Of a stretch of DNA of 64,000 nucleotides, positions 1-64,000 are shown in pieces (positions within the stretch are counted from its first letter, which is position 1; the number at the start of each line of letters is the position of its first letter). A program made the position numbers and the translations under genes. The notes under the pieces were generated by a model that had not been told where the DNA came from, searched no databases, and was given only the letters and a program-made list of their open reading frames with translations. The stretch comes from Polynucleobacter sp. 15G-AUS-farblos (GTDB lineage Bacteria; Pseudomonadota; Gammaproteobacteria; Burkholderiales; Burkholderiaceae), in contig NZ_JACVOM010000004.1 in assembly GCF_018882445.1 (NCBI RefSeq), positions 62,001 to 126,000 on the forward strand. Direction: 5' to 3'.

Positions 1-1080
1 AGCAGCACCTGGCTCAGAGTCCTAGAATCAATCTTTATTGGCCTGGCAACTGGCCTTGTATTACGCGAGCATCCTCGCCGTGCACAATTTTTATGGCTGG
101 GGATATTCGGCAGCTTTATTTATCTCCTCATTCATTACCTTGGGATGTATTTCCAGACTGGCCAGGCATTTATGCCGAACTATTATTTTTCCAGCCCCTT
201 TGGTAACAAAATTAATACCGTATTGATGGGTGGCCTATTTATTAGCGCCATTTGTGGATCTGCTGCCACTGCGCTCATTCACAATCGCCCAAGTTACCCA
301 TGGCCAATCTATTGTTATTGGCTCTTGGGTGTACTAACGATCCTATTTGCCTTTACCACCATCATTGATACACGCAATGGCGTAGGCGTAGGCATCATCT
401 TGATTGTAAGCTGGCTTCTCTTTGTGGGTGCTTCAAAACTCAAACAGCAGATGGAGCTCAGAAAATTAGATTGGAAAATCTGGCTAGTCCCTCTGATTCC
501 CACCGTCTTGATCATCATCTTTATTCAGCAACACTTAAGTATTAATCGTGGCTGGAATCACTTTGTGGATGACGTGACAGTTGCCATCAAAATTGATGAA
601 GTGCCGAATTGGCAAGATGTTCAAAAATATGGCTACCCCAATACTGCCTCTGGCGAACAGGTCTATCCCAACAACTATGAGCGTGCTGCTTGGGCTGCAG
701 CCGGCGTTCACTCAATTACACAAAACCCTCTAGGCTATGGACTACTTGAGCATTCATTAAGTAAAGTCATTCGCAAGTCCTATCCGGAAGCCACGATTCG
801 GTCTTCCCATAGCGCCTGGATTGATTTAGGTTTGGCATTCGGCATTCCAGGCCTCTTCCTGACTTTGGGAGCATTACTCTCTACAGTCGTCTTGGCCCTG
901 AGAAGCAATTCACCTAACCGTTTAGTCGTCATTTGGATTACGGCCGATTTACTACTAACTTTCACGATTGCAGAGGTCAGCAGTAAGCACACGATTGAAA
1001 TTCTATTTTTCTGTATCGCCCTGCTTAACACCATGTTGCTAGGTCAGAAAAACTTCCAGAGTAATACAGCGCTGAATTGA
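1..1080 (+). CDS. O-antigen ligase / Wzy-type polysaccharide polymerase family protein (5' partial)
   Basis: The frame is open from the first base of the window, so the N-terminus lies outside; 359 residues are visible. The protein is strongly hydrophobic with several membrane segments in the first 130 visible residues, a periplasmic-loop-like stretch, and a final membrane block. The loop carries YERAAW (about visible residue 226), NPLGYGL (about 242) and SHSAWIDLG (about 269), which I associate with the Wzy_C/WaaL O-antigen ligase family. Such inner-membrane proteins join or polymerise lipid-linked glycans on the periplasmic face. It converges on the sugar transferase gene with 17 bases between the stops. 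Ligase and polymerase cannot be told apart from sequence alone. Confidence 0.8.
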   Translation, partial: SSTWLRVLESIFIGLATGLVLREHPRRAQFLWLGIFGSFIYLLIHYLGMYFQTGQAFMPNYYFSSPFGNKINTVLMGGLFISAICGSAATALIHNRPSYPWPIYCYWLLGVLTILFAFTTIIDTRNGVGVGIILIVSWLLFVGASKLKQQMELRKLDWKIWLVPLIPTVLIIIFIQQHLSINRGWNHFVDDVTVAIKIDEVPNWQDVQKYGYPNTASGEQVYPNNYERAAWAAAGVHSITQNPLGYGLLEHSLSKVIRKSYPEATIRSSHSAWIDLGLAFGIPGLFLTLGALLSTVVLALRSNSPNRLVVIWITADLLLTFTIAEVSSKHTIEILFFCIALLNTMLLGQKNFQSNTALN

Positions 1081-1097
1081 AGTTTCTGAGTTAATGC

Positions 1098-2429
1098 TTA
1101 GTACGCGTTTTTATTTACAAAGCCGCGGAAGATCGTAAAGAAAATAATTTTTAGGTCCAGCCATAAGGACCAATTCTCGATGTAATACAAATCATGCTCA
1201 ATACGGGCGTTGAGATCAGTATCGCCACGCCAACCGTGAATCTGCGCCCAGCCTGTAATACCCGCTTTGACTAAATGCTTCTTCATATAGTCTGGAATTT
1301 CTTTTTTAAACTGCTCCACAAAAACAGGGCGCTCTGGTCTAGGACCAACGATAGACATCTTGCCCTGCAAGACATTAAAAAACTGTGGTAACTCATCTAG
1401 ACTGGTGGAGCGTAACCATTTAGAAAATGGCGTGACTGATTTGTTTGCCGAACCGCCCCAAACTACCTTACCCTCTTCCAGATCGACTGGCATGGTTCGG
1501 AACTTGTAGATCTCAAAGACTTCACCATTCCAGCCCACGCGCTCCTGGCGATAAAACACGGGCCCCGGCGAGCTGAGTTTCACGCCAATCGCCAGTATCA
1601 GCATCAGCGGGCTAATGAAAATCAAAATCAAAATGGATAAACAGAAATCTTCCATAGATTTGAGGAATAAATTCATGCCCGTCATGGGGGTGCCGTAAAG
1701 ATCAATCATCTGCATACCCAAGACTTCGCTCACTCCGTGATTAATCAATCGGAATGAAAACCAGTCTGGCACAAAGCGAATCGTTGCGGTACTCATCTGC
1801 AAATGCTCCATCACCATGCGCATTTGTGAGCCATCGCCCATAGGCAGGGCTAGCCAAATTTCATTCAAGGGTTGTTTTGCAAGCTCATCTAGCTTGCTTG
1901 CATCTAAGTCTCTTAACTGCAATTGCACTCGGTACCCAGACCATGGTGACTCACTGATGCGGCGAGCAATTTCATCAGCAGTTCCGCCTGAGCCGACGAT
2001 CGCGATATGTCTTAAGTTCACCCCTTTGCTGCGGTAACGTCTAATTAGTACATAACCAAATAATCTACTACCGCATAAAACAAAGAGGCTCATCGTTGCC
2101 CATGAAACCAACCAAAGACGTGAATACATCTCGGTTGATTTACTAAATACTAACCAGATCAAAATCAAAATCCAGGTTTTTAAAACGCCACTGGCTACCT
2201 GACCAAAGAGCGCCATTAAGTTGCCGCCACGCCATGAACGATAGGCGCGATTGGTGAGGAAGAGATACGCCAAACTTGCTAACAACATTAATGAGGCATA
2301 ACGCTGTAAATCTAAGTCTGGGTCTTTAAAGTATTGAATAGCGAAAAAGGTGCAGAATCCCACCAAATTAATGGTGACGAAATCGAAAATACGAATCAGG
2401 TAAGAATTAATAATTAAGGATGCAGCCAT
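1098..2429 (-). CDS. Undecaprenyl-phosphate sugar phosphotransferase (WcaJ/WbaP-type initiating glycosyltransferase)
   Basis: This 443-residue protein should start polysaccharide repeat-unit assembly by moving a sugar-1-phosphate from a nucleotide sugar to undecaprenyl phosphate at the inner membrane. About four membrane segments lie in residues 10-128, followed by a Rossmann-like region with VGSGG at 145-149. A further membrane helix near 262-283 leads into the bacterial sugar transferase domain. That domain shows KFRTM (309-313), SLDELPQFFNVLQG (343-356) and VGPRPE (361-366), the usual catalytic signatures. Length and order match the full-length polyprenyl glycosylphosphotransferase family. 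It lies 17 bases downstream of the GT9 gene on the same strand. The sugar transferred cannot be read from the sequence. Confidence 0.9.
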   Translation of the reverse strand: MAASLIINSYLIRIFDFVTINLVGFCTFFAIQYFKDPDLDLQRYASLMLLASLAYLFLTNRAYRSWRGGNLMALFGQVASGVLKTWILILIWLVFSKSTEMYSRLWLVSWATMSLFVLCGSRLFGYVLIRRYRSKGVNLRHIAIVGSGGTADEIARRISESPWSGYRVQLQLRDLDASKLDELAKQPLNEIWLALPMGDGSQMRMVMEHLQMSTATIRFVPDWFSFRLINHGVSEVLGMQMIDLYGTPMTGMNLFLKSMEDFCLSILILIFISPLMLILAIGVKLSSPGPVFYRQERVGWNGEVFEIYKFRTMPVDLEEGKVVWGGSANKSVTPFSKWLRSTSLDELPQFFNVLQGKMSIVGPRPERPVFVEQFKKEIPDYMKKHLVKAGITGWAQIHGWRGDTDLNARIEHDLYYIENWSLWLDLKIIFFTIFRGFVNKNAY

Positions 2430-2446
2430 CGTCGTATTTTGCAGTA

Positions 2447-3607
2447 CTACTCAATATTTATGGAAAATTTACGCAGGGCATCCACAACTGCCTCTACCGA
2501 AATTTGATCCATGAGGTAAGTTGGATTCTCTGGATACTCAAAACCTAAGTTGAGATAGGCGCCGCCTTCATTGAAACCCGGACCAAGAATCAGAGTATTT
2601 TGCTCATTTCTAGCGCCTGGATAAATTGGACCCCAACGATCTGGGTTGGTAGGACCATGCAAAGCAACCAAAGGTTTGCCCAATAAAGCTGCCAAATGCA
2701 TCGTGCCTGTGTTCACGGCAACCACCGCTGCCGCTCCATTGACATAGGCGGCCGTAGTCAAGAGATTAGTCTGTCCTACCAAATTCAGAAGAGAAACTGG
2801 AGTGAGATCTCCGGATGCGCGCTCTATCTTCAGGCACAAATCAGCAGCACGATCAACATCGCCCGGGCCTCCACTGATCACTACCCCATAGCCTGAACGA
2901 AGGACTTGAGATGCCAGACTCACCCAAGAGGCAATGGGCCACTCACGCAATTCAAAATGATTGCCGCTGGCCCAGGGATGCAAAACTAAGTATGGCTGCT
3001 TAATATTTAGGCACTCTATGCCCGCTAAGGTCGATAAATCCAGCGGAGGCATAGCCTTTGCTTGAACCCCTAATGGGGACAATAAAGACCGAAAATTGTC
3101 TAATTCATGGGCTTTTGAGCTATGTTTTACGCAAATATCGTAGGAATAATGCCGATTCTGACCTGCCGTCTCAAACCCAATCGTCCAGCGCGCCCCACTC
3201 AATGCAGCCACTAAAGCCCCAATTCGTGGCCATTGGGAGGAATCAATCAGGATATCGACCGGATGGGAGCTCACCACCCCAATTGCTGCCCATGGATTGG
3301 TAATCGGAACCAATACCAGGTCGTCATAGCCGGTAATCAGATCAAATGTCGCAACGTTCGCTGGAGTGGCAAAAACCGTGATTTTCAACCCTGGAAAGGC
3401 ATTTCTGAGGTCGGCAATGAGGGATGAGGCCAGCAAAGCATCGCCAATAGCAGCAAAAACACAGATACCGATGCTATTAAATTGAGCGGGTTTGGGTCTT
3501 TTTTTACGAAAAAGGGATAAACCTAGGAGAGCAGGCACGCCAATCCAGCGATCTAGCTTTCGCAAGAATCCTCTACCGCGCTCTGCTTTTACTGGCATTC
3601 CCACCAA
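2447..3607 (-). CDS. Glycosyltransferase family 9 (heptosyltransferase-like) protein
   Basis: A 386-residue protein of the ADP-heptose:LPS heptosyltransferase (GT9) type, with two Rossmann-like halves. The N-terminal half has IGDALLASSLIADLRNAFPG, typical of the acceptor domain. The C-terminal half has VNTGTMHLAALLGKPLVALHGPTNPDRWGP, matching the GT9 pattern of a conserved NT/DSG-x-HLA followed by LFGPTxP-W-P. It probably adds a sugar to the LPS core or a related glycan in the cytoplasm. The start is unsettled: AAGGG lies 6 bases before TTG at 3607 and 9 bases before GTG at 3604, but 15 before the ATG at 3598, so a non-ATG start is favoured. It heads a two-gene minus-strand unit with the initiating transferase. 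Confidence 0.85.
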   Translation of the reverse strand: MVGMPVKAERGRGFLRKLDRWIGVPALLGLSLFRKKRPKPAQFNSIGICVFAAIGDALLASSLIADLRNAFPGLKITVFATPANVATFDLITGYDDLVLVPITNPWAAIGVVSSHPVDILIDSSQWPRIGALVAALSGARWTIGFETAGQNRHYSYDICVKHSSKAHELDNFRSLLSPLGVQAKAMPPLDLSTLAGIECLNIKQPYLVLHPWASGNHFELREWPIASWVSLASQVLRSGYGVVISGGPGDVDRAADLCLKIERASGDLTPVSLLNLVGQTNLLTTAAYVNGAAAVVAVNTGTMHLAALLGKPLVALHGPTNPDRWGPIYPGARNEQNTLILGPGFNEGGAYLNLGFEYPENPTYLMDQISVEAVVDALRKFSINIE

Positions 3608-3647
3608 TATCTACCCTTAATCTCTGAAGAAATTGCTTCCTTAAATC

Positions 3648-3665
3648 TTTAAAAAGCTTTTTAAA
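3648..3665. repeat. 18-bp perfect AT-rich palindrome in the GT9/gmd divergent spacer
   Basis: TTTAAAAAGCTTTTTAAA is a perfect palindrome within the 206-base spacer between the GT9 gene (minus) and gmd (plus). Both flanking genes are transcribed away from it, so it is unlikely to be a terminator. It could be an operator or simply AT-rich sequence. I found no convincing -35/-10 pair in this spacer. Confidence 0.4.
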
Positions 3666-3813
3666 TCCGTTTATCGCTCTGTTTTTGAATACATCTCATT
3701 GTATTTGCTTGGCTTTCTGCCTTCCCACAAGCGAAAGTTGGCATTTAAAACAATTTACAATAGCGCATTTACTGCGTATTTAACTATTTAATCTAATAAT
3801 TAAGAAAACCCCC

Positions 3814-4905
3814 ATGTCAAAATCAAAAGTTGCCCTGATTACAGGTATTACTGGCCAAGATGGTGCTTATTTAGCCGAGTTATTACTCAAAAAGGGTTAT
3901 GAAGTACACGGGATCAAACGCCGTACCTCACTTTTTAATACTGATCGTATCGATCACCTCTACCATGACCCGCATATTGAGGGTAATAAACTCACCCTGC
4001 ATCATGGTGACTTAACTGATTCTTCATGCCTCATTCGCATCATTCAGCAAACTCAGCCTGATGAGATTTACAACTTAGCAGCGCAATCTCACGTAGCGGT
4101 TTCTTTTGAAGAACCTGAGTACACAGCAAACTCAGATGCATTAGGCGCACTACGTATTTTGGAAGCGATCCGCATCCTCAAGTTAGAAAAGAAAACCCGT
4201 TTTTATCAAGCATCGACTTCTGAGCTCTATGGCTTGGTACAAGAAATTCCACAAAAAGAAACCACACCGTTTTATCCACGTAGCCCATATGCCGTAGCCA
4301 AGCTCTACGCCTACTGGATCACTGTGAACTATCGTGAAGCGTACGGTATGTATGCGTGTAACGGCATCTTGTTTAATCACGAGAGCCCAATCCGCGGCGA
4401 GACTTTTGTTACACGCAAAATTACCCGCGCGCTTGCACGTATCAAACTGGGTTTGCAAGAGTGCTTATACCTGGGTAACTTAGATGCTCTGCGCGACTGG
4501 GGTCATGCCCGTGACTACGTTGAGATGCAGTGGCTCATGCTCCAACAAGAACAAGCAGAAGATTTTGTGATTGCAACTGGCGTTCAGTACAGCGTGCGTC
4601 AATTTATTGATTACGCCGCCGAAGAACTCGGTATGAAGATTACTTGGAAGGGCCAAGGCGTTGATGAGAAGGGTTATGACGCTAGCGGTAAGTGCATTGT
4701 CGCTGTTGACCCACGTTACTTCCGCCCAACCGAAGTAGAAACACTTTTGGGTGATGCTACTAAAGCCAAAGAAAAACTGGGCTGGGTTCCTGCAACCTCA
4801 TTCCAAGATCTCGTTAAAGAGATGGTGCGCGAAGACTTAAAAGGTGCGGAGCGTGATGAATTAGTCAAGAAACACGGCTACACCACTTTAAGTCGCAATG
4901 AATAA
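3814..4905 (+). CDS. gmd: GDP-mannose 4,6-dehydratase
   Basis: Converts GDP-D-mannose to GDP-4-keto-6-deoxymannose, the first step to GDP-L-fucose and related 6-deoxyhexoses, in the cytoplasm. It is 363 residues, a normal length. The NADP-binding GITGQDG lies at 11-17, the catalytic Ser/Thr region ASTSELYG near 133-140, and the short-chain-dehydrogenase YAVAK (Tyr159, Lys163) follows. The segment [15 protein letters not shown] is nearly the family signature; from memory the usual form is SPRRGE, so an Ile replaces an Arg. The last 8 bases overlap fcl, indicating translational coupling. With fcl and manC it forms a GDP-sugar supply unit for the glycosyltransferases nearby. Confidence 0.96.
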
Positions 4906-5839
4906 AACCGCCAAGATTTATGTAGCAGGTCATCGTGGGATGGTGGGTAGCGGGATCACTCGCCTACTCAAATCCCGCGGCTATGACAATGTCATTACCA
5001 GAACCCATGCAGAGCTTGATCTACTCAATCAAGCAGCGGTGCACGCATTTTTAAATACCGAAAAGCCTGACTATATTTTTATCGCTGCAGCAAAAGTAGG
5101 CGGTATCCAAGCGAATAATATTTACCGCGCTGACTTTATTTATCAAAACCTCATGATTGAGTGCAACCTCACTCATGGCGCGTATCAAGCTGGTATTAAC
5201 AACTTAATGTCTTTGGGTTCAAGCTGTATTTATCCAAGAGACTGTCCACAGCCAATCAAAGAAGAGTACTTACTCACTGGCCCATTGGAACAAACCAATG
5301 AGCCTTATGCTTTGGCCAAAATTGCGGGAATTAAGCTGTGCGAGAACTACAACCGCCAGTACGGCACGAAGTATGTGAGCGTCATGCCAACCAACTTGTA
5401 TGGTCCTGGCGATAACTATGATTTAAATAACTCCCATGTATTGCCTGCGCTGATCCGCAAGGCCCATGAAGCCAAATTGCGTAAAGACCCCCATTTGATG
5501 GTTTGGGGATCAGGTAAGCCCCGCCGTGAGTTCTTGCACGTGGATGATATGGCCAGAGCTTGTGTCCAACTCATGGAACAAGACTATGACGGCTCTTTTG
5601 TGAATATTGGTTGCGGCAATGACATCACAATCCGTGAATTGGTTGAAGAAGTGGTCGCAGTCGTTGGTTTTGAGGGGGAATTGCAGTTTGATACCTCAAA
5701 ACCAGACGGAACCCCACAAAAGTTACTTGATGTGAGCAAAGTCAATGCCCTAGGCTGGAAGGCTGAAATTGCCCTGCGCCCTGGCATCCAGGACGCCTAT
5801 AAGTGGTTCTTGGAGCATGTAGCGCCCACTTTGAAGTAA
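4898..5839 (+). CDS. fcl: GDP-L-fucose synthase (GDP-4-keto-6-deoxymannose epimerase/reductase)
   Basis: Takes the Gmd product to GDP-L-fucose by 3,5-epimerisation and NADPH-dependent reduction. The 313-residue protein starts with the nucleotide-binding GHRGMVGS and has [20 protein letters not shown], a hallmark of this enzyme, plus the catalytic YALAK (Tyr137, Lys141). [12 protein letters not shown] and HVDDMA are also family-typical. Its ATG lies inside the end of gmd (8-base overlap), so the two are almost certainly co-translated. It implies fucose, or a sugar derived from it, in the cell-surface glycan. No fucosyltransferase can be named with confidence in the window. Confidence 0.95.
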
Positions 5840-5857
5840 TCAGCAGGCAAGCAATAC

Positions 5858-5875
5858 CGCAAGGGGTCCCTTGCG
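5858..5875 (+). terminator. Stem-loop after fcl, possible weak terminator
   Basis: CGCAAGG (5858-5864) and CCTTGCG (5869-5875) form a 7-bp GC-rich stem with loop GGTC. It is followed by a pyrimidine-rich but interrupted T tract (TTCCTTTCTGCCCCTTTT). It sits between fcl and manC, so it may only reduce read-through into manC. Confidence 0.4.
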
Positions 5876-5912
5876 TTCCTTTCTGCCCCTTTTCTTTAGG
5901 TAAAATTTGCCC

Positions 5913-7346
5913 ATGAAACTGAACTTTTCGATGGTAATCATTTGTGGGGGAGCAGGCTCCCGTTTGTGGCCCGTGTCTCGTGAAAACCGTCCAAAGGTTT
6001 TTATGCCGGTTGCCAGCCAACAATCGCTCCTGAGCGAAACCGCGAATCGCATTGAATCATCCAATCCTTGGCTTTGCGTCGTTACCTCGGAAAGTCTTGG
6101 CTTCCAAGTTCAAGCGGATTTAAAAGGTTCATCACAAGAAGCCAAACTCACGATTATTGAACCCCTGCGTCGCAATACTGCGCCTGCTGTTCTCTTTGCA
6201 GCATTGGCCGCTAAAAATGCAGGGCGTGGCGATATTCCCATGCTGGTTCTTCCTGCTGACCATGTCATTCATGACAAGGTGGGATTTGAGATGGCCGTTG
6301 CTAAAGCTGTGGACTTTGCAAAGGAAGGTAATTTGGTTACCTTTGGTATTCCGCCAACGCATGCAGAAACAGGTTACGGTTATTTGAAGTTAGGCAACCC
6401 AGCGCGCACTCCAAGCAATGCCGAGGGACGTGTAGTTGAACAGTTTGTTGAAAAGCCAGCCATGGCTTTAGCAGAGCAATATGTTGCTGCCGGTAATTTC
6501 CACTGGAACTCTGGGATGTTCTGCTTTACGCCGAATACTTTGCTCAAAGTTGCGAATGACATTGCACCAAACTTGGCTAAACAAGTTGAGACTTGTTGGG
6601 CGGCTAGCAAGCCTGCGGATAACGTCGAGTCATTTACATTAGATAAAACTACCATGGCAGCGATCGAAGATATCTCTCTCGATTACGCCATAATGGAAAA
6701 GGCGCCGAATGTCGTTTCCGTTAATGCCAGCTTTGACTGGGATGATGTGGGCTCATGGGATGCCATGGCAAAACACTTTCCAGAAGATGAACATGGCAAT
6801 GCTGCAGAAGGAAAGGCTATTTTTGTTGACTCCAAAAATAACTTTGTCTTTGGGCGTGAACGCTTAATTGCTGCAGTCGGCTTAGATAATCTGATCATTG
6901 TGGATACGCCTGATGCTTTACTGGTCAGCGCTAAAGGCAACTCTCAATCCGTTAAGAAAGTAGTCGATGCGCTCAATAAAGATAAAGATGAGCGCGCCAC
7001 TTATCACAGTACTGTGCATCGTCCATGGGGCACTTACACCGTGATTGAAGAAGGCCCTGATTACAAAATCAAACGGATTGTGGTTAACCCAGGCGGCAAA
7101 TTGTCATTACAAATGCACCATCACCGCAATGAACACTGGGTAGTTATCACAGGTAAGGCTGAAATCGTCAATGGCGATAAGGTGCTCCATCTCAATGCCA
7201 ATGAGTCCACTTACATTCCGAAAGAGACTCAGCATAGACTCACGAATTTAGGTGACATACCACTCGTGATTATCGAAGCTCAGGTAGGCGACTACTTAGG
7301 TGAAGATGATATTGTGCGTTTCGAAGACCAATACGGCAGAGCTTAA
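5913..7346 (+). CDS. manC: Mannose-1-phosphate guanylyltransferase / mannose-6-phosphate isomerase (bifunctional, type II)
   Basis: Supplies GDP-mannose for gmd: the N-terminal domain joins mannose-1-P and GTP, and the C-terminal cupin isomerises fructose-6-P to mannose-6-P. The N-terminus shows the nucleotidyltransferase signature GGAGSRLWPVSRENRPKVF, followed later by FVEKP and SFDWDDVGSWD. The C-terminal 110 residues are a type II phosphomannose isomerase cupin with a His-rich metal site, HHHRNEHWVV. About 477 residues is the expected full length. I take the ATG at 5913; a TTG two codons upstream (5907) is better spaced from the weak AGG at 5898-5900 and cannot be excluded. No phosphomannomutase gene is in the window. 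Confidence 0.94.
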   Translation: MKLNFSMVIICGGAGSRLWPVSRENRPKVFMPVASQQSLLSETANRIESSNPWLCVVTSESLGFQVQADLKGSSQEAKLTIIEPLRRNTAPAVLFAALAAKNAGRGDIPMLVLPADHVIHDKVGFEMAVAKAVDFAKEGNLVTFGIPPTHAETGYGYLKLGNPARTPSNAEGRVVEQFVEKPAMALAEQYVAAGNFHWNSGMFCFTPNTLLKVANDIAPNLAKQVETCWAASKPADNVESFTLDKTTMAAIEDISLDYAIMEKAPNVVSVNASFDWDDVGSWDAMAKHFPEDEHGNAAEGKAIFVDSKNNFVFGRERLIAAVGLDNLIIVDTPDALLVSAKGNSQSVKKVVDALNKDKDERATYHSTVHRPWGTYTVIEEGPDYKIKRIVVNPGGKLSLQMHHHRNEHWVVITGKAEIVNGDKVLHLNANESTYIPKETQHRLTNLGDIPLVIIEAQVGDYLGEDDIVRFEDQYGRA

Positions 7347-7353
7347 ACCAGAT

Positions 7354-8712
7354 TTAGCTCGCCGTAGTCTCCAGAATTTTCTTGACCGCTTGATTGACTC
7401 CAATCGGAGCTCCGCTCACCTGATTGAGATTTTTCTGCTGCCAATCTAACCAGATTTTCTCCAGCGTCATTGCAAGACTGGATTCATCTCCACTAATACT
7501 TAAATAGGCATTACGCTCCAAGAGCATTTGATCTAGCTGGGGATTGCGGTGGGTAATAGCCCAGATCGGACGTTGTGCCCAAAGATAGTCATAGAACTTC
7601 GATGGAATGTACTCGGCGCACTCTTCGCCTGTGCCATGAAGCAGAATCAGGACATCTGCTTGTTGCATTTTTTCTACGACGCGCTCACGCCCCGATAAAC
7701 CCGTTACAGGATCCTTTTCAAGACGACCATGCGTAAGCAATACATCACTAAATCCATACTCCTCAATTGCTTGAGTTGAATAACTGTCTAATGGAGCTCC
7801 ATAAGCATGGACGCGAATGGCTGATTTTGCCTCTGGATATTTTTGGAGCAGTACAGTGAGTGCTTTCAATATGACAGATAGGCTGCGATCTTTTGCTAAA
7901 GAACCAAAATGGCACAGATTTAAATGTTCTGCATAAGCATGGCCCGCATGAATATTCTCCACACCCGGAGGTTCTGCACCAGGCATCACCACAAAGCCTT
8001 TAGCGTTTCCAGATGTATTGAGATTGGTGTTGCGGACCTTGGCGTAATGCAAGGCGCCATCAGTAAACCACCAAACAAAATCAGAATATTTACAAAGTTG
8101 GCTTTCTAGGAAATGGCGGAAACGTGCATCTCTATTTTTGGGTTTATCAGCCCCATCGTCACCCGGGCTCTGACGAATCACTAATGGATCGTGTACTTCG
8201 GAGATGAGTTTGATGCCTGTTGATTTCTTAAGCCATACGCCAGCCAAGTGCGCGGACCACGCGCTACCCACTGAAAATACGACGTCAACCTTACCTTCTT
8301 TAATTAGGCGACGGCCATGAATAAAGGCTGGTATAGCCCATGACCATTGGCTTGAGTATCCCAAGACCAACTTCTCAATGGCAATGAATGGGGCCAGCAG
8401 CAAAGACACGGTACGAGTCGTGATCTTATAAAAAAGACCTCGGCCATATTGATTGGCAATCCAATGACGAAAGTCAAAGCGGAATCCGGAAGGACCCCAA
8501 GCCAGAAATTGATAGTGTGGAAAGCGTTGATCTTTGATACCTGTGATTGCACTAAATACAATCGGCTCAACACCTGCTTCAAGCAAGTAGGGGATCTTAT
8601 CCGTGATAGTGAGGCTAGCAGCTCGCCCATCCATATTAAAAGCGTGCGTCAAAATCAACCAACGCTTTTGCTCAGTTACCTTGGGTATAGACACAGACTC
8701 TATTGCGCTCAA
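7354..8712 (-). CDS. Glycosyltransferase, GT4-like
   Basis: A 452-residue cytoplasmic protein with two Rossmann-like halves. The N-terminus has LILTHAFNMDGRAAS, a donor/acceptor domain start. A middle segment GSAWSAHLAGVWLKKSTGIK resembles the 'access to sugar-acceptor' region of GT-B enzymes. The C-terminal half has ILLHGTGEECAEYIPSKFYDYLWAQRPIW, matching the GT4 pattern where a conserved Glu and 'P-x-K-x-Y-EY-L-A' bind the nucleotide sugar. Substrates cannot be assigned. It lies 9 bases after pyrB on the same strand and converges on manC with 7 bases between the stops. It could therefore be read from the pyr promoter while working in surface-glycan synthesis. Confidence 0.75.
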   Translation of the reverse strand: MSAIESVSIPKVTEQKRWLILTHAFNMDGRAASLTITDKIPYLLEAGVEPIVFSAITGIKDQRFPHYQFLAWGPSGFRFDFRHWIANQYGRGLFYKITTRTVSLLLAPFIAIEKLVLGYSSQWSWAIPAFIHGRRLIKEGKVDVVFSVGSAWSAHLAGVWLKKSTGIKLISEVHDPLVIRQSPGDDGADKPKNRDARFRHFLESQLCKYSDFVWWFTDGALHYAKVRNTNLNTSGNAKGFVVMPGAEPPGVENIHAGHAYAEHLNLCHFGSLAKDRSLSVILKALTVLLQKYPEAKSAIRVHAYGAPLDSYSTQAIEEYGFSDVLLTHGRLEKDPVTGLSGRERVVEKMQQADVLILLHGTGEECAEYIPSKFYDYLWAQRPIWAITHRNPQLDQMLLERNAYLSISGDESSLAMTLEKIWLDWQQKNLNQVSGAPIGVNQAVKKILETTAS

Positions 8713-8721
8713 TGGATCTAA

Positions 8722-9726
8722 TTAGTTACCAGCAACAATCGACATGACTGCCATGCGCACAGCAATTCCGAAAGTAACTTGATTGAGAATGACAGATTGA
8801 GGACCGTCTGCTACTGCTGAATCAATTTCTACACCACGATTCATGGGACCTGGATGCATCACGATAGCATCCGATTTTGCAAGAGCTAGACGAGCTGGCG
8901 TAAGGCCATACTGCTTAAAGAAAGCGTCGCCCTCAGGAACATGGCCAGCCTCCATGCGTTCTTTTTGAATTCGCAAGGTCATCACCACATCAGCATCCTT
9001 CAGGCCCTCTTCCATGCTGTGATACACCTTCACTCCCAACATATCCAAATCATTAGGTAGCAAACTCTCTGGGCCAATCGCTCTAATCTCTTCACATCCC
9101 AAAGTGGTCAGCGCATGAATATTGGATTTAGCGACTCGGCTATGCACAATGTCGCCCACAATCGCCACCTTCAGGCCTTTGAACTGTTGCTTGAAGTGAC
9201 GCATGGTGTACATATCCAACAAACCTTGGGTTGGATGTTGATGACTGCCATCACCGGCATTCACCACGTGCACATGCGCTGGCACATGATTGGCAATCTC
9301 GATCGGCGCTTTAGAAACATTGTGGCGCACTACAAAAATGTCTGCCTGCATCGCCACTAAGTTATCAATGGTGTCGAGCAGACTCTCGCCCTTAGCGGTA
9401 GAGGAAGTTGAAATATCCAGATTGATAACGTCTGCAGACAAACGTTTTGCAGCGATCTCAAAAGTCGTTCTAGTACGAGTGGAGTTTTCAAAGAAAAGAT
9501 TGAACACACTCTTACCGCGCAAGAGAGGAACTTTCCTTACTTCTCTCGAAGGATCTGTCACGCTGACAAACTGCTGAGCTGTATCCAGAATATGCAGGAT
9601 TTGATCTTTAGACAAACCCTCTAGGGTCAGAAGGTGGGTTAACTCTCCAGCAGCGTTAAATTGATTCACCAAGGGGTTGGCGGTGTTATGTGCTGACTTA
9701 TTGGCTGCCTTATTTGCTGCATTCAT
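8722..9726 (-). CDS. pyrB: Aspartate carbamoyltransferase catalytic subunit
   Basis: Catalyses carbamoyl phosphate plus aspartate to carbamoyl aspartate, the committed step of pyrimidine synthesis. The 334-residue chain has the carbamoyl-phosphate loop [13 protein letters not shown] (Ser82-Thr-Arg-Thr-Arg86), the later [14 protein letters not shown] motif and a C-terminal HPGPMNRG loop. The first 25 residues are rich in Asn and Ala and extend beyond the usual start. The ATG overlaps the pyrR stop by 4 bases. The PyrR-PyrB pairing is common in betaproteobacteria. A pyrC or pyrC-like gene often follows, but here a glycosyltransferase gene does. Confidence 0.97.
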
Positions 9727-10226
9727 TCTGCGCGCTCCTCAAGCTGAAAGCTGAACTTGCCAGCGGCATCTTTTTCTAAAACTAAAATTTGTTGATCTGG
9801 TATTTGGACTTCTTCACCTACAAAATGAGCGGCAACTGGTAGTTCACGCTTCCCACGATCAGCAAGCACCATTAATTCGACTTGAGCGGGTCGACCAAAA
9901 TCAAATAACTCGTTGAGTGCTGCGCGTACCGTTCTTCCCGTCAGTAAGACATCATCAATCAAAATGATGTTGGCGCCATTAACATCAAATGGTAGGTTGG
10001 TAGACTTTGTGCTGGCAGTTCGCAATGCAGTCATACCTTTTTCAGCGTAATCGTCACGATGAAAAGCCACATTAATAACCCCATAGTGTGGCATTCCTAA
10101 GTCGCTAGCAAGACGCTCAGCAATCCAAGCGCCACCCATGGCTAATCCTGCAATTTCAAAGGAGGCAGACTGCTTTCGCTGGCGCAGATTTTCTAGTAAC
10201 TTTTCGTATGACTTTTCAGCGTTCAT
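9723..10226 (-). CDS. pyrR: Bifunctional pyrimidine operon regulator / uracil phosphoribosyltransferase family protein
   Basis: A 167-residue type I phosphoribosyltransferase of the PyrR family. The PRPP-binding loop [17 protein letters not shown] is clear in the middle of the chain, and [13 protein letters not shown] near residue 30 is the family N-terminal element. In Firmicutes PyrR binds pyr mRNA to attenuate transcription. In proteobacteria an RNA role is not established, and I saw no PyrR-binding anti-terminator structure around pyrB. UPRT activity converting uracil to UMP is therefore the safer reading. It overlaps pyrB by 4 bases and follows ruvX by 27 bases. Confidence 0.92.
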
Positions 10227-10253
10227 TCGGGGGTTCCAAAACTTCTCAATTTT

Positions 10254-10679
10254 TTATCCAACATACTTTGTTGCGGCTTGTGCCGCTAGTTCAGAAAAAT
10301 ACTGCTCTAATAAGAGGGCTGCAGAATGTGCATCTAGATTGTCCTGCATTTGCGCATCACCCTCCAAAACCGCTGAGGTATAACGCTCATCTACCCAATC
10401 AACCGGCAGATGAAAGCGGCCTTGCAGCTGATTTCCAAAGCGCGTTGCCTTGGCTGTCATTTCATGTTCTGCGCCATCTGGATGGAGTGGCTTGCCAACT
10501 ACTAGCCTTTCAGGCTGCCATTCCTTAAGGAGGCTTTCTATCTCCTTAAAAAGACCATCTAGATTAGGGGCTGCAATAGTTTTTAAAGCCTGGCCAAGAC
10601 CCGTTTCTGAATTTCCTACTGCCACACCTACTCGGCGCGTACCGTAATCGAAGGCCATCACCGTCATCGGCTTAGGCAT
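10254..10679 (-). CDS. ruvX: Putative pre-16S rRNA nuclease / Holliday junction resolvase-like protein (YqgF)
   Basis: A 141-residue RNase H-fold protein of the YqgF/RuvX family, implicated in 5' processing of pre-16S rRNA. It shows the first-strand acidic motif MAFDYGTRRVGVAVG, then VVGKPLHPDG, DERYTSA, and the C-terminal catalytic Asp in DAHSAALLLEQYF. I chose the ATG at 10679 because GAGG lies five bases ahead; an upstream GTG at 10691 has no such site. The start overlaps the yqgE stop by 8 bases, so coupling is likely. yqgE-ruvX-pyrR is a familiar gene order in proteobacteria. Confidence 0.93.
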   Translation of the reverse strand: MPKPMTVMAFDYGTRRVGVAVGNSETGLGQALKTIAAPNLDGLFKEIESLLKEWQPERLVVGKPLHPDGAEHEMTAKATRFGNQLQGRFHLPVDWVDERYTSAVLEGDAQMQDNLDAHSAALLLEQYFSELAAQAATKYVG

Positions 10680-11322
10680 GCCCTGCCTCACCCGAGAGGT
10701 GTGAAAGATCGAAACCCAAATGACTCATGGTTTTTTGGTAACGCTGGCTATAGGGCGTCTTAAAAATAATCTCACTCATTTGCTCACGTGAAAGCGGCAC
10801 ATTCATCCAGCCATTGAGCGTAATCTCTTCCTCAAGTTGACCAGCGCCCCAGCCCGCATAACCCAAGGTCATTAAAAAATCGCGAGGGCCACTACCAGAA
10901 GCAACTGCTTCGAGAACATCTTTTGAGGTTGTCATGGTGAGTCCACCAGGAATCACTAGTGAAGAGCTATACGAAATCAATGGGTTGGGCTCGTGTAGCA
11001 CAAAGCCACGCTCTACTTGAACGGGTCCACCAAAATAAACAGGCTGGTCTAGTAAGGGCGCAATTTCTAATTTGAGTTCAATCTTGTCAAAGAGCGCTCC
11101 CAAATTGACTTCAGTTGGTCTATTGACTACTAAGCCCATTGCGCCTTTTTGAGTATGCTCGAAAAGATAAATGACTGAGCCAGCAAAATTGCTGTCGACC
11201 ATCCCTGGCATGGCGATGAGAAACTGATTTGCAAGATGATCGGCTGAATATGAAATCAAAGGGTCTGTACTAGACGCTGGGTCTAATGCTTTGGAGGCTT
11301 GATCTTTCTTCGCCGTAGTCAT
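10672..11322 (-). CDS. yqgE: YqgE/AlgH family protein (DUF179)
   Basis: A 216-residue soluble protein of the YqgE/AlgH family, whose biochemical function is unknown although it has been linked to alginate regulation in Pseudomonas. Typical segments are NQFLIAMPGMVDSNFAGSV followed by YLFEHTQKGAMGLVVNRP, and later GYAGWGAGQLEEEI. About 30 residues before the first conserved block form a polar extension. It precedes ruvX with overlapping ends and follows the ElyC-like gene by 22 bases, so all of these probably share a transcript. Confidence 0.92.
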   Translation of the reverse strand: MTTAKKDQASKALDPASSTDPLISYSADHLANQFLIAMPGMVDSNFAGSVIYLFEHTQKGAMGLVVNRPTEVNLGALFDKIELKLEIAPLLDQPVYFGGPVQVERGFVLHEPNPLISYSSSLVIPGGLTMTTSKDVLEAVASGSGPRDFLMTLGYAGWGAGQLEEEITLNGWMNVPLSREQMSEIIFKTPYSQRYQKTMSHLGFDLSHLSGEAGHA

Positions 11323-11344
11323 ATGCCCTTATTTTACAGAATAT

Positions 11345-12154
11345 CTAGATTTTTCCTGTAATCCAGTAGGCCAAAAGCCCAATCAGCTCATGTAATGCCC
11401 TATTCCAGTTTTGAGCCCCTTCCACCAAATCAAAGGCAGTCCATTGCAGGCGATATGCCGTCTGATAGTCGACTGGCAAAGCCAATACCTCAATTCCCTG
11501 CTTCTCAAAGATTTTTAAGGATCGATACATATGACTGGCTGAGGTAATCACGAGCCAGGGTTTTGATGAGCCTTGCTCATTTTTGAGGCCCAATTGCACC
11601 ATCATGGGTTTGACATAAAGAACATTTTCATAGGTGTTGCGTGATTGATTTTCATAATGCACCTGCGCACTTTCTAAGCCCTGCTCCTGAATTAATTGCT
11701 TAAACGCATCTGCCTCAGAAATGCCTTTTGGATTCACGCGTCCTGAGTACCCACTAAAAATCAATGGCAAGTCGGGATACTTACGCAGAAGTTCAAAGGC
11801 TTTAGTCACACGCTCAGCCGATGAGTAAATCGAAACCTCACCGCGGTCTATCGCAATTTCACCACCTTCGATTGCGCCACCCAAAATAATCACTCCGCCC
11901 AGACCACCATTTGCTAGCTGAGTTAAGTTGACTCTCGGAACAGTATTTTCAAGAGCCCTTAGGACAAGCTCAGAGCTTGGCAGGTATCCAATAAACGCTA
12001 GATTCAAAATGGCAATCAATAGAAAGCGCCGGGAAAGGGATATCTTTCTTAATAAGATAAATAACAATGCCAGGACGACCCAAACCATTACCCAATTGAG
12101 GGGCTCAATACAAAACTGGACTACCTTCGAGAGAATAAAAAATATCGTATCCAT
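11345..12154 (-). CDS. ElyC/SanA/YdcF family membrane protein (DUF218)
   Basis: A 269-residue protein with two hydrophobic segments in the first 60 residues (about 12-36 and 43-60), then a DUF218 domain beginning GGVIILGGAIE. Other DUF218 features are IFSGYSGRVNPKG and VITSASHMYRSLKIFEKQG. Length and the two-helix N-terminus match E. coli ElyC, an inner-membrane factor needed for envelope and peptidoglycan integrity at low temperature. The domain should lie in the periplasm. It is the first gene of the minus-strand run toward pyrB and is divergent from phrB across 64 bases. Confidence 0.8.
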   Translation of the reverse strand: MDTIFFILSKVVQFCIEPLNWVMVWVVLALLFILLRKISLSRRFLLIAILNLAFIGYLPSSELVLRALENTVPRVNLTQLANGGLGGVIILGGAIEGGEIAIDRGEVSIYSSAERVTKAFELLRKYPDLPLIFSGYSGRVNPKGISEADAFKQLIQEQGLESAQVHYENQSRNTYENVLYVKPMMVQLGLKNEQGSSKPWLVITSASHMYRSLKIFEKQGIEVLALPVDYQTAYRLQWTAFDLVEGAQNWNRALHELIGLLAYWITGKI

Positions 12155-12218
12155 GAATGCTCTCGATCTTAACCGCTAAGGCAAGCAAGGGCAGTCATTT
12201 AGCCCTAATATAGGGGCT

Positions 12219-13697
12219 ATGCAAAAAGCTCTAGTTTGGCTCCGCCGTGATCTTCGTCTTTATGACAATGCCGCCCTTCACCACGCCCTGAAAGAGGCTA
12301 AGCAGGTTTGGCTTACCTTCATTTTTGATACCGAGATCCTGCAACCCCTTCTGAAGGGTGAGCTAGATAGCAATGGCTTAAAACACGATCGCCGTGTTGA
12401 CTTTATTTGGCAAGGCTTAATGCAAATCGATACAGAACTACGTAGCTTAGGTGGCGGCCTCATCGTTCGCTTTGGCAAGCCTTCAACATGCATACCTCAG
12501 ATCGCTAAAGAACTCGGCGTCAACGCTGTGTTCACGAACCATGATTACGAACCCTCTGCGATTGCACGGGATTCCAGTGTGGCAGCGTCTCTTCAAAAAA
12601 TGGACATCGGCTTTCAAAGCTACAAAGATCAAGTCATTTTTGAAAAGAAAGAGATTCTGACGAATTCCAATACCGTTTTCTCCGTCTTTACGCCTTACAA
12701 AAATAATTGGCTTAAGACCCTCCAAGAAAAAGATCTAGCGGCTTACGACTGCACACCTAAACCAGGTCAATTTGCAGCGATTCCTAAAAAAATAGATGAA
12801 GCCTTTCCCTCGCTTGAGTCTATGGGCTTTGTAGCAACCGGTATCGAGTCCTACTTGTCCCCAGGATCTGCTGGAGGCCAGGCCTTTTTAGAAGACTTTC
12901 TCTCGCGGATTGATCAATACCAGATCGGTAGAGATTTTCCAGCGATTAAAGGCGTTAGCTATCTCTCAACGCATTTACGATTTGGCATGCTCTCGATTCG
13001 TGGCTTGGTGCGTGAGGCGCATCGCCGCATGTTAGCTGGCAGCATGGGTGCCACGATTTGGTTAAGCGAGCTGATCTGGCGAGATTTTTATTTCATGATT
13101 TTAGCCAACCATCCTCGCTTAGCGAATGGAGTGTCATTCAAGCCCGACTATGACAATATCGTCTGGGAAAGCGGCAACCATGCCAAGAAATTATTTGCTG
13201 CGTGGTGTGCGGGTAAAACAGGTTATCCCCTCGTTGATGCAGCTATGCACCAGCTTAACCAAAGCGGCTATATGCATAACCGCTTACGAATGGTGGTTGC
13301 CAGCTTTCTGACAAAAGATCTTGGTATTGATTGGCGTTGGGGCGAAGCCTACTTTGCAGAGCATCTCAATGACTTTGAACTCTCCTCTAACAATGGCGGT
13401 TGGCAATGGGCCTCTTCATCCGGATGCGATGCTCAGCCCTACTTCCGGATTTTTAATCCGATCACGCAATCCGAAAAATTTGATCCTGAGGGTAAATTCA
13501 TCAAACGCTATTTACCCCAATTAGAAAAGCTTTCTAAAAAATCCATCCATGCCCCTTGGCAGGCAGGCCACATTGAACTAGAGGCAGCAGGTCTTTTATT
13601 GGGTCGAGACTACCCCATGCCTGTCGTGAATCATGATGAAGCGCGCAAAAATACTTTAGTGCGCTATAGCGTCGTGAAAAAAATCAACGTTGAGTAG
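12219..13697 (+). CDS. phrB: Deoxyribodipyrimidine photolyase (class I CPD photolyase)
   Basis: Uses FADH- and blue light to split UV-induced cyclobutane pyrimidine dimers. The 492-residue protein starts with the antenna-domain motif LVWLRRDLRLYDNAALHHAL. The C-terminal FAD domain contains WLSELIWRDFYFMILANHP, the conserved GKTGYPLVDAAMHQL, and WRWGEAYFAEHLNDFELSSN with NGGWQWASSSGCDAQPYFR. All are diagnostic of CPD-I photolyases rather than cryptochrome-DASH. A photolyase fits a sunlit surface-water lifestyle. It is 33 bases upstream of apaH on the same strand. Confidence 0.96.
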   Translation: MQKALVWLRRDLRLYDNAALHHALKEAKQVWLTFIFDTEILQPLLKGELDSNGLKHDRRVDFIWQGLMQIDTELRSLGGGLIVRFGKPSTCIPQIAKELGVNAVFTNHDYEPSAIARDSSVAASLQKMDIGFQSYKDQVIFEKKEILTNSNTVFSVFTPYKNNWLKTLQEKDLAAYDCTPKPGQFAAIPKKIDEAFPSLESMGFVATGIESYLSPGSAGGQAFLEDFLSRIDQYQIGRDFPAIKGVSYLSTHLRFGMLSIRGLVREAHRRMLAGSMGATIWLSELIWRDFYFMILANHPRLANGVSFKPDYDNIVWESGNHAKKLFAAWCAGKTGYPLVDAAMHQLNQSGYMHNRLRMVVASFLTKDLGIDWRWGEAYFAEHLNDFELSSNNGGWQWASSSGCDAQPYFRIFNPITQSEKFDPEGKFIKRYLPQLEKLSKKSIHAPWQAGHIELEAAGLLLGRDYPMPVVNHDEARKNTLVRYSVVKKINVE

Positions 13698-13730
13698 CTG
13701 AACTACGCCCTTTCCGATTTAAGATAGGGC

Positions 13731-14570
13731 ATGAGCAAGATCTATGCAATTGGTGATGTCCAAGGTTGTGGACCATCATTAAAGGCCCTCGTTAAAAAAT
13801 TACCTAAAAAATCTAAAATGATTTTTCTGGGGGATCTCGTTAATCGCGGCCCCGACTCTCTTGGAAGTTTGCGGCAACTCAAGTCTTTACAAGAGGCTGG
13901 CCGTGCTGAGTGCATCTTAGGAAATCACGACTTACATCTCCTATCGATTGATGCGGGCCTGCGCAAGACCAAAGGTCTTGATACTGTAGGGGACATCCTC
14001 AATGCCCCCGATCGCAAAGATCTTATTCAGTGGTTACGTCATCGTCCTTTGGCTCTGAGCAATGGAAAAGTATTGATGGTGCATGCTGGCGTCCTACCCC
14101 AATGGGATTTGCAGCAAACCATTGAGTGTGCCCAGGAAGTAGAAAAGGCCTTACGTCGCTCCTCCTACAAAGAATTTTTAGCCCAGATGTACGGCAATAC
14201 CCCAAATAAATGGAGTCGATCTCTTCAGGGTTACGAACGCTTGCGAGTCATTACCAATGCACTTACTCGTATGCGCTTTTGCACTCCTGGCGGTAAAATG
14301 GAATTTGAGAGTAAGGAAGGTTTAGAGGACGGACCTGCTGGTTACGTTCCCTGGTTTAAGGTTCCCAAGCGCAAAACCCGAGACACGCTCGTGCACTTTG
14401 GGCATTGGTCCACCCTAGGACTCATGCGTCAACACAATGTGATTAGCTTAGATACCGGATGTGTATGGGGTGGCAAACTCACTGCGATTGAAATTTCAGA
14501 ATCCGGGGTTGATTCCAAAAAATCAGAGATTATCCAAGTCGCTGGCTATGACCATCCACTTAGGATGTAG
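13731..14570 (+). CDS. apaH: Symmetrical bis(5'-nucleosyl)-tetraphosphatase (diadenosine tetraphosphatase)
   Basis: Hydrolyses Ap4A to two ADP; ApaH also decaps Np4-capped RNA in E. coli. The 279-residue metallophosphatase shows the metal-ligand series GDVQGC (near 7-12), GDLVNRGPDS, GNHDLHLL and later VHAGVLPQW, with HFGHWS in the C-terminal third. Length agrees with the family. It follows phrB closely on the same strand and converges with hemL with 18 bases between stops. No separate terminator was seen in that gap. Confidence 0.96.
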   Translation: MSKIYAIGDVQGCGPSLKALVKKLPKKSKMIFLGDLVNRGPDSLGSLRQLKSLQEAGRAECILGNHDLHLLSIDAGLRKTKGLDTVGDILNAPDRKDLIQWLRHRPLALSNGKVLMVHAGVLPQWDLQQTIECAQEVEKALRRSSYKEFLAQMYGNTPNKWSRSLQGYERLRVITNALTRMRFCTPGGKMEFESKEGLEDGPAGYVPWFKVPKRKTRDTLVHFGHWSTLGLMRQHNVISLDTGCVWGGKLTAIEISESGVDSKKSEIIQVAGYDHPLRM

Positions 14571-14588
14571 CCAGCTGATTACTTAGAC

Positions 14589-15890
14589 TTACAGTTTTAG
14601 AAACGATTTTTCAGCAGCAGAAATGATGGCAGCCAAGACTGCATCATCATGGGCTATCGAAGTAAACCCAGCCTCGTATGCAGAGGGTGCCAAATAAACA
14701 CCTTCATCTAACATCAGATGAAAGAATTTTTTGAATGCCTCAATATTGGACTTTGTGACTGCCTCATATGAAGTGGGCACTTGGTCGGTGAAATAGAAAC
14801 CAAACATACCGCCCACACTGTCAACCGCAAAAGGAATTTTGGCTTTATCAGCAGCTTGCTTAAGCCCGGTCATCAGCTTTTGAGTTTGGCCGCCTAGGCA
14901 CTCATAAAAACCTTCTCGAGAAATAATCTCCAGAGTTTTAAGTCCTGCTGCAACCGCCACTGGATTACCCGAGAGCGTGCCAGCCTGATACACATTGCCT
15001 AGAGGGGCTAACTTAGACATGATTTCTTTTTTGCCACCAAAGGCCGCTATTGGCATACCGCCACCCATCACCTTACCCAAGCAAGTGAGATCTGGGACGA
15101 CACCCTGAAGCGACTGAGCACCGCCTAAGGCCACCCTAAAGCCAGTCATGACTTCATCGTAAATGAGTACGCTGCCATGCTTTTCAGTAAGGCTACGAAT
15201 AGTGGATAAGAATTCTTTTGAAGGCTGAATCAAATTCATATTGCCAGCAATCGGCTCAATAATGACAGCCGCAATCTGATCGCCCTGCTTTTGAAAGACT
15301 TCCTCAATAGCCGCCACATCGTTGTAGGGCAATACCAAAGTGTGCTTCACCAAATCTTGCGGAACACCACCAGAAGATGGCGCATTCTGAGTCGAGTCCG
15401 CAAAAGTCAACAGCCCAGAACCCGCCTTTACCAACAGACTATCAGCATGACCGTGATAGCAACCCTCAAACTTAATAATTAAATCGCGATTGGTGTATCC
15501 ACGTGCTAAACGCAAGGCACTCATGGTGGCTTCAGTACCGCTAGACACCATACGCACTTGTTCAACACTAGGCATCACAGCACAAATGCGCTCTGCTAAC
15601 TCAATCTCACCCTCAGTTGGCGCCCCATAACTAAAACTCGTCTCTGCAGCCTTCTGAACAGCCTCTACTACCTCTGAATTGGCATGGCCCACAATCATAG
15701 GGCCCCAGGACATAATTAAATCAATGTAGCGTTTGTTATTGGCATCCCAGAAATAAGGGCCTTTGGCTTTCGAAACAAAACGGGGTACTCCACCAACCTG
15801 ACGAAAGGCTCGTACAGGAGAATTCACACCACCAGGAATTGTCTTTTGTGCACGCTCAAATAAAACTGCGTTTTGATCTACTGTAGTCAC
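14589..15890 (-). CDS. hemL: Glutamate-1-semialdehyde 2,1-aminomutase
   Basis: PLP enzyme that makes 5-aminolevulinate from glutamate-1-semialdehyde in the C5 haem pathway. The 433-residue chain shows [16 protein letters not shown] at the N-terminus, [15 protein letters not shown] for phosphate binding, [12 protein letters not shown], and the PLP lysine in [17 protein letters not shown]. The start is a GTG at 15890 with AGGA seven bases upstream. It lies 13 bases after the rubredoxin gene, a linkage I recognise from Burkholderiales. hemJ is four genes upstream in the same run, giving two haem steps in one strand block. Confidence 0.97.
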
Positions 15891-15903
15891 TGTAGTTTCC
15901 TAA

Positions 15904-16074
15904 TTAAATCGCCATCATTTCAAAATCTTCTTTACGTGCCCCGCACTCTGGACAAGTCCAATTCATAGGAACATCCGCCCACAAGGTTCCTGGCGCAATT
16001 CCCTCATCAGGTAAGCCAGCAGCCTCGTCATAAACCCAGCCACAAATCAGGCACATATAGGTTTTCAATTCCAT
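15904..16074 (-). CDS. Rubredoxin
   Basis: A 56-residue iron protein read from the ATG at 16074 to a TAA at 15904. Two CxxC knuckles, MCLICGWVYDEAAG and WTCPECGARKEDFEMM, supply the four cysteine ligands for a single Fe, and the spacing is that of a classical rubredoxin. GGAGAAG lies about six bases before the ATG. It is a small cytoplasmic electron carrier; its partner is not evident here. It lies directly upstream of hemL (13-base gap) and 53 bases after the RNA methyltransferase gene. Confidence 0.95.
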   Translation of the reverse strand: MELKTYMCLICGWVYDEAAGLPDEGIAPGTLWADVPMNWTCPECGARKEDFEMMAI

Positions 16075-16127
16075 GGGTTTCTTCTCCGCTTATCTTATCT
16101 TTTTGTACTAAATTAATTTTAAATCGC

Positions 16128-17582
16128 TTATTCCATATCGGCATTATTTGGGATTGGTCGCTTGGCATGCATTTCAAATTTGAAGAGTCGGCACTCTAGA
16201 GGACCATTAAATAAAGGGGTGCGTTTAGACTCTTTAATACGCAATTGACCTGGTAAAGCCATATCCGCAGTTAAGACAAAGACATTCCAGCCTCCAAAAG
16301 ACTCCTTGAGATGCTGACCAAATTGCCTTAAAAACTCAACGAACTTAGGGTCTTGCTCTTCTTGGGCCTGTAAACGCTTTAAGGATTCACGGCTAGAGCG
16401 TTTAGCACTTTGCCGACCAGTCTCCAAATTCAACTCAAAGCGGTTTTCTGGCTCTTCATCATGTTCGGAATCTGATGAATTACGCTCTTGACCACGTCCA
16501 CCCTTAATGACTAAGCGTTCACCATAAGGCGGGTTCAAAAGCATCACACCCTCTTTTGCATTCACAGGAGGCTTTGCTGCCAAGGCATCTATTTGTCGTA
16601 CTACTGGCTGATCAGGCAACTGGGCTCTTTGCCAATTACCTCTAAACATGGAAACCAACTTCTCATTAATATCGCCGCCACTGATGCCAAGTGACTCTGC
16701 AGTGGGATATTGTTTTCGCATTGCCAACATCTGAGCTTGCGCTGCCTCTTTCAAATCCACCCAGCGTTTTTGTTCGATCAATTCGTTAAAAGGTTTCAGC
16801 CTCTGAAAACCAAAGCCATGGGCAGAGGTCACTAATGGACGATACGCCAATCTACTGGGCTTCACATCATCGCCATACATTCCCGCACGAATAGCTCCTG
16901 GAGGAATAGCCAATGCCATCTGCGCCGCTTCAATTAAGAAAGTGCCACTGCCGCACATTGGATCAAATAGGGTTTGGGATGGCTGCCAACCCGTGATCGA
17001 CAAAATCCCGGCAGCTAAATTTTCTTTTAAGGGTGCATCACCCTTCTCATCACGCCAGCCGCGTTTGAATAATGCTTCACCAGAGGTATCCAAATAAATG
17101 TTCACCTGAGTTGCAGTCAAATGCGCCTGCACCCGAACATCTGGAAAGGCTGTGTCAATACTAGGGCGATCTCCCGTCACATCACGTAAGCGATCGACAA
17201 TGGCATCTTTAATTTTCAAGGTAGCAAAATTCAGACTCTTTAATGGCGAACGATGGGCGGTAACGTCTACGCGCAAAGTTTGGTTGGATGTAAACCAATC
17301 TTCCCAAGCCAATCCACTAGCTAATTTATAAAGATCTTCCTCTTGTCTATAGGGCGCTTGGGCCATTTGCAATAAAACACGGCTAGCAATTCTGGAATGT
17401 AGATTTAAGGCCATCGCTGCTGAAATAGGAGCAGCCAATCCAATGCCGCCTGTAGGACTTGTTGGAGTGGGGTCAATGACCCAGGCGCCTAGCGCCTTAG
17501 AATCAGGGCGTGCGGCAATGGCTGCCAACTCTTGAGCTAGCGGGACTTCTAGACCTCCAGGACAAACAACAAAAAATCTCAT
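16128..17582 (-). CDS. THUMP-domain class I SAM-dependent RNA methyltransferase (RlmL N-terminal-like)
   Basis: Probably methylates 23S rRNA guanine N2 in the manner of the RlmL half of E. coli YcbY/RlmKL. The N-terminus FFVVCPGGLEVPLAQELA leads into a THUMP RNA-binding domain. The Rossmann methyltransferase domain has DPMCGSGTFLIEAAQMA (SAM site) and LLNPPYGERL, the catalytic NPPY of N-methyltransferases. At 484 residues it lacks the second (RlmK) methyltransferase of the E. coli fusion. A charged insert rich in Ser, Glu and Arg follows NPPY. I chose the ATG at 17582; a GTG at 17600 is possible and neither has a good ribosome-binding site. Confidence 0.85.
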   Translation of the reverse strand: MRFFVVCPGGLEVPLAQELAAIAARPDSKALGAWVIDPTPTSPTGGIGLAAPISAAMALNLHSRIASRVLLQMAQAPYRQEEDLYKLASGLAWEDWFTSNQTLRVDVTAHRSPLKSLNFATLKIKDAIVDRLRDVTGDRPSIDTAFPDVRVQAHLTATQVNIYLDTSGEALFKRGWRDEKGDAPLKENLAAGILSITGWQPSQTLFDPMCGSGTFLIEAAQMALAIPPGAIRAGMYGDDVKPSRLAYRPLVTSAHGFGFQRLKPFNELIEQKRWVDLKEAAQAQMLAMRKQYPTAESLGISGGDINEKLVSMFRGNWQRAQLPDQPVVRQIDALAAKPPVNAKEGVMLLNPPYGERLVIKGGRGQERNSSDSEHDEEPENRFELNLETGRQSAKRSSRESLKRLQAQEEQDPKFVEFLRQFGQHLKESFGGWNVFVLTADMALPGQLRIKESKRTPLFNGPLECRLFKFEMHAKRPIPNNADME

Positions 17583-17621
17583 AGGTCTAGCAATCTTCAC
17601 AAAAGAAATAAAAAACTTAAA

Positions 17622-18047
17622 TTAAGGCTTAAAAATAACGAGCGCCACAACCACCACTAGTAGAAGTACAGGAACTTCATTAAACCAACGAAACCAAACG
17701 CCGGATTTAGCATTCACGCCATTTCGGAATTTTTTAAGCAGAATCCAGCAAGAGTGGTGATAACCAATAATCAAGAGCACAAAAAATAACTTAGCGTGCA
17801 TCCACATATCACCAGCACCAACCCTGAAATGAAGCCATAAAGTCAGGCCGAGTAATACTGCAGGAACGGCCAAAATAGTCATGAACCGAAAGAGGCGATC
17901 TGACATGCCGAGTAAGCGCTTATAGGCTTCTGGATTTTTTTCATCTGCCAGATTGACAAAGATTCTAGGGAGATAAAAAAGCCCAGCAAACCAAGACGTA
18001 ATCAAGACAATATGAAATGTCTTAACCCAGAGATATGCATTACCCAT
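17622..18047 (-). CDS. hemJ: HemJ-type protoporphyrinogen oxidase (CopD-like membrane protein)
   Basis: A 141-residue integral membrane protein with four predicted helices. It starts YLWVKTFHIVLITSWFAGLFYLPRIFV, which (as TFHIVLITSWFAGLFYLPR) matches the HemJ signature with the conserved His in helix one. HemJ oxidises protoporphyrinogen IX in bacteria lacking HemG and HemY. A conserved basic residue lies in helix three (MHAKLFFVLLIIGYHH). Databases often label such proteins 'CopD family'. It follows proA by 13 bases and precedes the RNA methyltransferase gene by about 40 bases. Confidence 0.82.
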   Translation of the reverse strand: MGNAYLWVKTFHIVLITSWFAGLFYLPRIFVNLADEKNPEAYKRLLGMSDRLFRFMTILAVPAVLLGLTLWLHFRVGAGDMWMHAKLFFVLLIIGYHHSCWILLKKFRNGVNAKSGVWFRWFNEVPVLLLVVVVALVIFKP

Positions 18048-18060
18048 TGTGATTTATCTT

Positions 18061-19338
18061 TTAAGTGCGAATCTCGCCATGACCCATGACGATATATTTA
18101 AGAGAAGTCAAGCCATCAAGCCCAACTGGACCGCGGGCATGAAGTTTGTCATTCGAGATACCAATTTCAGCACCTAAACCATATTCAAAGCCATCCGCAA
18201 AGCGTGTACTGGCATTCACCATCACACTCGCGCTATCTACTTCGCGTAAGAAACGATCTGCCGTTGCCTGATTGTTTGTAATGATGGCATCGGTATGTTT
18301 ACTGCCGTAGCACTCAATATGATGCATGGCCTCATCGACATCTGCTACCGTCTTAATCGACAAGATAGGAGCTAGATATTCTGTTTGCCAATCTGCTTCA
18401 TTAGCATCTACCAAGTTATTTAAACCAGCAGCTTCTAATGTTTTACGGGTGAGTGCATCCACGCGGAGCTCTACACCCTTGTCTTGATAAATCTTGCATA
18501 GAGTTGGTAATACTTTTTCCGCAATCGCTTGATTGACCAACAGCGTTTCCATTGCATTACATGGGGCATAACGTTGCGTCTTAGCGTTATCGCAAACCTT
18601 GATAGCCATTGCGATATCTGCATCAACATCAATATAGGTATGACAAATACCGTCTAAGTGTTTAATCATCGGCACGCGCGCTTCAGCCATCAAACGGGCA
18701 ATCAAACTCTTACCGCCACGAGGTACGATCACATCGATGTACTGGGTCATTGTGATCATTTCCCCCACAGCAGCGCGATCAGTAGTACTCACCACCTGTA
18801 CAGCATCCTTTGGTAGCCCAGCTGCAGTCAGGCCCTCCTGAATAATTTGAGCCAATAAGGTATTGGAGTCAATCGCCTCAGAACCACCTCGCAAAATCAC
18901 AGCGTTACCTGATTTCAGACAAAGGGCAGCAGCATCAATCGTGACATTCGGACGAGACTCATAAATGATTCCAATCACGCCCAAGGGAACACGCATCTGA
19001 CCCAACTCAATTCCAGAAGCCTGTTTCTTCAAGGCAGACACTTTTCCAATGGGATCTTCTAAGGTGACAATTTGCTCTAAACCTAAAGCCATCGTTTCTA
19101 TCGTCTTTGGCGTCATGGTGAGTCGATCAATAAACGCAGCATCTTGACCAGCACTCTTTGCACGCGCTACATCGACTTCATTCACTTTTTGAATCTCACT
19201 CGCTTTTTGGCGAATAAGCTTAGCGATGTGTAATAAAGCTTGGTTTTTTTGTTCAGCAGATGCACGTGCCATAGCACGCGATGCTTCGCGAGCTCGCTTG
19301 CCAATGTCTTGCATCATTTCTTGTATTGCTGAACTCAT
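18061..19338 (-). CDS. proA: Glutamate-5-semialdehyde dehydrogenase (gamma-glutamyl phosphate reductase)
   Basis: NADPH-dependent reduction of gamma-glutamyl phosphate, second step of proline synthesis. The 425-residue chain has [25 protein letters not shown], seen here in part as [19 protein letters not shown], and the catalytic-cysteine region [31 protein letters not shown]-like [16 protein letters not shown] closes the active site. I use the ATG at 19338, which has GAGAAAG upstream; the open frame extends 29 codons further but would run into holA. Its partner proB is about 42 kb away in the window, so the pair is split. Confidence 0.96.
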
Positions 19339-19385
19339 CTTAATTACTTTCTCAATCTTTCTTTGCTTTAACCAATCTACCAAGC

Positions 19386-20447
19386 TTAGCGCAATAAATT
19401 GCCTACTAAGCGCAAACCATCCCATGGGTCTGCTGGTAAATCTGCAGCATACAAACCCTTTACTTGACGATCTAGTCCTGCAGCGACTTGCATGGCTCTG
19501 CGCAGCTTTAGGGGCTGAACTCGTCTCAGGGCTGTGGGATATAAACGCTCCTTATTACCCCAGACACGATTTGCACGCATTAACTGCTGCACGGATTCAC
19601 CGGCATCGCTGGCAGCCTTTAGCTTAGATAGTAGCCTAAGCTCTTCTGTCACGCTCCAGAGAATCAAAACCAAAGGCTCGCCTTCGCCCTTTAATCCATC
19701 AAGCATCCGATTTAATCGCGGCAAATCGCCTGCAAGCATCGCCTCAGTTAATTCAAATACGTTGTAGCGCGCCACCTTCAAAATCGCAGTTCGAATTTGC
19801 TCTTCAGATAACTTACCGCTGGGATATAACAAACCGAGCTTCTGAATTTCTTGATGGGCAGCGATTAAATTTCCTTCGACCTGATCGGCAACAAATTCCA
19901 GCGCTCTCATACCTTCGGCACCGGACTCCACTTCCTGATTTTGTCTTTTTAATCGCCCCGCAATCCATTGAGGCAACTGGCTACGATCCAAAGAGTCAAT
20001 CTGAATCGCCATACCCGCTTCGTCCAATGCGCTAAACCAAGCTGAGGTTTTCGTCTTTCCATCTAGGCGAGGCAAAATAATGCACACTACCGTATCAGGA
20101 CCTTCTGGACCTGATGCTTGGGATTCAACTTGCGCAGCAAACTGCTTTAAAGCATCCGCGCCATCCCGACCCGGCTTACCTGTTGGTATGCGCAATTCAA
20201 GCCAACGCTTGTCCCCAAACAGGGACATTGTTTGTCCCGCACTTAAGAGGGCACTCCAGTCAAATCCGCGCTCTTGTAATAAAACTTCGCGCTCGGTATA
20301 GGATTGTTTTTTTGCAATAGCCCGCAATTGATCCATCGCTTCCATCATTAAAAGCGGCTCATCCCCACTGAAGATATACAGCGGTAATAGAGCGCCTCCG
20401 GCATCTAACTTTTTGAGATGGGCTTGTAATGCGTCGGCTTTAACCAT
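19386..20447 (-). CDS. holA: DNA polymerase III subunit delta
   Basis: Clamp-loader subunit that opens the sliding clamp. The 353-residue chain has the family start with [23 protein letters not shown], then the AAA-like domain and [20 protein letters not shown], with a C-terminal collar region containing [14 protein letters not shown]. Length agrees with HolA. It lies between lptE (16 bases upstream) and proA in the common order leuS-lptE-holA, where lptE and holA follow leuS in many proteobacteria. Confidence 0.94.
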
Positions 20448-20463
20448 GCAATGTCATTTAGCC

Positions 20464-21033
20464 TCAGAAAGCCCTGGTCTTTTGAGACTTAGCAGACGCA
20501 GCTACACGACGCAAAATCTGAATCGCCAAGTCACGACGCATTAAGCCTAAGAAACCTTGAATCTGGGCATCATTTGCCAATACAGTCGAAACTGAAAAGT
20601 CCATATCGCGAGTGAGATAAACCTCTGCCTCAGGTACGATTTCATTACCAGCGGTATCAAAGGCCCTAAAACCAACGCGAATACTTAAACGATAAGCTGA
20701 TATCTGACCGCTTGAGTTAAAGGCCAGGACTTCACGACCAGTAATTTCATTCGTAATTTCTAAAATTAAATCAGCGTCACGAGGATTGATCGCCACCTTG
20801 ACGTCAGTGCCAGTCAATACTGCTGTCTGTAGATCTGCGCGCAAAGGAGGAGATGGATTACCGGTAATAGCGAGCGCTTTGAAAGGTAAATCTACTGCAC
20901 CCCTCAATCTATAGCCGCATGCAATAAGACCACTCATTGGAGCGATGACTAGCAATCCAAGAACACTTCTTCTAAGCAAACTAACCCTGCCTGAGGGTAA
21001 CTTTGTTTTAGGAGTTGGGTGATCTGCGCTCAT
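20464..21033 (-). CDS. lptE: LPS-assembly lipoprotein LptE
   Basis: Outer-membrane lipoprotein that plugs the LptD barrel during LPS export. The 189-residue protein has a basic N-terminus, a hydrophobic stretch LLVIAPMSGLIACG, and lipobox LIAC, so the mature protein starts at that Cys. The conserved GYRLRG segment follows immediately. The C-terminal half has RDMDFS and a mixed alpha/beta pattern expected of LptE. It sits between leuS and holA, the standard neighbourhood. Confidence 0.92.
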   Translation of the reverse strand: MSADHPTPKTKLPSGRVSLLRRSVLGLLVIAPMSGLIACGYRLRGAVDLPFKALAITGNPSPPLRADLQTAVLTGTDVKVAINPRDADLILEITNEITGREVLAFNSSGQISAYRLSIRVGFRAFDTAGNEIVPEAEVYLTRDMDFSVSTVLANDAQIQGFLGLMRRDLAIQILRRVAASAKSQKTRAF

Positions 21034-21069
21034 ATCTTTAGTTTCCAGTAAAAGGGGTTGGGCTACAAG

Positions 21070-23778
<2,709 letters not shown>

Positions 23779-24582
23779 TTACTTACGCAACCCCAAAACA
23801 TCTTGCATATCGAACATGCCTGAAGTTTGGTTCTGCAAAAAACGGGCTGCGCGTAAGGAACCTTGCGCATAAGATTGGCGACTAGTTGATTTATGGCTAA
23901 TTTCAATACGCTCGCCATCACCTGCAAATAAGACAGTGTGATCACCCACAATGTCACCACCACGAATCGTGGCAAAGCCAATCGAACCTTCTTTGCGCTC
24001 ACCGGTATGACCTTCTCGAGCATACACAGCGACATCATCTAATTTTTCACCAAGCGCATCCGCAATGACTTCGCCCATCTTGAGCGCAGTTCCAGAAGGA
24101 GCATCTACTTTGTGGCGATGATGCGCCTCAATAATTTCAATGTCGTATCCCTGATTCAACATCTTTGCAGCAATCTCGAGGAGCTTGAAAGTGGCATTCA
24201 CCCCAACACTCATATTCGGCGCAAACACAATAGCCAACTTTGCTGAAGCCGTCTTCAAGCTAGCAATTTGATCGGCACTCAAACCAGTAGTGCCAATCAC
24301 CATCTTGGTACCTGTTTTTTCAGCTACTGCTAAATGCGACATCGTTCCCTCGGGCCTTGTGAAATCAATGAGAAACTCGGCGCCACTTAAAACCTGAGAT
24401 ACATCCGCAGAAATCATCACGCCCGTTTTCTTGCCCAAGAAAGCGCCTGCATCTTCACCCAGCTGTGGGCATGACGTGTGCTCCAAGGCACCAACCAATT
24501 GAGCATCCGGGGTATTGAGTACCGCCTCGATCAACATCTTGCCCATGCGACCCGTGGCTCCAGCTATTGCAATCTTCATCAT
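23779..24582 (-). CDS. dapB: 4-hydroxy-tetrahydrodipicolinate reductase
   Basis: NAD(P)H-dependent reductase of the diaminopimelate/lysine pathway. The 267-residue chain begins [18 protein letters not shown] (dinucleotide fold) and has the substrate-binding [20 protein letters not shown], plus [10 protein letters not shown]. Tandem ATG codons at 24582 and 24579 could both start it. It lies 54 bases downstream of bamE and 36 bases upstream of leuS on the same strand. The product feeds meso-DAP to peptidoglycan, linked functionally to mpl and mtgA elsewhere in the window. Confidence 0.97.
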
Positions 24583-24636
24583 GAATTTCTTCGCTTTGTT
24601 ATTAATGTATTAAGTGGACACTGCTTCAGAATTGAA

Positions 24637-25332
24637 TTACTGAGTCTTTAATGGTGTCGGCGCTTCCGAGCCAGCGGATTCAGTTACCAAATTGGTTGAA
24701 GGGGCTGCGCTATCACTTACCTGTGGAGTTTTAATCTCTGGAGCTTTTGCTGCTGGAGGTAAATTATTCGTTGGGCTAGGCACTAACAGCTCAGGCTGCT
24801 GCAAAGGCGGTGTTACAGGCGGCTTGTTGCTGCCGGTAAAAATTTCCCAGAATGAGCGTTTTTGTTTTGCGTAATTATCAATCTCTGCCACCATCTCGAC
24901 TTCGGTTGGCAGAGCATCTCCATTAAACTTCACCACTTTGTCGCCATCAAAAAAGACAGTGACACGACGCTCACTACCAATAGGCTGTCCAGCACGCTTA
25001 AATTCAAATACATAGTCCCAGCGATTGGCGTGGAAATAACTAGCCAGCAAAGGCGTTCCTAAAACTTGACGCACCTGCTCACGTGTCATCCCTAGCTTTA
25101 GCTTGGCATACTGCTCACTCGAAATAAAGTTGCCCTGAACTACATCAGGAACATAAGGCCTAAAAATCGTATTCATCCAGGCGCGTTGATGATCATCTAC
25201 AGCCGAGGTACATCCGCCTAGACTTAAAAAACCCAAAAAGGCAGCAGCCATCAAAGCCGAACGTGAGGGGGCATAATCCCCCTTTAAAAAGGGGTTCAAA
25301 AAGCGACTAAAAAGTACAAGGCAATTTTGCAT
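24637..25332 (-). CDS. bamE: Outer membrane assembly lipoprotein BamE (SmpA/OmlA)
   Basis: Lipoprotein component of the BAM outer-membrane protein insertase. From the ATG at 25332 the protein is 231 residues, with a long signal region, lipobox LGGC (mature Cys41) and the BamE core KLKLGMTREQVRQVLGTPLL plus DVVQGNFISSEQ. The C-terminal 70 residues are Pro, Ala and Thr rich (low complexity), beyond the usual short BamE. The open frame extends 50 codons further upstream, but that would run into fur on the other strand. The ATG overlaps an in-frame upstream ATG of fur in the opposite sense. fur and bamE share this divergent region, an arrangement common in betaproteobacteria. Confidence 0.9.
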   Translation of the reverse strand: MQNCLVLFSRFLNPFLKGDYAPSRSALMAAAFLGFLSLGGCTSAVDDHQRAWMNTIFRPYVPDVVQGNFISSEQYAKLKLGMTREQVRQVLGTPLLASYFHANRWDYVFEFKRAGQPIGSERRVTVFFDGDKVVKFNGDALPTEVEMVAEIDNYAKQKRSFWEIFTGSNKPPVTPPLQQPELLVPSPTNNLPPAAKAPEIKTPQVSDSAAPSTNLVTESAGSEAPTPLKTQ

Positions 25333-25375
25333 GGCTGGCCGTATCATTAAGACATTGATTTTAGCTCCCAAAGCC

Positions 25376-25831
25376 ATGACTACGAACCAAAACCCATCAC
25401 CAGCAGATTTAAGAGATATCGGCCTTAAAGCTACCGGTCCTCGTATGAAAATCTTGGATTTTTTCCACCAAAATGGGGGCACTCATTTCAGCGCAGAAGA
25501 TGTCTTTATGGCGCTTGCCAAAGAGGATCAAGAAATCGGCTTAGCTACCGTTTATCGAGTATTAACTCAGTTTGAGCAAGCAGGTCTTTTATTGCGTAGC
25601 CATTTTGAGTCGAGCAAGGGCGACAGCAGAGCGATCTACGAGCTCAATGAAGGGCAACATCATGACCATCTGGTTTGCCTAGACTGTGGTCACGTTGAAG
25701 AGTTTGTAGACGAAGCGATTGAGAAAAGGCAGCGCGATATTGCAAAAGGCCTAGGATTTAAGCTCCAAGAGCATTCTTTAGCCATGTACGGCCATTGCCA
25801 GAAGAAAAACTGCCGAAATAAGCAAAAATAG
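25376..25831 (+). CDS. fur: Ferric uptake regulator
   Basis: Fe2+-dependent repressor of iron-uptake genes. The 151-residue chain starts DLRDIGLKATGPRMKILDFF and has the winged helix DQEIGLATVYRVLTQFEQAG. The metal sites are visible in EGQHHDHLVCLDCGHVEEF (HHDH and CxxC) and the final GHCQKKNC. I chose the ATG at 25376, which gives the normal Fur N-terminus; an upstream ATG at 25331 would add 15 atypical residues. It is divergent from bamE with only 43 bases between starts. I could not identify a clear Fur box there. Confidence 0.96.
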   Translation: MTTNQNPSPADLRDIGLKATGPRMKILDFFHQNGGTHFSAEDVFMALAKEDQEIGLATVYRVLTQFEQAGLLLRSHFESSKGDSRAIYELNEGQHHDHLVCLDCGHVEEFVDEAIEKRQRDIAKGLGFKLQEHSLAMYGHCQKKNCRNKQK

Positions 25832-25864
25832 CCACAGTTAGCTACTTTTACTGATTCTTAATAC

Positions 25865-25893
25865 AAAAAAGACCTCAAATCGAGGTCTTTTTT
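25865..25893. terminator. Bidirectional rho-independent terminator between fur and gap
   Basis: GACCTC (25871-25876) and GAGGTC (25882-25887) form a 6-bp stem with loop AAATC. It is flanked by A6 on the left and T6 on the right, so it can end transcripts of fur (plus) and of gap (minus). Confidence 0.8.
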
Positions 25894-25964
25894 ATTGATA
25901 ACCCAAATAACTATCTTATTTACGTAACTTTTAGCAGCAGATAGCTACTTTTAACGACTTTTAT

Positions 25965-26993
25965 TTACTTAACCGCCATTAAAGCCTCTGCAGCATTGAG
26001 CATTTGTACTGAATAACCCCATTCATTGTCATACCAAGCCAATACTTTGACCAATTTGCCATCAGCTGAAACGCGAGTTTGTGAGGCATCGTAAATACTT
26101 GGGCGTGGATCATGGTTAAAGTCGATCGAAACCAAAGGCAGGGTATTAAAGCCCAAAATACCCTTCAGTTCGCCTTCGCTTGCAGTCTTCAAGATAGCAT
26201 TGACTTCATCCACGCTTGTAGCGCGGCTAGCGGCGAAAGTTAAGTCCACTACGGAAACGTTAATCACTGGAACGCGCATTGCAAAACCATCGAAGCGACC
26301 GGCCAAAGCAGGCAATACCAAACCAACTGCTTTTGCAGCGCCAGTCTTCGTTGGAATCATGCTTGTTACAGCTGAACGCGCGCGGCGCATATCCTTGTGA
26401 TACACGTCTGTTAATACTTGGTCGTTGGTAAAGGCATGGATCGTGGTCATCAGGCCAGATTCAATACCAATTTTTTCCAAGAGCGGCTTTACAAGCGGTG
26501 CCAAACAGTTGGTGGTGCAACTCGCATTAGAAACAACAACATCACCTGGCTTCAATACATTTTGATTAACGCCATAAACAATCGTAGCGTCCACATCTTT
26601 TTCACCAGGAGCAGAAATTAATACCTTCTTAGCACCCTGTTGAATGTGAATCATGGCTTTTTCTTTAGAAGTAAATTTGCCAGTGCACTCTAAAACTAAA
26701 TCCACACCCAACTCACCCCATGGGGTCTCTGCTGGATTGCGAGTTGAGAACATTTTGATTCGATCACCATTAACCACCATGCAGTCGCCATCAACCTTCA
26801 CCTCTGCAGGAAAACGTCCGTGCGCAGAGTCATATTGGGTAAGGTGTGCATTGATATCGATATCACCCATGGCATTAATAGCCACAATCTTGATATCCCT
26901 TCTAGGTTTGCCGTTCACCTGGTCTTCATACAAGGCGCGCAATACCATGCGGCCAATACGTCCATAACCATTAATTGCGACATTAATTGTCAT
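25965..26993 (-). CDS. gap: Glyceraldehyde-3-phosphate dehydrogenase, type I
   Basis: Interconverts glyceraldehyde-3-P and 1,3-bisphosphoglycerate with NAD. The 342-residue chain begins [17 protein letters not shown] and has the catalytic [13 protein letters not shown]; the Cys nucleophile is the first Cys of that motif. [12 protein letters not shown] at the C-terminus is also diagnostic. AAGGGG lies six bases before the ATG. It follows tkt by 36 bases, making a tkt-gap carbon-metabolism unit, and ends before a bidirectional terminator. Confidence 0.98.
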
Positions 26994-27029
26994 TCCATTC
27001 CCCTTACAAATATTAAATTCACGAATTCT

Positions 27030-29021
27030 TTACTGAGCAATACATTGCTTTACTGTTTTTGCAATCTGATCACTCGTTAAACCAAAATACTCATATAGCT
27101 GTGGTGCTGGAGCAGACTCACCAAAGGTATCTACACCATGCACAGCAGCACATCCATATTTCCACCAAAAATCACTGACACCAGCCTCAACGGCAATACG
27201 CGGAATATTCGCTGGCAATACTTTTGCTTTGTAAGCGGCATCTTGTTGATCAAAGACAGTAGTTGAAGGCATTGAAACCACTCGAACACCCAAGCCATCT
27301 TTTTCTAACTGTTGTGCGGTTTGCAAAGCAAGCGCGACTTCTGAGCCGGTGGCAATAATCACCGCATCAATCTTGGCTGACTTTGGATCACGCAAAACAT
27401 AGCCGCCACGAGCAATCTCTTTAACTTGAGCAGCACTACGAGAAACAAATGGACAGTTCTGGCGGCTAAAAATTAAGGCGCTTGGGCCATGTTTGCGCTC
27501 GATTGCTGCACCCCAGGCAACCCCACTCTCAGTGGTGTCACAAGGCCGCCAAACCATCAGATTCGGGATTAAACGTAGGCTAGCAACCTGCTCGACTGAT
27601 TGGTGGGTTGGCCCGTCCTCGCCCAAGCCGATCGAATCGTGAGTAAAGACAAAGATGCTGCGTAACTTCATCAATGCGGCCATACGCAGGGCGTTACGAC
27701 TGTAATCAGAGAAGGTTAAGAATGTGCCACCAAACGGAATGTAACCACCATGCAAGGCGATTCCATTCATGATCGCACTCATACCAAACTCACGAACACC
27801 GTAATTAATATGATTACCCCATTGATCACCACGTACTGGTTTGCATGTAGACCAGTTGGTTAAATTTGATCCAGTTAAGTCAGCAGAGCCACCCATAAAT
27901 TCTGGAACAGCCGGAGCCAATGCTTCAATCGCATTTTGACTCGCCTTACGTGTAGCGACGGTTTCTGCTTTTAATTCACAAGATTTCAGATACGCATTTA
28001 AGGTAGCTGAAAAATCTTTTGATAAATCACCTTGCATACGACGTTGCAATTCAGAGGCAAGCTCTGGGTATTTATTTTTATAAGCCTGAAATTGTTTGTT
28101 CCAATCATGCTCAAGTGCTTGTCCACGCTTTTTAAAATCCCAAGCAGCATAAATATCTTTCGGAACTTCAAAGGGTGCATAAGGCCAATTCAAAGCTACT
28201 CGAGTTGCCGCAATTTCAGTCGCCCCCAATGGAGAACCATGTACTTTATCGCTGCCTGCCATATTGGGTGAACCCTGGCCAATGGCGGTCTTACAGCAGA
28301 TCAGGGTGGGTTTATCGCTCTTCTTAGCCTTTGTAATCGCAGCAGATATCGCTTCAGCATCATGCCCATCAACATCACGAATGACATTCCAACCATAAGC
28401 TTCAAAACGTTTTGGCGTATCTTCGTTAAACCAAGAAACCACTTTACCGTCAATCGAAATGCCGTTGTCATCCCATAAAGCAATCAACTTGTTTAACTTT
28501 AAGGTTCCAGCCAATGAACACACTTCATGACTTATACCTTCCATCAAACAACCGTCACCTAAAAATACATAAGTAAAGTGATCAACAATCTTGTGTCCAG
28601 GGCGATTAAATTCTTCAGCCAGTAACTTTTCTGCCAGCGCCATGCCAACTGCATTTGAAATTCCCTGACCTAAAGGACCCGTAGTGGTTTCAATGCCTGG
28701 TGTGATTCCATATTCTGGATGCCCTGGAGTTTTGCTATGCAGTTGACGGAAATTTTTTAATTCATCAATTGCTAAATCGTAGCCCGTTAAATGGAGAAGC
28801 GAATACAGCAACATCGAGCCATGACCGTTAGACAAAACAAAACGATCGCGATTCATCCAATGTGGATCGGTTGGATTATGTTGCAAATGCTCATTCCAAA
28901 GTCCAACAGCAATATCAGCCATACCCATTGGCATTCCAGGATGTCCTGAATTAGCCTGCTGAACTGCATCCATGGATAAGGCGCGAATGGCATTGGCCAT
29001 GCGAATTTGAAGGTTTGACAT
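27030..29021 (-). CDS. tkt: Transketolase
   Basis: Thiamine-diphosphate enzyme of the pentose phosphate pathway moving two-carbon units between sugars. The 663-residue chain has [17 protein letters not shown], the ThDP motif [18 protein letters not shown], and [18 protein letters not shown] in the pyrimidine-binding domain. I start at the ATG at 29021 ([13 protein letters not shown]); the frame is open 30 codons further upstream, but that would reach into rsmE. It is divergent from rsmE, with 44 bases between starts, and co-directional with gap. Confidence 0.97.
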
Positions 29022-29065
29022 CGTAAAAGTGGTCTCGAGGAAAATAAATTGGCTATATTTCAGTA

Positions 29066-29827
29066 ATGCCTCAATTTTATCTTCCCGGGCCATGGGATTC
29101 CCAAAAGCCAAACATCCTCACTCCTGAGCTCGCCCACCATTTACGTGTTCGACGCATTCAAATTGGGGAAACTTTCCCAATATTTGATGGAAAGGGCCAA
29201 ATTGGCGAGGCCACACTACTCTCTTTGACCGGAAAGACGGGTCAAGCCGCGTTGAGCAATATCCGCACTGACACCCATCGTGAGACATCCTATGCCATCA
29301 CCTTGGCTCAAGGGCTGGCTGGTGGAGACAAAATGGATTGGATTGTGGAAAAAGCGGTTGAAACTGGTGCTCAAATCATTGCGCCATTACAGTGCGAACG
29401 CTCAGTTATCAAACTCACCCGTTCAAGCGATGCGGAACGCGCTCAAAAGCGACTGATTCATTGGCGCGGAATTATTCAGGCAGCCTGCGAACAATGTGAT
29501 CGAACGGTTTTCACTGAACTGGAGCCCATTCAAACCTTTGAAGCTTTTTTAAAAGCCAGTCCCAAGCCAAAACTCAAACTCCTTTTGACTCCAGATGCAA
29601 CTCAAAGCATGTATTCAGTCCTGCTAGAGAATGCGCCACAGGATGTAATTGTCATGATTGGACCTGAGGGAGGTCATTCACCCGAAGAGGAGGCTTTAGC
29701 CCAGGCTGCAGGCTATCAAATGGTTTCTTTGGGTGAACGGGTGCTGAGGACTGAAACGGCTGGCGTGGTGGCGATTACAGCCGTGCATAGCGTATGGAAC
29801 CCTGAAATGCAAATTCGCCTCAAGTAG
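29066..29827 (+). CDS. rsmE: 16S rRNA (uracil-1498-N3)-methyltransferase
   Basis: SPOUT-class methyltransferase modifying U1498 of 16S rRNA. The 253-residue protein has an N-terminal PUA-like domain ([19 protein letters not shown]) and the knotted C-terminal domain with [16 protein letters not shown] and [17 protein letters not shown], the SAM-binding trefoil-knot signature. [19 protein letters not shown] is also typical. It stands alone on the plus strand, divergent from tkt and convergent with the barstar-like gene 33 bases away. Confidence 0.95.
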
Positions 29828-29860
29828 AGGCGATTCTGGCTGTTTCCTAAAACTGGCGCT

Positions 29861-30481
29861 TTAGGCAAAAGAGTAGAAGACGCGATAAGGTGTACGGCGC
29901 TCTGCCCAGAAATCTACAGCATCACGGAAAACATCTAAAAGTGTTTCACGTGCTTCTTTGTCAAACTTCTGAGTGCAAGGCAAACCTTCAAGCACCACTA
30001 CAAATCCAGGCTGGGGGCCAGACTTGTCTACAGTAGTTGTCAAGGCATCCAATAAAGGATCAAAATTCTTAGCCTGCTGCTTAGTAAATGAATATGCAAT
30101 TGCAATGGACTCTAAAACTTCCCCTTTAGTCATTGCATTGGCACAATTTGCGTAAATGAAATGCTGTCCGAGCTCAGTAGCCGCCTCTTGTAAATCTGGA
30201 GTACGGAAAGCGCGGATAGATTGCACGATATTTGTGCGCACACTGCGCAACATTGCCGGCGGTCCGGCATCGCGAACGGCCAAAGCGGCACGCCAAGAAG
30301 CTGTCACTTTTTTCCCCGAAACTTGATTTGCTGCATAGGTTTGTAAACGAGACAAACCGCCTTGCGCGTAAATATTGGCAGCGGATGATTCGGTTTCTAA
30401 ACGATCATTGCTGTCCCAACTTTCAGCACGGCTATGTTCGTCGAAGCTGGCTGTACTGCTGTTTTCAGAGCGATTATTCAT
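29861..30481 (-). CDS. Barstar-family (ribonuclease inhibitor-like) protein
   Basis: A 206-residue protein. The C-terminal 90 residues look like the barstar fold: NFDPLLDALTTTVDKSG, a VVVLEGL strand, and ETLLDVFRDAVDFWAERRTPYRVFYSFA as helix plus final strand. Barstar inhibits the secreted RNase barnase. No RNase-toxin gene is adjacent, so an antitoxin role is not supported locally. The first 100 residues are Ser, Glu and Asn rich, then GPPAMLRSVRTNIVQSIRAF, unlike the classical 90-residue barstar. I am confident in the C-terminal family, not in the function. Confidence 0.65.
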   Translation of the reverse strand: MNNRSENSSTASFDEHSRAESWDSNDRLETESSAANIYAQGGLSRLQTYAANQVSGKKVTASWRAALAVRDAGPPAMLRSVRTNIVQSIRAFRTPDLQEAATELGQHFIYANCANAMTKGEVLESIAIAYSFTKQQAKNFDPLLDALTTTVDKSGPQPGFVVVLEGLPCTQKFDKEARETLLDVFRDAVDFWAERRTPYRVFYSFA

Positions 30482-30563
30482 GATGGATGCTAGGTTACCC
30501 TTATCACGCCATCAAATCAAGCCCAAATACAGTACATTTTATATAAGTCGTTGATTTATATAG

Positions 30564-30597
30564 GAAAAATATATGTAAGTTATTGCTAACCTACATA
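30564..30597 (-). terminator. AT-rich terminator downstream of maeB
   Basis: Read on the minus strand, TATGTAGGTTA and TAACTTACATA pair over 11 positions with one mismatch around a 4-base loop (30572-30597). TATTTTT follows directly. It begins 13 bases after the maeB stop and before the barstar-like gene. Confidence 0.6.
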
Positions 30598-30609
30598 CAT
30601 AACAGCCCC

Positions 30610-32931
30610 CTAGGAAATACCTCTGGCGTTGCTTGCCGCCTCTACTACGGCCAAAGTGGTCACGTTGACAATCCTGCGGACAGTAGCAGCTGGGGTCAAG
30701 ATATGGATTGGTTTTGCTACGCCTAACAACAAGGGGCCAATTGCAATTCCATTCCCTGCAGCTGTCTTGAGGAGATTGTAGGAAATGTTGGCAGCATCAA
30801 TATTAGGAAGAACTAACAAATTAGCATCGCCTTTCAATGGAGAGCTTGTTACTGCGCCCGCACGAATAGTGGCATCCAAAGCGCTATCGCCATGCATCTC
30901 ACCATCCACTTCCAAATCTGGTGCTGCCTTCTGAATTAATGCCAACACTTCGCGCATCTTAATTGCGGAAGGTGCGTTGCTTGAACCAAAATTGGAGTGT
31001 GAGAGCAAAGCTACTTTAGGCACCAGCCCAAGCTTACGCATTTCACTAGCGGCCATTAAAGTCAGCTCAGCCAACTCTTCCGCTGTGGGATCAAGATTGA
31101 TATGGGTATCTACCAAGAACACTTGGCGTCCTGGAAGAATTAATCCTGACATAGCGCCATAAACATTTGCGCCAGGTTCTTGACCAACCACTTCATCAAT
31201 ATATTTCAAATGGGTTGCTGAATTACCGACTGTTCCACAAATCATGCCATCAGCCATATCCTTGATGATCATGATGGAACCAATCAAACTATTGCGACGA
31301 CGCATTTCCAACTTGGCAAATGATTCCGTTACACCTTTACGCTCAGTCATCGACAAATAGGTTTGCCAGAAATCACGGAAACGTGAATCATTTTCTGGGT
31401 TAACAACCTCAAAGTCGTCACCAGCCTTCATGCGCAAACCAAATTTTTCAATACGGTGCTCAATCACAGCCGGACGACCAATTAAGATTGGCGTGGCCAG
31501 GTGTTCATCAATAATGATTTGCACTGCACGTAATACCCGCTCGTCTTCGCCCTCAGCAAATACGATCCGTTTTTGATTCGCAGGCACTCGCTTAGCAATG
31601 CTAAACAAAGGCTTCATCAAAGTACCGGAGTGGTACACAAATTGCTGCAACTGATTACGATATGCATCAAAATCTTTGATTGGGCGTAAGGCTACGCCGT
31701 CATCCATTGCCGCTTTAGCAACGGCTGGGGCAATCACCGTAATCAAACGGGGATCAAATGGTTTCGGAATTAAATACTCTGGGCCAAATGAGAGATTCTC
31801 AATGCCATAAACAGAGGCTACTACTTCGCTTTGCTCAGCCTGAGCTAACTCCGCCACGGCCTTAACGGCAGCCACTTCCATGCCACGGGTAATGGTGGTA
31901 GCCCCCACATCCAAGGCACCGCGGAAAATAAACGGAAAGCACAAAACATTGTTCACTTGATTTGGGTAATCTGTACGACCTGTTGCCATCACCGCATCTG
32001 GACGAACAGCCTTTACTTCTTCAGGAAGAATCTCAGGGGTTGGATTTGCTAAGGCGTAAACCAATGGCTTATCAGCCATCTTCTTGACCATGTCTTGCTT
32101 GAGTACGCCACCAGCGGAAAGACCCAAGAAAATATCTGCTCCTTCAATTGCTTGATCAAGTGTTCTCAAATCAGTCTCTTGGCAGAATGGCTCCTTCTCA
32201 GGATCCATCAGCTCTTTACGTCCCTTATAGGCCACGCCAGCTAAGTCTGTTACCCAAATATTTTTACGTGGAATACCGAGATCTACCAAGAGATCTAAAC
32301 ACGCTAATGCAGCAGCGCCAGCGCCAGAGGTCACCAGCTTCACATTGCCAATATCTTTGCCAACGACTTTTAAGCCATTCAGAATCGCTGCCGCCACCAC
32401 AATCGCAGTGCCATGTTGGTCATCATGAAAGACCGGGATCTTCATGCGCGCTTGTAACTTACGCTCGACGACGAAACAATCAGGCGCTTTAATATCTTCT
32501 AAATTGATACCGCCAAACGTTGGCTCTAATGCAGCAATAATTTCTACTAATTTGTCTGGATCGTTCTCATTTACTTCGATATCAAAAACATCAATACCAG
32601 CAAATTTCTTAAAGAGAACTGCTTTACCTTCCATCACCGGCTTACTTGCCAGTGGTCCAATATTTCCTAAACCAAGTACAGCGGTTCCATTAGTGATGAC
32701 GCCAACTAAATTTCCACGGGCAGTGTACTTAAATGCATTCGCTGGATCTTTTACAATTTCTTCGCAAGGAGCTGCAACACCTGGAGTGTAAGCAAGTGCT
32801 AAATCGCGTTGGTTAGTTAGTTGCTTAGTAGGGGCAATCTCAATCTTTCCTGGAGTCGGAAACTCGTGATATTGCAATGCAGCCTCTCTGAGGGCCGCAA
32901 TTTGTTGGTCTTTAGTATTTTCTTTGCTCAT
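30610..32931 (-). CDS. maeB: NADP-dependent malic enzyme with C-terminal phosphotransacetylase-like domain
   Basis: Oxidatively decarboxylates malate to pyruvate, yielding NADPH. The N-terminal 430 residues are the malic enzyme: [34 protein letters not shown] and the NADP fold [16 protein letters not shown]. The remaining 340 residues resemble phosphotransacetylase ([25 protein letters not shown]), which is typically regulatory rather than active in MaeB. About 773 residues is the normal two-domain length. I start at the ATG at 32931; a TTG just before it is less likely. It is divergent from thiL across 84 bases. Confidence 0.96.
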
Positions 32932-33015
32932 CAACTAACTCTTAGATATGGACGTATTTAAGCCTCTAATTCTATTCCTCTCAGATGTCAGACTGCCGAC
33001 AGCCTAAAATGAGGC

Positions 33016-34032
33016 ATGCATTCTTCATCAGACCCCATTGGCGAATTTGAGCTAATTCAACGTTTTTTTAAAACGGGCGCCGATGCTATGAATCCAAAAT
33101 CCGAAATTGGTTTGGGCATTGGAGATGACTGCGCGCTGATTCAAGCCTCCTCTAATGAGGAAATCGCTATCACCACCGATATGCTTGTGGAAGGAAGGCA
33201 TTTTTTTGTTGGTGCCGACCCAGAGCTATTGGGCCGTAAAGCCCTAGCAGTCAATCTTTCAGACCTAGCTGCTATGGGTGCCACGCCACTAGGATTTACC
33301 TTGGCTTTGGCACTACCGGATGCTGATCAGGTCTGGCTTGAGGCCTTTAGCAAGGGTCTGTTTTCTATTGCAAAACAATTTTCCTGCTCGCTCATTGGGG
33401 GCGATACCACTGCAGGGCCACTCACCATTTCCATTACGGCATTGGGCACCCTCCCTAAAGGAGAAGCCATACAAAGATCAGGGGCAAAGCCTGGCGATGA
33501 CATTTGGGTTTCAGGAGAATTAGGAGATGCCAGATTAGCGCTTGCTGCACTGCGTCATGAAATTTCACTACCCGAAGTCGACCTCAAACAAATAGAACAT
33601 CGCATGCACCAACCCATCCCTAGAGTAGAACTGGGCACTCACTTGAGAGGTGTTGCAACAGCAGCCTTAGATATTTCTGATGGTCTGCTAGGTGATCTCA
33701 AACATATCCTCAGTCAATCCAAAGTGGATGCACAAATTAGGATTGATCAATTACCAAAGTCAGCAATCTTATTAAAGCAAGATTCATCCATCCAAAATCA
33801 ATTTGCTGCCTGCGGTGGTGATGATTACGAAATTTGCTTTACTGCAGACAAGCATCAACGGGATGCGATCGAACACATTAGTAAAACTTTAAATCTACCT
33901 CTCACCCGCATTGGTCAGACTATAGCAATCAAGAGTGATGCAGCGAATATTGAGATACTGAATTCTGATGGAAAACCATTAAGTGATGCTGAAACCCTAT
34001 CACTGATGAAATCATTTGACCACTTTAAATAA
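33016..34032 (+). CDS. thiL: Thiamine-monophosphate kinase
   Basis: Phosphorylates thiamine monophosphate to thiamine diphosphate, the cofactor needed by tkt in this window. The 338-residue protein has GIGDDCALIQ near residue 36, TTDMLVEGRHF, the AVNLSDLAAMGATPLGF helix and the SLIGGDTTAGP and DISDGLLGDL motifs that bind Mg-ATP. Length is normal. The stop overlaps the pgpA start by one base (TAATG), and thiL-pgpA-pncC is a common proteobacterial order. Confidence 0.96.
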   Translation: MHSSSDPIGEFELIQRFFKTGADAMNPKSEIGLGIGDDCALIQASSNEEIAITTDMLVEGRHFFVGADPELLGRKALAVNLSDLAAMGATPLGFTLALALPDADQVWLEAFSKGLFSIAKQFSCSLIGGDTTAGPLTISITALGTLPKGEAIQRSGAKPGDDIWVSGELGDARLALAALRHEISLPEVDLKQIEHRMHQPIPRVELGTHLRGVATAALDISDGLLGDLKHILSQSKVDAQIRIDQLPKSAILLKQDSSIQNQFAACGGDDYEICFTADKHQRDAIEHISKTLNLPLTRIGQTIAIKSDAANIEILNSDGKPLSDAETLSLMKSFDHFK

Positions 34033-34592
34033 TGTCTCAAACTATTCATACCCCTATAAACAAACCCAGCTTCAAATGGGTTTTCCAAACTGCTGGGCGC
34101 ACGATCGCCTTTGGTTTCGGTAGCGGTCTAAGCCCCGTGGCACCTGGCACTGCCGGCACTCTTTGGGCTTGGGCAGCATTCTTAGTTGGCGAATATTTCT
34201 TCACTACCGAAGATTTTTTATGGATTATCGGTGGTGGATTTTTATTGGGTTGCTGGGTTTGTGGTCAGGTTAGTGAAGAGTTGGGAAAGAAAGATTTTGG
34301 CGGAATAGTCTGGGATGAAATCATTGCATTTTGGTTGGTGCTGATTTTTATCATGCCCGCTTCTCTCTGGATGCAAGGCTTAGCATTTGCACTCTTTCGT
34401 TTTTTCGATGCAGTCAAACCTGGGCCAATCGGAATGATCGATCGCCACTTTAAAAAACTGGAAGGCGATGTCAACACACCTTCTACGATGATTCAAATCC
34501 TATGGCGAGGATTGGGAATCATGGTGGATGATCTTGCAGCGGCATTCTTCACGCTCTTGATCATTGCATTAGTACAAGCATGGATTCTCTAA
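34032..34592 (+). CDS. pgpA: Phosphatidylglycerophosphatase A
   Basis: Dephosphorylates phosphatidylglycerophosphate to phosphatidylglycerol at the inner membrane. The 186-residue protein shows FGSGLSPVAPGTAGTLWAW, the family signature, and FGGIVWDEIIAFWLVL and RFFDAVKPGPIGMIDRHF, which carry acidic metal ligands. Three to four membrane helices are evident. It is coupled to thiL by a one-base overlap and precedes pncC. Confidence 0.95.
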   Translation: MSQTIHTPINKPSFKWVFQTAGRTIAFGFGSGLSPVAPGTAGTLWAWAAFLVGEYFFTTEDFLWIIGGGFLLGCWVCGQVSEELGKKDFGGIVWDEIIAFWLVLIFIMPASLWMQGLAFALFRFFDAVKPGPIGMIDRHFKKLEGDVNTPSTMIQILWRGLGIMVDDLAAAFFTLLIIALVQAWIL

Positions 34593-34615
34593 GAATAGAA
34601 CTAGATAAAGAAAAT

Positions 34616-35119
34616 ATGAATGCGCTCAATATTGCAAAAGAACTCGCTGGTGTTTTAGTTCCTCAGGGTTGGAAAATCGCCCTTGCTGAGTCCTGTACTG
34701 GCGGTCTGGTATGCGCGACATTGACGGAGCTAGCAGGTTCAAGCGACTGGTTTGAACGTGGTTACATCACCTACAGCAATCAAGCTAAAACAGAGTGCCT
34801 TGGCGTTTCAACGGAATTACTCAGCTCTTTTGGGGCTGTAAGCGAACCCGTGGCTAAAGCAATGGCTGAAGGCGCGCTGAGGAATGCCAAGGTCAAAGCA
34901 GCTATTGCCATTACCGGCATAGCCGGGCCATCCGGTGGTTCAGCAGAAAAGCCAGTGGGAACAGTGTGCTTTGGATGGTCTATTCAAAACGCAGCAGGTG
35001 TATCGGAAACCCTCTGCACTACCAAGGTCTTTCAAGGAGATCGGCAAGCTGTGCGCTTACAAGCAACACATTACGCCCTCTCTGAATTACTCGCTTTACT
35101 TAAATCCGCACAGCAATAA
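34616..35119 (+). CDS. pncC: Nicotinamide-nucleotide amidohydrolase (CinA C-terminal family)
   Basis: Deamidates nicotinamide mononucleotide to nicotinate mononucleotide in NAD recycling. The 167-residue protein is the stand-alone CinA C-terminal domain: LAESCTGGLVCATLTELAG near the start and ITGIAGPSGGSAEKPVGTV in the middle. I chose the ATG at 34616 because it gives the family length; an ATG at 34580 inside pgpA would add 12 residues and overlap pgpA by 13 bases. Its TAA directly abuts the corA stop on the other strand, with no base between. Confidence 0.92.
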   Translation: MNALNIAKELAGVLVPQGWKIALAESCTGGLVCATLTELAGSSDWFERGYITYSNQAKTECLGVSTELLSSFGAVSEPVAKAMAEGALRNAKVKAAIAITGIAGPSGGSAEKPVGTVCFGWSIQNAAGVSETLCTTKVFQGDRQAVRLQATHYALSELLALLKSAQQ

Positions 35120-36085
35120 TTACTTCATCCAGCCTTTGCTGTGGAAATAGAAGAGTGGAATGAGTGCGGAAACAAGCATGGCCCCGATAGCCATCGGGTA
35201 ACCCCAAGTAGCATCTAACTCTGGCATATGTTTGTAGTTCATACCCCAGATACTGGCCAATAAGGTAGGCGGCATTAAGGCGACAGATACCACCGAGAAG
35301 ATCTTAATAATCTTCGATTGGTTCAAATTAATAAAACCAACCGTAGCATCCATCAAGAAGTTAATCTTGTCGAACAAGAATGCCGTATGGTTTTCTAAAG
35401 AGTCAATGTCACGCAAAATTTGACGCGCTTCTTCTTGCTGTTCATCCGAGAGCAACTTGCTGCGCATCAAAAAAGATAGGGCTCTGCGGGTATCCATGAC
35501 ATTACGTCGAATACGGCCGTTAGTATCTTCTTCTGTTGCAATCGTTTCTAAAACTTCCGCAGCATCAGCATCATTAATATCATCAGAAAGAACGCGCTTA
35601 CCCGCATGCTCAAGATTTTCATAAACTTCTTCGAGTGCATCTGCAGAGTATTCGGCATCTGTGGAATACAAATCGAGCAATACATCTTTTGCATTACTGA
35701 CTGAGCCTGGACGTAAGCGGGCACGTAAGCGCACCAGACGGAATACAGGAAGATCTTCATCATGAATGGAGAACAGCACTTGTTTAGTGAGTACAAACGC
35801 CACGCGTACGTTGCGTGATGTTTCATCTTCATCCAATAAAAAATCGGTGCGAATATGGAGATGGCCATCATCAGCTTCAAAATATCGAGCAGATGCCTCT
35901 AAGTCACCTAAGTCATCCAACTCAGGCAAAAGTACGCCAAAAGCCTCTTTAATCCAAATGAGCTCCTCTTCCTCTGGATCAACGACGTCGATCCAGATAG
36001 GATTGGCATATTGCAACAATTCATTGCGATCTTCCACTTGCTCTTGAGAGAGGCGGCCATTTTGCAGGACGAACAAGTTGATCAT
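35120..36085 (-). CDS. corA: Magnesium/cobalt transport protein CorA
   Basis: Inner-membrane pentameric Mg2+ channel. The 321-residue protein has a large acidic cytoplasmic domain and two C-terminal membrane helices. The selectivity motif GMNYKHMPEL follows the first helix (about residue 280), and YFHSKGWMK forms the short basic tail. AGGAG stands well placed before the ATG. It converges on pncC with abutting stop codons and is divergent from pyrF across 73 bases. Confidence 0.96.
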   Translation of the reverse strand: MINLFVLQNGRLSQEQVEDRNELLQYANPIWIDVVDPEEEELIWIKEAFGVLLPELDDLGDLEASARYFEADDGHLHIRTDFLLDEDETSRNVRVAFVLTKQVLFSIHDEDLPVFRLVRLRARLRPGSVSNAKDVLLDLYSTDAEYSADALEEVYENLEHAGKRVLSDDINDADAAEVLETIATEEDTNGRIRRNVMDTRRALSFLMRSKLLSDEQQEEARQILRDIDSLENHTAFLFDKINFLMDATVGFINLNQSKIIKIFSVVSVALMPPTLLASIWGMNYKHMPELDATWGYPMAIGAMLVSALIPLFYFHSKGWMK

Positions 36086-36158
36086 GGTGAACTCCTAAGG
36101 AATGTGCGCTAGTTTATCCTATAGAACATAATAGTTTCACTAAAATAAGCCAAATCCA

Positions 36159-37013
36159 ATGAACTCTCGCTCAAATACCTTTAACCAGCAACTCCAGTCT
36201 GCATGGGCTTCTCAAGGCAGCATGCTGTGTGTTGGTTTTGACCCAGACCCCAAGCGCTTACCCTCAGCGCTACAAGGGAAACCAGAGGGCATATTTGAGT
36301 TCTGCCGAGAAATCGCTGATGCAACCGCTGATTTAGTCTGCGCCTTTAAACCCCAGTTTGCTTACTTTGCCTCCCAAAGGGCTGAGGCGCAACTCGAAAA
36401 ACTCATTAAACATCTCAAGGAGAAGTATCCCCATATTCCAGTCATTCTGGATTCCAAGCGGGGTGACATTGGCAGCACGGCTGACCACTATGCTCTAGAA
36501 GCCTTTGAACGCTATGGAGCTGATGCGATTACCGTCAACCCCTATATGGGCTTTGACACCATCGAACCCTATCTCAAGCACGCTGGCAAAGGCGTCATCG
36601 TACTCTGTCGCACCTCTAACCCTGGCGGCTCCGACCTACAGTTCTTGAACGTGTCTCCTGATGGTCAACCGCTATATCTACATGTAGCCAAACTGGCAGC
36701 ACAACAATGGAATAGCTCCGGTCAAATCAGTCTAGTTGTAGGCGCCACATTCCCAGAAGAGATTGCAAAAGTACGTGCCATTGTTGGCGAGATGCCTTTA
36801 CTCATACCAGGCATTGGTGCCCAGGGCGGTGATATTGATGCCACCGTTAAAGCAGGTGCCATTCCCAATAAACCCGGTACAGGCATGATCATTAATTCTT
36901 CAAGGGCGATTCTCTATGCAAGCTCTGGAAGTGATTTTGCTGAAGCGGCAAGAGCAGTAGCCCTCAATACGCGCGATGCGCTCAGGGCTGCAGCAGCAAA
37001 ATCATTTTATTAG
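36159..37013 (+). CDS. pyrF: Orotidine 5'-phosphate decarboxylase (type 2)
   Basis: Last step of UMP synthesis. At 284 residues this is the longer type-2 OMP decarboxylase found in Burkholderiales, actinobacteria and some others. It shows [13 protein letters not shown] near residue 22, [12 protein letters not shown], the catalytic [18 protein letters not shown], and [19 protein letters not shown] for phosphate binding. It stands alone, divergent from corA and convergent with mtgA (36 bases apart). Confidence 0.97.
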
Positions 37014-37049
37014 TGCTGATATTAGTGCGGCCTTCTGTTCGAGTATTAA

Positions 37050-37793
37050 CTATTTACTAGAGCTACTCTTAGGCGTTGGAGTTAAGGCTACCCGATCCAT
37101 ATATTCCAAGATAAATTCTTGGCGAGTCGGAAAATGGATATTGGCCTTACGACAATACTGAGCTTTATCAAAACATTTTGGTGCTGGCAAAGCAGAAGCT
37201 AAAGCTGCAGACTGCTCTCGATCTAAGGCAGAGGGAGTAATACCGTAATAGCGCTGTGAGGCTGCCCCGATGCCGAAAATGCCCTCGCCCCACTCGACAG
37301 AGTTGAGATAGATCTCAAATAATCTTTGTTTTGAGAGTGTTAACTCTAGTAAGCCAGTAATGATGAGCTCTTGACCCTTACGCAAATAATTTTGCTCTGA
37401 GGATAAAAATAAATTTTTAGCCAATTGCTGAGTAATCGTTGAGCCGCCCCGTAATGCCGTTTTAGTTTTATTACCTGAGCGGTGCTTCTGTTGATTCTTT
37501 TCCCAGGCCTTTTGCATATCCTCAACACGGACACCTTTATGTTGAAAAAAGATATCGTCCTCACTTACCAATACAGCCCGTTTTAGATTCCCAGAAATCT
37601 TGTCGTAAGGCGTCCACTTTGATTGGATGGGGCATGACCAATGCCAGGAACATAAGCGCCAGCGCTCAGCGCGTTGAAATGCGGTGCTATCTGGATTGAA
37701 TTTTGTCCACAAGCCAATCTGAATAGCAAAGTACGCTTGCATTGCTAGCACGCCAAACAAGAGGCATTTAATGGGATAGGCAAACCAACGCAT
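37050..37793 (-). CDS. mtgA: Monofunctional biosynthetic peptidoglycan transglycosylase
   Basis: Polymerises lipid II into glycan strands on the periplasmic face. The protein has one N-terminal membrane helix (about residues 5-28) and a GT51 domain: VLVSEDDIFFQHKGV with the catalytic Glu, RGGSTITQQLAKNLFLSSEQ, and the later LSKQRLFEIYLNSVEWGEGIFG. I start at the ATG at 37793, giving 247 residues and a start 10 bases after aroE. The frame is open to a GTG at 37865 within aroE, and no strong ribosome site distinguishes them. Confidence 0.93.
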   Translation of the reverse strand: MRWFAYPIKCLLFGVLAMQAYFAIQIGLWTKFNPDSTAFQRAERWRLCSWHWSCPIQSKWTPYDKISGNLKRAVLVSEDDIFFQHKGVRVEDMQKAWEKNQQKHRSGNKTKTALRGGSTITQQLAKNLFLSSEQNYLRKGQELIITGLLELTLSKQRLFEIYLNSVEWGEGIFGIGAASQRYYGITPSALDREQSAALASALPAPKCFDKAQYCRKANIHFPTRQEFILEYMDRVALTPTPKSSSSK

Positions 37794-37803
37794 GAGAAGA
37801 AGA

Positions 37804-38706
37804 CTAGCTTCTGAGTTGCGCCAATACTGCTCTTGGATCAATCGACGAGGCGAGCTCATTACCACGCCAAATCAAGAATGCATCAGCCGCTTGTTCTACC
37901 AGCATACCCAAACCATCACTCACACGTGCGCCTCTTTGCAGCGCTTGCTGCATAAATCTGCTTGTCTTCCCATAAAGCATTTCATAGGCAAATGAACTGG
38001 GTACGAATACATTGGCTGCAGCCGCATGACTCAGAGGAGATTGATTATCAAGGCCAGCTGCAGTGGCATTAATCACTAAATCAAATGGGGCTGTATTTTT
38101 GGAGTCTTCCAAACCCTCAAGAGTGACTGATTCCAAAGTGGTGTTTTTTTCTTTTGCCAAATTGGCAAAGATGCTTACTAATTCGCCTGCTTTAGCAGCA
38201 GAACGATTAGCAATCACCAAGTTTTTTGGCAGCTGATCCAGCAATGGACTTAACACGCCACGTGCGGCACCACCAGCACCTAAAAGTAATATGCGCGCGC
38301 CTCTCAGCGTAATGCCTTGAGCTAATAAGTCTCGAACCAAGCCAGCACCATCGGTATTGTCACCAAAAATCTGCTGCCCCTCGATCCATAAGGTATTTAC
38401 TGCCCCAGCCAACTTGGCTCTTGGGGTTAAGACTTGGGCTAAAGCTTGTGCATCTAGCTTGAAAGGAACAGTCACATTCATACCCTTGCCTCCAGCAGCA
38501 AAAAAATCTTGTGCTGCTTTTGCAAATCCCCCTAAATCTGGCTGCAAGTGTCCGTAATGCATCGCTTGATTCGATTGCTCTGCAAACTTTGCATGAATTA
38601 ATGGAGACTTACTATGCGCAATGGGATTACCTACAACAGCGTACACATCCAAGCCCCTGAATAAGCTCGGGTCGGTGTGTAAATCCATGGATGCAGATGA
38701 AGTCAT
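37804..38706 (-). CDS. aroE: Shikimate dehydrogenase (NADP)
   Basis: Reduces 3-dehydroshikimate in the chorismate pathway. The 300-residue chain has VVGNPIAHSKSPLIHAKFAEQ for substrate binding, MNVTVPFK with the catalytic Lys, NTDGAG, and the dinucleotide fold LLLGAGGAARGVLSPLL. Length is slightly above the usual 270-280 because of a short N-terminal leader. It belongs to the mpl-to-mtgA minus-strand run; the other shikimate gene here, aroQ, is on the opposite strand 6 kb away. Confidence 0.96.
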   Translation of the reverse strand: MTSSASMDLHTDPSLFRGLDVYAVVGNPIAHSKSPLIHAKFAEQSNQAMHYGHLQPDLGGFAKAAQDFFAAGGKGMNVTVPFKLDAQALAQVLTPRAKLAGAVNTLWIEGQQIFGDNTDGAGLVRDLLAQGITLRGARILLLGAGGAARGVLSPLLDQLPKNLVIANRSAAKAGELVSIFANLAKEKNTTLESVTLEGLEDSKNTAPFDLVINATAAGLDNQSPLSHAAAANVFVPSSFAYEMLYGKTSRFMQQALQRGARVSDGLGMLVEQAADAFLIWRGNELASSIDPRAVLAQLRS

Positions 38707-38761
38707 ATTGAGAGAATAAGCGAGTTTTTGATCTATTTCTTGAACTATTTTTCAAAGCAAA

Positions 38762-39616
38762 TTAACGCCGTAATTCCAGTCGATCGCTACCCTCGCGGGT
38801 AAATTCAAAAGTCGAGACCCAATCCAAAACATCAATTTGTTTGCGCATTTCAGATGGAAAAGCCCCAAATGGAGCCGAGGCACGCACAATCGCTAGAGCC
38901 TGGCGATCTAGCTCGGCATTACCTGAGCTGCGGCCAATCGATACACCATCCTTGCCTTGGGCATTATTGGTAATGTTTCCCTGGGCATCCACGCTCACCA
39001 CAATAATCAAACTGCCATATAAGGGTCGCCCGTTTGCGCGTGGGAAAAAAGCACTGCCATATGCTTCAATCTTTTGACGCATCGCATCGTAATAATGTGC
39101 AAAGCTCACTGCCTTCGCGGTTGTTCCAGTTAATACTTTACGGCGAGGACCTTGGCCATCAGTCTGTAAACGCTTAGCTAGCTCAGCTTCCAAGGAGTTG
39201 AGTTGTGGCGCCATTTTCTGTTCATCACCACTTTTCCGACCCCCAGAGCGAGCACGTTGCTCATCTAACTTTGCCAACATTTGTTTTTGCTGTTTCTCCA
39301 AAATCTCTAAGCGAGCTTCCGCACCCAAGCGTGCTCTGTGTATCACAGTTGCATCTTGCTTATCGGTCTTACCACCGCCTTGCAGATCTGCCTGAGCTAA
39401 TTTATTAGCCTGTTGCGGCGGCGTTTTATTGCTCGCATTTACCAGCACTACACTCAGTGGTGTATTGAGTCTACGACTCTGGATTTCCCCAGCACCCCAG
39501 CGTACAGATAAAAAGAGTAGGTGGATGAGGAGTGATGCGCAAAGGGCAAACTGAAATGGATGGCGACGCCAAGCATTTTGAAGATAAGCGATGGTAGAAC
39601 TACTCTGGACTTTCAT
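38762..39616 (-). CDS. TonB-family energy transducer-like protein
   Basis: A 284-residue protein with one N-terminal membrane helix (about residues 20-37), a long charged linker with a likely coiled coil (LEILEKQQKQMLAKLDEQRA), and a C-terminal TonB-like domain around GSLIIVVSVDAQGNITN and LDRQALAIVRASAPFGAFP. This layout fits an energy transducer reaching across the periplasm. No exbB/exbD genes adjoin it, and the linker is not the Pro-Lys rich type of E. coli TonB. It overlaps the RNase gene by 17 bases and precedes aroE by 55. Confidence 0.8.
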   Translation of the reverse strand: MKVQSSSTIAYLQNAWRRHPFQFALCASLLIHLLFLSVRWGAGEIQSRRLNTPLSVVLVNASNKTPPQQANKLAQADLQGGGKTDKQDATVIHRARLGAEARLEILEKQQKQMLAKLDEQRARSGGRKSGDEQKMAPQLNSLEAELAKRLQTDGQGPRRKVLTGTTAKAVSFAHYYDAMRQKIEAYGSAFFPRANGRPLYGSLIIVVSVDAQGNITNNAQGKDGVSIGRSSGNAELDRQALAIVRASAPFGAFPSEMRKQIDVLDWVSTFEFTREGSDRLELRR

Positions 39617-41648
39617 CTTCAGCGGGCTTATCTACATTCTCTTCAGCAATATCCTTTGCGAGCTCTTCAGCAAGCTCCTCTGCAATTTTTGCTGGGGACT
39701 CAATTTCTAATACCCTAACGCCAGCACCCAGTTGCAGCAGATCCACATCAGCAATAACTACTTGAGCACGTGTCATACGAGGATGGGTAGCCAATTCTGG
39801 AATAGGAATATGCAGCGGCACCAATTCGACTCGAGACATGCCTTCTTTGAGGTGGCGAACATATACCGTTCTCGATCCACCCTCCTGCGCTATCCAACGC
39901 AAACACCAGTATTTCTCTAACCTATCTTGATATTCACCATAAACTTGGTAGCAGGACTCAAAGTCAGCTGCAATACCCATTAAGACTGCATCGCGTGGCG
40001 GAAAAGGAGCAACCATCTTGGCGGTTACACCGTGCTTAGCTAGAGCAATTAATTGCCATTGATTTACTAAGTCAGAATATCGTCGTAATGGTGAAGTACA
40101 CCAAGCGTAATAATCTAAGCCCAAGCCCTCATGCGGCCCTGGGCTTGTTTGCATTCTGGTACGCATCGGACCCCAACCCTTTTGGGTCCTAAATAATCCA
40201 GGCAAACCATGCTCAGCAAGCAACTGGCCAGAAGCACTATTACAAAAGATCATCCATTCGGCCACGATGGTGTCTAAAACTGAACCGCGTTGACGAGGAA
40301 TAATGCCAATTCGTTCTGCACCATCAACCTGACTCACTTCAAAATAAAAATCTCTTGCTAAGGCATTAGGATCTAACGCTCCCAATTGCTCTGGACGAAG
40401 TCCATTGGCAACCCGCTTCTCTTGACGTCCTGCATGCAAGAGCTTAGCAGCCTTCCATAAAACCGCTAATTCTTTACGGAAAGGATAGTTTGCACTCTCA
40501 TCCTGCAAACTCTCATCACTGACTAAGTGCTCCAAATCCTCCAAGCGCAGATTGGCAGCCATCGGCACCATCTCTGCACGCATCTGCAAGGTGTCTTTAT
40601 TCACTACACCAGCAGCATCAATATCAACATAGATCGACAAGGCAGGTCGAGCTTCACCCTCATCCAGTGAAAACTGTTTAATTACCGAATCAGGCAGCAT
40701 CGTAATTTTGTCACCAGGAAAATACACTGTCGACATTCGTTGCCGTGCCACTTGGTCCAGTGGATCATCCCTCGCAATCGCCAAGCCTGGTGCGGCGATA
40801 TGAATGCCGACTCGGTGGCCACCATCCGCTAGCTCAGTGACCGAGAGCGCATCATCAATCTCCGTGGTACCTGCATCATCAATTGAAAATGCTTTGACTG
40901 AAGCAAGGGGTAATTCAGCTACCGCCGCTTCGTACGATGCTTGATCTACCCCAATGGACTTGTTATGCCCTGTGCCATTGGGAAAATGGTCTTTGAGAAA
41001 TAAGCCTTGGTGATATGCCAAAGGTGACTCAATAGCAGAGCACCGAATCATTAATTGGGCCGGTGACTCACCAGTTTGTGAGCAGGCCGCAATCAAGGCC
41101 TTGTAAGCAGAAGTATTTTTATCTGGAGAAAACAGTAATTGATGCGCAGACGACTTTAGGACTTCAGGAAACTGCCCTGCTACCAGCTCTTGCTGCCAAA
41201 GTGCTTGCTGTTCTGATTCTTTTTGCTTTCGCTCTAAGGCTAGCAAGCCTGCTTGCAATTGCTCTAGGGGAGCCCGCTGAAAGCGCCCACGACCCTTACG
41301 TCGAAAAAAGACTGGCGCACCTTGGAGGGCAGTCGCTAAAGCCACTTGCTGAGGAATGCTGGCCTGATCTCCAAAATACTCCAGAGCAACATCAAGCAAG
41401 CTAAATTCTTCCTCGGGCGCACAGTCCCAAAGCAATTGCAGATCAATTTCTTTGGAAAGCAGTTGTGCCTCATCCATGACTGCTTGAGCCTCAGGTTTCT
41501 CAAAACGTATCCAAACTTCTTTGGCCTTTAGCTTGATCTTTTTACCGGAAAGACTAGTGGCCTGCCAGGTTTCTGAATCCCCAGAACCAGATGCAGACTG
41601 TACTGTTGCGATTTTGACATCGCCACCCTCTTCATAGACAAGATTCAT
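39600..41648 (-). CDS. RNB-domain ribonuclease (RNase II/R family)
   Basis: A 682-residue 3'-5' exoribonuclease-like protein. The RNB catalytic core appears around SIDDAGTTEIDDALSV, whose Asp cluster binds Mg, followed by GGHRVGIHIAAP and YFPGDKITMLP. YYAWCTSPLRRYSDLVNQ is the conserved RNA-anchoring motif. The N-terminal 250 residues carry no obvious cold-shock domain and the C-terminus no clear S1 repeat, so it is a shorter, VacB-like variant. It ends in an acidic Glu/Asp-rich tail. The start is two bases after the SDR stop, so coupling is likely. Confidence 0.88.
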   Translation of the reverse strand: MNLVYEEGGDVKIATVQSASGSGDSETWQATSLSGKKIKLKAKEVWIRFEKPEAQAVMDEAQLLSKEIDLQLLWDCAPEEEFSLLDVALEYFGDQASIPQQVALATALQGAPVFFRRKGRGRFQRAPLEQLQAGLLALERKQKESEQQALWQQELVAGQFPEVLKSSAHQLLFSPDKNTSAYKALIAACSQTGESPAQLMIRCSAIESPLAYHQGLFLKDHFPNGTGHNKSIGVDQASYEAAVAELPLASVKAFSIDDAGTTEIDDALSVTELADGGHRVGIHIAAPGLAIARDDPLDQVARQRMSTVYFPGDKITMLPDSVIKQFSLDEGEARPALSIYVDIDAAGVVNKDTLQMRAEMVPMAANLRLEDLEHLVSDESLQDESANYPFRKELAVLWKAAKLLHAGRQEKRVANGLRPEQLGALDPNALARDFYFEVSQVDGAERIGIIPRQRGSVLDTIVAEWMIFCNSASGQLLAEHGLPGLFRTQKGWGPMRTRMQTSPGPHEGLGLDYYAWCTSPLRRYSDLVNQWQLIALAKHGVTAKMVAPFPPRDAVLMGIAADFESCYQVYGEYQDRLEKYWCLRWIAQEGGSRTVYVRHLKEGMSRVELVPLHIPIPELATHPRMTRAQVVIADVDLLQLGAGVRVLEIESPAKIAEELAEELAKDIAEENVDKPAEDESPE

Positions 41649-41650
41649 GC

Positions 41651-42385
41651 TTAGAGGGAAATCCCGCCGCTGGCCTCTAGAGCAACGCCATTGACGTAGC
41701 TCGCCTCATCACTAGATAGAAATAAATAGACATTCGCCATTTCTTCTGGGGTGCCCAGACGCCCCAACCAACTGCGTCTTTCAATATCTTGCAAAATATT
41801 TTCTGGCATCGCTTTGACCATCTCGGTAGCGATGAAGCCTGGGCATACCGCATTCACGCGAATCCCTTTAGGGCCAAGCTCACGAGCCCATGTCTTAGTA
41901 AACCCGATCACACCAAATTTAGTGGCGGAGTAATTAGTCTGACCAAAATTGCCATAAAGGCCCACTACGCTCGATGCATTGACCACGGCACCTGAACCAG
42001 CCTCGAGCATATGGGGAACAATTAATTGAGTGCAATTAAACACGCCCTTTAAATTCACATCAATTACTGTATCGAACTGCGCTTCAGTCATCTTAATTAA
42101 ACGCGCATCTTGCGTAATACCGGCATTGTTAATCAAGATATCAATGCGTCCATGTCTTTGCATGACTTGATCCACCACCGCTTGAATGCTTGCACGATCA
42201 GTCACATTCATTTCATAGCCCTCCGCATGCGGAACTTGGGCAGCCGCTCCCTTTACGAGCTCAGGATTGATATCGGCAATCATGACCTTCGCGCCCTCTT
42301 GAGCAAATCGTTGCGCGGTCGCAAAACCAATTCCTTTTGCTGCTCCAGTGATGATGGCTACTTTATCTTTTAATCTATTGCCCAT
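41651..42385 (-). CDS. Short-chain dehydrogenase/reductase, FabG-like (3-oxoacyl-ACP reductase family)
   Basis: A 244-residue NAD(P)-dependent SDR. It has [20 protein letters not shown] (cofactor site), the NNAG motif in [14 protein letters not shown], and the catalytic triad Ser in VNASSVVG with [25 protein letters not shown] is typical of FabG-like enzymes. It is away from a fatty-acid gene cluster, so the substrate may be acetoacetyl-CoA or another 3-oxoacyl group. It lies 63 bases after mpl and two bases before the RNase gene. Confidence 0.88.
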
Positions 42386-42448
42386 TTTGCTTTCTTCTTT
42401 TCTCTGAATACCATTGTCATCTTTTAACTAAAGCATCATCAACACTAC

Positions 42449-43846
42449 TTATCCCACCAAGGCTTTCAATATTTTGTGATGTACACCGCCAAAGCCGCCA
42501 TTACTCATCACCAGAATATGATCTCCTGGTTTCGCCTCATGAGCTACAGCTTCTACTAATGCACTTAAATCATCAAATGCTTTAGCTCTGTCAGCACTTG
42601 TGCGATTAAGGGGTGCCAAAACCTCATTCAAATCCCATCCCAAAGATTCTTTACCTGAGCTAGCGCCATAAGCAAAAATTTTGTCTGCCGCTTCTAGACT
42701 GGCTGGAAGCTGCGCTTTCATCACACCTAATTTCATAGTGTTAGAGCGAGGCTCTAACACCGCCAAAATACGCGATTGACCCACGCGGCGGCGCAAACCA
42801 TCTACCGTGGTGGTGATGGCTGTCGGGTGATGTGCAAAATCATCGTAGACCGTAATGTCATTTGCCACTCCGATAGTTTCTAAACGGCGTTTGACATTCT
42901 TAAATACTGCTAAGGCACGGGCACTGTCTTCCGGTGAAATACCAATATGATTTGCAGCAGCTATGGCCGCTAGTGCATTGAGTTGATTGTGTCTTCCCAT
43001 AACACCAGAGTCTGGTGCCCACTTCACGGTAGCGACTTCTTTGCCAGATTTTCTGACAATAAATCCGTCACCTTCTTGTGAAATGAGTGACCACTCGTTA
43101 TTTAATTCATGCCCAAAGCGCTCTACAGGCGCCCAAGCGCCACGCGTCACAACCCGCTCTAGTGCAGGCTCCTCGCCATTCACTACCAACAGGCCATCAC
43201 TCGGAACGGTGCGTACTAAATGATGAAACTGGGTTTCGATTGCCGCAAGATCCGCAAAGATATCTGCGTGATCAAACTCCAAATTATTTAACAAGGCTGT
43301 ACGTGGTCGGTAGTGCACAAACTTACTGCGCTTATCAAAAAATGCCGTGTCATATTCATCGGCCTCAATAACAAAATACTGACTCTCCCCAAGGTGCGCT
43401 GATACAGAAAAATTGAGAGGCACTCCACCAATTAAATAACCCGGCTTGTAGTCATTGAATTCCAAAATCCATGTGAGCATTGCAGATGTGGTGGTCTTGC
43501 CATGCGTACCTGCCACTGCCAATACGTGTCTGCCATAAAGCACTTGCTCGCCAAGCCACTGTGGCCCAGAAATATATGGCAGGCCTTGATTCAAAATGGC
43601 CTCCATCAATGGATTACCGCGTGAAACCACATTGCCGATAACAAATAAATCCGGCATGGTCGCAAACTGTAATAATTGGTCTGGCGAGAATCCCTCAATG
43701 AGTTCGATACCCTGAGCTTGAAGTTGAGTACTCATTGGTGGATACACGTTGGCATCGCAGCCTGTAACGCGATGTCCAGCCTGACGAGCGATTGCGGCAA
43801 TGCCGCCCATGAAAGTACCGCAAATGCCCAAGATATGAATATGCAT
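42449..43846 (-). CDS. mpl: UDP-N-acetylmuramate:L-Ala-gamma-D-Glu-meso-DAP ligase
   Basis: Peptidoglycan-recycling ligase attaching the reclaimed tripeptide to UDP-MurNAc. The 465-residue Mur-ligase chain begins HILGICGTFMGGIAAIARQ, where TFMGG distinguishes Mpl from MurC, and has the P-loop AVAGTHGKTTTSAML, VIEADEYDTAFFDKRSKF and DDFAHHPTAI. AmpD, which supplies the recycled peptide, is also in this window. It is divergent from the tlpA-like gene with only 26 bases between starts, so promoters must overlap the coding regions. Confidence 0.96.
   Translation of the reverse strand: MHIHILGICGTFMGGIAAIARQAGHRVTGCDANVYPPMSTQLQAQGIELIEGFSPDQLLQFATMPDLFVIGNVVSRGNPLMEAILNQGLPYISGPQWLGEQVLYGRHVLAVAGTHGKTTTSAMLTWILEFNDYKPGYLIGGVPLNFSVSAHLGESQYFVIEADEYDTAFFDKRSKFVHYRPRTALLNNLEFDHADIFADLAAIETQFHHLVRTVPSDGLLVVNGEEPALERVVTRGAWAPVERFGHELNNEWSLISQEGDGFIVRKSGKEVATVKWAPDSGVMGRHNQLNALAAIAAANHIGISPEDSARALAVFKNVKRRLETIGVANDITVYDDFAHHPTAITTTVDGLRRRVGQSRILAVLEPRSNTMKLGVMKAQLPASLEAADKIFAYGASSGKESLGWDLNEVLAPLNRTSADRAKAFDDLSALVEAVAHEAKPGDHILVMSNGGFGGVHHKILKALVG
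42738..42760. other. Strong intragenic stem-loop in mpl
   Basis: GTGTTAGAGC (42738-42747) and GCTCTAACAC (42751-42760) form a perfect 10-bp stem with a GAG loop inside the mpl reading frame, over codons for the conserved LEPRSNTM segment. There is no T tract after it on either strand, so it is not a standard terminator. Confidence 0.5.
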
Positions 43847-43872
43847 CTGCGAATTTTAGCGAAGGAGTTGCC

Positions 43873-44400
43873 GTGAATCGAAGACAGTGGATCATCATTA
43901 CCCTAATAAGTCTTCTGGCGCTCCTAGCCGGAGTCTTCAGTTCTCATTGGATTTCAAAAACAGGTCTTGCTAGCGACCCTGCTATCAAAGCCTTTTTTGC
44001 CAATCCCTGGCAAATACCCGATGGCAAATCCATTAAATCTGAAGAATGGCAGGGAAAAGTCTTGGTTGTGAACTTTTGGGCCTCCTGGTGCCCTCCCTGT
44101 GTTGAGGAAATGCCCACTTTAGATCTGCTTCAGAAAGAGTTCTTGCAGCAAAATGTCTTATTTGTAGGCATTGGTATTGATTCGCCCTCTAATATTCGTG
44201 AATTTCTAAATATGACCCCTGTGTCATACCCTATTGTTATTGGCGGCTTGGAGGGCAGCAATCTCTCTAAGCAAATGGGCAATACATCGGGAGCACTACC
44301 CTATACCCTCATTATTAACTCCAAGGGTCAAGCTGTTTATAGTAAATTAGGGAAAATAAGCGAAGATGAGCTCAGAAAAGCAATTAAATCGGCCATTTGA
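43873..44400 (+). CDS. TlpA-family thiol:disulfide oxidoreductase (thioredoxin-like, membrane anchored)
   Basis: A 175-residue protein with an N-terminal membrane anchor or uncleaved signal (about residues 6-25) and a periplasmic thioredoxin fold. The redox motif is NFWASWCPPCVEEMP (CPPC), and the conserved cis-Pro region is GALPYTLIINSKGQ. Such proteins reduce periplasmic disulfides, for example in cytochrome c maturation; the CcsA-like gene at 56 kb is not linked. The start is a GTG at 43873, chosen because AAGGAG (43862-43867) lies five bases ahead. It is divergent from mpl and probably monocistronic, as a terminator follows. Confidence 0.9.
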   Translation: MNRRQWIIITLISLLALLAGVFSSHWISKTGLASDPAIKAFFANPWQIPDGKSIKSEEWQGKVLVVNFWASWCPPCVEEMPTLDLLQKEFLQQNVLFVGIGIDSPSNIREFLNMTPVSYPIVIGGLEGSNLSKQMGNTSGALPYTLIINSKGQAVYSKLGKISEDELRKAIKSAI

Positions 44401-44434
44401 TGGCAGTTATTGTCTTTTAATGATGGTCTAGCTT

Positions 44435-44462
44435 GCTTAAAGCACCCTAATTTAAGCTTTTT
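44435..44462 (+). terminator. Probable terminator after the tlpA-like gene
   Basis: GCTTAAA (44435-44441) pairs with TTTAAGC (44451-44457) over a 9-base loop and is followed by five T residues, 35 bases after the stop codon. The stem is short and AT-rich. Confidence 0.5.
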
Positions 44463-44554
44463 AACTCGATAAAGTGCAATATCTATAGCTAAAATTTCCT
44501 ATTTTTTAGGCTTTTGATGAGGCTAAACAGGTATACTTTCTTCTGTTAGAAATG

Positions 44555-44615
44555 AAGTATCAAATTCAGTAAAGATGCATTTGTAGTTAAAAGCCGAATG
44601 TAGCAATTGATACTT
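44555..44615. repeat. Inverted repeat in the aroQ-accBC leader region
   Basis: AAGTATCAA (44555-44563) and TTGATACTT (44607-44615) are perfect 9-base inverted arms about 43 bases apart, with AATT next to each. They lie 25-85 bases upstream of aroQ. A TATACT at 44532-44537 could be a -10 element, which would put both arms in the transcribed leader, but no good -35 accompanies it. They could be paired operator half-sites or a long stem. Confidence 0.35.
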
Positions 44616-44639
44616 AACTGCCTTTAAAAACAGGGAACT

Positions 44640-45089
44640 ATGTCGAAAAAAGCTTCAATTCTCGTAATTCAAGGCCCAAACCTCAATCTGCTGGGAACCC
44701 GTGAACCCGATGTTTATGGAAAAACAACCCTAGAAGATATTCATAAAAGGCTTGGAGAGCTCGCAAAAGCGCACTCGGTAGATTTAGATACCTTCCAAAG
44801 CAATCATGAGGGCGAACTAATTGACCGGATTCAAAAAGCTAAATTAGATGGCGTGGATTTCATCATCATTAATCCAGGCGCCTTTACCCACACCAGTGTT
44901 GCCCTGCGGGATGTTCTTGCTGGTGTTGCTATTCCATTTACGGAAGTGCATTTATCCAATATTCATCAACGCGAGGAGTTTCGTAAGCACTCCTATCTCT
45001 CCGACATCGCTACTGGCGTGATCTGCGGACTTGGTGCAATCGGCTACGAATTAGCACTTCAAGCAGCGATTACTCGTTTACAAAAATAA
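44640..45089 (+). CDS. aroQ: 3-dehydroquinate dehydratase, type II
   Basis: Dehydrates 3-dehydroquinate in the shikimate pathway. The 149-residue dodecamer-type enzyme has [19 protein letters not shown] with the catalytic Arg and Tyr, [29 protein letters not shown] and [18 protein letters not shown] with the catalytic His. It lies 37 bases ahead of accB; aroQ-accB-accC is a conserved proteobacterial order. The 239-base region upstream is the likely promoter for the whole unit. Confidence 0.97.
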
Positions 45090-45126
45090 GCTTAATTAAA
45101 GAATTACAAGAGAGGAAGTACTCAAT

Positions 45127-45594
45127 ATGGATCTGAGAAAACTAAAAACCTTGATTGACCTGGTATCTGAATCAGGCATTTCTGAGTTAGAAGTAAATGA
45201 AGGCGAAGATCGAGTCAGAATCGTCAACGCAGGAGCTCCAGCCCCTGCAGGACAGGTGGTTTATGCAAACCCTGCTCCCGCACAAGCAATTCAAGCGGCT
45301 CCTGTACAAACTGCCCCAGCGCCAGCAGCTGCTCCTGTAGCTGAAGAGCCTGCTGAAACCGGTTTTGTTGCTCGCTCACCTATGGTTGGCACTTTCTATC
45401 GTGCACCAAATCCAGAATCTCCCAACTTCGTTAACGTAGGCGACATTGTCAAAGTAGGTCAAACGCTCTGCATTATTGAGGCGATGAAATTACTCAACGA
45501 GATCGAGTCTGAAAAAGACGGTGTGATTAAACAGATTTTGTGTGAGAACGGTCAAGGTGTTGAGTTTGACCAGCCACTCTTCATCATCGCTTAA
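45127..45594 (+). CDS. accB: Biotin carboxyl carrier protein of acetyl-CoA carboxylase
   Basis: Carries CO2 on biotin between AccC and the carboxyltransferase in fatty-acid synthesis. The 155-residue protein has an N-terminal [20 protein letters not shown] helix, an Ala/Pro-rich flexible linker (about residues 39-76), and the biotinyl domain with [10 protein letters not shown]; Lys within AMKL is the biotinylation site (AMKL in place of the E. coli AMKM). GGAAG lies upstream of the ATG. It precedes accC by 44 bases. Confidence 0.97.
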
Positions 45595-45638
45595 TTACTA
45601 AGTTCCTCCAACCTGCTATTACCTAACTCAGAGCCGAC

Positions 45639-47003
45639 ATGTTCGATAAGATTCTGATTGCCAATCGGGGAGAAATTGCTCTCCGTATCCAACGCGCATG
45701 CCGCGAGTTGGGAATTAAAACTGTGGTGGTCTATTCCACTGCAGATAAAGAAGCAAAGTATGTGAGGCTAGCTGATGAGGCCGTTTGTATTGGGCCAGCA
45801 CCATCCCCCCTGAGTTATCTCAATATGCCAGCAATTATTTCTGCGGCGGAAGTGACTGATGCAGAGGCAATTCACCCTGGTTATGGATTCCTTTCTGAAA
45901 ACGCTGACTTTGCTGAGCGGGTTGAGAAATCTGGTTTTGCCTTCATTGGCCCGACTGCCGCATCCATTCGACTGATGGGCGATAAAGTTTCTGCAAAGCG
46001 CGCCATGATTAAAGCGGGTGTACCTTGTGTTCCAGGGTCTGAGGGTGCTTTGTCAGATGATCCGAAAGAAATTATTGCTACTGCCAAACGGGTTGGGTAT
46101 CCAGTGATCATTAAGGCTGCAGGCGGAGGTGGCGGACGTGGAATGCGTGTTGTTCATACTGAAGCAGCGCTGCTCAATGCCGTCAATATGACCAAAGAAG
46201 AGGCGGGTCGCGCCTTTGGTAATCCTCAAGTCTATATGGAGAAGTTTTTAGAAAAACCTCGACATGTGGAAATTCAGATTTTGGCTGATACCCATGGCAA
46301 TGCCATTTGGCTTGGTGAGCGTGATTGCTCTATGCAACGTCGCCACCAAAAAGTGATTGAGGAAGCACCGGCTCCCGGTATTGATCGTCGCTTGATTGCC
46401 AAGATTGGTGAACGCTGTGCTGAGGCATGCCGCAAGATTGGTTATCGCGGTGCAGGAACCTTTGAGTTCCTCTACGAAAACAATGAATTTTTCTTTATTG
46501 AGATGAATACCCGCGTTCAGGTTGAGCACCCGGTTACCGAAATGATTACCGGTGTTGATATTGTTCAAGAGCAGATTCGCATTGCTGCCGGTCTAAGGCT
46601 GAGCTATCGCCAAAAAGATATCGTCTTCCGTGGCCACGCAATTGAGTGCCGCTTAAATGCGGAGGATCCCTTCAAGTTCACACCTAGTCCAGGCAAAATT
46701 GGTTCATTCCACATGCCAGGTGGACCTGGAATTCGAGTGGACTCACATGCTTACAGTGGATATGTAGTGCCTTCGAACTATGACTCGATGATTGGAAAGC
46801 TGATTTCTTATGGCAATACTCGCGAACAAGCGATACGCCGTATGCAGATTGCCCTCTCTGAAATGGTGATTGACGGTATTACAACCAACGTGCCATTACA
46901 CCGTGAACTGATGCTTGATCCAAACTTCATAGAGGGTGGCACCAGCATTCATTATCTGGAGCATCGCTTAGAAGAGCAGGCTGCAAGTCGCGGCAAACCC
47001 TAG
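45639..47003 (+). CDS. accC: Biotin carboxylase subunit of acetyl-CoA carboxylase
   Basis: ATP-dependent carboxylation of the AccB biotin. The 454-residue chain starts [20 protein letters not shown] and shows the ATP-grasp glycine loop [13 protein letters not shown], the [18 protein letters not shown] active-site run and [18 protein letters not shown]. Length is the standard 450. It lies between accB and the PrmA fusion, 16 bases upstream of the latter. Confidence 0.98.
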
Positions 47004-47019
47004 TTGATGCGAGTTCTGT

Positions 47020-48540
47020 ATGTCATATCGTGAGCTCGTCTTTGCGGTAGTTGCTGAAACTGCTGAACCTTTAGGCGATGCCCTCCTCGATTTAGGAGCA
47101 CTGTCGGTCACTGTTGAGGACGATGCTGCAGGAGGTTACGATGAGAACCCTCTATACGGAGAACCAGGTCTTTCTCCCGAAGTGCAAGCATGGGAACGCT
47201 CCTCAGTCACAGCGCTTTTTAACCCTGAGATAGATGATTCAGGGAGCGCTGACTTTATTTCTGAGTTATTGGCTTCCCTCAAGGACGCAGGCTTTAATTT
47301 GGCCGCACCCCAAGAAAAAATTGTTGAAGAACAAGACTGGGTTCGATTAACCCAAAGCCAATTCGCTCCAATTCAAATTGGCGAGCGCATTTGGGTGGTG
47401 CCTTCTTGGCACGATGCACCCACCGATCCAAATGCAATCTGTTTAGCCGTTGATCCAGGTTTAGCCTTTGGGACGGGAAGCCATCCCACTACGCATTTGT
47501 GTCTACTATGGCTAGAGCAACAACGTAATTTACAAAACCAAAGTCTGCTCGACTACGGCTGTGGCTCCGGAATATTGGCGATAGCAGCAGCAAAATTAGG
47601 CGCAAAGCCGGTAGTTGGTACCGATATTGATCCACAAGCGATGGTGGCGGCACGCAGCAATGCGGAGATCAACAACACCGTGATTCGATTTGTATTGCCC
47701 AATGAAGATGCGCCTGAATTGGCAGCAGAAATCAAATACGACATCGTGATGGCCAATATTCTGGCCAATCCTTTGCAGGTGCTGGCACCAGCCCTCGTCA
47801 ATAAGATGCGCCCAGGCGGTCAAATTGTTTTATCTGGCGTACTTGCACGTCAAGCAGAAGAAGTGATCGCCACTTACAGCCAATGGCTCACGCTTTCCGT
47901 ATGGAGAGAGAGTGAAGGCTGGGTTTGCCTGCATGGCGCTCTTCCAAAAGACAAAGTGCAGCCTATTTCTGCGCCAGCTCAAAAAAAAAGTCTTAAATTA
48001 ATCCTGCTAGGTATTTTTTTAGTGCTCCTCCTCATCTTTGGTGAGCATCTTTCTAGGAATTCTTTATTACCCGCACTTGCACCTCGGATTGATGGCACAT
48101 CTCATGCAATGAGTGTGAAGGCTTTTTCCTTATTAAATCGTATTGATCAAAAATTATGTATGGCATTAGGCTGCATCAATCGCCCTGTAAGCGATTTTGC
48201 TGCGTGGAAAATAACTTCGGTTACGTTATCACCAGAAAACGCGCGAGAGGGCCTTAAAAACGCTCCAAATCAATCTGTGTTGGAAGTTGAAATACAAAAT
48301 CGCCTTGCTATTGCAGTTTTAGTACCGAATTTAGAAATTTCTCTGACTGATGCAGAAGAATCTGAACTGAAATCGATTCAATTAACGCCAAAAGAATGGT
48401 TACCCAGTGCATGGCAAGCATCTCATCCAGAATTTGCATCCAAGGGCGCGCCATCTGGTGAATTAATTCATGCGCAACTGCCAGTAACACTTCCTCTAAA
48501 TGCTGCAGGCTATCGTGTGCGCGTGCTTTATTCACAATAA
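47020..48540 (+). CDS. prmA: Ribosomal protein L11 methyltransferase (PrmA) fused to a membrane segment and DUF3426-like domain
   Basis: The first 305 or so residues are a complete PrmA: VDPGLAFGTGSHPTTHLCL, the SAM site LLDYGCGSGILAIAAAKLGA, and DIVMANILANPLQVLAP. PrmA trimethylates ribosomal protein L11. PrmA is normally about 295-300 residues, but this frame continues to 506. After a short linker (KDKVQPISAPAQKK) comes one membrane helix (about residues 325-342, LKLILLGIFLVLLLIFG) and a 165-residue domain resembling DUF3426. In relatives I recall a separate gene after prmA encoding a zinc-ribbon plus DUF3426 protein; here the zinc ribbon is missing and the remainder is joined in frame. An A9 tract sits at the junction. 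The topology implies a cytoplasmic PrmA tethered to the inner membrane, unless slippage releases it. Confidence 0.85.
   Translation: MSYRELVFAVVAETAEPLGDALLDLGALSVTVEDDAAGGYDENPLYGEPGLSPEVQAWERSSVTALFNPEIDDSGSADFISELLASLKDAGFNLAAPQEKIVEEQDWVRLTQSQFAPIQIGERIWVVPSWHDAPTDPNAICLAVDPGLAFGTGSHPTTHLCLLWLEQQRNLQNQSLLDYGCGSGILAIAAAKLGAKPVVGTDIDPQAMVAARSNAEINNTVIRFVLPNEDAPELAAEIKYDIVMANILANPLQVLAPALVNKMRPGGQIVLSGVLARQAEEVIATYSQWLTLSVWRESEGWVCLHGALPKDKVQPISAPAQKKSLKLILLGIFLVLLLIFGEHLSRNSLLPALAPRIDGTSHAMSVKAFSLLNRIDQKLCMALGCINRPVSDFAAWKITSVTLSPENAREGLKNAPNQSVLEVEIQNRLAIAVLVPNLEISLTDAEESELKSIQLTPKEWLPSAWQASHPEFASKGAPSGELIHAQLPVTLPLNAAGYRVRVLYSQ
47981..47996 (+). other. A9 slippery tract at the PrmA/DUF3426 junction with a minus-one stop
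   Basis: Nine A residues (47981-47989) are read CAA-AAA-AAA-AGT, so A-AAA-AAA is in slippery-heptamer phase. A minus-one shift, or one extra A in the mRNA, gives AAG-TCT-TAA and stops at 47994-47996, just before the membrane helix. No clear stimulatory stem or upstream Shine-Dalgarno was found. Confidence 0.45.
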
Positions 48541-48598
48541 TTCCAACATTCCATCCTCACATTCCCTTTTTATCCTTATTTTTTACAGAAAGTAATTT

Positions 48599-49558
48599 AT
48601 GGCTAGCTTGATTTGTGGCTCTATCGCTTACGACACCATCATGAACTTTGAAGGCAAATTTGCAGATCAGATCCTGCCTGAACAGATTCATATTCTCAAT
48701 GTCGCCTTTTTAGTACCCACCATGCGCCGAGAATTCGGTGGTTGCGCTGGCAATATTGCCTATAACCTTCAGCTATTGGGTGGTGACCCCATCATCATGG
48801 CAACGGTTGGTGGTGACGCGGCACCTTACATGGAGCGCCTCAAGCAACTGAAGATTGATGCTAGCCATATCCGCCAGATCGAGCATGCCTTTACAGCTCA
48901 AGCCATGATTACAACCGATCAAGCCAACAATCAAATTACCGCTTTTCATCCGGGCGCCATGGGCGAGTCTCATCTCAATCAAGTTTCTGCAGTCGTTACT
49001 GAACGCAGCAAAAACGCAAAAGGCGAGGCCAAGTTCGGCATTGTTGCCCCTGATGGTCGCCAAGGAATGTGGGAACACTGTCATCAACTTGCAGAAGCTG
49101 GCATCCCGTTTGTATTTGATCCAGGCCAAGGTTTACCGATGTTCAATGGCCCTGAACTTCTTGAACTTGTAGAGATCGCTAGCTTTTTAGCGGTAAACGA
49201 CTATGAAGGCGAAATGCTCTCGCAAAGAACGGGCTTGAGTCTAGATAAGATCGCAGAACGTGTGAAAGCCCTGATCGTGACTAAAGGGGCTGAAGGTGCT
49301 GACATTTACTCGGAAGGTAAATGCATTGCGATTCCGCCAGTTCCAGCAGCAAAGCTTGTAGACCCAACTGGGTGTGGCGATGCATTTCGTGGTGGACTGC
49401 TCTTTGGTTTAGAGAATGGAATGGATTGGGAAACCACTGGTCGCCTTGCAAGTTTGATGGGTTCAATCAAAATTACCCATCAGGGACCTCAAAACCATCA
49501 GCCGAGCAAAGATCAGATTGCTGATCAATTCAAGTCTGCATTCGGCTTTAGCCTCTAA
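48599..49558 (+). CDS. PfkB-family carbohydrate/adenosine kinase-like protein
   Basis: A 319-residue ribokinase-fold kinase. GGCAGNIAYNLQLLGGDP near residue 43 is the N-terminal PfkB signature, and the C-terminal signature is DPTGCGDAFRGGLLFGLENG, with the catalytic Asp in GCGD; the usual form is DTTGAGD. VTKGAEGADIYSEG also fits. The family includes adenosine kinase and sugar kinases; I recall betaproteobacterial members next to prmA labelled carbohydrate kinase, but the substrate is not determinable. It follows prmA by 58 bases on the same strand. Confidence 0.88.
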   Translation: MASLICGSIAYDTIMNFEGKFADQILPEQIHILNVAFLVPTMRREFGGCAGNIAYNLQLLGGDPIIMATVGGDAAPYMERLKQLKIDASHIRQIEHAFTAQAMITTDQANNQITAFHPGAMGESHLNQVSAVVTERSKNAKGEAKFGIVAPDGRQGMWEHCHQLAEAGIPFVFDPGQGLPMFNGPELLELVEIASFLAVNDYEGEMLSQRTGLSLDKIAERVKALIVTKGAEGADIYSEGKCIAIPPVPAAKLVDPTGCGDAFRGGLLFGLENGMDWETTGRLASLMGSIKITHQGPQNHQPSKDQIADQFKSAFGFSL

Positions 49559-49611
49559 AAGCGTAACTTCATTTTGGGGTGCACCCGAAATGCTTTAGAA
49601 AAATAGGTAAT

Positions 49612-49640
49612 AAAAAAAGGGGTCTCGTGAGAGACCCCTT
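49612..49640 (-). terminator. Strong rho-independent terminator downstream of the H1-like gene
   Basis: On the minus strand AAGGGGTCTC and GAGACCCCTT form a perfect 10-bp stem around TCAC, followed by a T7 run (plus-strand A7, 49612-49618). On the plus strand no T run follows, so it serves the minus-strand H1-like gene. It starts 18 bases after the stop of the minus-one frame at 49659, and 143 bases after the zero-frame stop. Confidence 0.85.
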
Positions 49641-49658
49641 CTAGTAACACCCGTCTGT

Positions 49659-49796
49659 TTAAGGACGTGTGCCAGTTGGGAAGGGCCAAGCAGCAGCAGG
49701 ATTCAACGCACTAGTCGCTGGTGCAGCTTTCTTAGCCGCGGGCTTTTTTACAGCAGAGCCCGCTTTCTTCGCAGCAGGCTTACTTACTTTTTTTTT
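49659..49796 (-). other. Minus-one-frame extension of the H1-like gene (conserved-looking C-terminal tail)
   Basis: From the A9 tract the minus-one frame stays open for 45 codons and ends at TAA 49661-49659. It reads on in the same style (KPAAKKAGSAVKKPAAKKAA) and closes with PATSALNPAAAWPFPTGTRP. From memory, H1-like proteins of related bacteria end with a similar NPAAAWPFPTG tail. A terminator follows within 20 bases. This is very likely the true C-terminus of the protein, reached by slippage or hidden by a one-base error. Confidence 0.75.
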
Positions 49797-50095
49797 GCTA
49801 CGCGCTTTTTTGCAGCTGGACGCTTCGCAGCAGCTTTTTTAGCAGCTGGACGCTTCTTAGCAGCAGGACGCTTTTTAGCAGCTACTTTTTTAGCAGCAGG
49901 CTTCTTAGCAGCTACACGCTTCTTAGCAGCAGGACGCTTTTTAGCAGCTACTTTTTTAGCAGCAGGCTTCTTAGCAGCTACACGCTTCTTAGCAGCAGGC
50001 TTCTTTTTAGCTACTTTTTTAGCAGCTGGTTTCTTAGCAGCTACTTTTTTAGCAGCTGGTTTTTTTGCAGCAGGTTTTTTCTTGGCGATTGCCAT
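49784..50095 (-). CDS. Histone H1-like (AlgP/HctB-type) lysine/alanine-rich DNA-binding protein, zero-frame part
   Basis: A 103-residue protein made almost wholly of Ala, Lys, Pro, Val and Arg in repeats such as PAAKKVAAKK. It resembles the C-terminal-domain-like bacterial H1 proteins that bind DNA and help organise the nucleoid. I start at the ATG at 50095, seven bases after AAGGAG; the ATG at 50101 is only one base from it. Two perfect 66-base copies (49853-49984) encode a duplicated 22-residue block. The frame ends at TAA right after an A9 tract, and the next 45 codons in the minus-one frame continue the protein. Zero-frame translation alone would lack the tail. Confidence 0.88.
   Translation of the reverse strand: MAIAKKKPAAKKPAAKKVAAKKPAAKKVAKKKPAAKKRVAAKKPAAKKVAAKKRPAAKKRVAAKKPAAKKVAAKKRPAAKKRPAAKKAAAKRPAAKKRVAKKK
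49786..49796 (-). other. A-AAA-AAG slippery sequence next to the zero-frame stop
   Basis: On the minus strand the zero frame reads GCA-AAA-AAA-AAG-TAA. A-AAA-AAG is the dnaX-type minus-one heptamer in exact phase, directly followed by the stop. The run is nine A residues. A 6-bp GCGGGC/GCCCGC stem occurs about 23 bases downstream, further than the usual spacing. Confidence 0.55.
49853..49984 (-). repeat. Perfect 66-bp tandem duplication within the H1-like gene
   Basis: Bases 49853-49918 and 49919-49984 are identical over 66 bases and encode two copies of RVAAKKPAAKKVAAKKRPAAKK minus-strand sequence blocks. Shorter degenerate repeats fill the rest of the gene. Such identity indicates a recent duplication or ongoing copy-number change. 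Confidence 0.9.
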
Positions 50096-50101
50096 AGTCA
50101 T

Positions 50102-50249
50102 GCTCCTTCACGTGAGGATTAGTACAAACTACCGATTAAGAAGACCCGACCATTCGTTTCCGCCTGGTTTTGCAACCGATTGGATCTGACGAGCGAGCCA
50201 TTCATCGGCGCACGGCTTGATGCTAAGTGCTGCACGCTAATGAATCCTG
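50102..50249. other. Spacer between nrdB and the H1-like gene: leader region, no gene seen
   Basis: Together with the nrdB terminator this forms a 325-base stretch (50102-50426) without a credible gene. It holds the AAGGAG ribosome site of the H1-like gene at its left edge. I looked for a minus-strand -35/-10 pair and found none I would defend. A 92-codon open frame here is cut by the terminator and looks random. Confidence 0.4.
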
Positions 50250-50283
50250 GAAAAAAAGCCGTGGTCCCAAAGGACAACGGCTT
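50250..50283 (-). terminator. Rho-independent terminator of nrdAB
   Basis: On the minus strand AAGCCGT-T-GTCC pairs with GGAC-C-ACGGCTT (one mismatch) around loop TTTG, followed by T7. It lies about 145 bases after the nrdB stop and would end the nrdA-nrdB transcript before the H1-like gene. Confidence 0.8.
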
Positions 50284-50426
50284 CTTAAATATGCTGTAAA
50301 AAATAGAGAGGGTAGACCAGGCACCCTTAATTAAGGGTTTTCGGATTTGAATCTTGTTTTGTTGACTTCTTAAACTATCCAACCGTCTAATCTCCAATTA
50401 ACCGACTGTGCGCTTTACTTACCTCA

Positions 50427-51605
50427 CTACTCCCAACTAAGCGCACCACCAGTTTGATACTCAATAACGCGTGTCTCAAAAAAGTTTCGTTCTTTCTTAA
50501 GATCAATCATTTCTGACATCCATGGGAATGGATTCTCTTCATTTGGGAACATCGCGTCAAGTCCTATTTGCAAACATCTGCGATTACAGATGTATCTTAG
50601 GTAACCTTTGAACATCGGCGCGTTCAATCCGAGCACTCCGCGAGGCATCGTATCTTCGGCATAACGGTACTCTAATTCGACTGCTTTTTCGAAGATGGAT
50701 TTAATCTCGTCTTTGAACTCGGAAGTCCATAACTGCGGGTTCTCCAGCTTGATTTGGTTAATCAAATCGATACCAAAATTGCAGTGCATAGACTCATCAC
50801 GAAGGATGTATTGATACTGCTCAGCAGCACCCGTCATTTTGTTTTGGCGACCCATTGCAAGTATTTGCGTAAAACCAACATAAAAGAACAATCCTTCCAT
50901 TACGCAAGCAAAAACAATCAGCGAACGAAGTAATTTTTGATCAGCTTCTAATGTGCCAGTCTTGAAATTTGGGTCAGTTAATACATCGATAAAGGGAATT
51001 AAGAACTGATCTTTGGCGCGAATTGACTCAATTTCGTTGTACGCGTTAAAGATTTCGGACTGATCTAAGCCCAAAGATTCCACAATATATTGGTAAGCGT
51101 GGGTATGAATAGCCTCCTCGAAAGCCTGACGCAATAAGTATTGGCGGCATTCTGGAGCGGTAATGTGGCGATAAGTACCCAAAACAATATTGTTAGCAGC
51201 CAAAGAATCTGCTGTAGTGAAGAAACCCAGATTGCGCTTAATGATGCGACGCTCATCTTCTGTCAGGCCATTTGGATCTTTCCAAAGCGCGATATCGCGA
51301 TTCATATTGATCTCTTGTGGCATCCAGTGGTTTGCACAACCAGCTAAATACTTCTCCCAAGCCCACTTATATTTAAATGGAACCAGCTGATTAACGTCGG
51401 TCTTGGCATTAATCACACGCTTATCAGCAGCATTGACACGCAAAGCTGCACCGCCAGATAAATTGGCTGCATTAGCTGGTGCTGCTGCTTGTGGCGCCAT
51501 TGCCACTTGATCTGGCTGTGGACGTTGTGGCTCCACTGCAACCGGCTGCGGTGCAATACCAGCTTTCGCTAGTGCTGGAGCCACTTCCTCTTCCCAATTC
51601 AACAT
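50427..51605 (-). CDS. nrdB: Class Ia ribonucleotide reductase, beta (radical) subunit
   Basis: Holds the diiron-tyrosyl radical used for deoxyribonucleotide synthesis. The 392-residue protein has the ligand-bearing helix [15 protein letters not shown], with Glu, His and the radical Tyr in E-x-x-H-x-x-x-Y spacing, and [14 protein letters not shown] for the second ligand set. The first 70 residues are a Pro/Ala/Gln-rich extension relative to E. coli NrdB. AGGAG precedes the ATG. It is 44 bases after nrdA and shares its NrdR-controlled promoter. Confidence 0.96.
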
Positions 51606-51649
51606 AACTTTCTCCTAATTATTCTATTTATGGCCAATAAGCGAATCGC

Positions 51650-54631
51650 TTATTGACATGCTTCACATTCTTCAAAGCCAGCATCACCTGGGCGCATTGT
51701 GCAAACTGGACCATCCGCTTCAACTCCGCCGGCTGCGCTGGCAGCTGCTGCATCAGTACCATTTACACCGCCGCCACTAGAAACTGAATTCAATTGGCCA
51801 CTGGCAACGGTTGATTTCTCAACGTGTGTTGCAGCCATAGTGCGGAGGTAATAAGTCGTCTTCAAGCCACGTAACCAGGCCAACTTGTAGGTATCGTCCA
51901 ATTTCTTGCCAGAAGCGCCACCCATATAGATGTTGAGTGATTGCGCTTGGTCGATCCACTTTTGACGGCGGGAAGCTGCTTCAACCAACCAGCTTGGCTC
52001 TACTTCAAACGCAGTCGCGTACAAATCACGCAAATCTTGTGGAATGCGATCGATCTTAGACAAAGTGCCATCAAAGTACTTCAAATCCGCAATCATGACT
52101 TCATCCCAAAGGCCGCGATCCTTCAAATCACGCACTAAGTACTCATTCACCACTGTGAACTCACCAGAAAGGTTCGATTTCACAAACAAGTTCTGGAAAG
52201 TCGGCTCGATACAAGCTGAAACACCAATAATGTTAGAAATTGTTGCGGTAGGCGCAATCGCCACGCAATTGGAGTTACGCATACCGTGCTGCTTAATGCG
52301 CGCACGTAAACCGCTCCAATCCATAGTAGATGAGTTGTCTACCTCAACATAACCACCGCGCTCAGCTGCCAACATCGCTACTGAATCTTGCGGGAGAATG
52401 CCGCGATCCCATAAAGAGCCCTTATAGGTGCTGTAAACACCACGCTCTTCAGCCAGCTCACAAGAAGCTTGATAGGCGTAGTAGCAAACGGCTTCCATGG
52501 AGGAATCGGCAAACTTCACAGCCTCATCGCTAGCGTAAGGAATGCGTTGCATATGCAAGCAATCCTGGAAGCCCATGATGCCCATACCAACCGGACGATG
52601 CTTTAAGTTGGAATTACGCGCTTTTGCTACTGCGTAGTAGTTGATATCAATCACGTTATCCAACATACGCATGGCAGTGCGCACGGTTTTTTGGAGCTTC
52701 TCGTGATCCAAAATCATCTTGCCATTGGCATCGGTAGTCATGTGAGCTGTTAAGTTCACTGAACCAAGGTTACATACAGCGATTTCGCTCTCATTGGTAT
52801 TGAGGGTGATCTCAGTACACAAGTTAGAAGAGTGAACTACGCCAATATGCTGTTGTGGGCTACGAATATTGCAAGGGTCTTTGAAAGTGATCCATGGGTG
52901 GCCAGTTTCAAACAACATGCCGAGCATCTTGCGCCATAACTGTTGCGCTGGAATTCTACGGAATGGCTTTAGCTCACCACGATCTGCTTTTTGCTCATAG
53001 GCAACATAAGCCTCTTCAAACGCTCTACCGAATTTGTCATGCAAATCAGGCGTATTCGATGGGGAGAACAGAGTCCAATCGCCACCTTCCATGACACGCT
53101 TCATGAACAAGTCAGGAATCCAATTAGAGGTATTCATGTCGTGCGTACGGCGACGATCATCACCAGTGTTCTTACGCAACTCCAAGAACTCTTCAATATC
53201 TAAGTGCCATGTTTCCAAGTAGGCGCAAACTGCACCCTTACGCTTACCGCCTTGGTTCACAGCAACCGCAGTGTCGTTCACAACTTTTAAGAATGGCACC
53301 ACACCTTGAGATTTACCATTTGTACCTTTGATATGACTACCCAAGGCACGAACGTTGGTCCAGTCGTTACCCAAGCCACCTGCAAACTTAGACAACAAAG
53401 CATTTTCTTTTAATGCTTCGTAGATGCCATCAAGGTCATCATCCACAGTCGTCAAGTAGCAGCTAGAGAGCTGAGGACGAGTGGTTGCTGAATTAAACAA
53501 GGTTGGCGTGCTTGACATGAAATCAAATGTAGAAAGGATTTCATAGAACTCAATCGCACGACGCTCGCGATCCATCTCATTCAAAGACAAGCCCATCGCA
53601 ACACGCATGAAGAAGGCCTGTGGCATTTCAATGCGACGCTCCTCAATGTGCAAGAAATAGCGGTCATACAAAGTTTGTAAACCGAGGTAGTTGAACTGCA
53701 AGTCACGGCTTGCATTCAAGGCAGCAGCCAAACGTGGCAAGTCAAACTCACGCATGCGTGGATCTAACAATTCTGCAGAGATACCCTCGTTGATGTACTT
53801 CGCAAAGTAAGTGCTGTATTCAGCTTGTGTATCACCTTGCAAAACTTCTTTACCAAAAATCTCTTTACGAATGACGTGCATCAAAATACGTGCGGTCACC
53901 TGGCTGTAAGCAGGATCTTTTTCGATTAAGGTACGTGAAGCCAAAATAGCTGAGTCATAAACTTGAGCCATTGGCACACCATCGTACAAATTCTTAATGG
54001 TTTCAGTAATGATAGGTGTGGCATCAATGTTGTTACCCAAGCCTTCGCAAGCTGCTTCAATCACAGTACGCAAAGCGGCCATATCCAACCGCTTCTCTAC
54101 TCCGTTATCGGTTACTTTGATGCCAGACTCGCCGACTTCATTTGCAGTTTGTGTTTGCTGAGAAACTTCTTGTTGAGCGGCGCGCTCTTGGTTGCGCTTC
54201 TCACGGTACAAAACGTATGCACGGGCTACGTTGTGCTCACCACTGCGCATCAAGGCCAATTCAACTTGGTCCTGGATATCTTCAATGTGGAAAGTTCCGC
54301 CATTAGGACGGCTACGCAATAAAGCGCGTACTACTGAATGGGTTAATTGCTCTACTTGCTCGCGAACACGAGCAGAAGCTGCGCCTTGACCACCATTAAC
54401 TGCTAAAAATGCTTTTGTTACGGCAATCGCAATTTTGGATGGCTCGAAAGCCACAACTGAGCCATTACGGCGAATAATTTTGTAATCAGACAATTGGGTT
54501 GCCTGAGTACCACCAACACCACCAGCAACAAAACCGGCAGAAGGAGCCTGATTAATAGCTCCTGCAGGACTCATTCCTGGATTATTTGCACCAGAAGGTT
54601 GGCCTGCTGTTTGTGGATTAGCGTATGTCAT
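51650..54631 (-). CDS. nrdA: Class Ia ribonucleotide reductase, alpha (catalytic) subunit
   Basis: Reduces ribonucleoside diphosphates to deoxy forms. The 993-residue chain has a low-complexity N-terminus, an ATP-cone allosteric domain (IIRRNGSVVAFEPSKIAIAV, about residues 52-155) and the catalytic barrel with SSCYLTTVDDDLDGIYE, NLCTEITLNTNESEIAVCNLGSVN in part as NLCTEITLNTNE, and the YYLRTMAATHVEKST tyrosine region. The C-terminus ends ECEACQ, the mobile CxxC that re-reduces the active site. Upstream are two NrdR boxes and a sigma-70-like promoter. Confidence 0.97.
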   Translation of the reverse strand: MTYANPQTAGQPSGANNPGMSPAGAINQAPSAGFVAGGVGGTQATQLSDYKIIRRNGSVVAFEPSKIAIAVTKAFLAVNGGQGAASARVREQVEQLTHSVVRALLRSRPNGGTFHIEDIQDQVELALMRSGEHNVARAYVLYREKRNQERAAQQEVSQQTQTANEVGESGIKVTDNGVEKRLDMAALRTVIEAACEGLGNNIDATPIITETIKNLYDGVPMAQVYDSAILASRTLIEKDPAYSQVTARILMHVIRKEIFGKEVLQGDTQAEYSTYFAKYINEGISAELLDPRMREFDLPRLAAALNASRDLQFNYLGLQTLYDRYFLHIEERRIEMPQAFFMRVAMGLSLNEMDRERRAIEFYEILSTFDFMSSTPTLFNSATTRPQLSSCYLTTVDDDLDGIYEALKENALLSKFAGGLGNDWTNVRALGSHIKGTNGKSQGVVPFLKVVNDTAVAVNQGGKRKGAVCAYLETWHLDIEEFLELRKNTGDDRRRTHDMNTSNWIPDLFMKRVMEGGDWTLFSPSNTPDLHDKFGRAFEEAYVAYEQKADRGELKPFRRIPAQQLWRKMLGMLFETGHPWITFKDPCNIRSPQQHIGVVHSSNLCTEITLNTNESEIAVCNLGSVNLTAHMTTDANGKMILDHEKLQKTVRTAMRMLDNVIDINYYAVAKARNSNLKHRPVGMGIMGFQDCLHMQRIPYASDEAVKFADSSMEAVCYYAYQASCELAEERGVYSTYKGSLWDRGILPQDSVAMLAAERGGYVEVDNSSTMDWSGLRARIKQHGMRNSNCVAIAPTATISNIIGVSACIEPTFQNLFVKSNLSGEFTVVNEYLVRDLKDRGLWDEVMIADLKYFDGTLSKIDRIPQDLRDLYATAFEVEPSWLVEAASRRQKWIDQAQSLNIYMGGASGKKLDDTYKLAWLRGLKTTYYLRTMAATHVEKSTVASGQLNSVSSGGGVNGTDAAAASAAGGVEADGPVCTMRPGDAGFEECEACQ

Positions 54632-54702
54632 GTTGCTCCTGCTTATATATAGTTATTTGGACAAAAAATCGTTAAAAAACAATGGGGTATTGCGAGATTC
54701 AA

Positions 54703-54718
54703 ACACTACATCTAGTGT
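54703..54718 (-). promoter_or_regulatory. NrdR box 1 upstream of nrdA
   Basis: ACACTACATCTAGTGT has perfect 6-base arms (ACACTA/TAGTGT) and is close to the NrdR consensus ACACTATATATAGTGT. It lies downstream of the -10 element and 72 bases before nrdA. Confidence 0.85.
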
Positions 54719-54733
54719 TTCGAAGTGCATTAG

Positions 54734-54749
54734 GCACTAAGTATAGGGA
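54734..54749 (-). promoter_or_regulatory. NrdR box 2 overlapping the nrdA -10 element
   Basis: GCACTAAGTATAGGGA is a more degenerate NrdR box whose start is exactly 31 bases from box 1, about three helical turns, the arrangement known for NrdR tandem sites. It covers the -10 hexamer, so bound NrdR-(d)ATP would block RNA polymerase. Confidence 0.75.
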
Positions 54750-54768
54750 AATATTTAAGCTTTGGTAA
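54740..54768 (-). promoter_or_regulatory. Sigma-70-type promoter of nrdAB
   Basis: On the minus strand TTACCA (54768-54763), a 17-base spacer and TATACT (54745-54740) form a good sigma-70 promoter. The leader to the nrdA ATG would be about 100 bases. Confidence 0.7.
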
Positions 54769-54867
54769 GCTTTTTCTGATGAATATTTATAAGTATTTTT
54801 ACTAAGATTCATACTTATTTTGGGGTGATTTTGGTGCGTATTTTTAAGCCCTATTTAGGTAAAGGCT

Positions 54868-54890
54868 AGAAAAGTGAGCGTATGCTCACA
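54868..54890 (-). terminator. Short terminator-like hairpin after ampD
   Basis: On the minus strand GTGAGC and GCTCAC form a 6-bp stem around ATAC, followed by TTTTCT, 15 bases after the ampD stop. It would limit read-through into the nrdA promoter. Confidence 0.5.
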
Positions 54891-54903
54891 TACAAATTAC
54901 AGG

Positions 54904-55722
54904 CTAACGAGAATCAAGACCAAAAGGGAGTTTCTCTGAAGAGATGCCTGTCGCTTTTTGGAACTTTTTCCAATCAAATAATTTTCCTGGATCTGTTTTG
55001 CGTTCTGGTGCGATATCGCTATGACCAACAACCTGTAATTGCGGATTCATCTTATTTAACTCTGCCATCAGTTTTGCGAGAGCCTGGTACTGAGGCTCTT
55101 CAAAAACAGTATCCCCATCACCCTCTAGCTCGATACCAATAGAAAAATCATTGCATTTTTCTCTGCCCAGAAATGAGGAAACTCCGGCATGCCATGCCTT
55201 ATTTTGTGTAGAAACAAATTGAATTAATTTGCCAGCACGTGTAATTAAGAAGTGACTGGAAACTTTTTGGGAAGCAATCTCTTCAAAATAGGGATGCACT
55301 GAGGTATCTAAGTTATTTTGAAAAAAATCGATGATGTATTGACTTGATACTTGGCTTTTAAAACCGCCTGGAGGCAGGCTAATGTGATGAACTACAGCTA
55401 AGTCAGGCATGATGTTTTCGGGCCTGACATCTTGATTCGGAGAAATGCGCCATAACGCATCCCCTAACCAACCCCGCCCATCTATTGCATACAAATGTTC
55501 TTTGGAACAATAAAAACGGTCTTCAATGACCAGCGCATCAGAGGTTGGTAGGTGGACTTTACAAAACTCACATAAGACCATCGCTTCAGGTTCAGATACC
55601 GCCTTAGCCATAGCGGGCTTGGGTGTGGCGGTTTCTTGTTTCACTGCCTTTGCCTGTTTCTTATCTTTAAACCAAAGGCAAGACAGGACAATGCCTGCTA
55701 TTAAGAGAAGCCACTTAAGCAC
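54904..55722 (-). CDS. ampD: N-acetylmuramoyl-L-alanine amidase AmpD with N-terminal membrane/zinc-ribbon (PP0621-like) extension
   Basis: The C-terminal 190 residues are AmpD, which removes the stem peptide from anhydro-muropeptides in wall recycling: VVHHISLPPGGF with a zinc His, NDFSIGIELEGDG, and VVGHSDIAPERKTDPGKLFDW with the other ligands. The first 80 residues are foreign to AmpD: a membrane helix (residues 3-17) followed by basic residues, then CEFCKVHLP and FYCSKEH, a CxxC...CxxxH pattern like the small PP0621-family proteins often encoded next to ampD. The positive residues after the helix suggest the enzyme faces the cytoplasm. The product serves mpl. It follows the CcsA-like gene by three bases. 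Confidence 0.88.
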   Translation of the reverse strand: MLKWLLLIAGIVLSCLWFKDKKQAKAVKQETATPKPAMAKAVSEPEAMVLCEFCKVHLPTSDALVIEDRFYCSKEHLYAIDGRGWLGDALWRISPNQDVRPENIMPDLAVVHHISLPPGGFKSQVSSQYIIDFFQNNLDTSVHPYFEEIASQKVSSHFLITRAGKLIQFVSTQNKAWHAGVSSFLGREKCNDFSIGIELEGDGDTVFEEPQYQALAKLMAELNKMNPQLQVVGHSDIAPERKTDPGKLFDWKKFQKATGISSEKLPFGLDSR

Positions 55723-55725
55723 AGA

Positions 55726-56574
55726 TCACACTCTCTGAAGAATGACTTCCAACACAAAACGACTACCAACATAAGCAAGTAGCAGTGCAGTGTAAGCACT
55801 CAAAACCCATCGTATGGCTGCACGACCACGCAGACCAACGCGCCAACGCGCGATTAGCAAACCAGCAAATAAAAACCATGAAATTAAAGCAAAGATGGTT
55901 TTGTGATCAAACACCAATGGTTTTCCAAACAATGTTTGAGAAAATAGCAAACCCGAAAATACAGTCAAACTCAAGAGCGCAAAACCTACATAAAGTAAGT
56001 TGAATAAGAGGCTTTCCATCGTCATCAATGGCGGTAAATCTTCCAGCCAATGTGCAAAACGGCTATTCGGAATAATCGCCAGCTGGCGGTGCAAGGCCCG
56101 ATCTTGGATGCTCATCAACATCGCTTGCATCGCGGCCAAACTGAGCAAACCGACTGCAATTGTGGCAACGATGAAATGCCCCTTGAACCAAGGGTCAGCA
56201 ACTGCTTTTGGAGAAATTAAAATTCCAGGAAAAAGGCTAGGTAGTAATGAACACACCATGGCAAACAACACTGCTAGCCAACGCAAGCTGGAGATGGGCA
56301 AAAACCAAGATTGGAACCAATAGAAGGCAAGCCCTACCCAGACAATTAAGGATAAATCCTGGGCAAACCCAAACACAAAGCCCCGGTCAGTAAATACCGA
56401 GTCATGTAAGACAAGGCCGTGAACCACCAAAGCAAACAGAATAAAGCCCTGAATTAAGCCTACTGAGGCCGAAGACTCATCGCCGTCCTTTGATCTAAAA
56501 CTCAAAAAAAGCAAAAGAAGCAGATAAAGTGCGGGAGGAAGCAGTTCGAAAGCTGGGTGACCTAAAATATCCAT
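55726..56574 (-). CDS. CcsA/YpjD-like cytochrome c assembly family membrane protein
   Basis: A 282-residue protein with about eight membrane helices, of the cytochrome C assembly (CcmC/CcsA/YpjD) family. Features include the hydrophobic core around FIVATIAVGLLSLAAMQAML with a conserved His just before, and the region LVFDHKTIFALISWFLFAGLL with another His, positions that could coordinate haem. E. coli YpjD is a homologue of unsettled function. It lies head-to-head with ffh, only 20 bases between start codons, as in many proteobacteria. Confidence 0.82.
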   Translation of the reverse strand: MDILGHPAFELLPPALYLLLLLFLSFRSKDGDESSASVGLIQGFILFALVVHGLVLHDSVFTDRGFVFGFAQDLSLIVWVGLAFYWFQSWFLPISSLRWLAVLFAMVCSLLPSLFPGILISPKAVADPWFKGHFIVATIAVGLLSLAAMQAMLMSIQDRALHRQLAIIPNSRFAHWLEDLPPLMTMESLLFNLLYVGFALLSLTVFSGLLFSQTLFGKPLVFDHKTIFALISWFLFAGLLIARWRVGLRGRAAIRWVLSAYTALLLAYVGSRFVLEVILQRV

Positions 56575-56594
56575 CTGGAAAGTCTAATCGATAA

Positions 56595-57977
56595 ATGCTA
56601 GAAAACCTCACCGATCGTCTATCACGCGTTGTTAAAACAATGCGGGGGCAGGCCCGCCTTACCGAAGCCAATACCTCCGAGATGCTACGGGAGATCCGGC
56701 TAGCCTTGCTGGAGGCCGACGTAGCCCTCCCAGTAGTGAAATCCCTGTTAGAACAAATTAAATTTAAAGCCCTTGGCGAAGAAGTGGTTGGCAGTCTAAG
56801 CCCTGGTCAAGCATTAGTCGGCGTCGTACAACGTGAGCTCGCCCAAGTCATGCGGGGCGACAGTAATCAAAGTGGTGAGATCAATTTAGCGACCCAACCA
56901 CCTGCCGTGATTTTGATGGCCGGCCTTCAGGGAGCAGGTAAAACCACCTCTGTTGGAAAATTGGCAAAGTGGTTGCAAGAGAAGAAAAAGAAAAAAGTTC
57001 TAACGGTTTCTTGTGACGTCTATCGTCCTGCTGCTATTGAACAGTTAGAAACCGTTACCAAACAAGTTGGTGCTGAGTTTTTCCCCAGCAATATCAATCA
57101 AAAACCAAACGATATTGCGCTTGCTGCTTTAGATTGGGCCCGTCGTCATTACTTTGATGTTGTCTTAGTTGATACGGCCGGTCGCCTTGGTATCGATGAA
57201 GCACTCATGCAAGAAATTCAAACTTTGCATGCCAGCCTCAATCCAATTGAAACCTTGTTCGTGGTGGACGCCATGCTGGGTCAGGATGCGGTGAATACTG
57301 CAAAGGCCTTCCATGAAGCATTGCCATTAACCGGTGTGATTCTAACTAAGCTCGATGGTGATTCACGTGGCGGCGCAGCGCTTTCTGTTCGTCAAGTTAC
57401 CGGCGTACCACTCAAGTTTATTGGTGTAGCCGAAAAAATGGATGGCTTAGAGGCTTTTGATGCCGAGCGTATGGCCAATCGCATTCTGGGAATGGGCGAT
57501 ATTCTGGCGCTGGTTGAGCAAGCACAACAGCATGTGGATGTTGCCAAGGCAGAGAAGTTGGCCACCAAGATTTCTAAAGGTGGTTTTGATCTCGGAGATT
57601 TTCGCGATCAACTTCTACAAATGCAGAAGATGGGTGGCATGGCAAGTCTGATGGATAAGATGCCAAGTCAGGTTACTCAAGCTGCTTCAAAAGCAAACTT
57701 GAGCAATGCAGATAAACAGACTCAGCGGATGCGCGGAATTATTGACAGTATGACGCCACGCGAACGTAGCAAACCCGAATTACTAAAAGCCAGTCGTAAA
57801 CGTCGGATCGCTGCTGGTGCTGGGGTGGAAGTTCAAGAGGTCAATCGCCTCTTGGCTCAATTTGAGCAAATGCAAACCATGATGAAACAATTTAAGGGCG
57901 GGAAAATGGCTCGCACCATGGCCTCGATGGCTGCAAAAGGCGCAGCCAAAGGCATTGGCGGATTATTCAAGAAGTAA
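56595..57977 (+). CDS. ffh: Signal recognition particle protein Ffh
   Basis: GTPase that, with 4.5S RNA, brings nascent membrane proteins to FtsY. The 460-residue chain has the N domain, the P-loop GLQGAGKTTSVGKLAKWL near residue 110, DTAGRLGID, and TKLDGDSRGGAALS, followed by the Met-rich M domain (from about residue 300) with the MTPRERSKPELLKASRKRRI RNA-binding run. It is divergent from the CcsA-like gene across 20 bases and convergent with proS. The 4.5S RNA gene was not seen in the window. Confidence 0.98.
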   Translation: MLENLTDRLSRVVKTMRGQARLTEANTSEMLREIRLALLEADVALPVVKSLLEQIKFKALGEEVVGSLSPGQALVGVVQRELAQVMRGDSNQSGEINLATQPPAVILMAGLQGAGKTTSVGKLAKWLQEKKKKKVLTVSCDVYRPAAIEQLETVTKQVGAEFFPSNINQKPNDIALAALDWARRHYFDVVLVDTAGRLGIDEALMQEIQTLHASLNPIETLFVVDAMLGQDAVNTAKAFHEALPLTGVILTKLDGDSRGGAALSVRQVTGVPLKFIGVAEKMDGLEAFDAERMANRILGMGDILALVEQAQQHVDVAKAEKLATKISKGGFDLGDFRDQLLQMQKMGGMASLMDKMPSQVTQAASKANLSNADKQTQRMRGIIDSMTPRERSKPELLKASRKRRIAAGAGVEVQEVNRLLAQFEQMQTMMKQFKGGKMARTMASMAAKGAAKGIGGLFKK

Positions 57978-58014
57978 TTCGAAAAGAGGAAACTGGCTAA
58001 GCGTCACTCAGCCT

Positions 58015-59757
58015 TTATGCCACTTGCTTTTTAGCTGCAGCAACGGATGCAATGACTTTTTCTTTGATGTCAGCTAAAGGAATGTTCTGAGATTCTTCAT
58101 CAGTACGCCCCTTAAACTCCACTACAGAATCTGCCAAACCACGATCGCCAATCACCACGCGGAACGGCGCACCAATCAACTCCCAGTCAGCAAACATCGC
58201 ACCTGGTCGTTCACCACGATCATCCAAAATGACATCGATTCCTGCTGCGAGTAAATCATCATGAAGTTGATCCGCTGTCGACTTCACGAGCTCTGATCGA
58301 TCGTAATTCATAGGGCAAATCACTACCTCAAATGGCGCCATCAAGATTGGCCAAATGATGCCGCGCTCATCGTGACCTTGTTCAATCGCAGCACCGAGTA
58401 AGCGCGTTACCCCAATGCCATAACAACCCATCACCATGGGCTGTGCTTTACCTTGTTGATCTAAATAAGTACAACCCATCGCCTCTGAATAACGTGTTCC
58501 CAATTGGAATACGTGGCCCACTTCAATGCCGCGACAAATATCCACTACTCCTTTACCGTCGGGAGACGGGTCACCCACTACGGCGTTACGAATATCTAAA
58601 ACCAAAGGCTCTGGTAGATCACGAACCCAGTTCACACCAGTAAGGTGATGGCCCGCATCATTTGCACCACAAATAAAATCAGACATGTTGGCCACGGTGC
58701 GATCGGCCACTACCGTCACATCGGAGCTGATGCCTACAGGGCCTAAATAACCAGCCGGCGCATTACATGCACGCAAAATTTCTGCTTCAGTGGCAAAGCG
58801 CGACTCCACCATGCCAGGAACCTTGCTCGCCTTTACTTCATTCAGTTCATGATCGCCACGTACCAACAACATAAAGAGTTTGGCCGGTCCCTGCTCTTGA
58901 TCCACTGCAAAGATTAGTGACTTCACAGTCTTCTCTAGAGGCGCATTTAAAAACTTCGCAACATCAGCGCAATTGGTTTGATTCGGTGTTGGCACCTTGG
59001 TCATCACAGCAGTTGCCGCAGCTCTTGCAGCAATCAAAGCTAGAGATTCAGCAGCCTCTAAATTGGCGGCGTAATCTGAATTAGGGCAGTACACGATCGC
59101 ATCTTCACCAGTTTCGGCTATCACATGAAACTCTTGGCTACCTGAGCCACCAATAGCGCCGTTGTCTGCCGTTACTGCACGGAATTGAAGGCCCATGCGT
59201 TTAAAAATTTTGGTGTAAGCATCAAACATGACTTGATATGATTTTTTCAAGCCTTCGGTATCGCGGTCAAAAGAGTACGCATCCTTCATACTGAACTCAC
59301 GACCACGCATGATGCCAAAACGGGGGCGACGCTCGTCGCGGAACTTTGTTTGAATTTGATAGAAATTGATTGGGAGCTGTTTGTAACTCTTGATTTCATT
59401 TCGAGCCAAATCAGTAATGACTTCTTCGGAAGTAGGCTGAATCAAAAAGTCACGATCATGACGATCCTTGATGCGGAGTAACTCTGGGCCCATCTTCTCC
59501 CAGCGACCTGTTTCTTGCCACAATTCAGCCGGCTGAATCATCGGCATCAATAATTCGATAGCACCAGCACGATTCATTTCTTCGCGAATGATGTTTTCTA
59601 CCTTACGTATGACTTTCAAACCTAAGGGCAAATAGTTATAAACGCCAGCACTGAGCTTACGAATTAAACCTGCGCGCACCATGAGCTTGTGCGAAACCAC
59701 CTCAGCGTCAGAGGGGGCTTCTTTTAGCGTGGCGAGAAATGATTGTGATGCTTTCAT
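58015..59757 (-). CDS. proS: Prolyl-tRNA synthetase (bacterial type with editing insert)
   Basis: Charges tRNA-Pro. The 580-residue class II synthetase has motif 2 around [19 protein letters not shown], seen in part as [19 protein letters not shown], the TSEEVITD loop, and motif 3 in [17 protein letters not shown]. The INS cis-editing domain against Ala-tRNA-Pro lies at about residues 230-400. Length matches the bacterial form. It is divergent from rppH across 48 bases. Confidence 0.98.
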
Positions 59758-59805
59758 GTATGGATATAATCAAATCATTGATTTTAAAGGATTTGAGGCA
59801 CGATC

Positions 59806-60405
59806 ATGCTTGACCGTGAAGGGTATCGCCCCAATGTCGGCATTGTCCTCCTCAACGCCCGTAACGAGGTTTTCTGGGGAAAACGCGTTGGGCAGCATTC
59901 GTGGCAGTTCCCGCAGGGCGGGATTCAACATGGTGAGAGCCCCGAGCAGGCCATGTACCGCGAATTGCAAGAGGAGGTTGGCTTGCTGCCAGAGCACGTC
60001 CAAATTATTGGGCGGACCAGGGATTGGCTTCGTTACGACGTCCCTGAGGAGTACTTGCGTCGACAACATGCAACCCGCGTCCACCGTGCGGCTTATCGTG
60101 GACAAAAGCAAATTTGGTTTTTACTTCGCCTGGTAGGCTTAGATAGCGATATTCAATTACGGGCATCCGAACATCCTGAGTTTGATGCTTGGCGCTGGGT
60201 TCCCTTCTGGATTCAGCTAGATGGTGTGATTGACTTCAAGCGTGAGGTTTACCAACTCGCCCTTTCAGAATTAGCACGCTATCTGGCTCGCGGTCTACGA
60301 ATGCAGCAACTGGCCTGGGGTACACCTTTAGATCTGATGCAATCGCTTTACTCCAACAACGAAGAGTCTTCTAAAGAATCCAATACGGACCACAAATCAA
60401 AATGA
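59806..60405 (+). CDS. rppH: RNA pyrophosphohydrolase
   Basis: Removes pyrophosphate from mRNA 5' ends to start decay. The 199-residue Nudix protein begins [16 protein letters not shown], and the Nudix box is [20 protein letters not shown] followed by VGL. WFLLRL and [11 protein letters not shown] fit RppH. The last 40 residues are polar and extend past the minimal E. coli enzyme. Its TGA overlaps the ATG of the CNP1-like gene by four bases (ATGA). Confidence 0.95.
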
Positions 60406-60953
60406 AACCATTTCTCCAGCGTCTCTACTCCTACGTTTGTGGCGTGCTTATCTGCCTGAGCCTCATGGCCTGCGCTGGGGATGCCTTGCAAAGCGGCTTA
60501 GATCCGTTTGCACCGATGGTCTTTAAAGAAGGCACAACAGCGATGCCTCTCAACCCACCAAATAAATCTACTTTGCAGCCTTTCTATGTTTCACAAGCTA
60601 CTATTTTCAAATTTGCAGTAGATACCAACTCCATCTTAATTGGGGCTGATGGAGTAACGCGCTATATCGTTGTAATAACTAATCCTAGCGGCGAAACACA
60701 AGCTCAATACGAAGGTATTCGTTGTGATTCTTTTCAGTGGCGTCTGTATGGTAATTTTGAAAGTGGTGTTTGGAAAGAGAATCCCTTGGCGGCCTGGCGA
60801 GAAATCAAATCTAATGTTCCCAACCGCTATCAAGCAGCCTTAGCACAAGGGGCTTTTTGCAATATGGCGATGCAAGATAAAAACATTCAGAACATATTAC
60901 AAAACCTAGGTTCAAAATCATTTACCGGTAGCATTGCGCCACCGCCGTTTTAG
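60402..60953 (+). CDS. CNP1-like family lipoprotein
   Basis: A 183-residue exported protein with a basic N-terminus, hydrophobic signal (about residues 10-24) and lipobox-like LMAC followed by AGD, so a lipoprotein is likely. The body has [21 protein letters not shown] and [15 protein letters not shown], which I recognise as the CNP1-like family, of unknown function, common in Burkholderiales beside rppH. It is translationally coupled to rppH by a four-base overlap and convergent with proB 16 bases away. Confidence 0.8.
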
Positions 60954-60969
60954 AACAAGTCAGTTGGTT

Positions 60970-61752
60970 TTATTTTGGGCTTAGGCGGCTACCAATTTTC
61001 TCGCCAGCCAATAAACGAGTGAGCACCTGAGGCTCACGTCCAGAAGCAATAACTGTAGAAGCGCCAGTCTGAGCAGCAACCTTAGCCGCTAGGACCTTAG
61101 TTAACATGCCGCCCTTACTGAGCTCGCTCGCTGCACCACCTGCCATTTTTTCTAAAGCAGGATCGCCAGCAAGCGCATCTGGCAATAGGCTTGCATCCGG
61201 ATTTTGACGTGGGTCAGCTGTATACAAGCCGCCTTGATCAGTCAGGATAACCAGTAGATCGGCATGAATCAGATTCGTTACTAAAGCAGCTAAGCTATCG
61301 TTATCACCAAACTTAATCTCATCAGTAACCACTGTGTCGTTTTCATTGATGATAGGAACTACTCCCAGCTTAAGCAAGGTATCTAGTGTCGCTTTAGCAT
61401 TCGCATTGCGCTCCGCATCTGCTAAATCAGCATTCGTTAACAAGATCTGGGCACTGTGCAGATTCAGGCGTGCAAAACAGCTTTCATACACCTGGACTAA
61501 ACCCATTTGACCCACTGCAGCAGCAGCCTGCAGTTGATGAATTTCTTGAGGGCGCTTAGTCCAACCTAGACGTTGCATACCCTCTGCAATCGCACCTGAA
61601 CTCACCATCAAAACCTGATGACCATCTTTTTGTAAAGTCGCCATTTGATCAGCCCACATTGCAATAGCAGCATGATCCAAGCCTTCGCCATTATTGGTTA
61701 CGAGGCTTGAGCCAACTTTGACAACAATTCGTTTAGATTTTTGAACAGTCAT
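60970..61752 (-). CDS. proB: Glutamate 5-kinase without PUA domain
   Basis: First step of proline synthesis. The 260-residue amino-acid-kinase domain is complete: [53 protein letters not shown] and [17 protein letters not shown]. Most proteobacterial ProB proteins are about 370 residues with a C-terminal PUA domain; this one stops right at the end of the kinase fold (GSRLSPK), and there is no room for PUA before the neighbouring gene. I use the ATG at 61752; the frame opens at 61770. It follows obgE by 26 bases; rpmA-obgE-proB is a known order. Confidence 0.95.
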
Positions 61753-61778
61753 ATCAATTGAACATCTCAAGTATGGAT

Positions 61779-62867
61779 TTAATCTGGTGCTTTATCTTCA
61801 GTTTGATCTTGATAACGTGGGTCGGCCAAACGCTCCTCAGCGTCATCACGATCACGACGAACTGAATCTAAATAATCTTGCAAGGAATAACAGAGTTTGT
61901 CGCAACCCAATCCAGTTAAAGCAGAGATCTCAAACACGGGACCCTTCCACTTGAACTTCTTAATAAAGTCAGCCACCACCTTTTTACGATCCTCTTCAGG
62001 AATCATGTCTACCTTGTTAAGCACCAACCAGCGGGGTTTTTCAACCAAAGCCTCGTCGTACTTACGCAACTCATTCACAATCGCAACAGCGTCAGCAACT
62101 GGATCTACATTCTCATCAAAAGGCGCAATATCTACAAGGTGTAATAAGACGCCAGTTCTTTGCAAGTGGCGTAAGAAGCGGTGGCCCAAGCCAGCACCTT
62201 CAGCGGCACCTTCGATCAAACCAGGAATATCTGCAATGACAAAACTACGCTCATTACCAACGCGAACAACGCCTAGATTTGGATGCAATGTAGTAAACGG
62301 ATAGTCTGCAATTTTGGGGCGTGCATTTGAAACCGCTGTAATGAGTGTGGATTTACCCGCATTAGGCATGCCCAGCAAACCCACATCGGCCAACACTTTT
62401 AACTCAAGCTTTAACTTACGGCGTTCACCAGGTTTACCGTTGGTCTTTTGACGTGGCGCACGATTGGTACTGCTCTTAAAGTGAATATTGCCCCAACCAC
62501 CAACACCACCTTGAGCCAAACATAAGCGCTCGCCATGAGTAGTTAAATCAGCAATCGGTTCGCCGGTTTCATAGTCAGAAATAATCGTGCCAACAGGCAT
62601 CCGCAATTCAATATCGTCGCCTGCGCGACCATAACAGTCAGCGCCACGACCTGGCTCACCATTTTTTGCCGTATGCGTTTTCGCATAACGGTAATCAATC
62701 AGCGTATTGATGTTGCGATCTGCTGTTGCCCAGACGCTTCCGCCTTTGCCACCGTCTCCACCATCAGGGCCGCCGAATTCAATAAACTTTTCGCGGCGCA
62801 TAGAGGCACTTCCGGCACCACCTTGGCCAGCTATGACTTCAATACGAGCTTCGTCTATAAATTTCAT
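61779..62867 (-). CDS. obgE: GTPase Obg/CgtA
   Basis: Ribosome-associated GTPase for 50S maturation. The 362-residue chain has the glycine-rich Obg domain (starting [18 protein letters not shown], residues 1-158) and a G domain with [25 protein letters not shown] and NKVD. The C-terminal tail is acidic. The N-terminus is canonical, so the ATG at 62867 is secure, yet only TTTTTTATTC precedes it: there is no ribosome-binding site, and the bases are the U tract of a terminator hairpin. Expression may rely on read-through or an unusual initiation. Confidence 0.97.
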
Positions 62868-62870
62868 GAA

Positions 62871-62897
62871 TAAAAAAGGCCTCGCTTAGCGAGGCCT
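62871..62897 (-). terminator. Terminator hairpin between rpmA and obgE
   Basis: On the minus strand AGGCCTCGC and GCGAGGCCT form a perfect 9-bp stem around TAA, followed by T5 and then ATTC, four to five bases before the obgE ATG. It should end most rplU-rpmA transcripts and act as an attenuator for obgE-proB. Confidence 0.85.
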
Positions 62898-62954
62898 GTT
62901 CCTAAGAGTTAAATTCGGAATAAATCTGAATCAAACGGATCTCAGTCAGGCGCC

Positions 62955-63215
62955 TTATGAACGAGGCAGGACTGAAACCTGGGCCTTCTTCAAAGCACCC
63001 TTAACGCCGAATTCCACCTGGCCGTCAATTAAGGCGAACAAAGTGTGATCTTTACCAATACCAACGTTTGCACCTGGATGAACACGTGTGCCACGTTGAC
63101 GAATGATGATGCTGCCAGCATTAATTTGCTCGCCGCCAAATACCTTAACGCCTAAGCGTTTCGATTCTGAGTCGCGACCATTTCGTGTTGAGCCGCCGCC
63201 TTTTTTCTGTGCCAT
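62955..63215 (-). CDS. rpmA: 50S ribosomal protein L27
   Basis: Large-subunit protein near the peptidyl-transferase centre. The 86-residue chain begins [20 protein letters not shown], the conserved flexible N-terminus that reaches toward the tRNA acceptor ends, followed by [22 protein letters not shown] good AGGAG precedes the ATG. It lies 19 bases after rplU; a terminator follows before obgE. Confidence 0.98.
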
Positions 63216-63234
63216 ATCTTTCTCCTACCGTGAA

Positions 63235-63546
63235 TTAGGCTTTAATCGTGTTGATCAAAATTTCAGTGAAATTCTGACGATGGCCTTGGTGCTTTTGATA
63301 ATGCTTGCGACGGCGCATCTTAAAGATTGTCACTTTATCGTGACGTCCTTGGGAGACGACAGTGGCCATCACAGCTGCACCATTAACCAATGGATCACCT
63401 AATTTCAGTGAAGCGCCTTCGCCAACGGCGAGGACTTGGTCAAGAGTGATTTCGCTGCCGATTTCCGCTGGTATCTGTTCTATTTTCAATTTTTCGCCTG
63501 CAGCAACTTTATACTGTTTGCCACCGGTTTTTATGACCGCGTACAT
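63235..63546 (-). CDS. rplU: 50S ribosomal protein L21
   Basis: Large-subunit protein binding 23S rRNA. The 103-residue chain [20 protein letters not shown] is canonical, and the basic [21 protein letters not shown] is the RNA-binding signature. I start at the ATG at 63546; an upstream in-frame ATG would add five atypical residues. It is first in rplU-rpmA-obgE-proB and is driven by a consensus promoter 64 bases upstream. Confidence 0.98.
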
Positions 63547-63609
63547 GGTTTGAAACCTCAATTAATATCTACATTTAAGCTAATCCACCCTGGACCAGCT
63601 AAGCCCATT

Positions 63610-63638
63610 ATTATATGTTGAATGCCTAGCACTGTCAA
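63610..63638 (-). promoter_or_regulatory. Consensus sigma-70 promoter of rplU-rpmA
   Basis: On the minus strand TTGACA (63638-63633), exactly 17 bases, then TATAAT (63615-63610): a perfect match to the sigma-70 consensus. Transcription would start near 63603, giving a leader of about 57 bases that can fold into a 9-bp stem (AGCTGGTCC/GGATTAGCT with G-U pairs). The divergent ispB ATG (63622) lies within the spacer. Confidence 0.85.
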
Positions 63639-64000
63639 AATCAATGACTTAAGCCAGATCCTGGCCCCAATTGCCTTAGATTTCAAGGCCTTAGATGAGG
63701 TTATTCGTCTCAAATTAGCCTCAAAAGTCGCTTTAATTGACCAAATCTCCTCATATATCATCCAGGCAGGCGGTAAGCGGGTCAGACCAGCCCTGTTAAT
63801 GCTGGTGGCAAAGGCCCTAGCCCATGGGAAAACCACCCCACATACCCTGGAAATGGCGGCTGTAGTGGAATTCATCCACACGGCCACCCTACTTCATGAT
63901 GATGTCGTGGACGAATCTACGCTCAGAAGGGGTCGTGAAACTGCAAATGCAGCCTTTGGTAATGCCGCCAGCGTCCTAGTTGGTGACTTTTTGTACTCTA
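63622..64000 (+). CDS. ispB: Polyprenyl (octaprenyl) diphosphate synthase (3' partial)
   Basis: Makes the isoprenoid side chain of ubiquinone. The first 126 residues are visible and the gene runs off the window. GGKRVRPALLML (50-61) binds the allylic/IPP substrates, and HDDVVDES (92-99) contains the first Asp-rich DDxxD (Asp93, Asp94, Asp97). The start ATG at 63622 has no clear ribosome site and lies within the spacer of the rplU promoter on the other strand. The rplU/ispB divergent pair is a standard proteobacterial arrangement. Chain length cannot be judged from the visible part. Confidence 0.93.
   Translation, partial: MPSTVKINDLSQILAPIALDFKALDEVIRLKLASKVALIDQISSYIIQAGGKRVRPALLMLVAKALAHGKTTPHTLEMAAVVEFIHTATLLHDDVVDESTLRRGRETANAAFGNAASVLVGDFLYS

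Follow-up and report, generated by a model that had tools for sequence, protein, structure and literature searches.

In Polynucleobacter, a widespread freshwater genus, the gene of the L11 methyltransferase PrmA is joined in frame to a membrane helix and a DUF3426 domain, and a run of nine adenines (A9) at the point of joining very probably works as a slippage site. By analogy with what has been described for dnaX, we consider it probable from the sequences compared that this one gene gives two products, a soluble PrmA of 325 aa and a membrane-tethered PrmA of 506 aa, and this two-product model is well supported by comparison. If it is true, a conserved slippage site determines where in the cell a housekeeping enzyme of this genus is placed, and the gene fusion is one that retains access to the unfused product. 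It would also offer a way into the study of DUF3426, the envelope domain found beside prmA.

The Fused Gene

The window, that is, the whole stretch of 64,000 nucleotides that was analysed, contains the fused gene with the following features.

47020..48540, + strand: prmA-DUF3426 fusion ORF, 506 aa, the default product (ATG start, open reading)
47026..47937, + strand: PrmA domain, residues 3-306 (PF06325, E 6.8e-85; TIGR00406 above cut-off)
47981..47989, + strand: candidate A9 slippery run, codons 321-324 (CAA AAA AAA AGT), with A_AAA_AAA in frame 0
47998..48054, + strand: membrane helix, about residues 327-345 (hydropathy; predicted helix 323-353)
48013..48525, + strand: DUF3426 match, residues 332-502, covering the helix and the presumed periplasmic domain (PF11906 above cut-off; pLDDT)
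48157..48174, + strand: cysteine pair C380-x4-C385, invariant in 16 diverse fused proteins

An earlier note on this DNA had described an uninterrupted 506-codon frame with a complete PrmA and one membrane helix, and the open reading frame, Pfam, NCBIfam, and hydropathy all confirmed it. From the ATG, the assembly of the window reads 506 codons without a stop, with none between the two parts. The NCBIfam model TIGR00406 (prmA) scored 233.6 bits against a cut-off of 183.15 and was covered from position 1 to 288 of 288, and residues 327-345 were the most hydrophobic stretch of the C-terminal part of the fusion, inside the predicted helix. The C-terminal domain, which the note had called DUF3426-like, is indeed DUF3426: PF11906 gave 50.0 bits against a gathering cut-off of 27.7, rising to 53.1 bits when the C-terminal part was scanned alone with Pfam, and this was the one DUF3426 match above cut-off in the whole genome of the window. 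The lack of a zinc ribbon at the junction was also correctly noted, as no CxxC pair was found in the three forward frames across 150 nt at the fusion junction, and neither PF13719 nor PF13717 had a match above cut-off anywhere in the window genome.

The segments DYGCGSG and ANILANPL, which we take to be methyltransferase motifs of PrmA, are invariant across the same 16 diverse fused proteins. A C-x4-C pair is also present in 8 of 9 outgroup proteins that carry a zinc ribbon and DUF3426. Over 235 pairs the median dN/dS was 0.038 for the PrmA half and 0.140 for the DUF half, and purifying selection acts on both halves of the fusion. In the DUF3426 part, the codons of K397, K413, Q418, and Q426 (48208-48297) are almost invariant AAA or CAA across 120 fused genes. 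In the window, prmA shares its direction with accB and accC (both named by eye) and with the gene of a pfkB-family kinase (PF00294).

The AlphaFold model, built with 35 close relatives, was poor in the PrmA part (pLDDT below 50 across long stretches) and good in the helix and DUF part, with a block of pLDDT 66-92 from residue 331 onward. The best Foldseek matches of the fusion model were PrmA structures; beyond methyltransferases, Foldseek gave weak matches only (E 0.0038 or worse), and the sequence search of the PDB with the C-terminal part gave a single match at E 0.75, which is not credible.

Distribution of the Fusion

The genus-wide search covered 186 genomes, 184 of them with a match, and a second search was made on 39 odd ones. 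The locus was obtained for 181 of the 186; G052, G134, G140, G168, and G173 gave no usable locus. Considering that the full fused frame is present in 155 of these 181 Polynucleobacter-group genomes, a private assembly error is very unlikely, and the idea of a strain-specific fusion or an assembly artefact was rejected. The fusion is confirmed as real and genus-wide. The remaining 26 genomes, sorted by hand, comprised 15 with separate genes, three with a swapped register (G023, G030, and G112), three cut by a contig end (G116, G158, and G178), and five with a broken fusion locus (G031, G032, G033, G049, and G142), in which the DUF part, PrmA, or both are interrupted. In G033 (L087), a broken fusion like G032 (L086), the run has the length A8 and the frame of PrmA closes shortly past it; in G031 (L088) the PrmA part of the broken fusion is broken too.

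A profile of 16 fused proteins was also run against 399 genomes of the order and, among the matches listed, full-length ones were found only in seven congeners, the window genome included. In the family sample (135 of 150 genomes of other genera), none of the matches listed extends beyond query residue 363, and some other-genus genomes of this sample of 150 had no match.

Conservation of the Adenine Run

The junction was analysed in 154 fused genes, G057 being dropped from the 155 as its anchor residues differ. A run of at least nine A was present at the junction in 131 of the 154 (130 with A9 and one with A10). Over all 155 fused genes, the longest junction run was of nine A in 130, ten in one, eight in one, seven in nine, and fewer than seven in 14. 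The A9 is not compulsory in fused genes, since runs of at least nine are missing from 23 of the 154, whole clades among them, and it follows that the soluble form would not be needed everywhere or would be made otherwise. The base 5′ of the run is C in 124 of the 131 genes. In 120 genes the register is QKK (in one case EKK) with S, T, or R as the next residue, while five have LKKK or [PS]KKK (e.g., LKKKV) and six have VKKN or LKKK. Taking into account that the run is kept in three registers (120, 5, and 6 genes), the protein sequence alone is no explanation for it. It sits 9 to 30 codons past the PrmA end motif, and the surrounding linker is hypervariable in both sequence and length.

A conservation count on genes selected for A9 is circular; it was replaced by an unconditioned count on all 120 fused genes of the window's clade, unselected for the run, of which 112 have A9 and 8 do not. 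These eight are seven genes with QKKG or QKRG and A6-A8, plus G040. In the clade, third positions had 27 changes at the median, and those of the Q-K-K codons had 0, 0, and 3. For the 11-nt stretch of the run the count was 12; among 1265 windows taken from elsewhere in the gene the minimum was 19, and the first percentile stood at 37. The run is conserved at the nucleotide level and is the most conserved 11-nt stretch compared in the window's clade. The residue following the Ser varies (L, F, P, I, V), and the T in the third position of its codon is kept in 106 of the 120 genes.

It could be argued that the fusion is an ordinary genus-wide one and that the A9 is an idle Gln-Lys-Lys placed before the helix according to the positive-inside rule and written in an A-rich codon style. 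The run does directly precede the helix in the main clade, and over the first 300 codons of these genes Lys is written as AAA in 71% of cases and Gln as CAA in 79%. Furthermore, the DUF part has two more Lys columns with AAA in almost every gene, two Gln columns are likewise almost always CAA, and many columns of the fused genes keep a single Ser codon family, so that the codon choice at a single column is not unique to the junction. Nevertheless, we regard this explanation as rather unlikely, given that in clade I and the G013 group the run is placed some 10 to 40 residues ahead of the helix, or has a different register, that the third positions of its codons hardly change, that the three genomes of swapped register retain A9 as LKKK just before a stop, and that A9 is otherwise rare in the genome.

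Stops in the Alternative Frames

Just beyond the run, the other two frames of the window close at the following positions.

47994..47996, + strand: -1 frame stop (TAA) following K-S, the predicted end of a soluble PrmA of 325 aa (sequence reading)
47999..48001, + strand: +1 frame stop (TAA), reached with one A fewer, the predicted end of a soluble PrmA of 326 aa (sequence reading)

A -1 shift past the second AAA of the window reads AAG TCT TAA, the third codon being the stop. Among the 131 fused genes with at least nine A, 106 have a -1 stop no more than three codons away and 116 no more than five, against a background at all codon boundaries of those genes of 18.9% and 29.8%, respectively, the positions of this null not being independent of one another. 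The +1 frame has a stop within three codons in 9 of the 131 (14.1% expected) and within five in 91 (22.5% expected); only the -1 stop can be called close, because at three codons the +1 frame does not exceed what chance would give. In the main clade the -1 stop is found within three codons in 103 of 112 genes, a level reached by 6 of 485 columns. The earlier note had PrmA simply tethered to the membrane, which is probably wrong, since a conserved A9 closely followed by stops in the other frames points to a soluble PrmA being made from the same gene as well.

The genomes of swapped register present the opposite layout. In G023, G030, and G112 the run is read as CTC AAA AAA AAA CTC, a PrmA of 304 aa stops three codons later, and the DUF3426 frame is the -1 frame, so the unslipped reading would give soluble PrmA and a -1 slip would give the fusion. 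Their sister G121 has A10 and is fused in the default frame, with stops five codons past the run in the -1 frame and after one codon in the +1 frame. The default and the swapped layouts both allow a soluble and a fused product by a slip at the run, and this is the strongest argument that both products would be wanted.

The same variants bear on a contingency locus, in which replication slippage at the run would switch the membrane form on and off among cells or strains. It is true that A8 (G033), A9, and A10 (G121) occur and that these states alter the frame. However, the run is exactly nine in 130 of 155 fused genes and a switch should vary more among species, which makes this explanation highly improbable.

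Proposed Mechanism

In the two-product model, the unslipped reading would give the 506-aa PrmA, with a cytoplasmic methyltransferase head, one membrane helix, and a periplasmic DUF3426. Some reads would slip by -1 at the A9, either by addition of an A by the RNA polymerase or by a step back of the ribosome on A_AAA_AAA, and would find the TAA as third codon, releasing a soluble PrmA of 325 aa that has no helix. Most L11 methylation would fall to the soluble form; in the 506-aa form, PrmA would act as the cytoplasmic head of a DUF3426 protein, replacing the lost zinc ribbon. We infer a useful slippage rate, the use of both products, the membrane topology, and this division of labour over L11.

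Between the two routes, transcriptional slippage seems somewhat likelier than ribosomal frameshifting, because an SD-like motif is nearly absent upstream of the run (1 of 131 genes, with a background of about 8%) and there is no clear stem-loop downstream. The folding downstream of the run, calculated in 46 sequences, had a mean z of -0.4 to -0.7, and elsewhere it was -0.5 to 0.05; being slightly stronger than at most places, it leaves room for ribosomal frameshifting. A stem-loop stimulator had been considered from 14 sequences (mean z of -1.45 versus -0.26) and is not proposed here, as the larger set of 46, shuffled in a different way, brought the value down to between -0.4 and -0.7.

Recoding has already been proposed in the genus for another gene, as a paper on chlD frameshifting names Polynucleobacter duraquae (PMC9227772). 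In the main text of the GeneTack survey, neither prmA nor histone is mentioned. The literature search found no paper linking prmA or L11 methyltransferase with ribosomal frameshifting, and none on histone H1-like proteins with transcriptional slippage or with frameshifting in Burkholderia; prmA together with Polynucleobacter retrieved one paper, which by its title is about protochlorophyllide oxidoreductases. For DUF3426 the literature searched gave two papers, both of them about ZitP of Caulobacter and its relatives.

A Second Adenine Run in a Neighbouring Gene

The genome of the window (2.2 Mb) has four A9 runs on both strands, about 30-fold fewer than the roughly 130 that the dinucleotide composition of the window predicts when extrapolated to the genome. 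The depletion is visible genome-wide only: the window itself contains two A9 runs, zero runs of exactly 8, and 17 of seven, and these two A9 runs are not few in comparison with shuffles of the window, which average 3.5 A9 runs per 64 kb and hold at least two in 74 of 100 cases. Over 81 genus genomes searched, the A9 counts range from 1 to 49. The four runs of the window genome lie between ORFs (L283), at an ORF start (L286), at the prmA junction, and in an H1-like gene with the following features.

49784..50101, - strand: H1-like, Lys/Ala/Pro-rich gene (name given by eye), default product of 105 aa
49788..49796, - strand: second conserved A9 run, with a frame-0 stop directly after one further base
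49659..49787, - strand: continuation of the H1-like protein in the -1 frame, ending LNPAAAWPFPTGTRP

This gene is found 1.8 kb from the prmA junction run, and its -1 frame continues in the Lys/Ala/Pro style. The survey of H1-like genes included 82 loci with the conserved C-terminal motif, some species being represented twice. A -1 shift after the A-run is needed in 67 of them (58 with A9, 7 with A8, and 2 with A10), and in 66 of those 67 there is a frame-0 stop at the run. Regarding the other loci, 11 are in the same frame, one needs +1, and three have no run and a single open frame. The H1-like gene may be taken as an internal control, suggesting by its sequence that A-runs serve as -1 sites in the genus. 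In the dnaX frame of the window genome, every A run is shorter than six.

Six of the seven genomes with QKKG or QKRG have A8 in the H1-like gene (L043, L044, L046, L077, L081, and L082), and the same is seen in two genomes with A9 in prmA (L040 and L047). In the nine separate-gene congeners in which it was found, the H1-like gene is always in the same frame (seven A10, one A11, and one A8). Meanwhile, G048 (L156), G127 (L161), and G126 (L162) lack the run in both genes, with no A9 in prmA and one open frame in the H1-like gene. A shared cause for the run states of the two genes is possible.

Taking both sites together, the slip at the A-run would set free versus inner-membrane PrmA and link the modification of L11 to an envelope domain, while the slip at the A9 located 1.8 kb away would decide the C-terminus of the H1-like protein. 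With slips at both neighbouring A9 runs, the two genes would share one slippage rate, possibly a common setting for translation and chromosome state. We put this forward tentatively, at slightly less than an even chance.

Origin of the Fusion

The layout before the fusion was sought in the outgroup, where 18 loci were fetched and an ORF filter was applied. In 9 of the 18, prmA is followed by an ORF of 265-573 aa with a zinc ribbon, a helix, and a DUF3426-like end, in agreement with what the earlier note had stated for related bacteria, and each of these nine has a pfkB-like match further along. A tenth locus showed zinc ribbon and helix only, and in the other eight none passed the filter. Six of the nine ORFs were scanned with Pfam, and all six had zinc ribbon and DUF3426 above cut-off. 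The second ORF of the 15 separate-gene congeners is short, with called lengths of 142-190 aa; it has a helix and a DUF3426-like end and overlaps prmA or sits at most 69 nt away, and the CxxC zinc ribbon is absent from it in all 15; the four that were scanned with Pfam had DUF3426 above cut-off and no zinc ribbon. In G202 (L184) a thiol peroxidase-like ORF (by eye) follows within about 40 nt of prmA, where a DUF3426 gene would be expected.

In the tree of AccC, PrmA, and PfkB the genus falls into three well-supported groups, with a branching order that was not resolved. The separate-gene genomes form one of them (10 rows); the fused genes make up clade I, with 12 rows that include those of swapped register, and clade II, with 29 rows. 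The AU test did not reject a single fused clade (p 0.556), nor did it reject a grouping of the separate genes with clade II (p 0.448).

These results allow us to consider whether one deletion took out the zinc ribbon and joined the two genes, leaving all PrmA membrane-bound, as the earlier note had it. The layout of the outgroup, with prmA and a zinc ribbon-DUF3426 gene side by side, and the fused frame free of stops speak for this explanation, and what the note says of the layout in related bacteria is supported. A single deletion may or may not lie behind both the loss of the zinc ribbon and the fusion, as the second gene of all 15 separate-gene congeners has no zinc ribbon either and one fused clade had the AU p value given above. 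The A9 with its near stops predicts soluble PrmA, and the default product is soluble in the three genomes of swapped register. As a whole, this explanation appears very unlikely.

Comparison with Known Systems

The frameshift site of Escherichia coli dnaX is A_AAA_AAG, accompanied by stimulators. According to PMC1088944, that gene undergoes -1 ribosomal frameshifting, and the junction of prmA resembles it in the -1 shift, here predicted, at an A-rich heptamer with a near stop after it. It differs in that the SD-like element is absent in 130 of 131 genes, there is no clear hairpin, and the heptamer is A_AAA_AAA. This last sequence is one of the ribosomal slippery sequences listed in PMC3711429.

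Slippage at A9 runs is known in bacteria: Thermus thermophilus dnaX makes its short product at an A9, with stops near in the other frames (PMC1088944 and PMC5009743). The prmA junction has this layout in common with it: an A9 within one ORF, a long product obtained unslipped, and early stops in the other frames. Unlike in Thermus, the slippage here is predicted, and the part lost would be a membrane helix and an envelope domain, so that the location would be set and not the type of subunit. In Citrobacter rodentium, tssM1 has an A11 with transcriptional slippage that gives two lengths, and both forms and their ratio are needed (PMC4256274). We find the same arrangement of an inner-membrane protein in two lengths by slippage at an A-run, predicted in our case; by contrast with tssM1, where the default product is short, here it is long, except in the three swapped genomes.

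Regarding the C-terminal part, ZitP is described in PMC5182063 with a cytoplasmic zinc ribbon head and a predicted periplasmic DUF3426 needed for the recruitment of CpaM. The fusion has in common with ZitP (PMC5182063 and PMC5182065) a single helix and a DUF3426 that here is presumed periplasmic, and it differs in that PrmA occupies the place of the N-terminal zinc ribbon of ZitP. It may be proposed that PrmA took over the place of the zinc ribbon head, while slippage would keep a soluble PrmA for L11.
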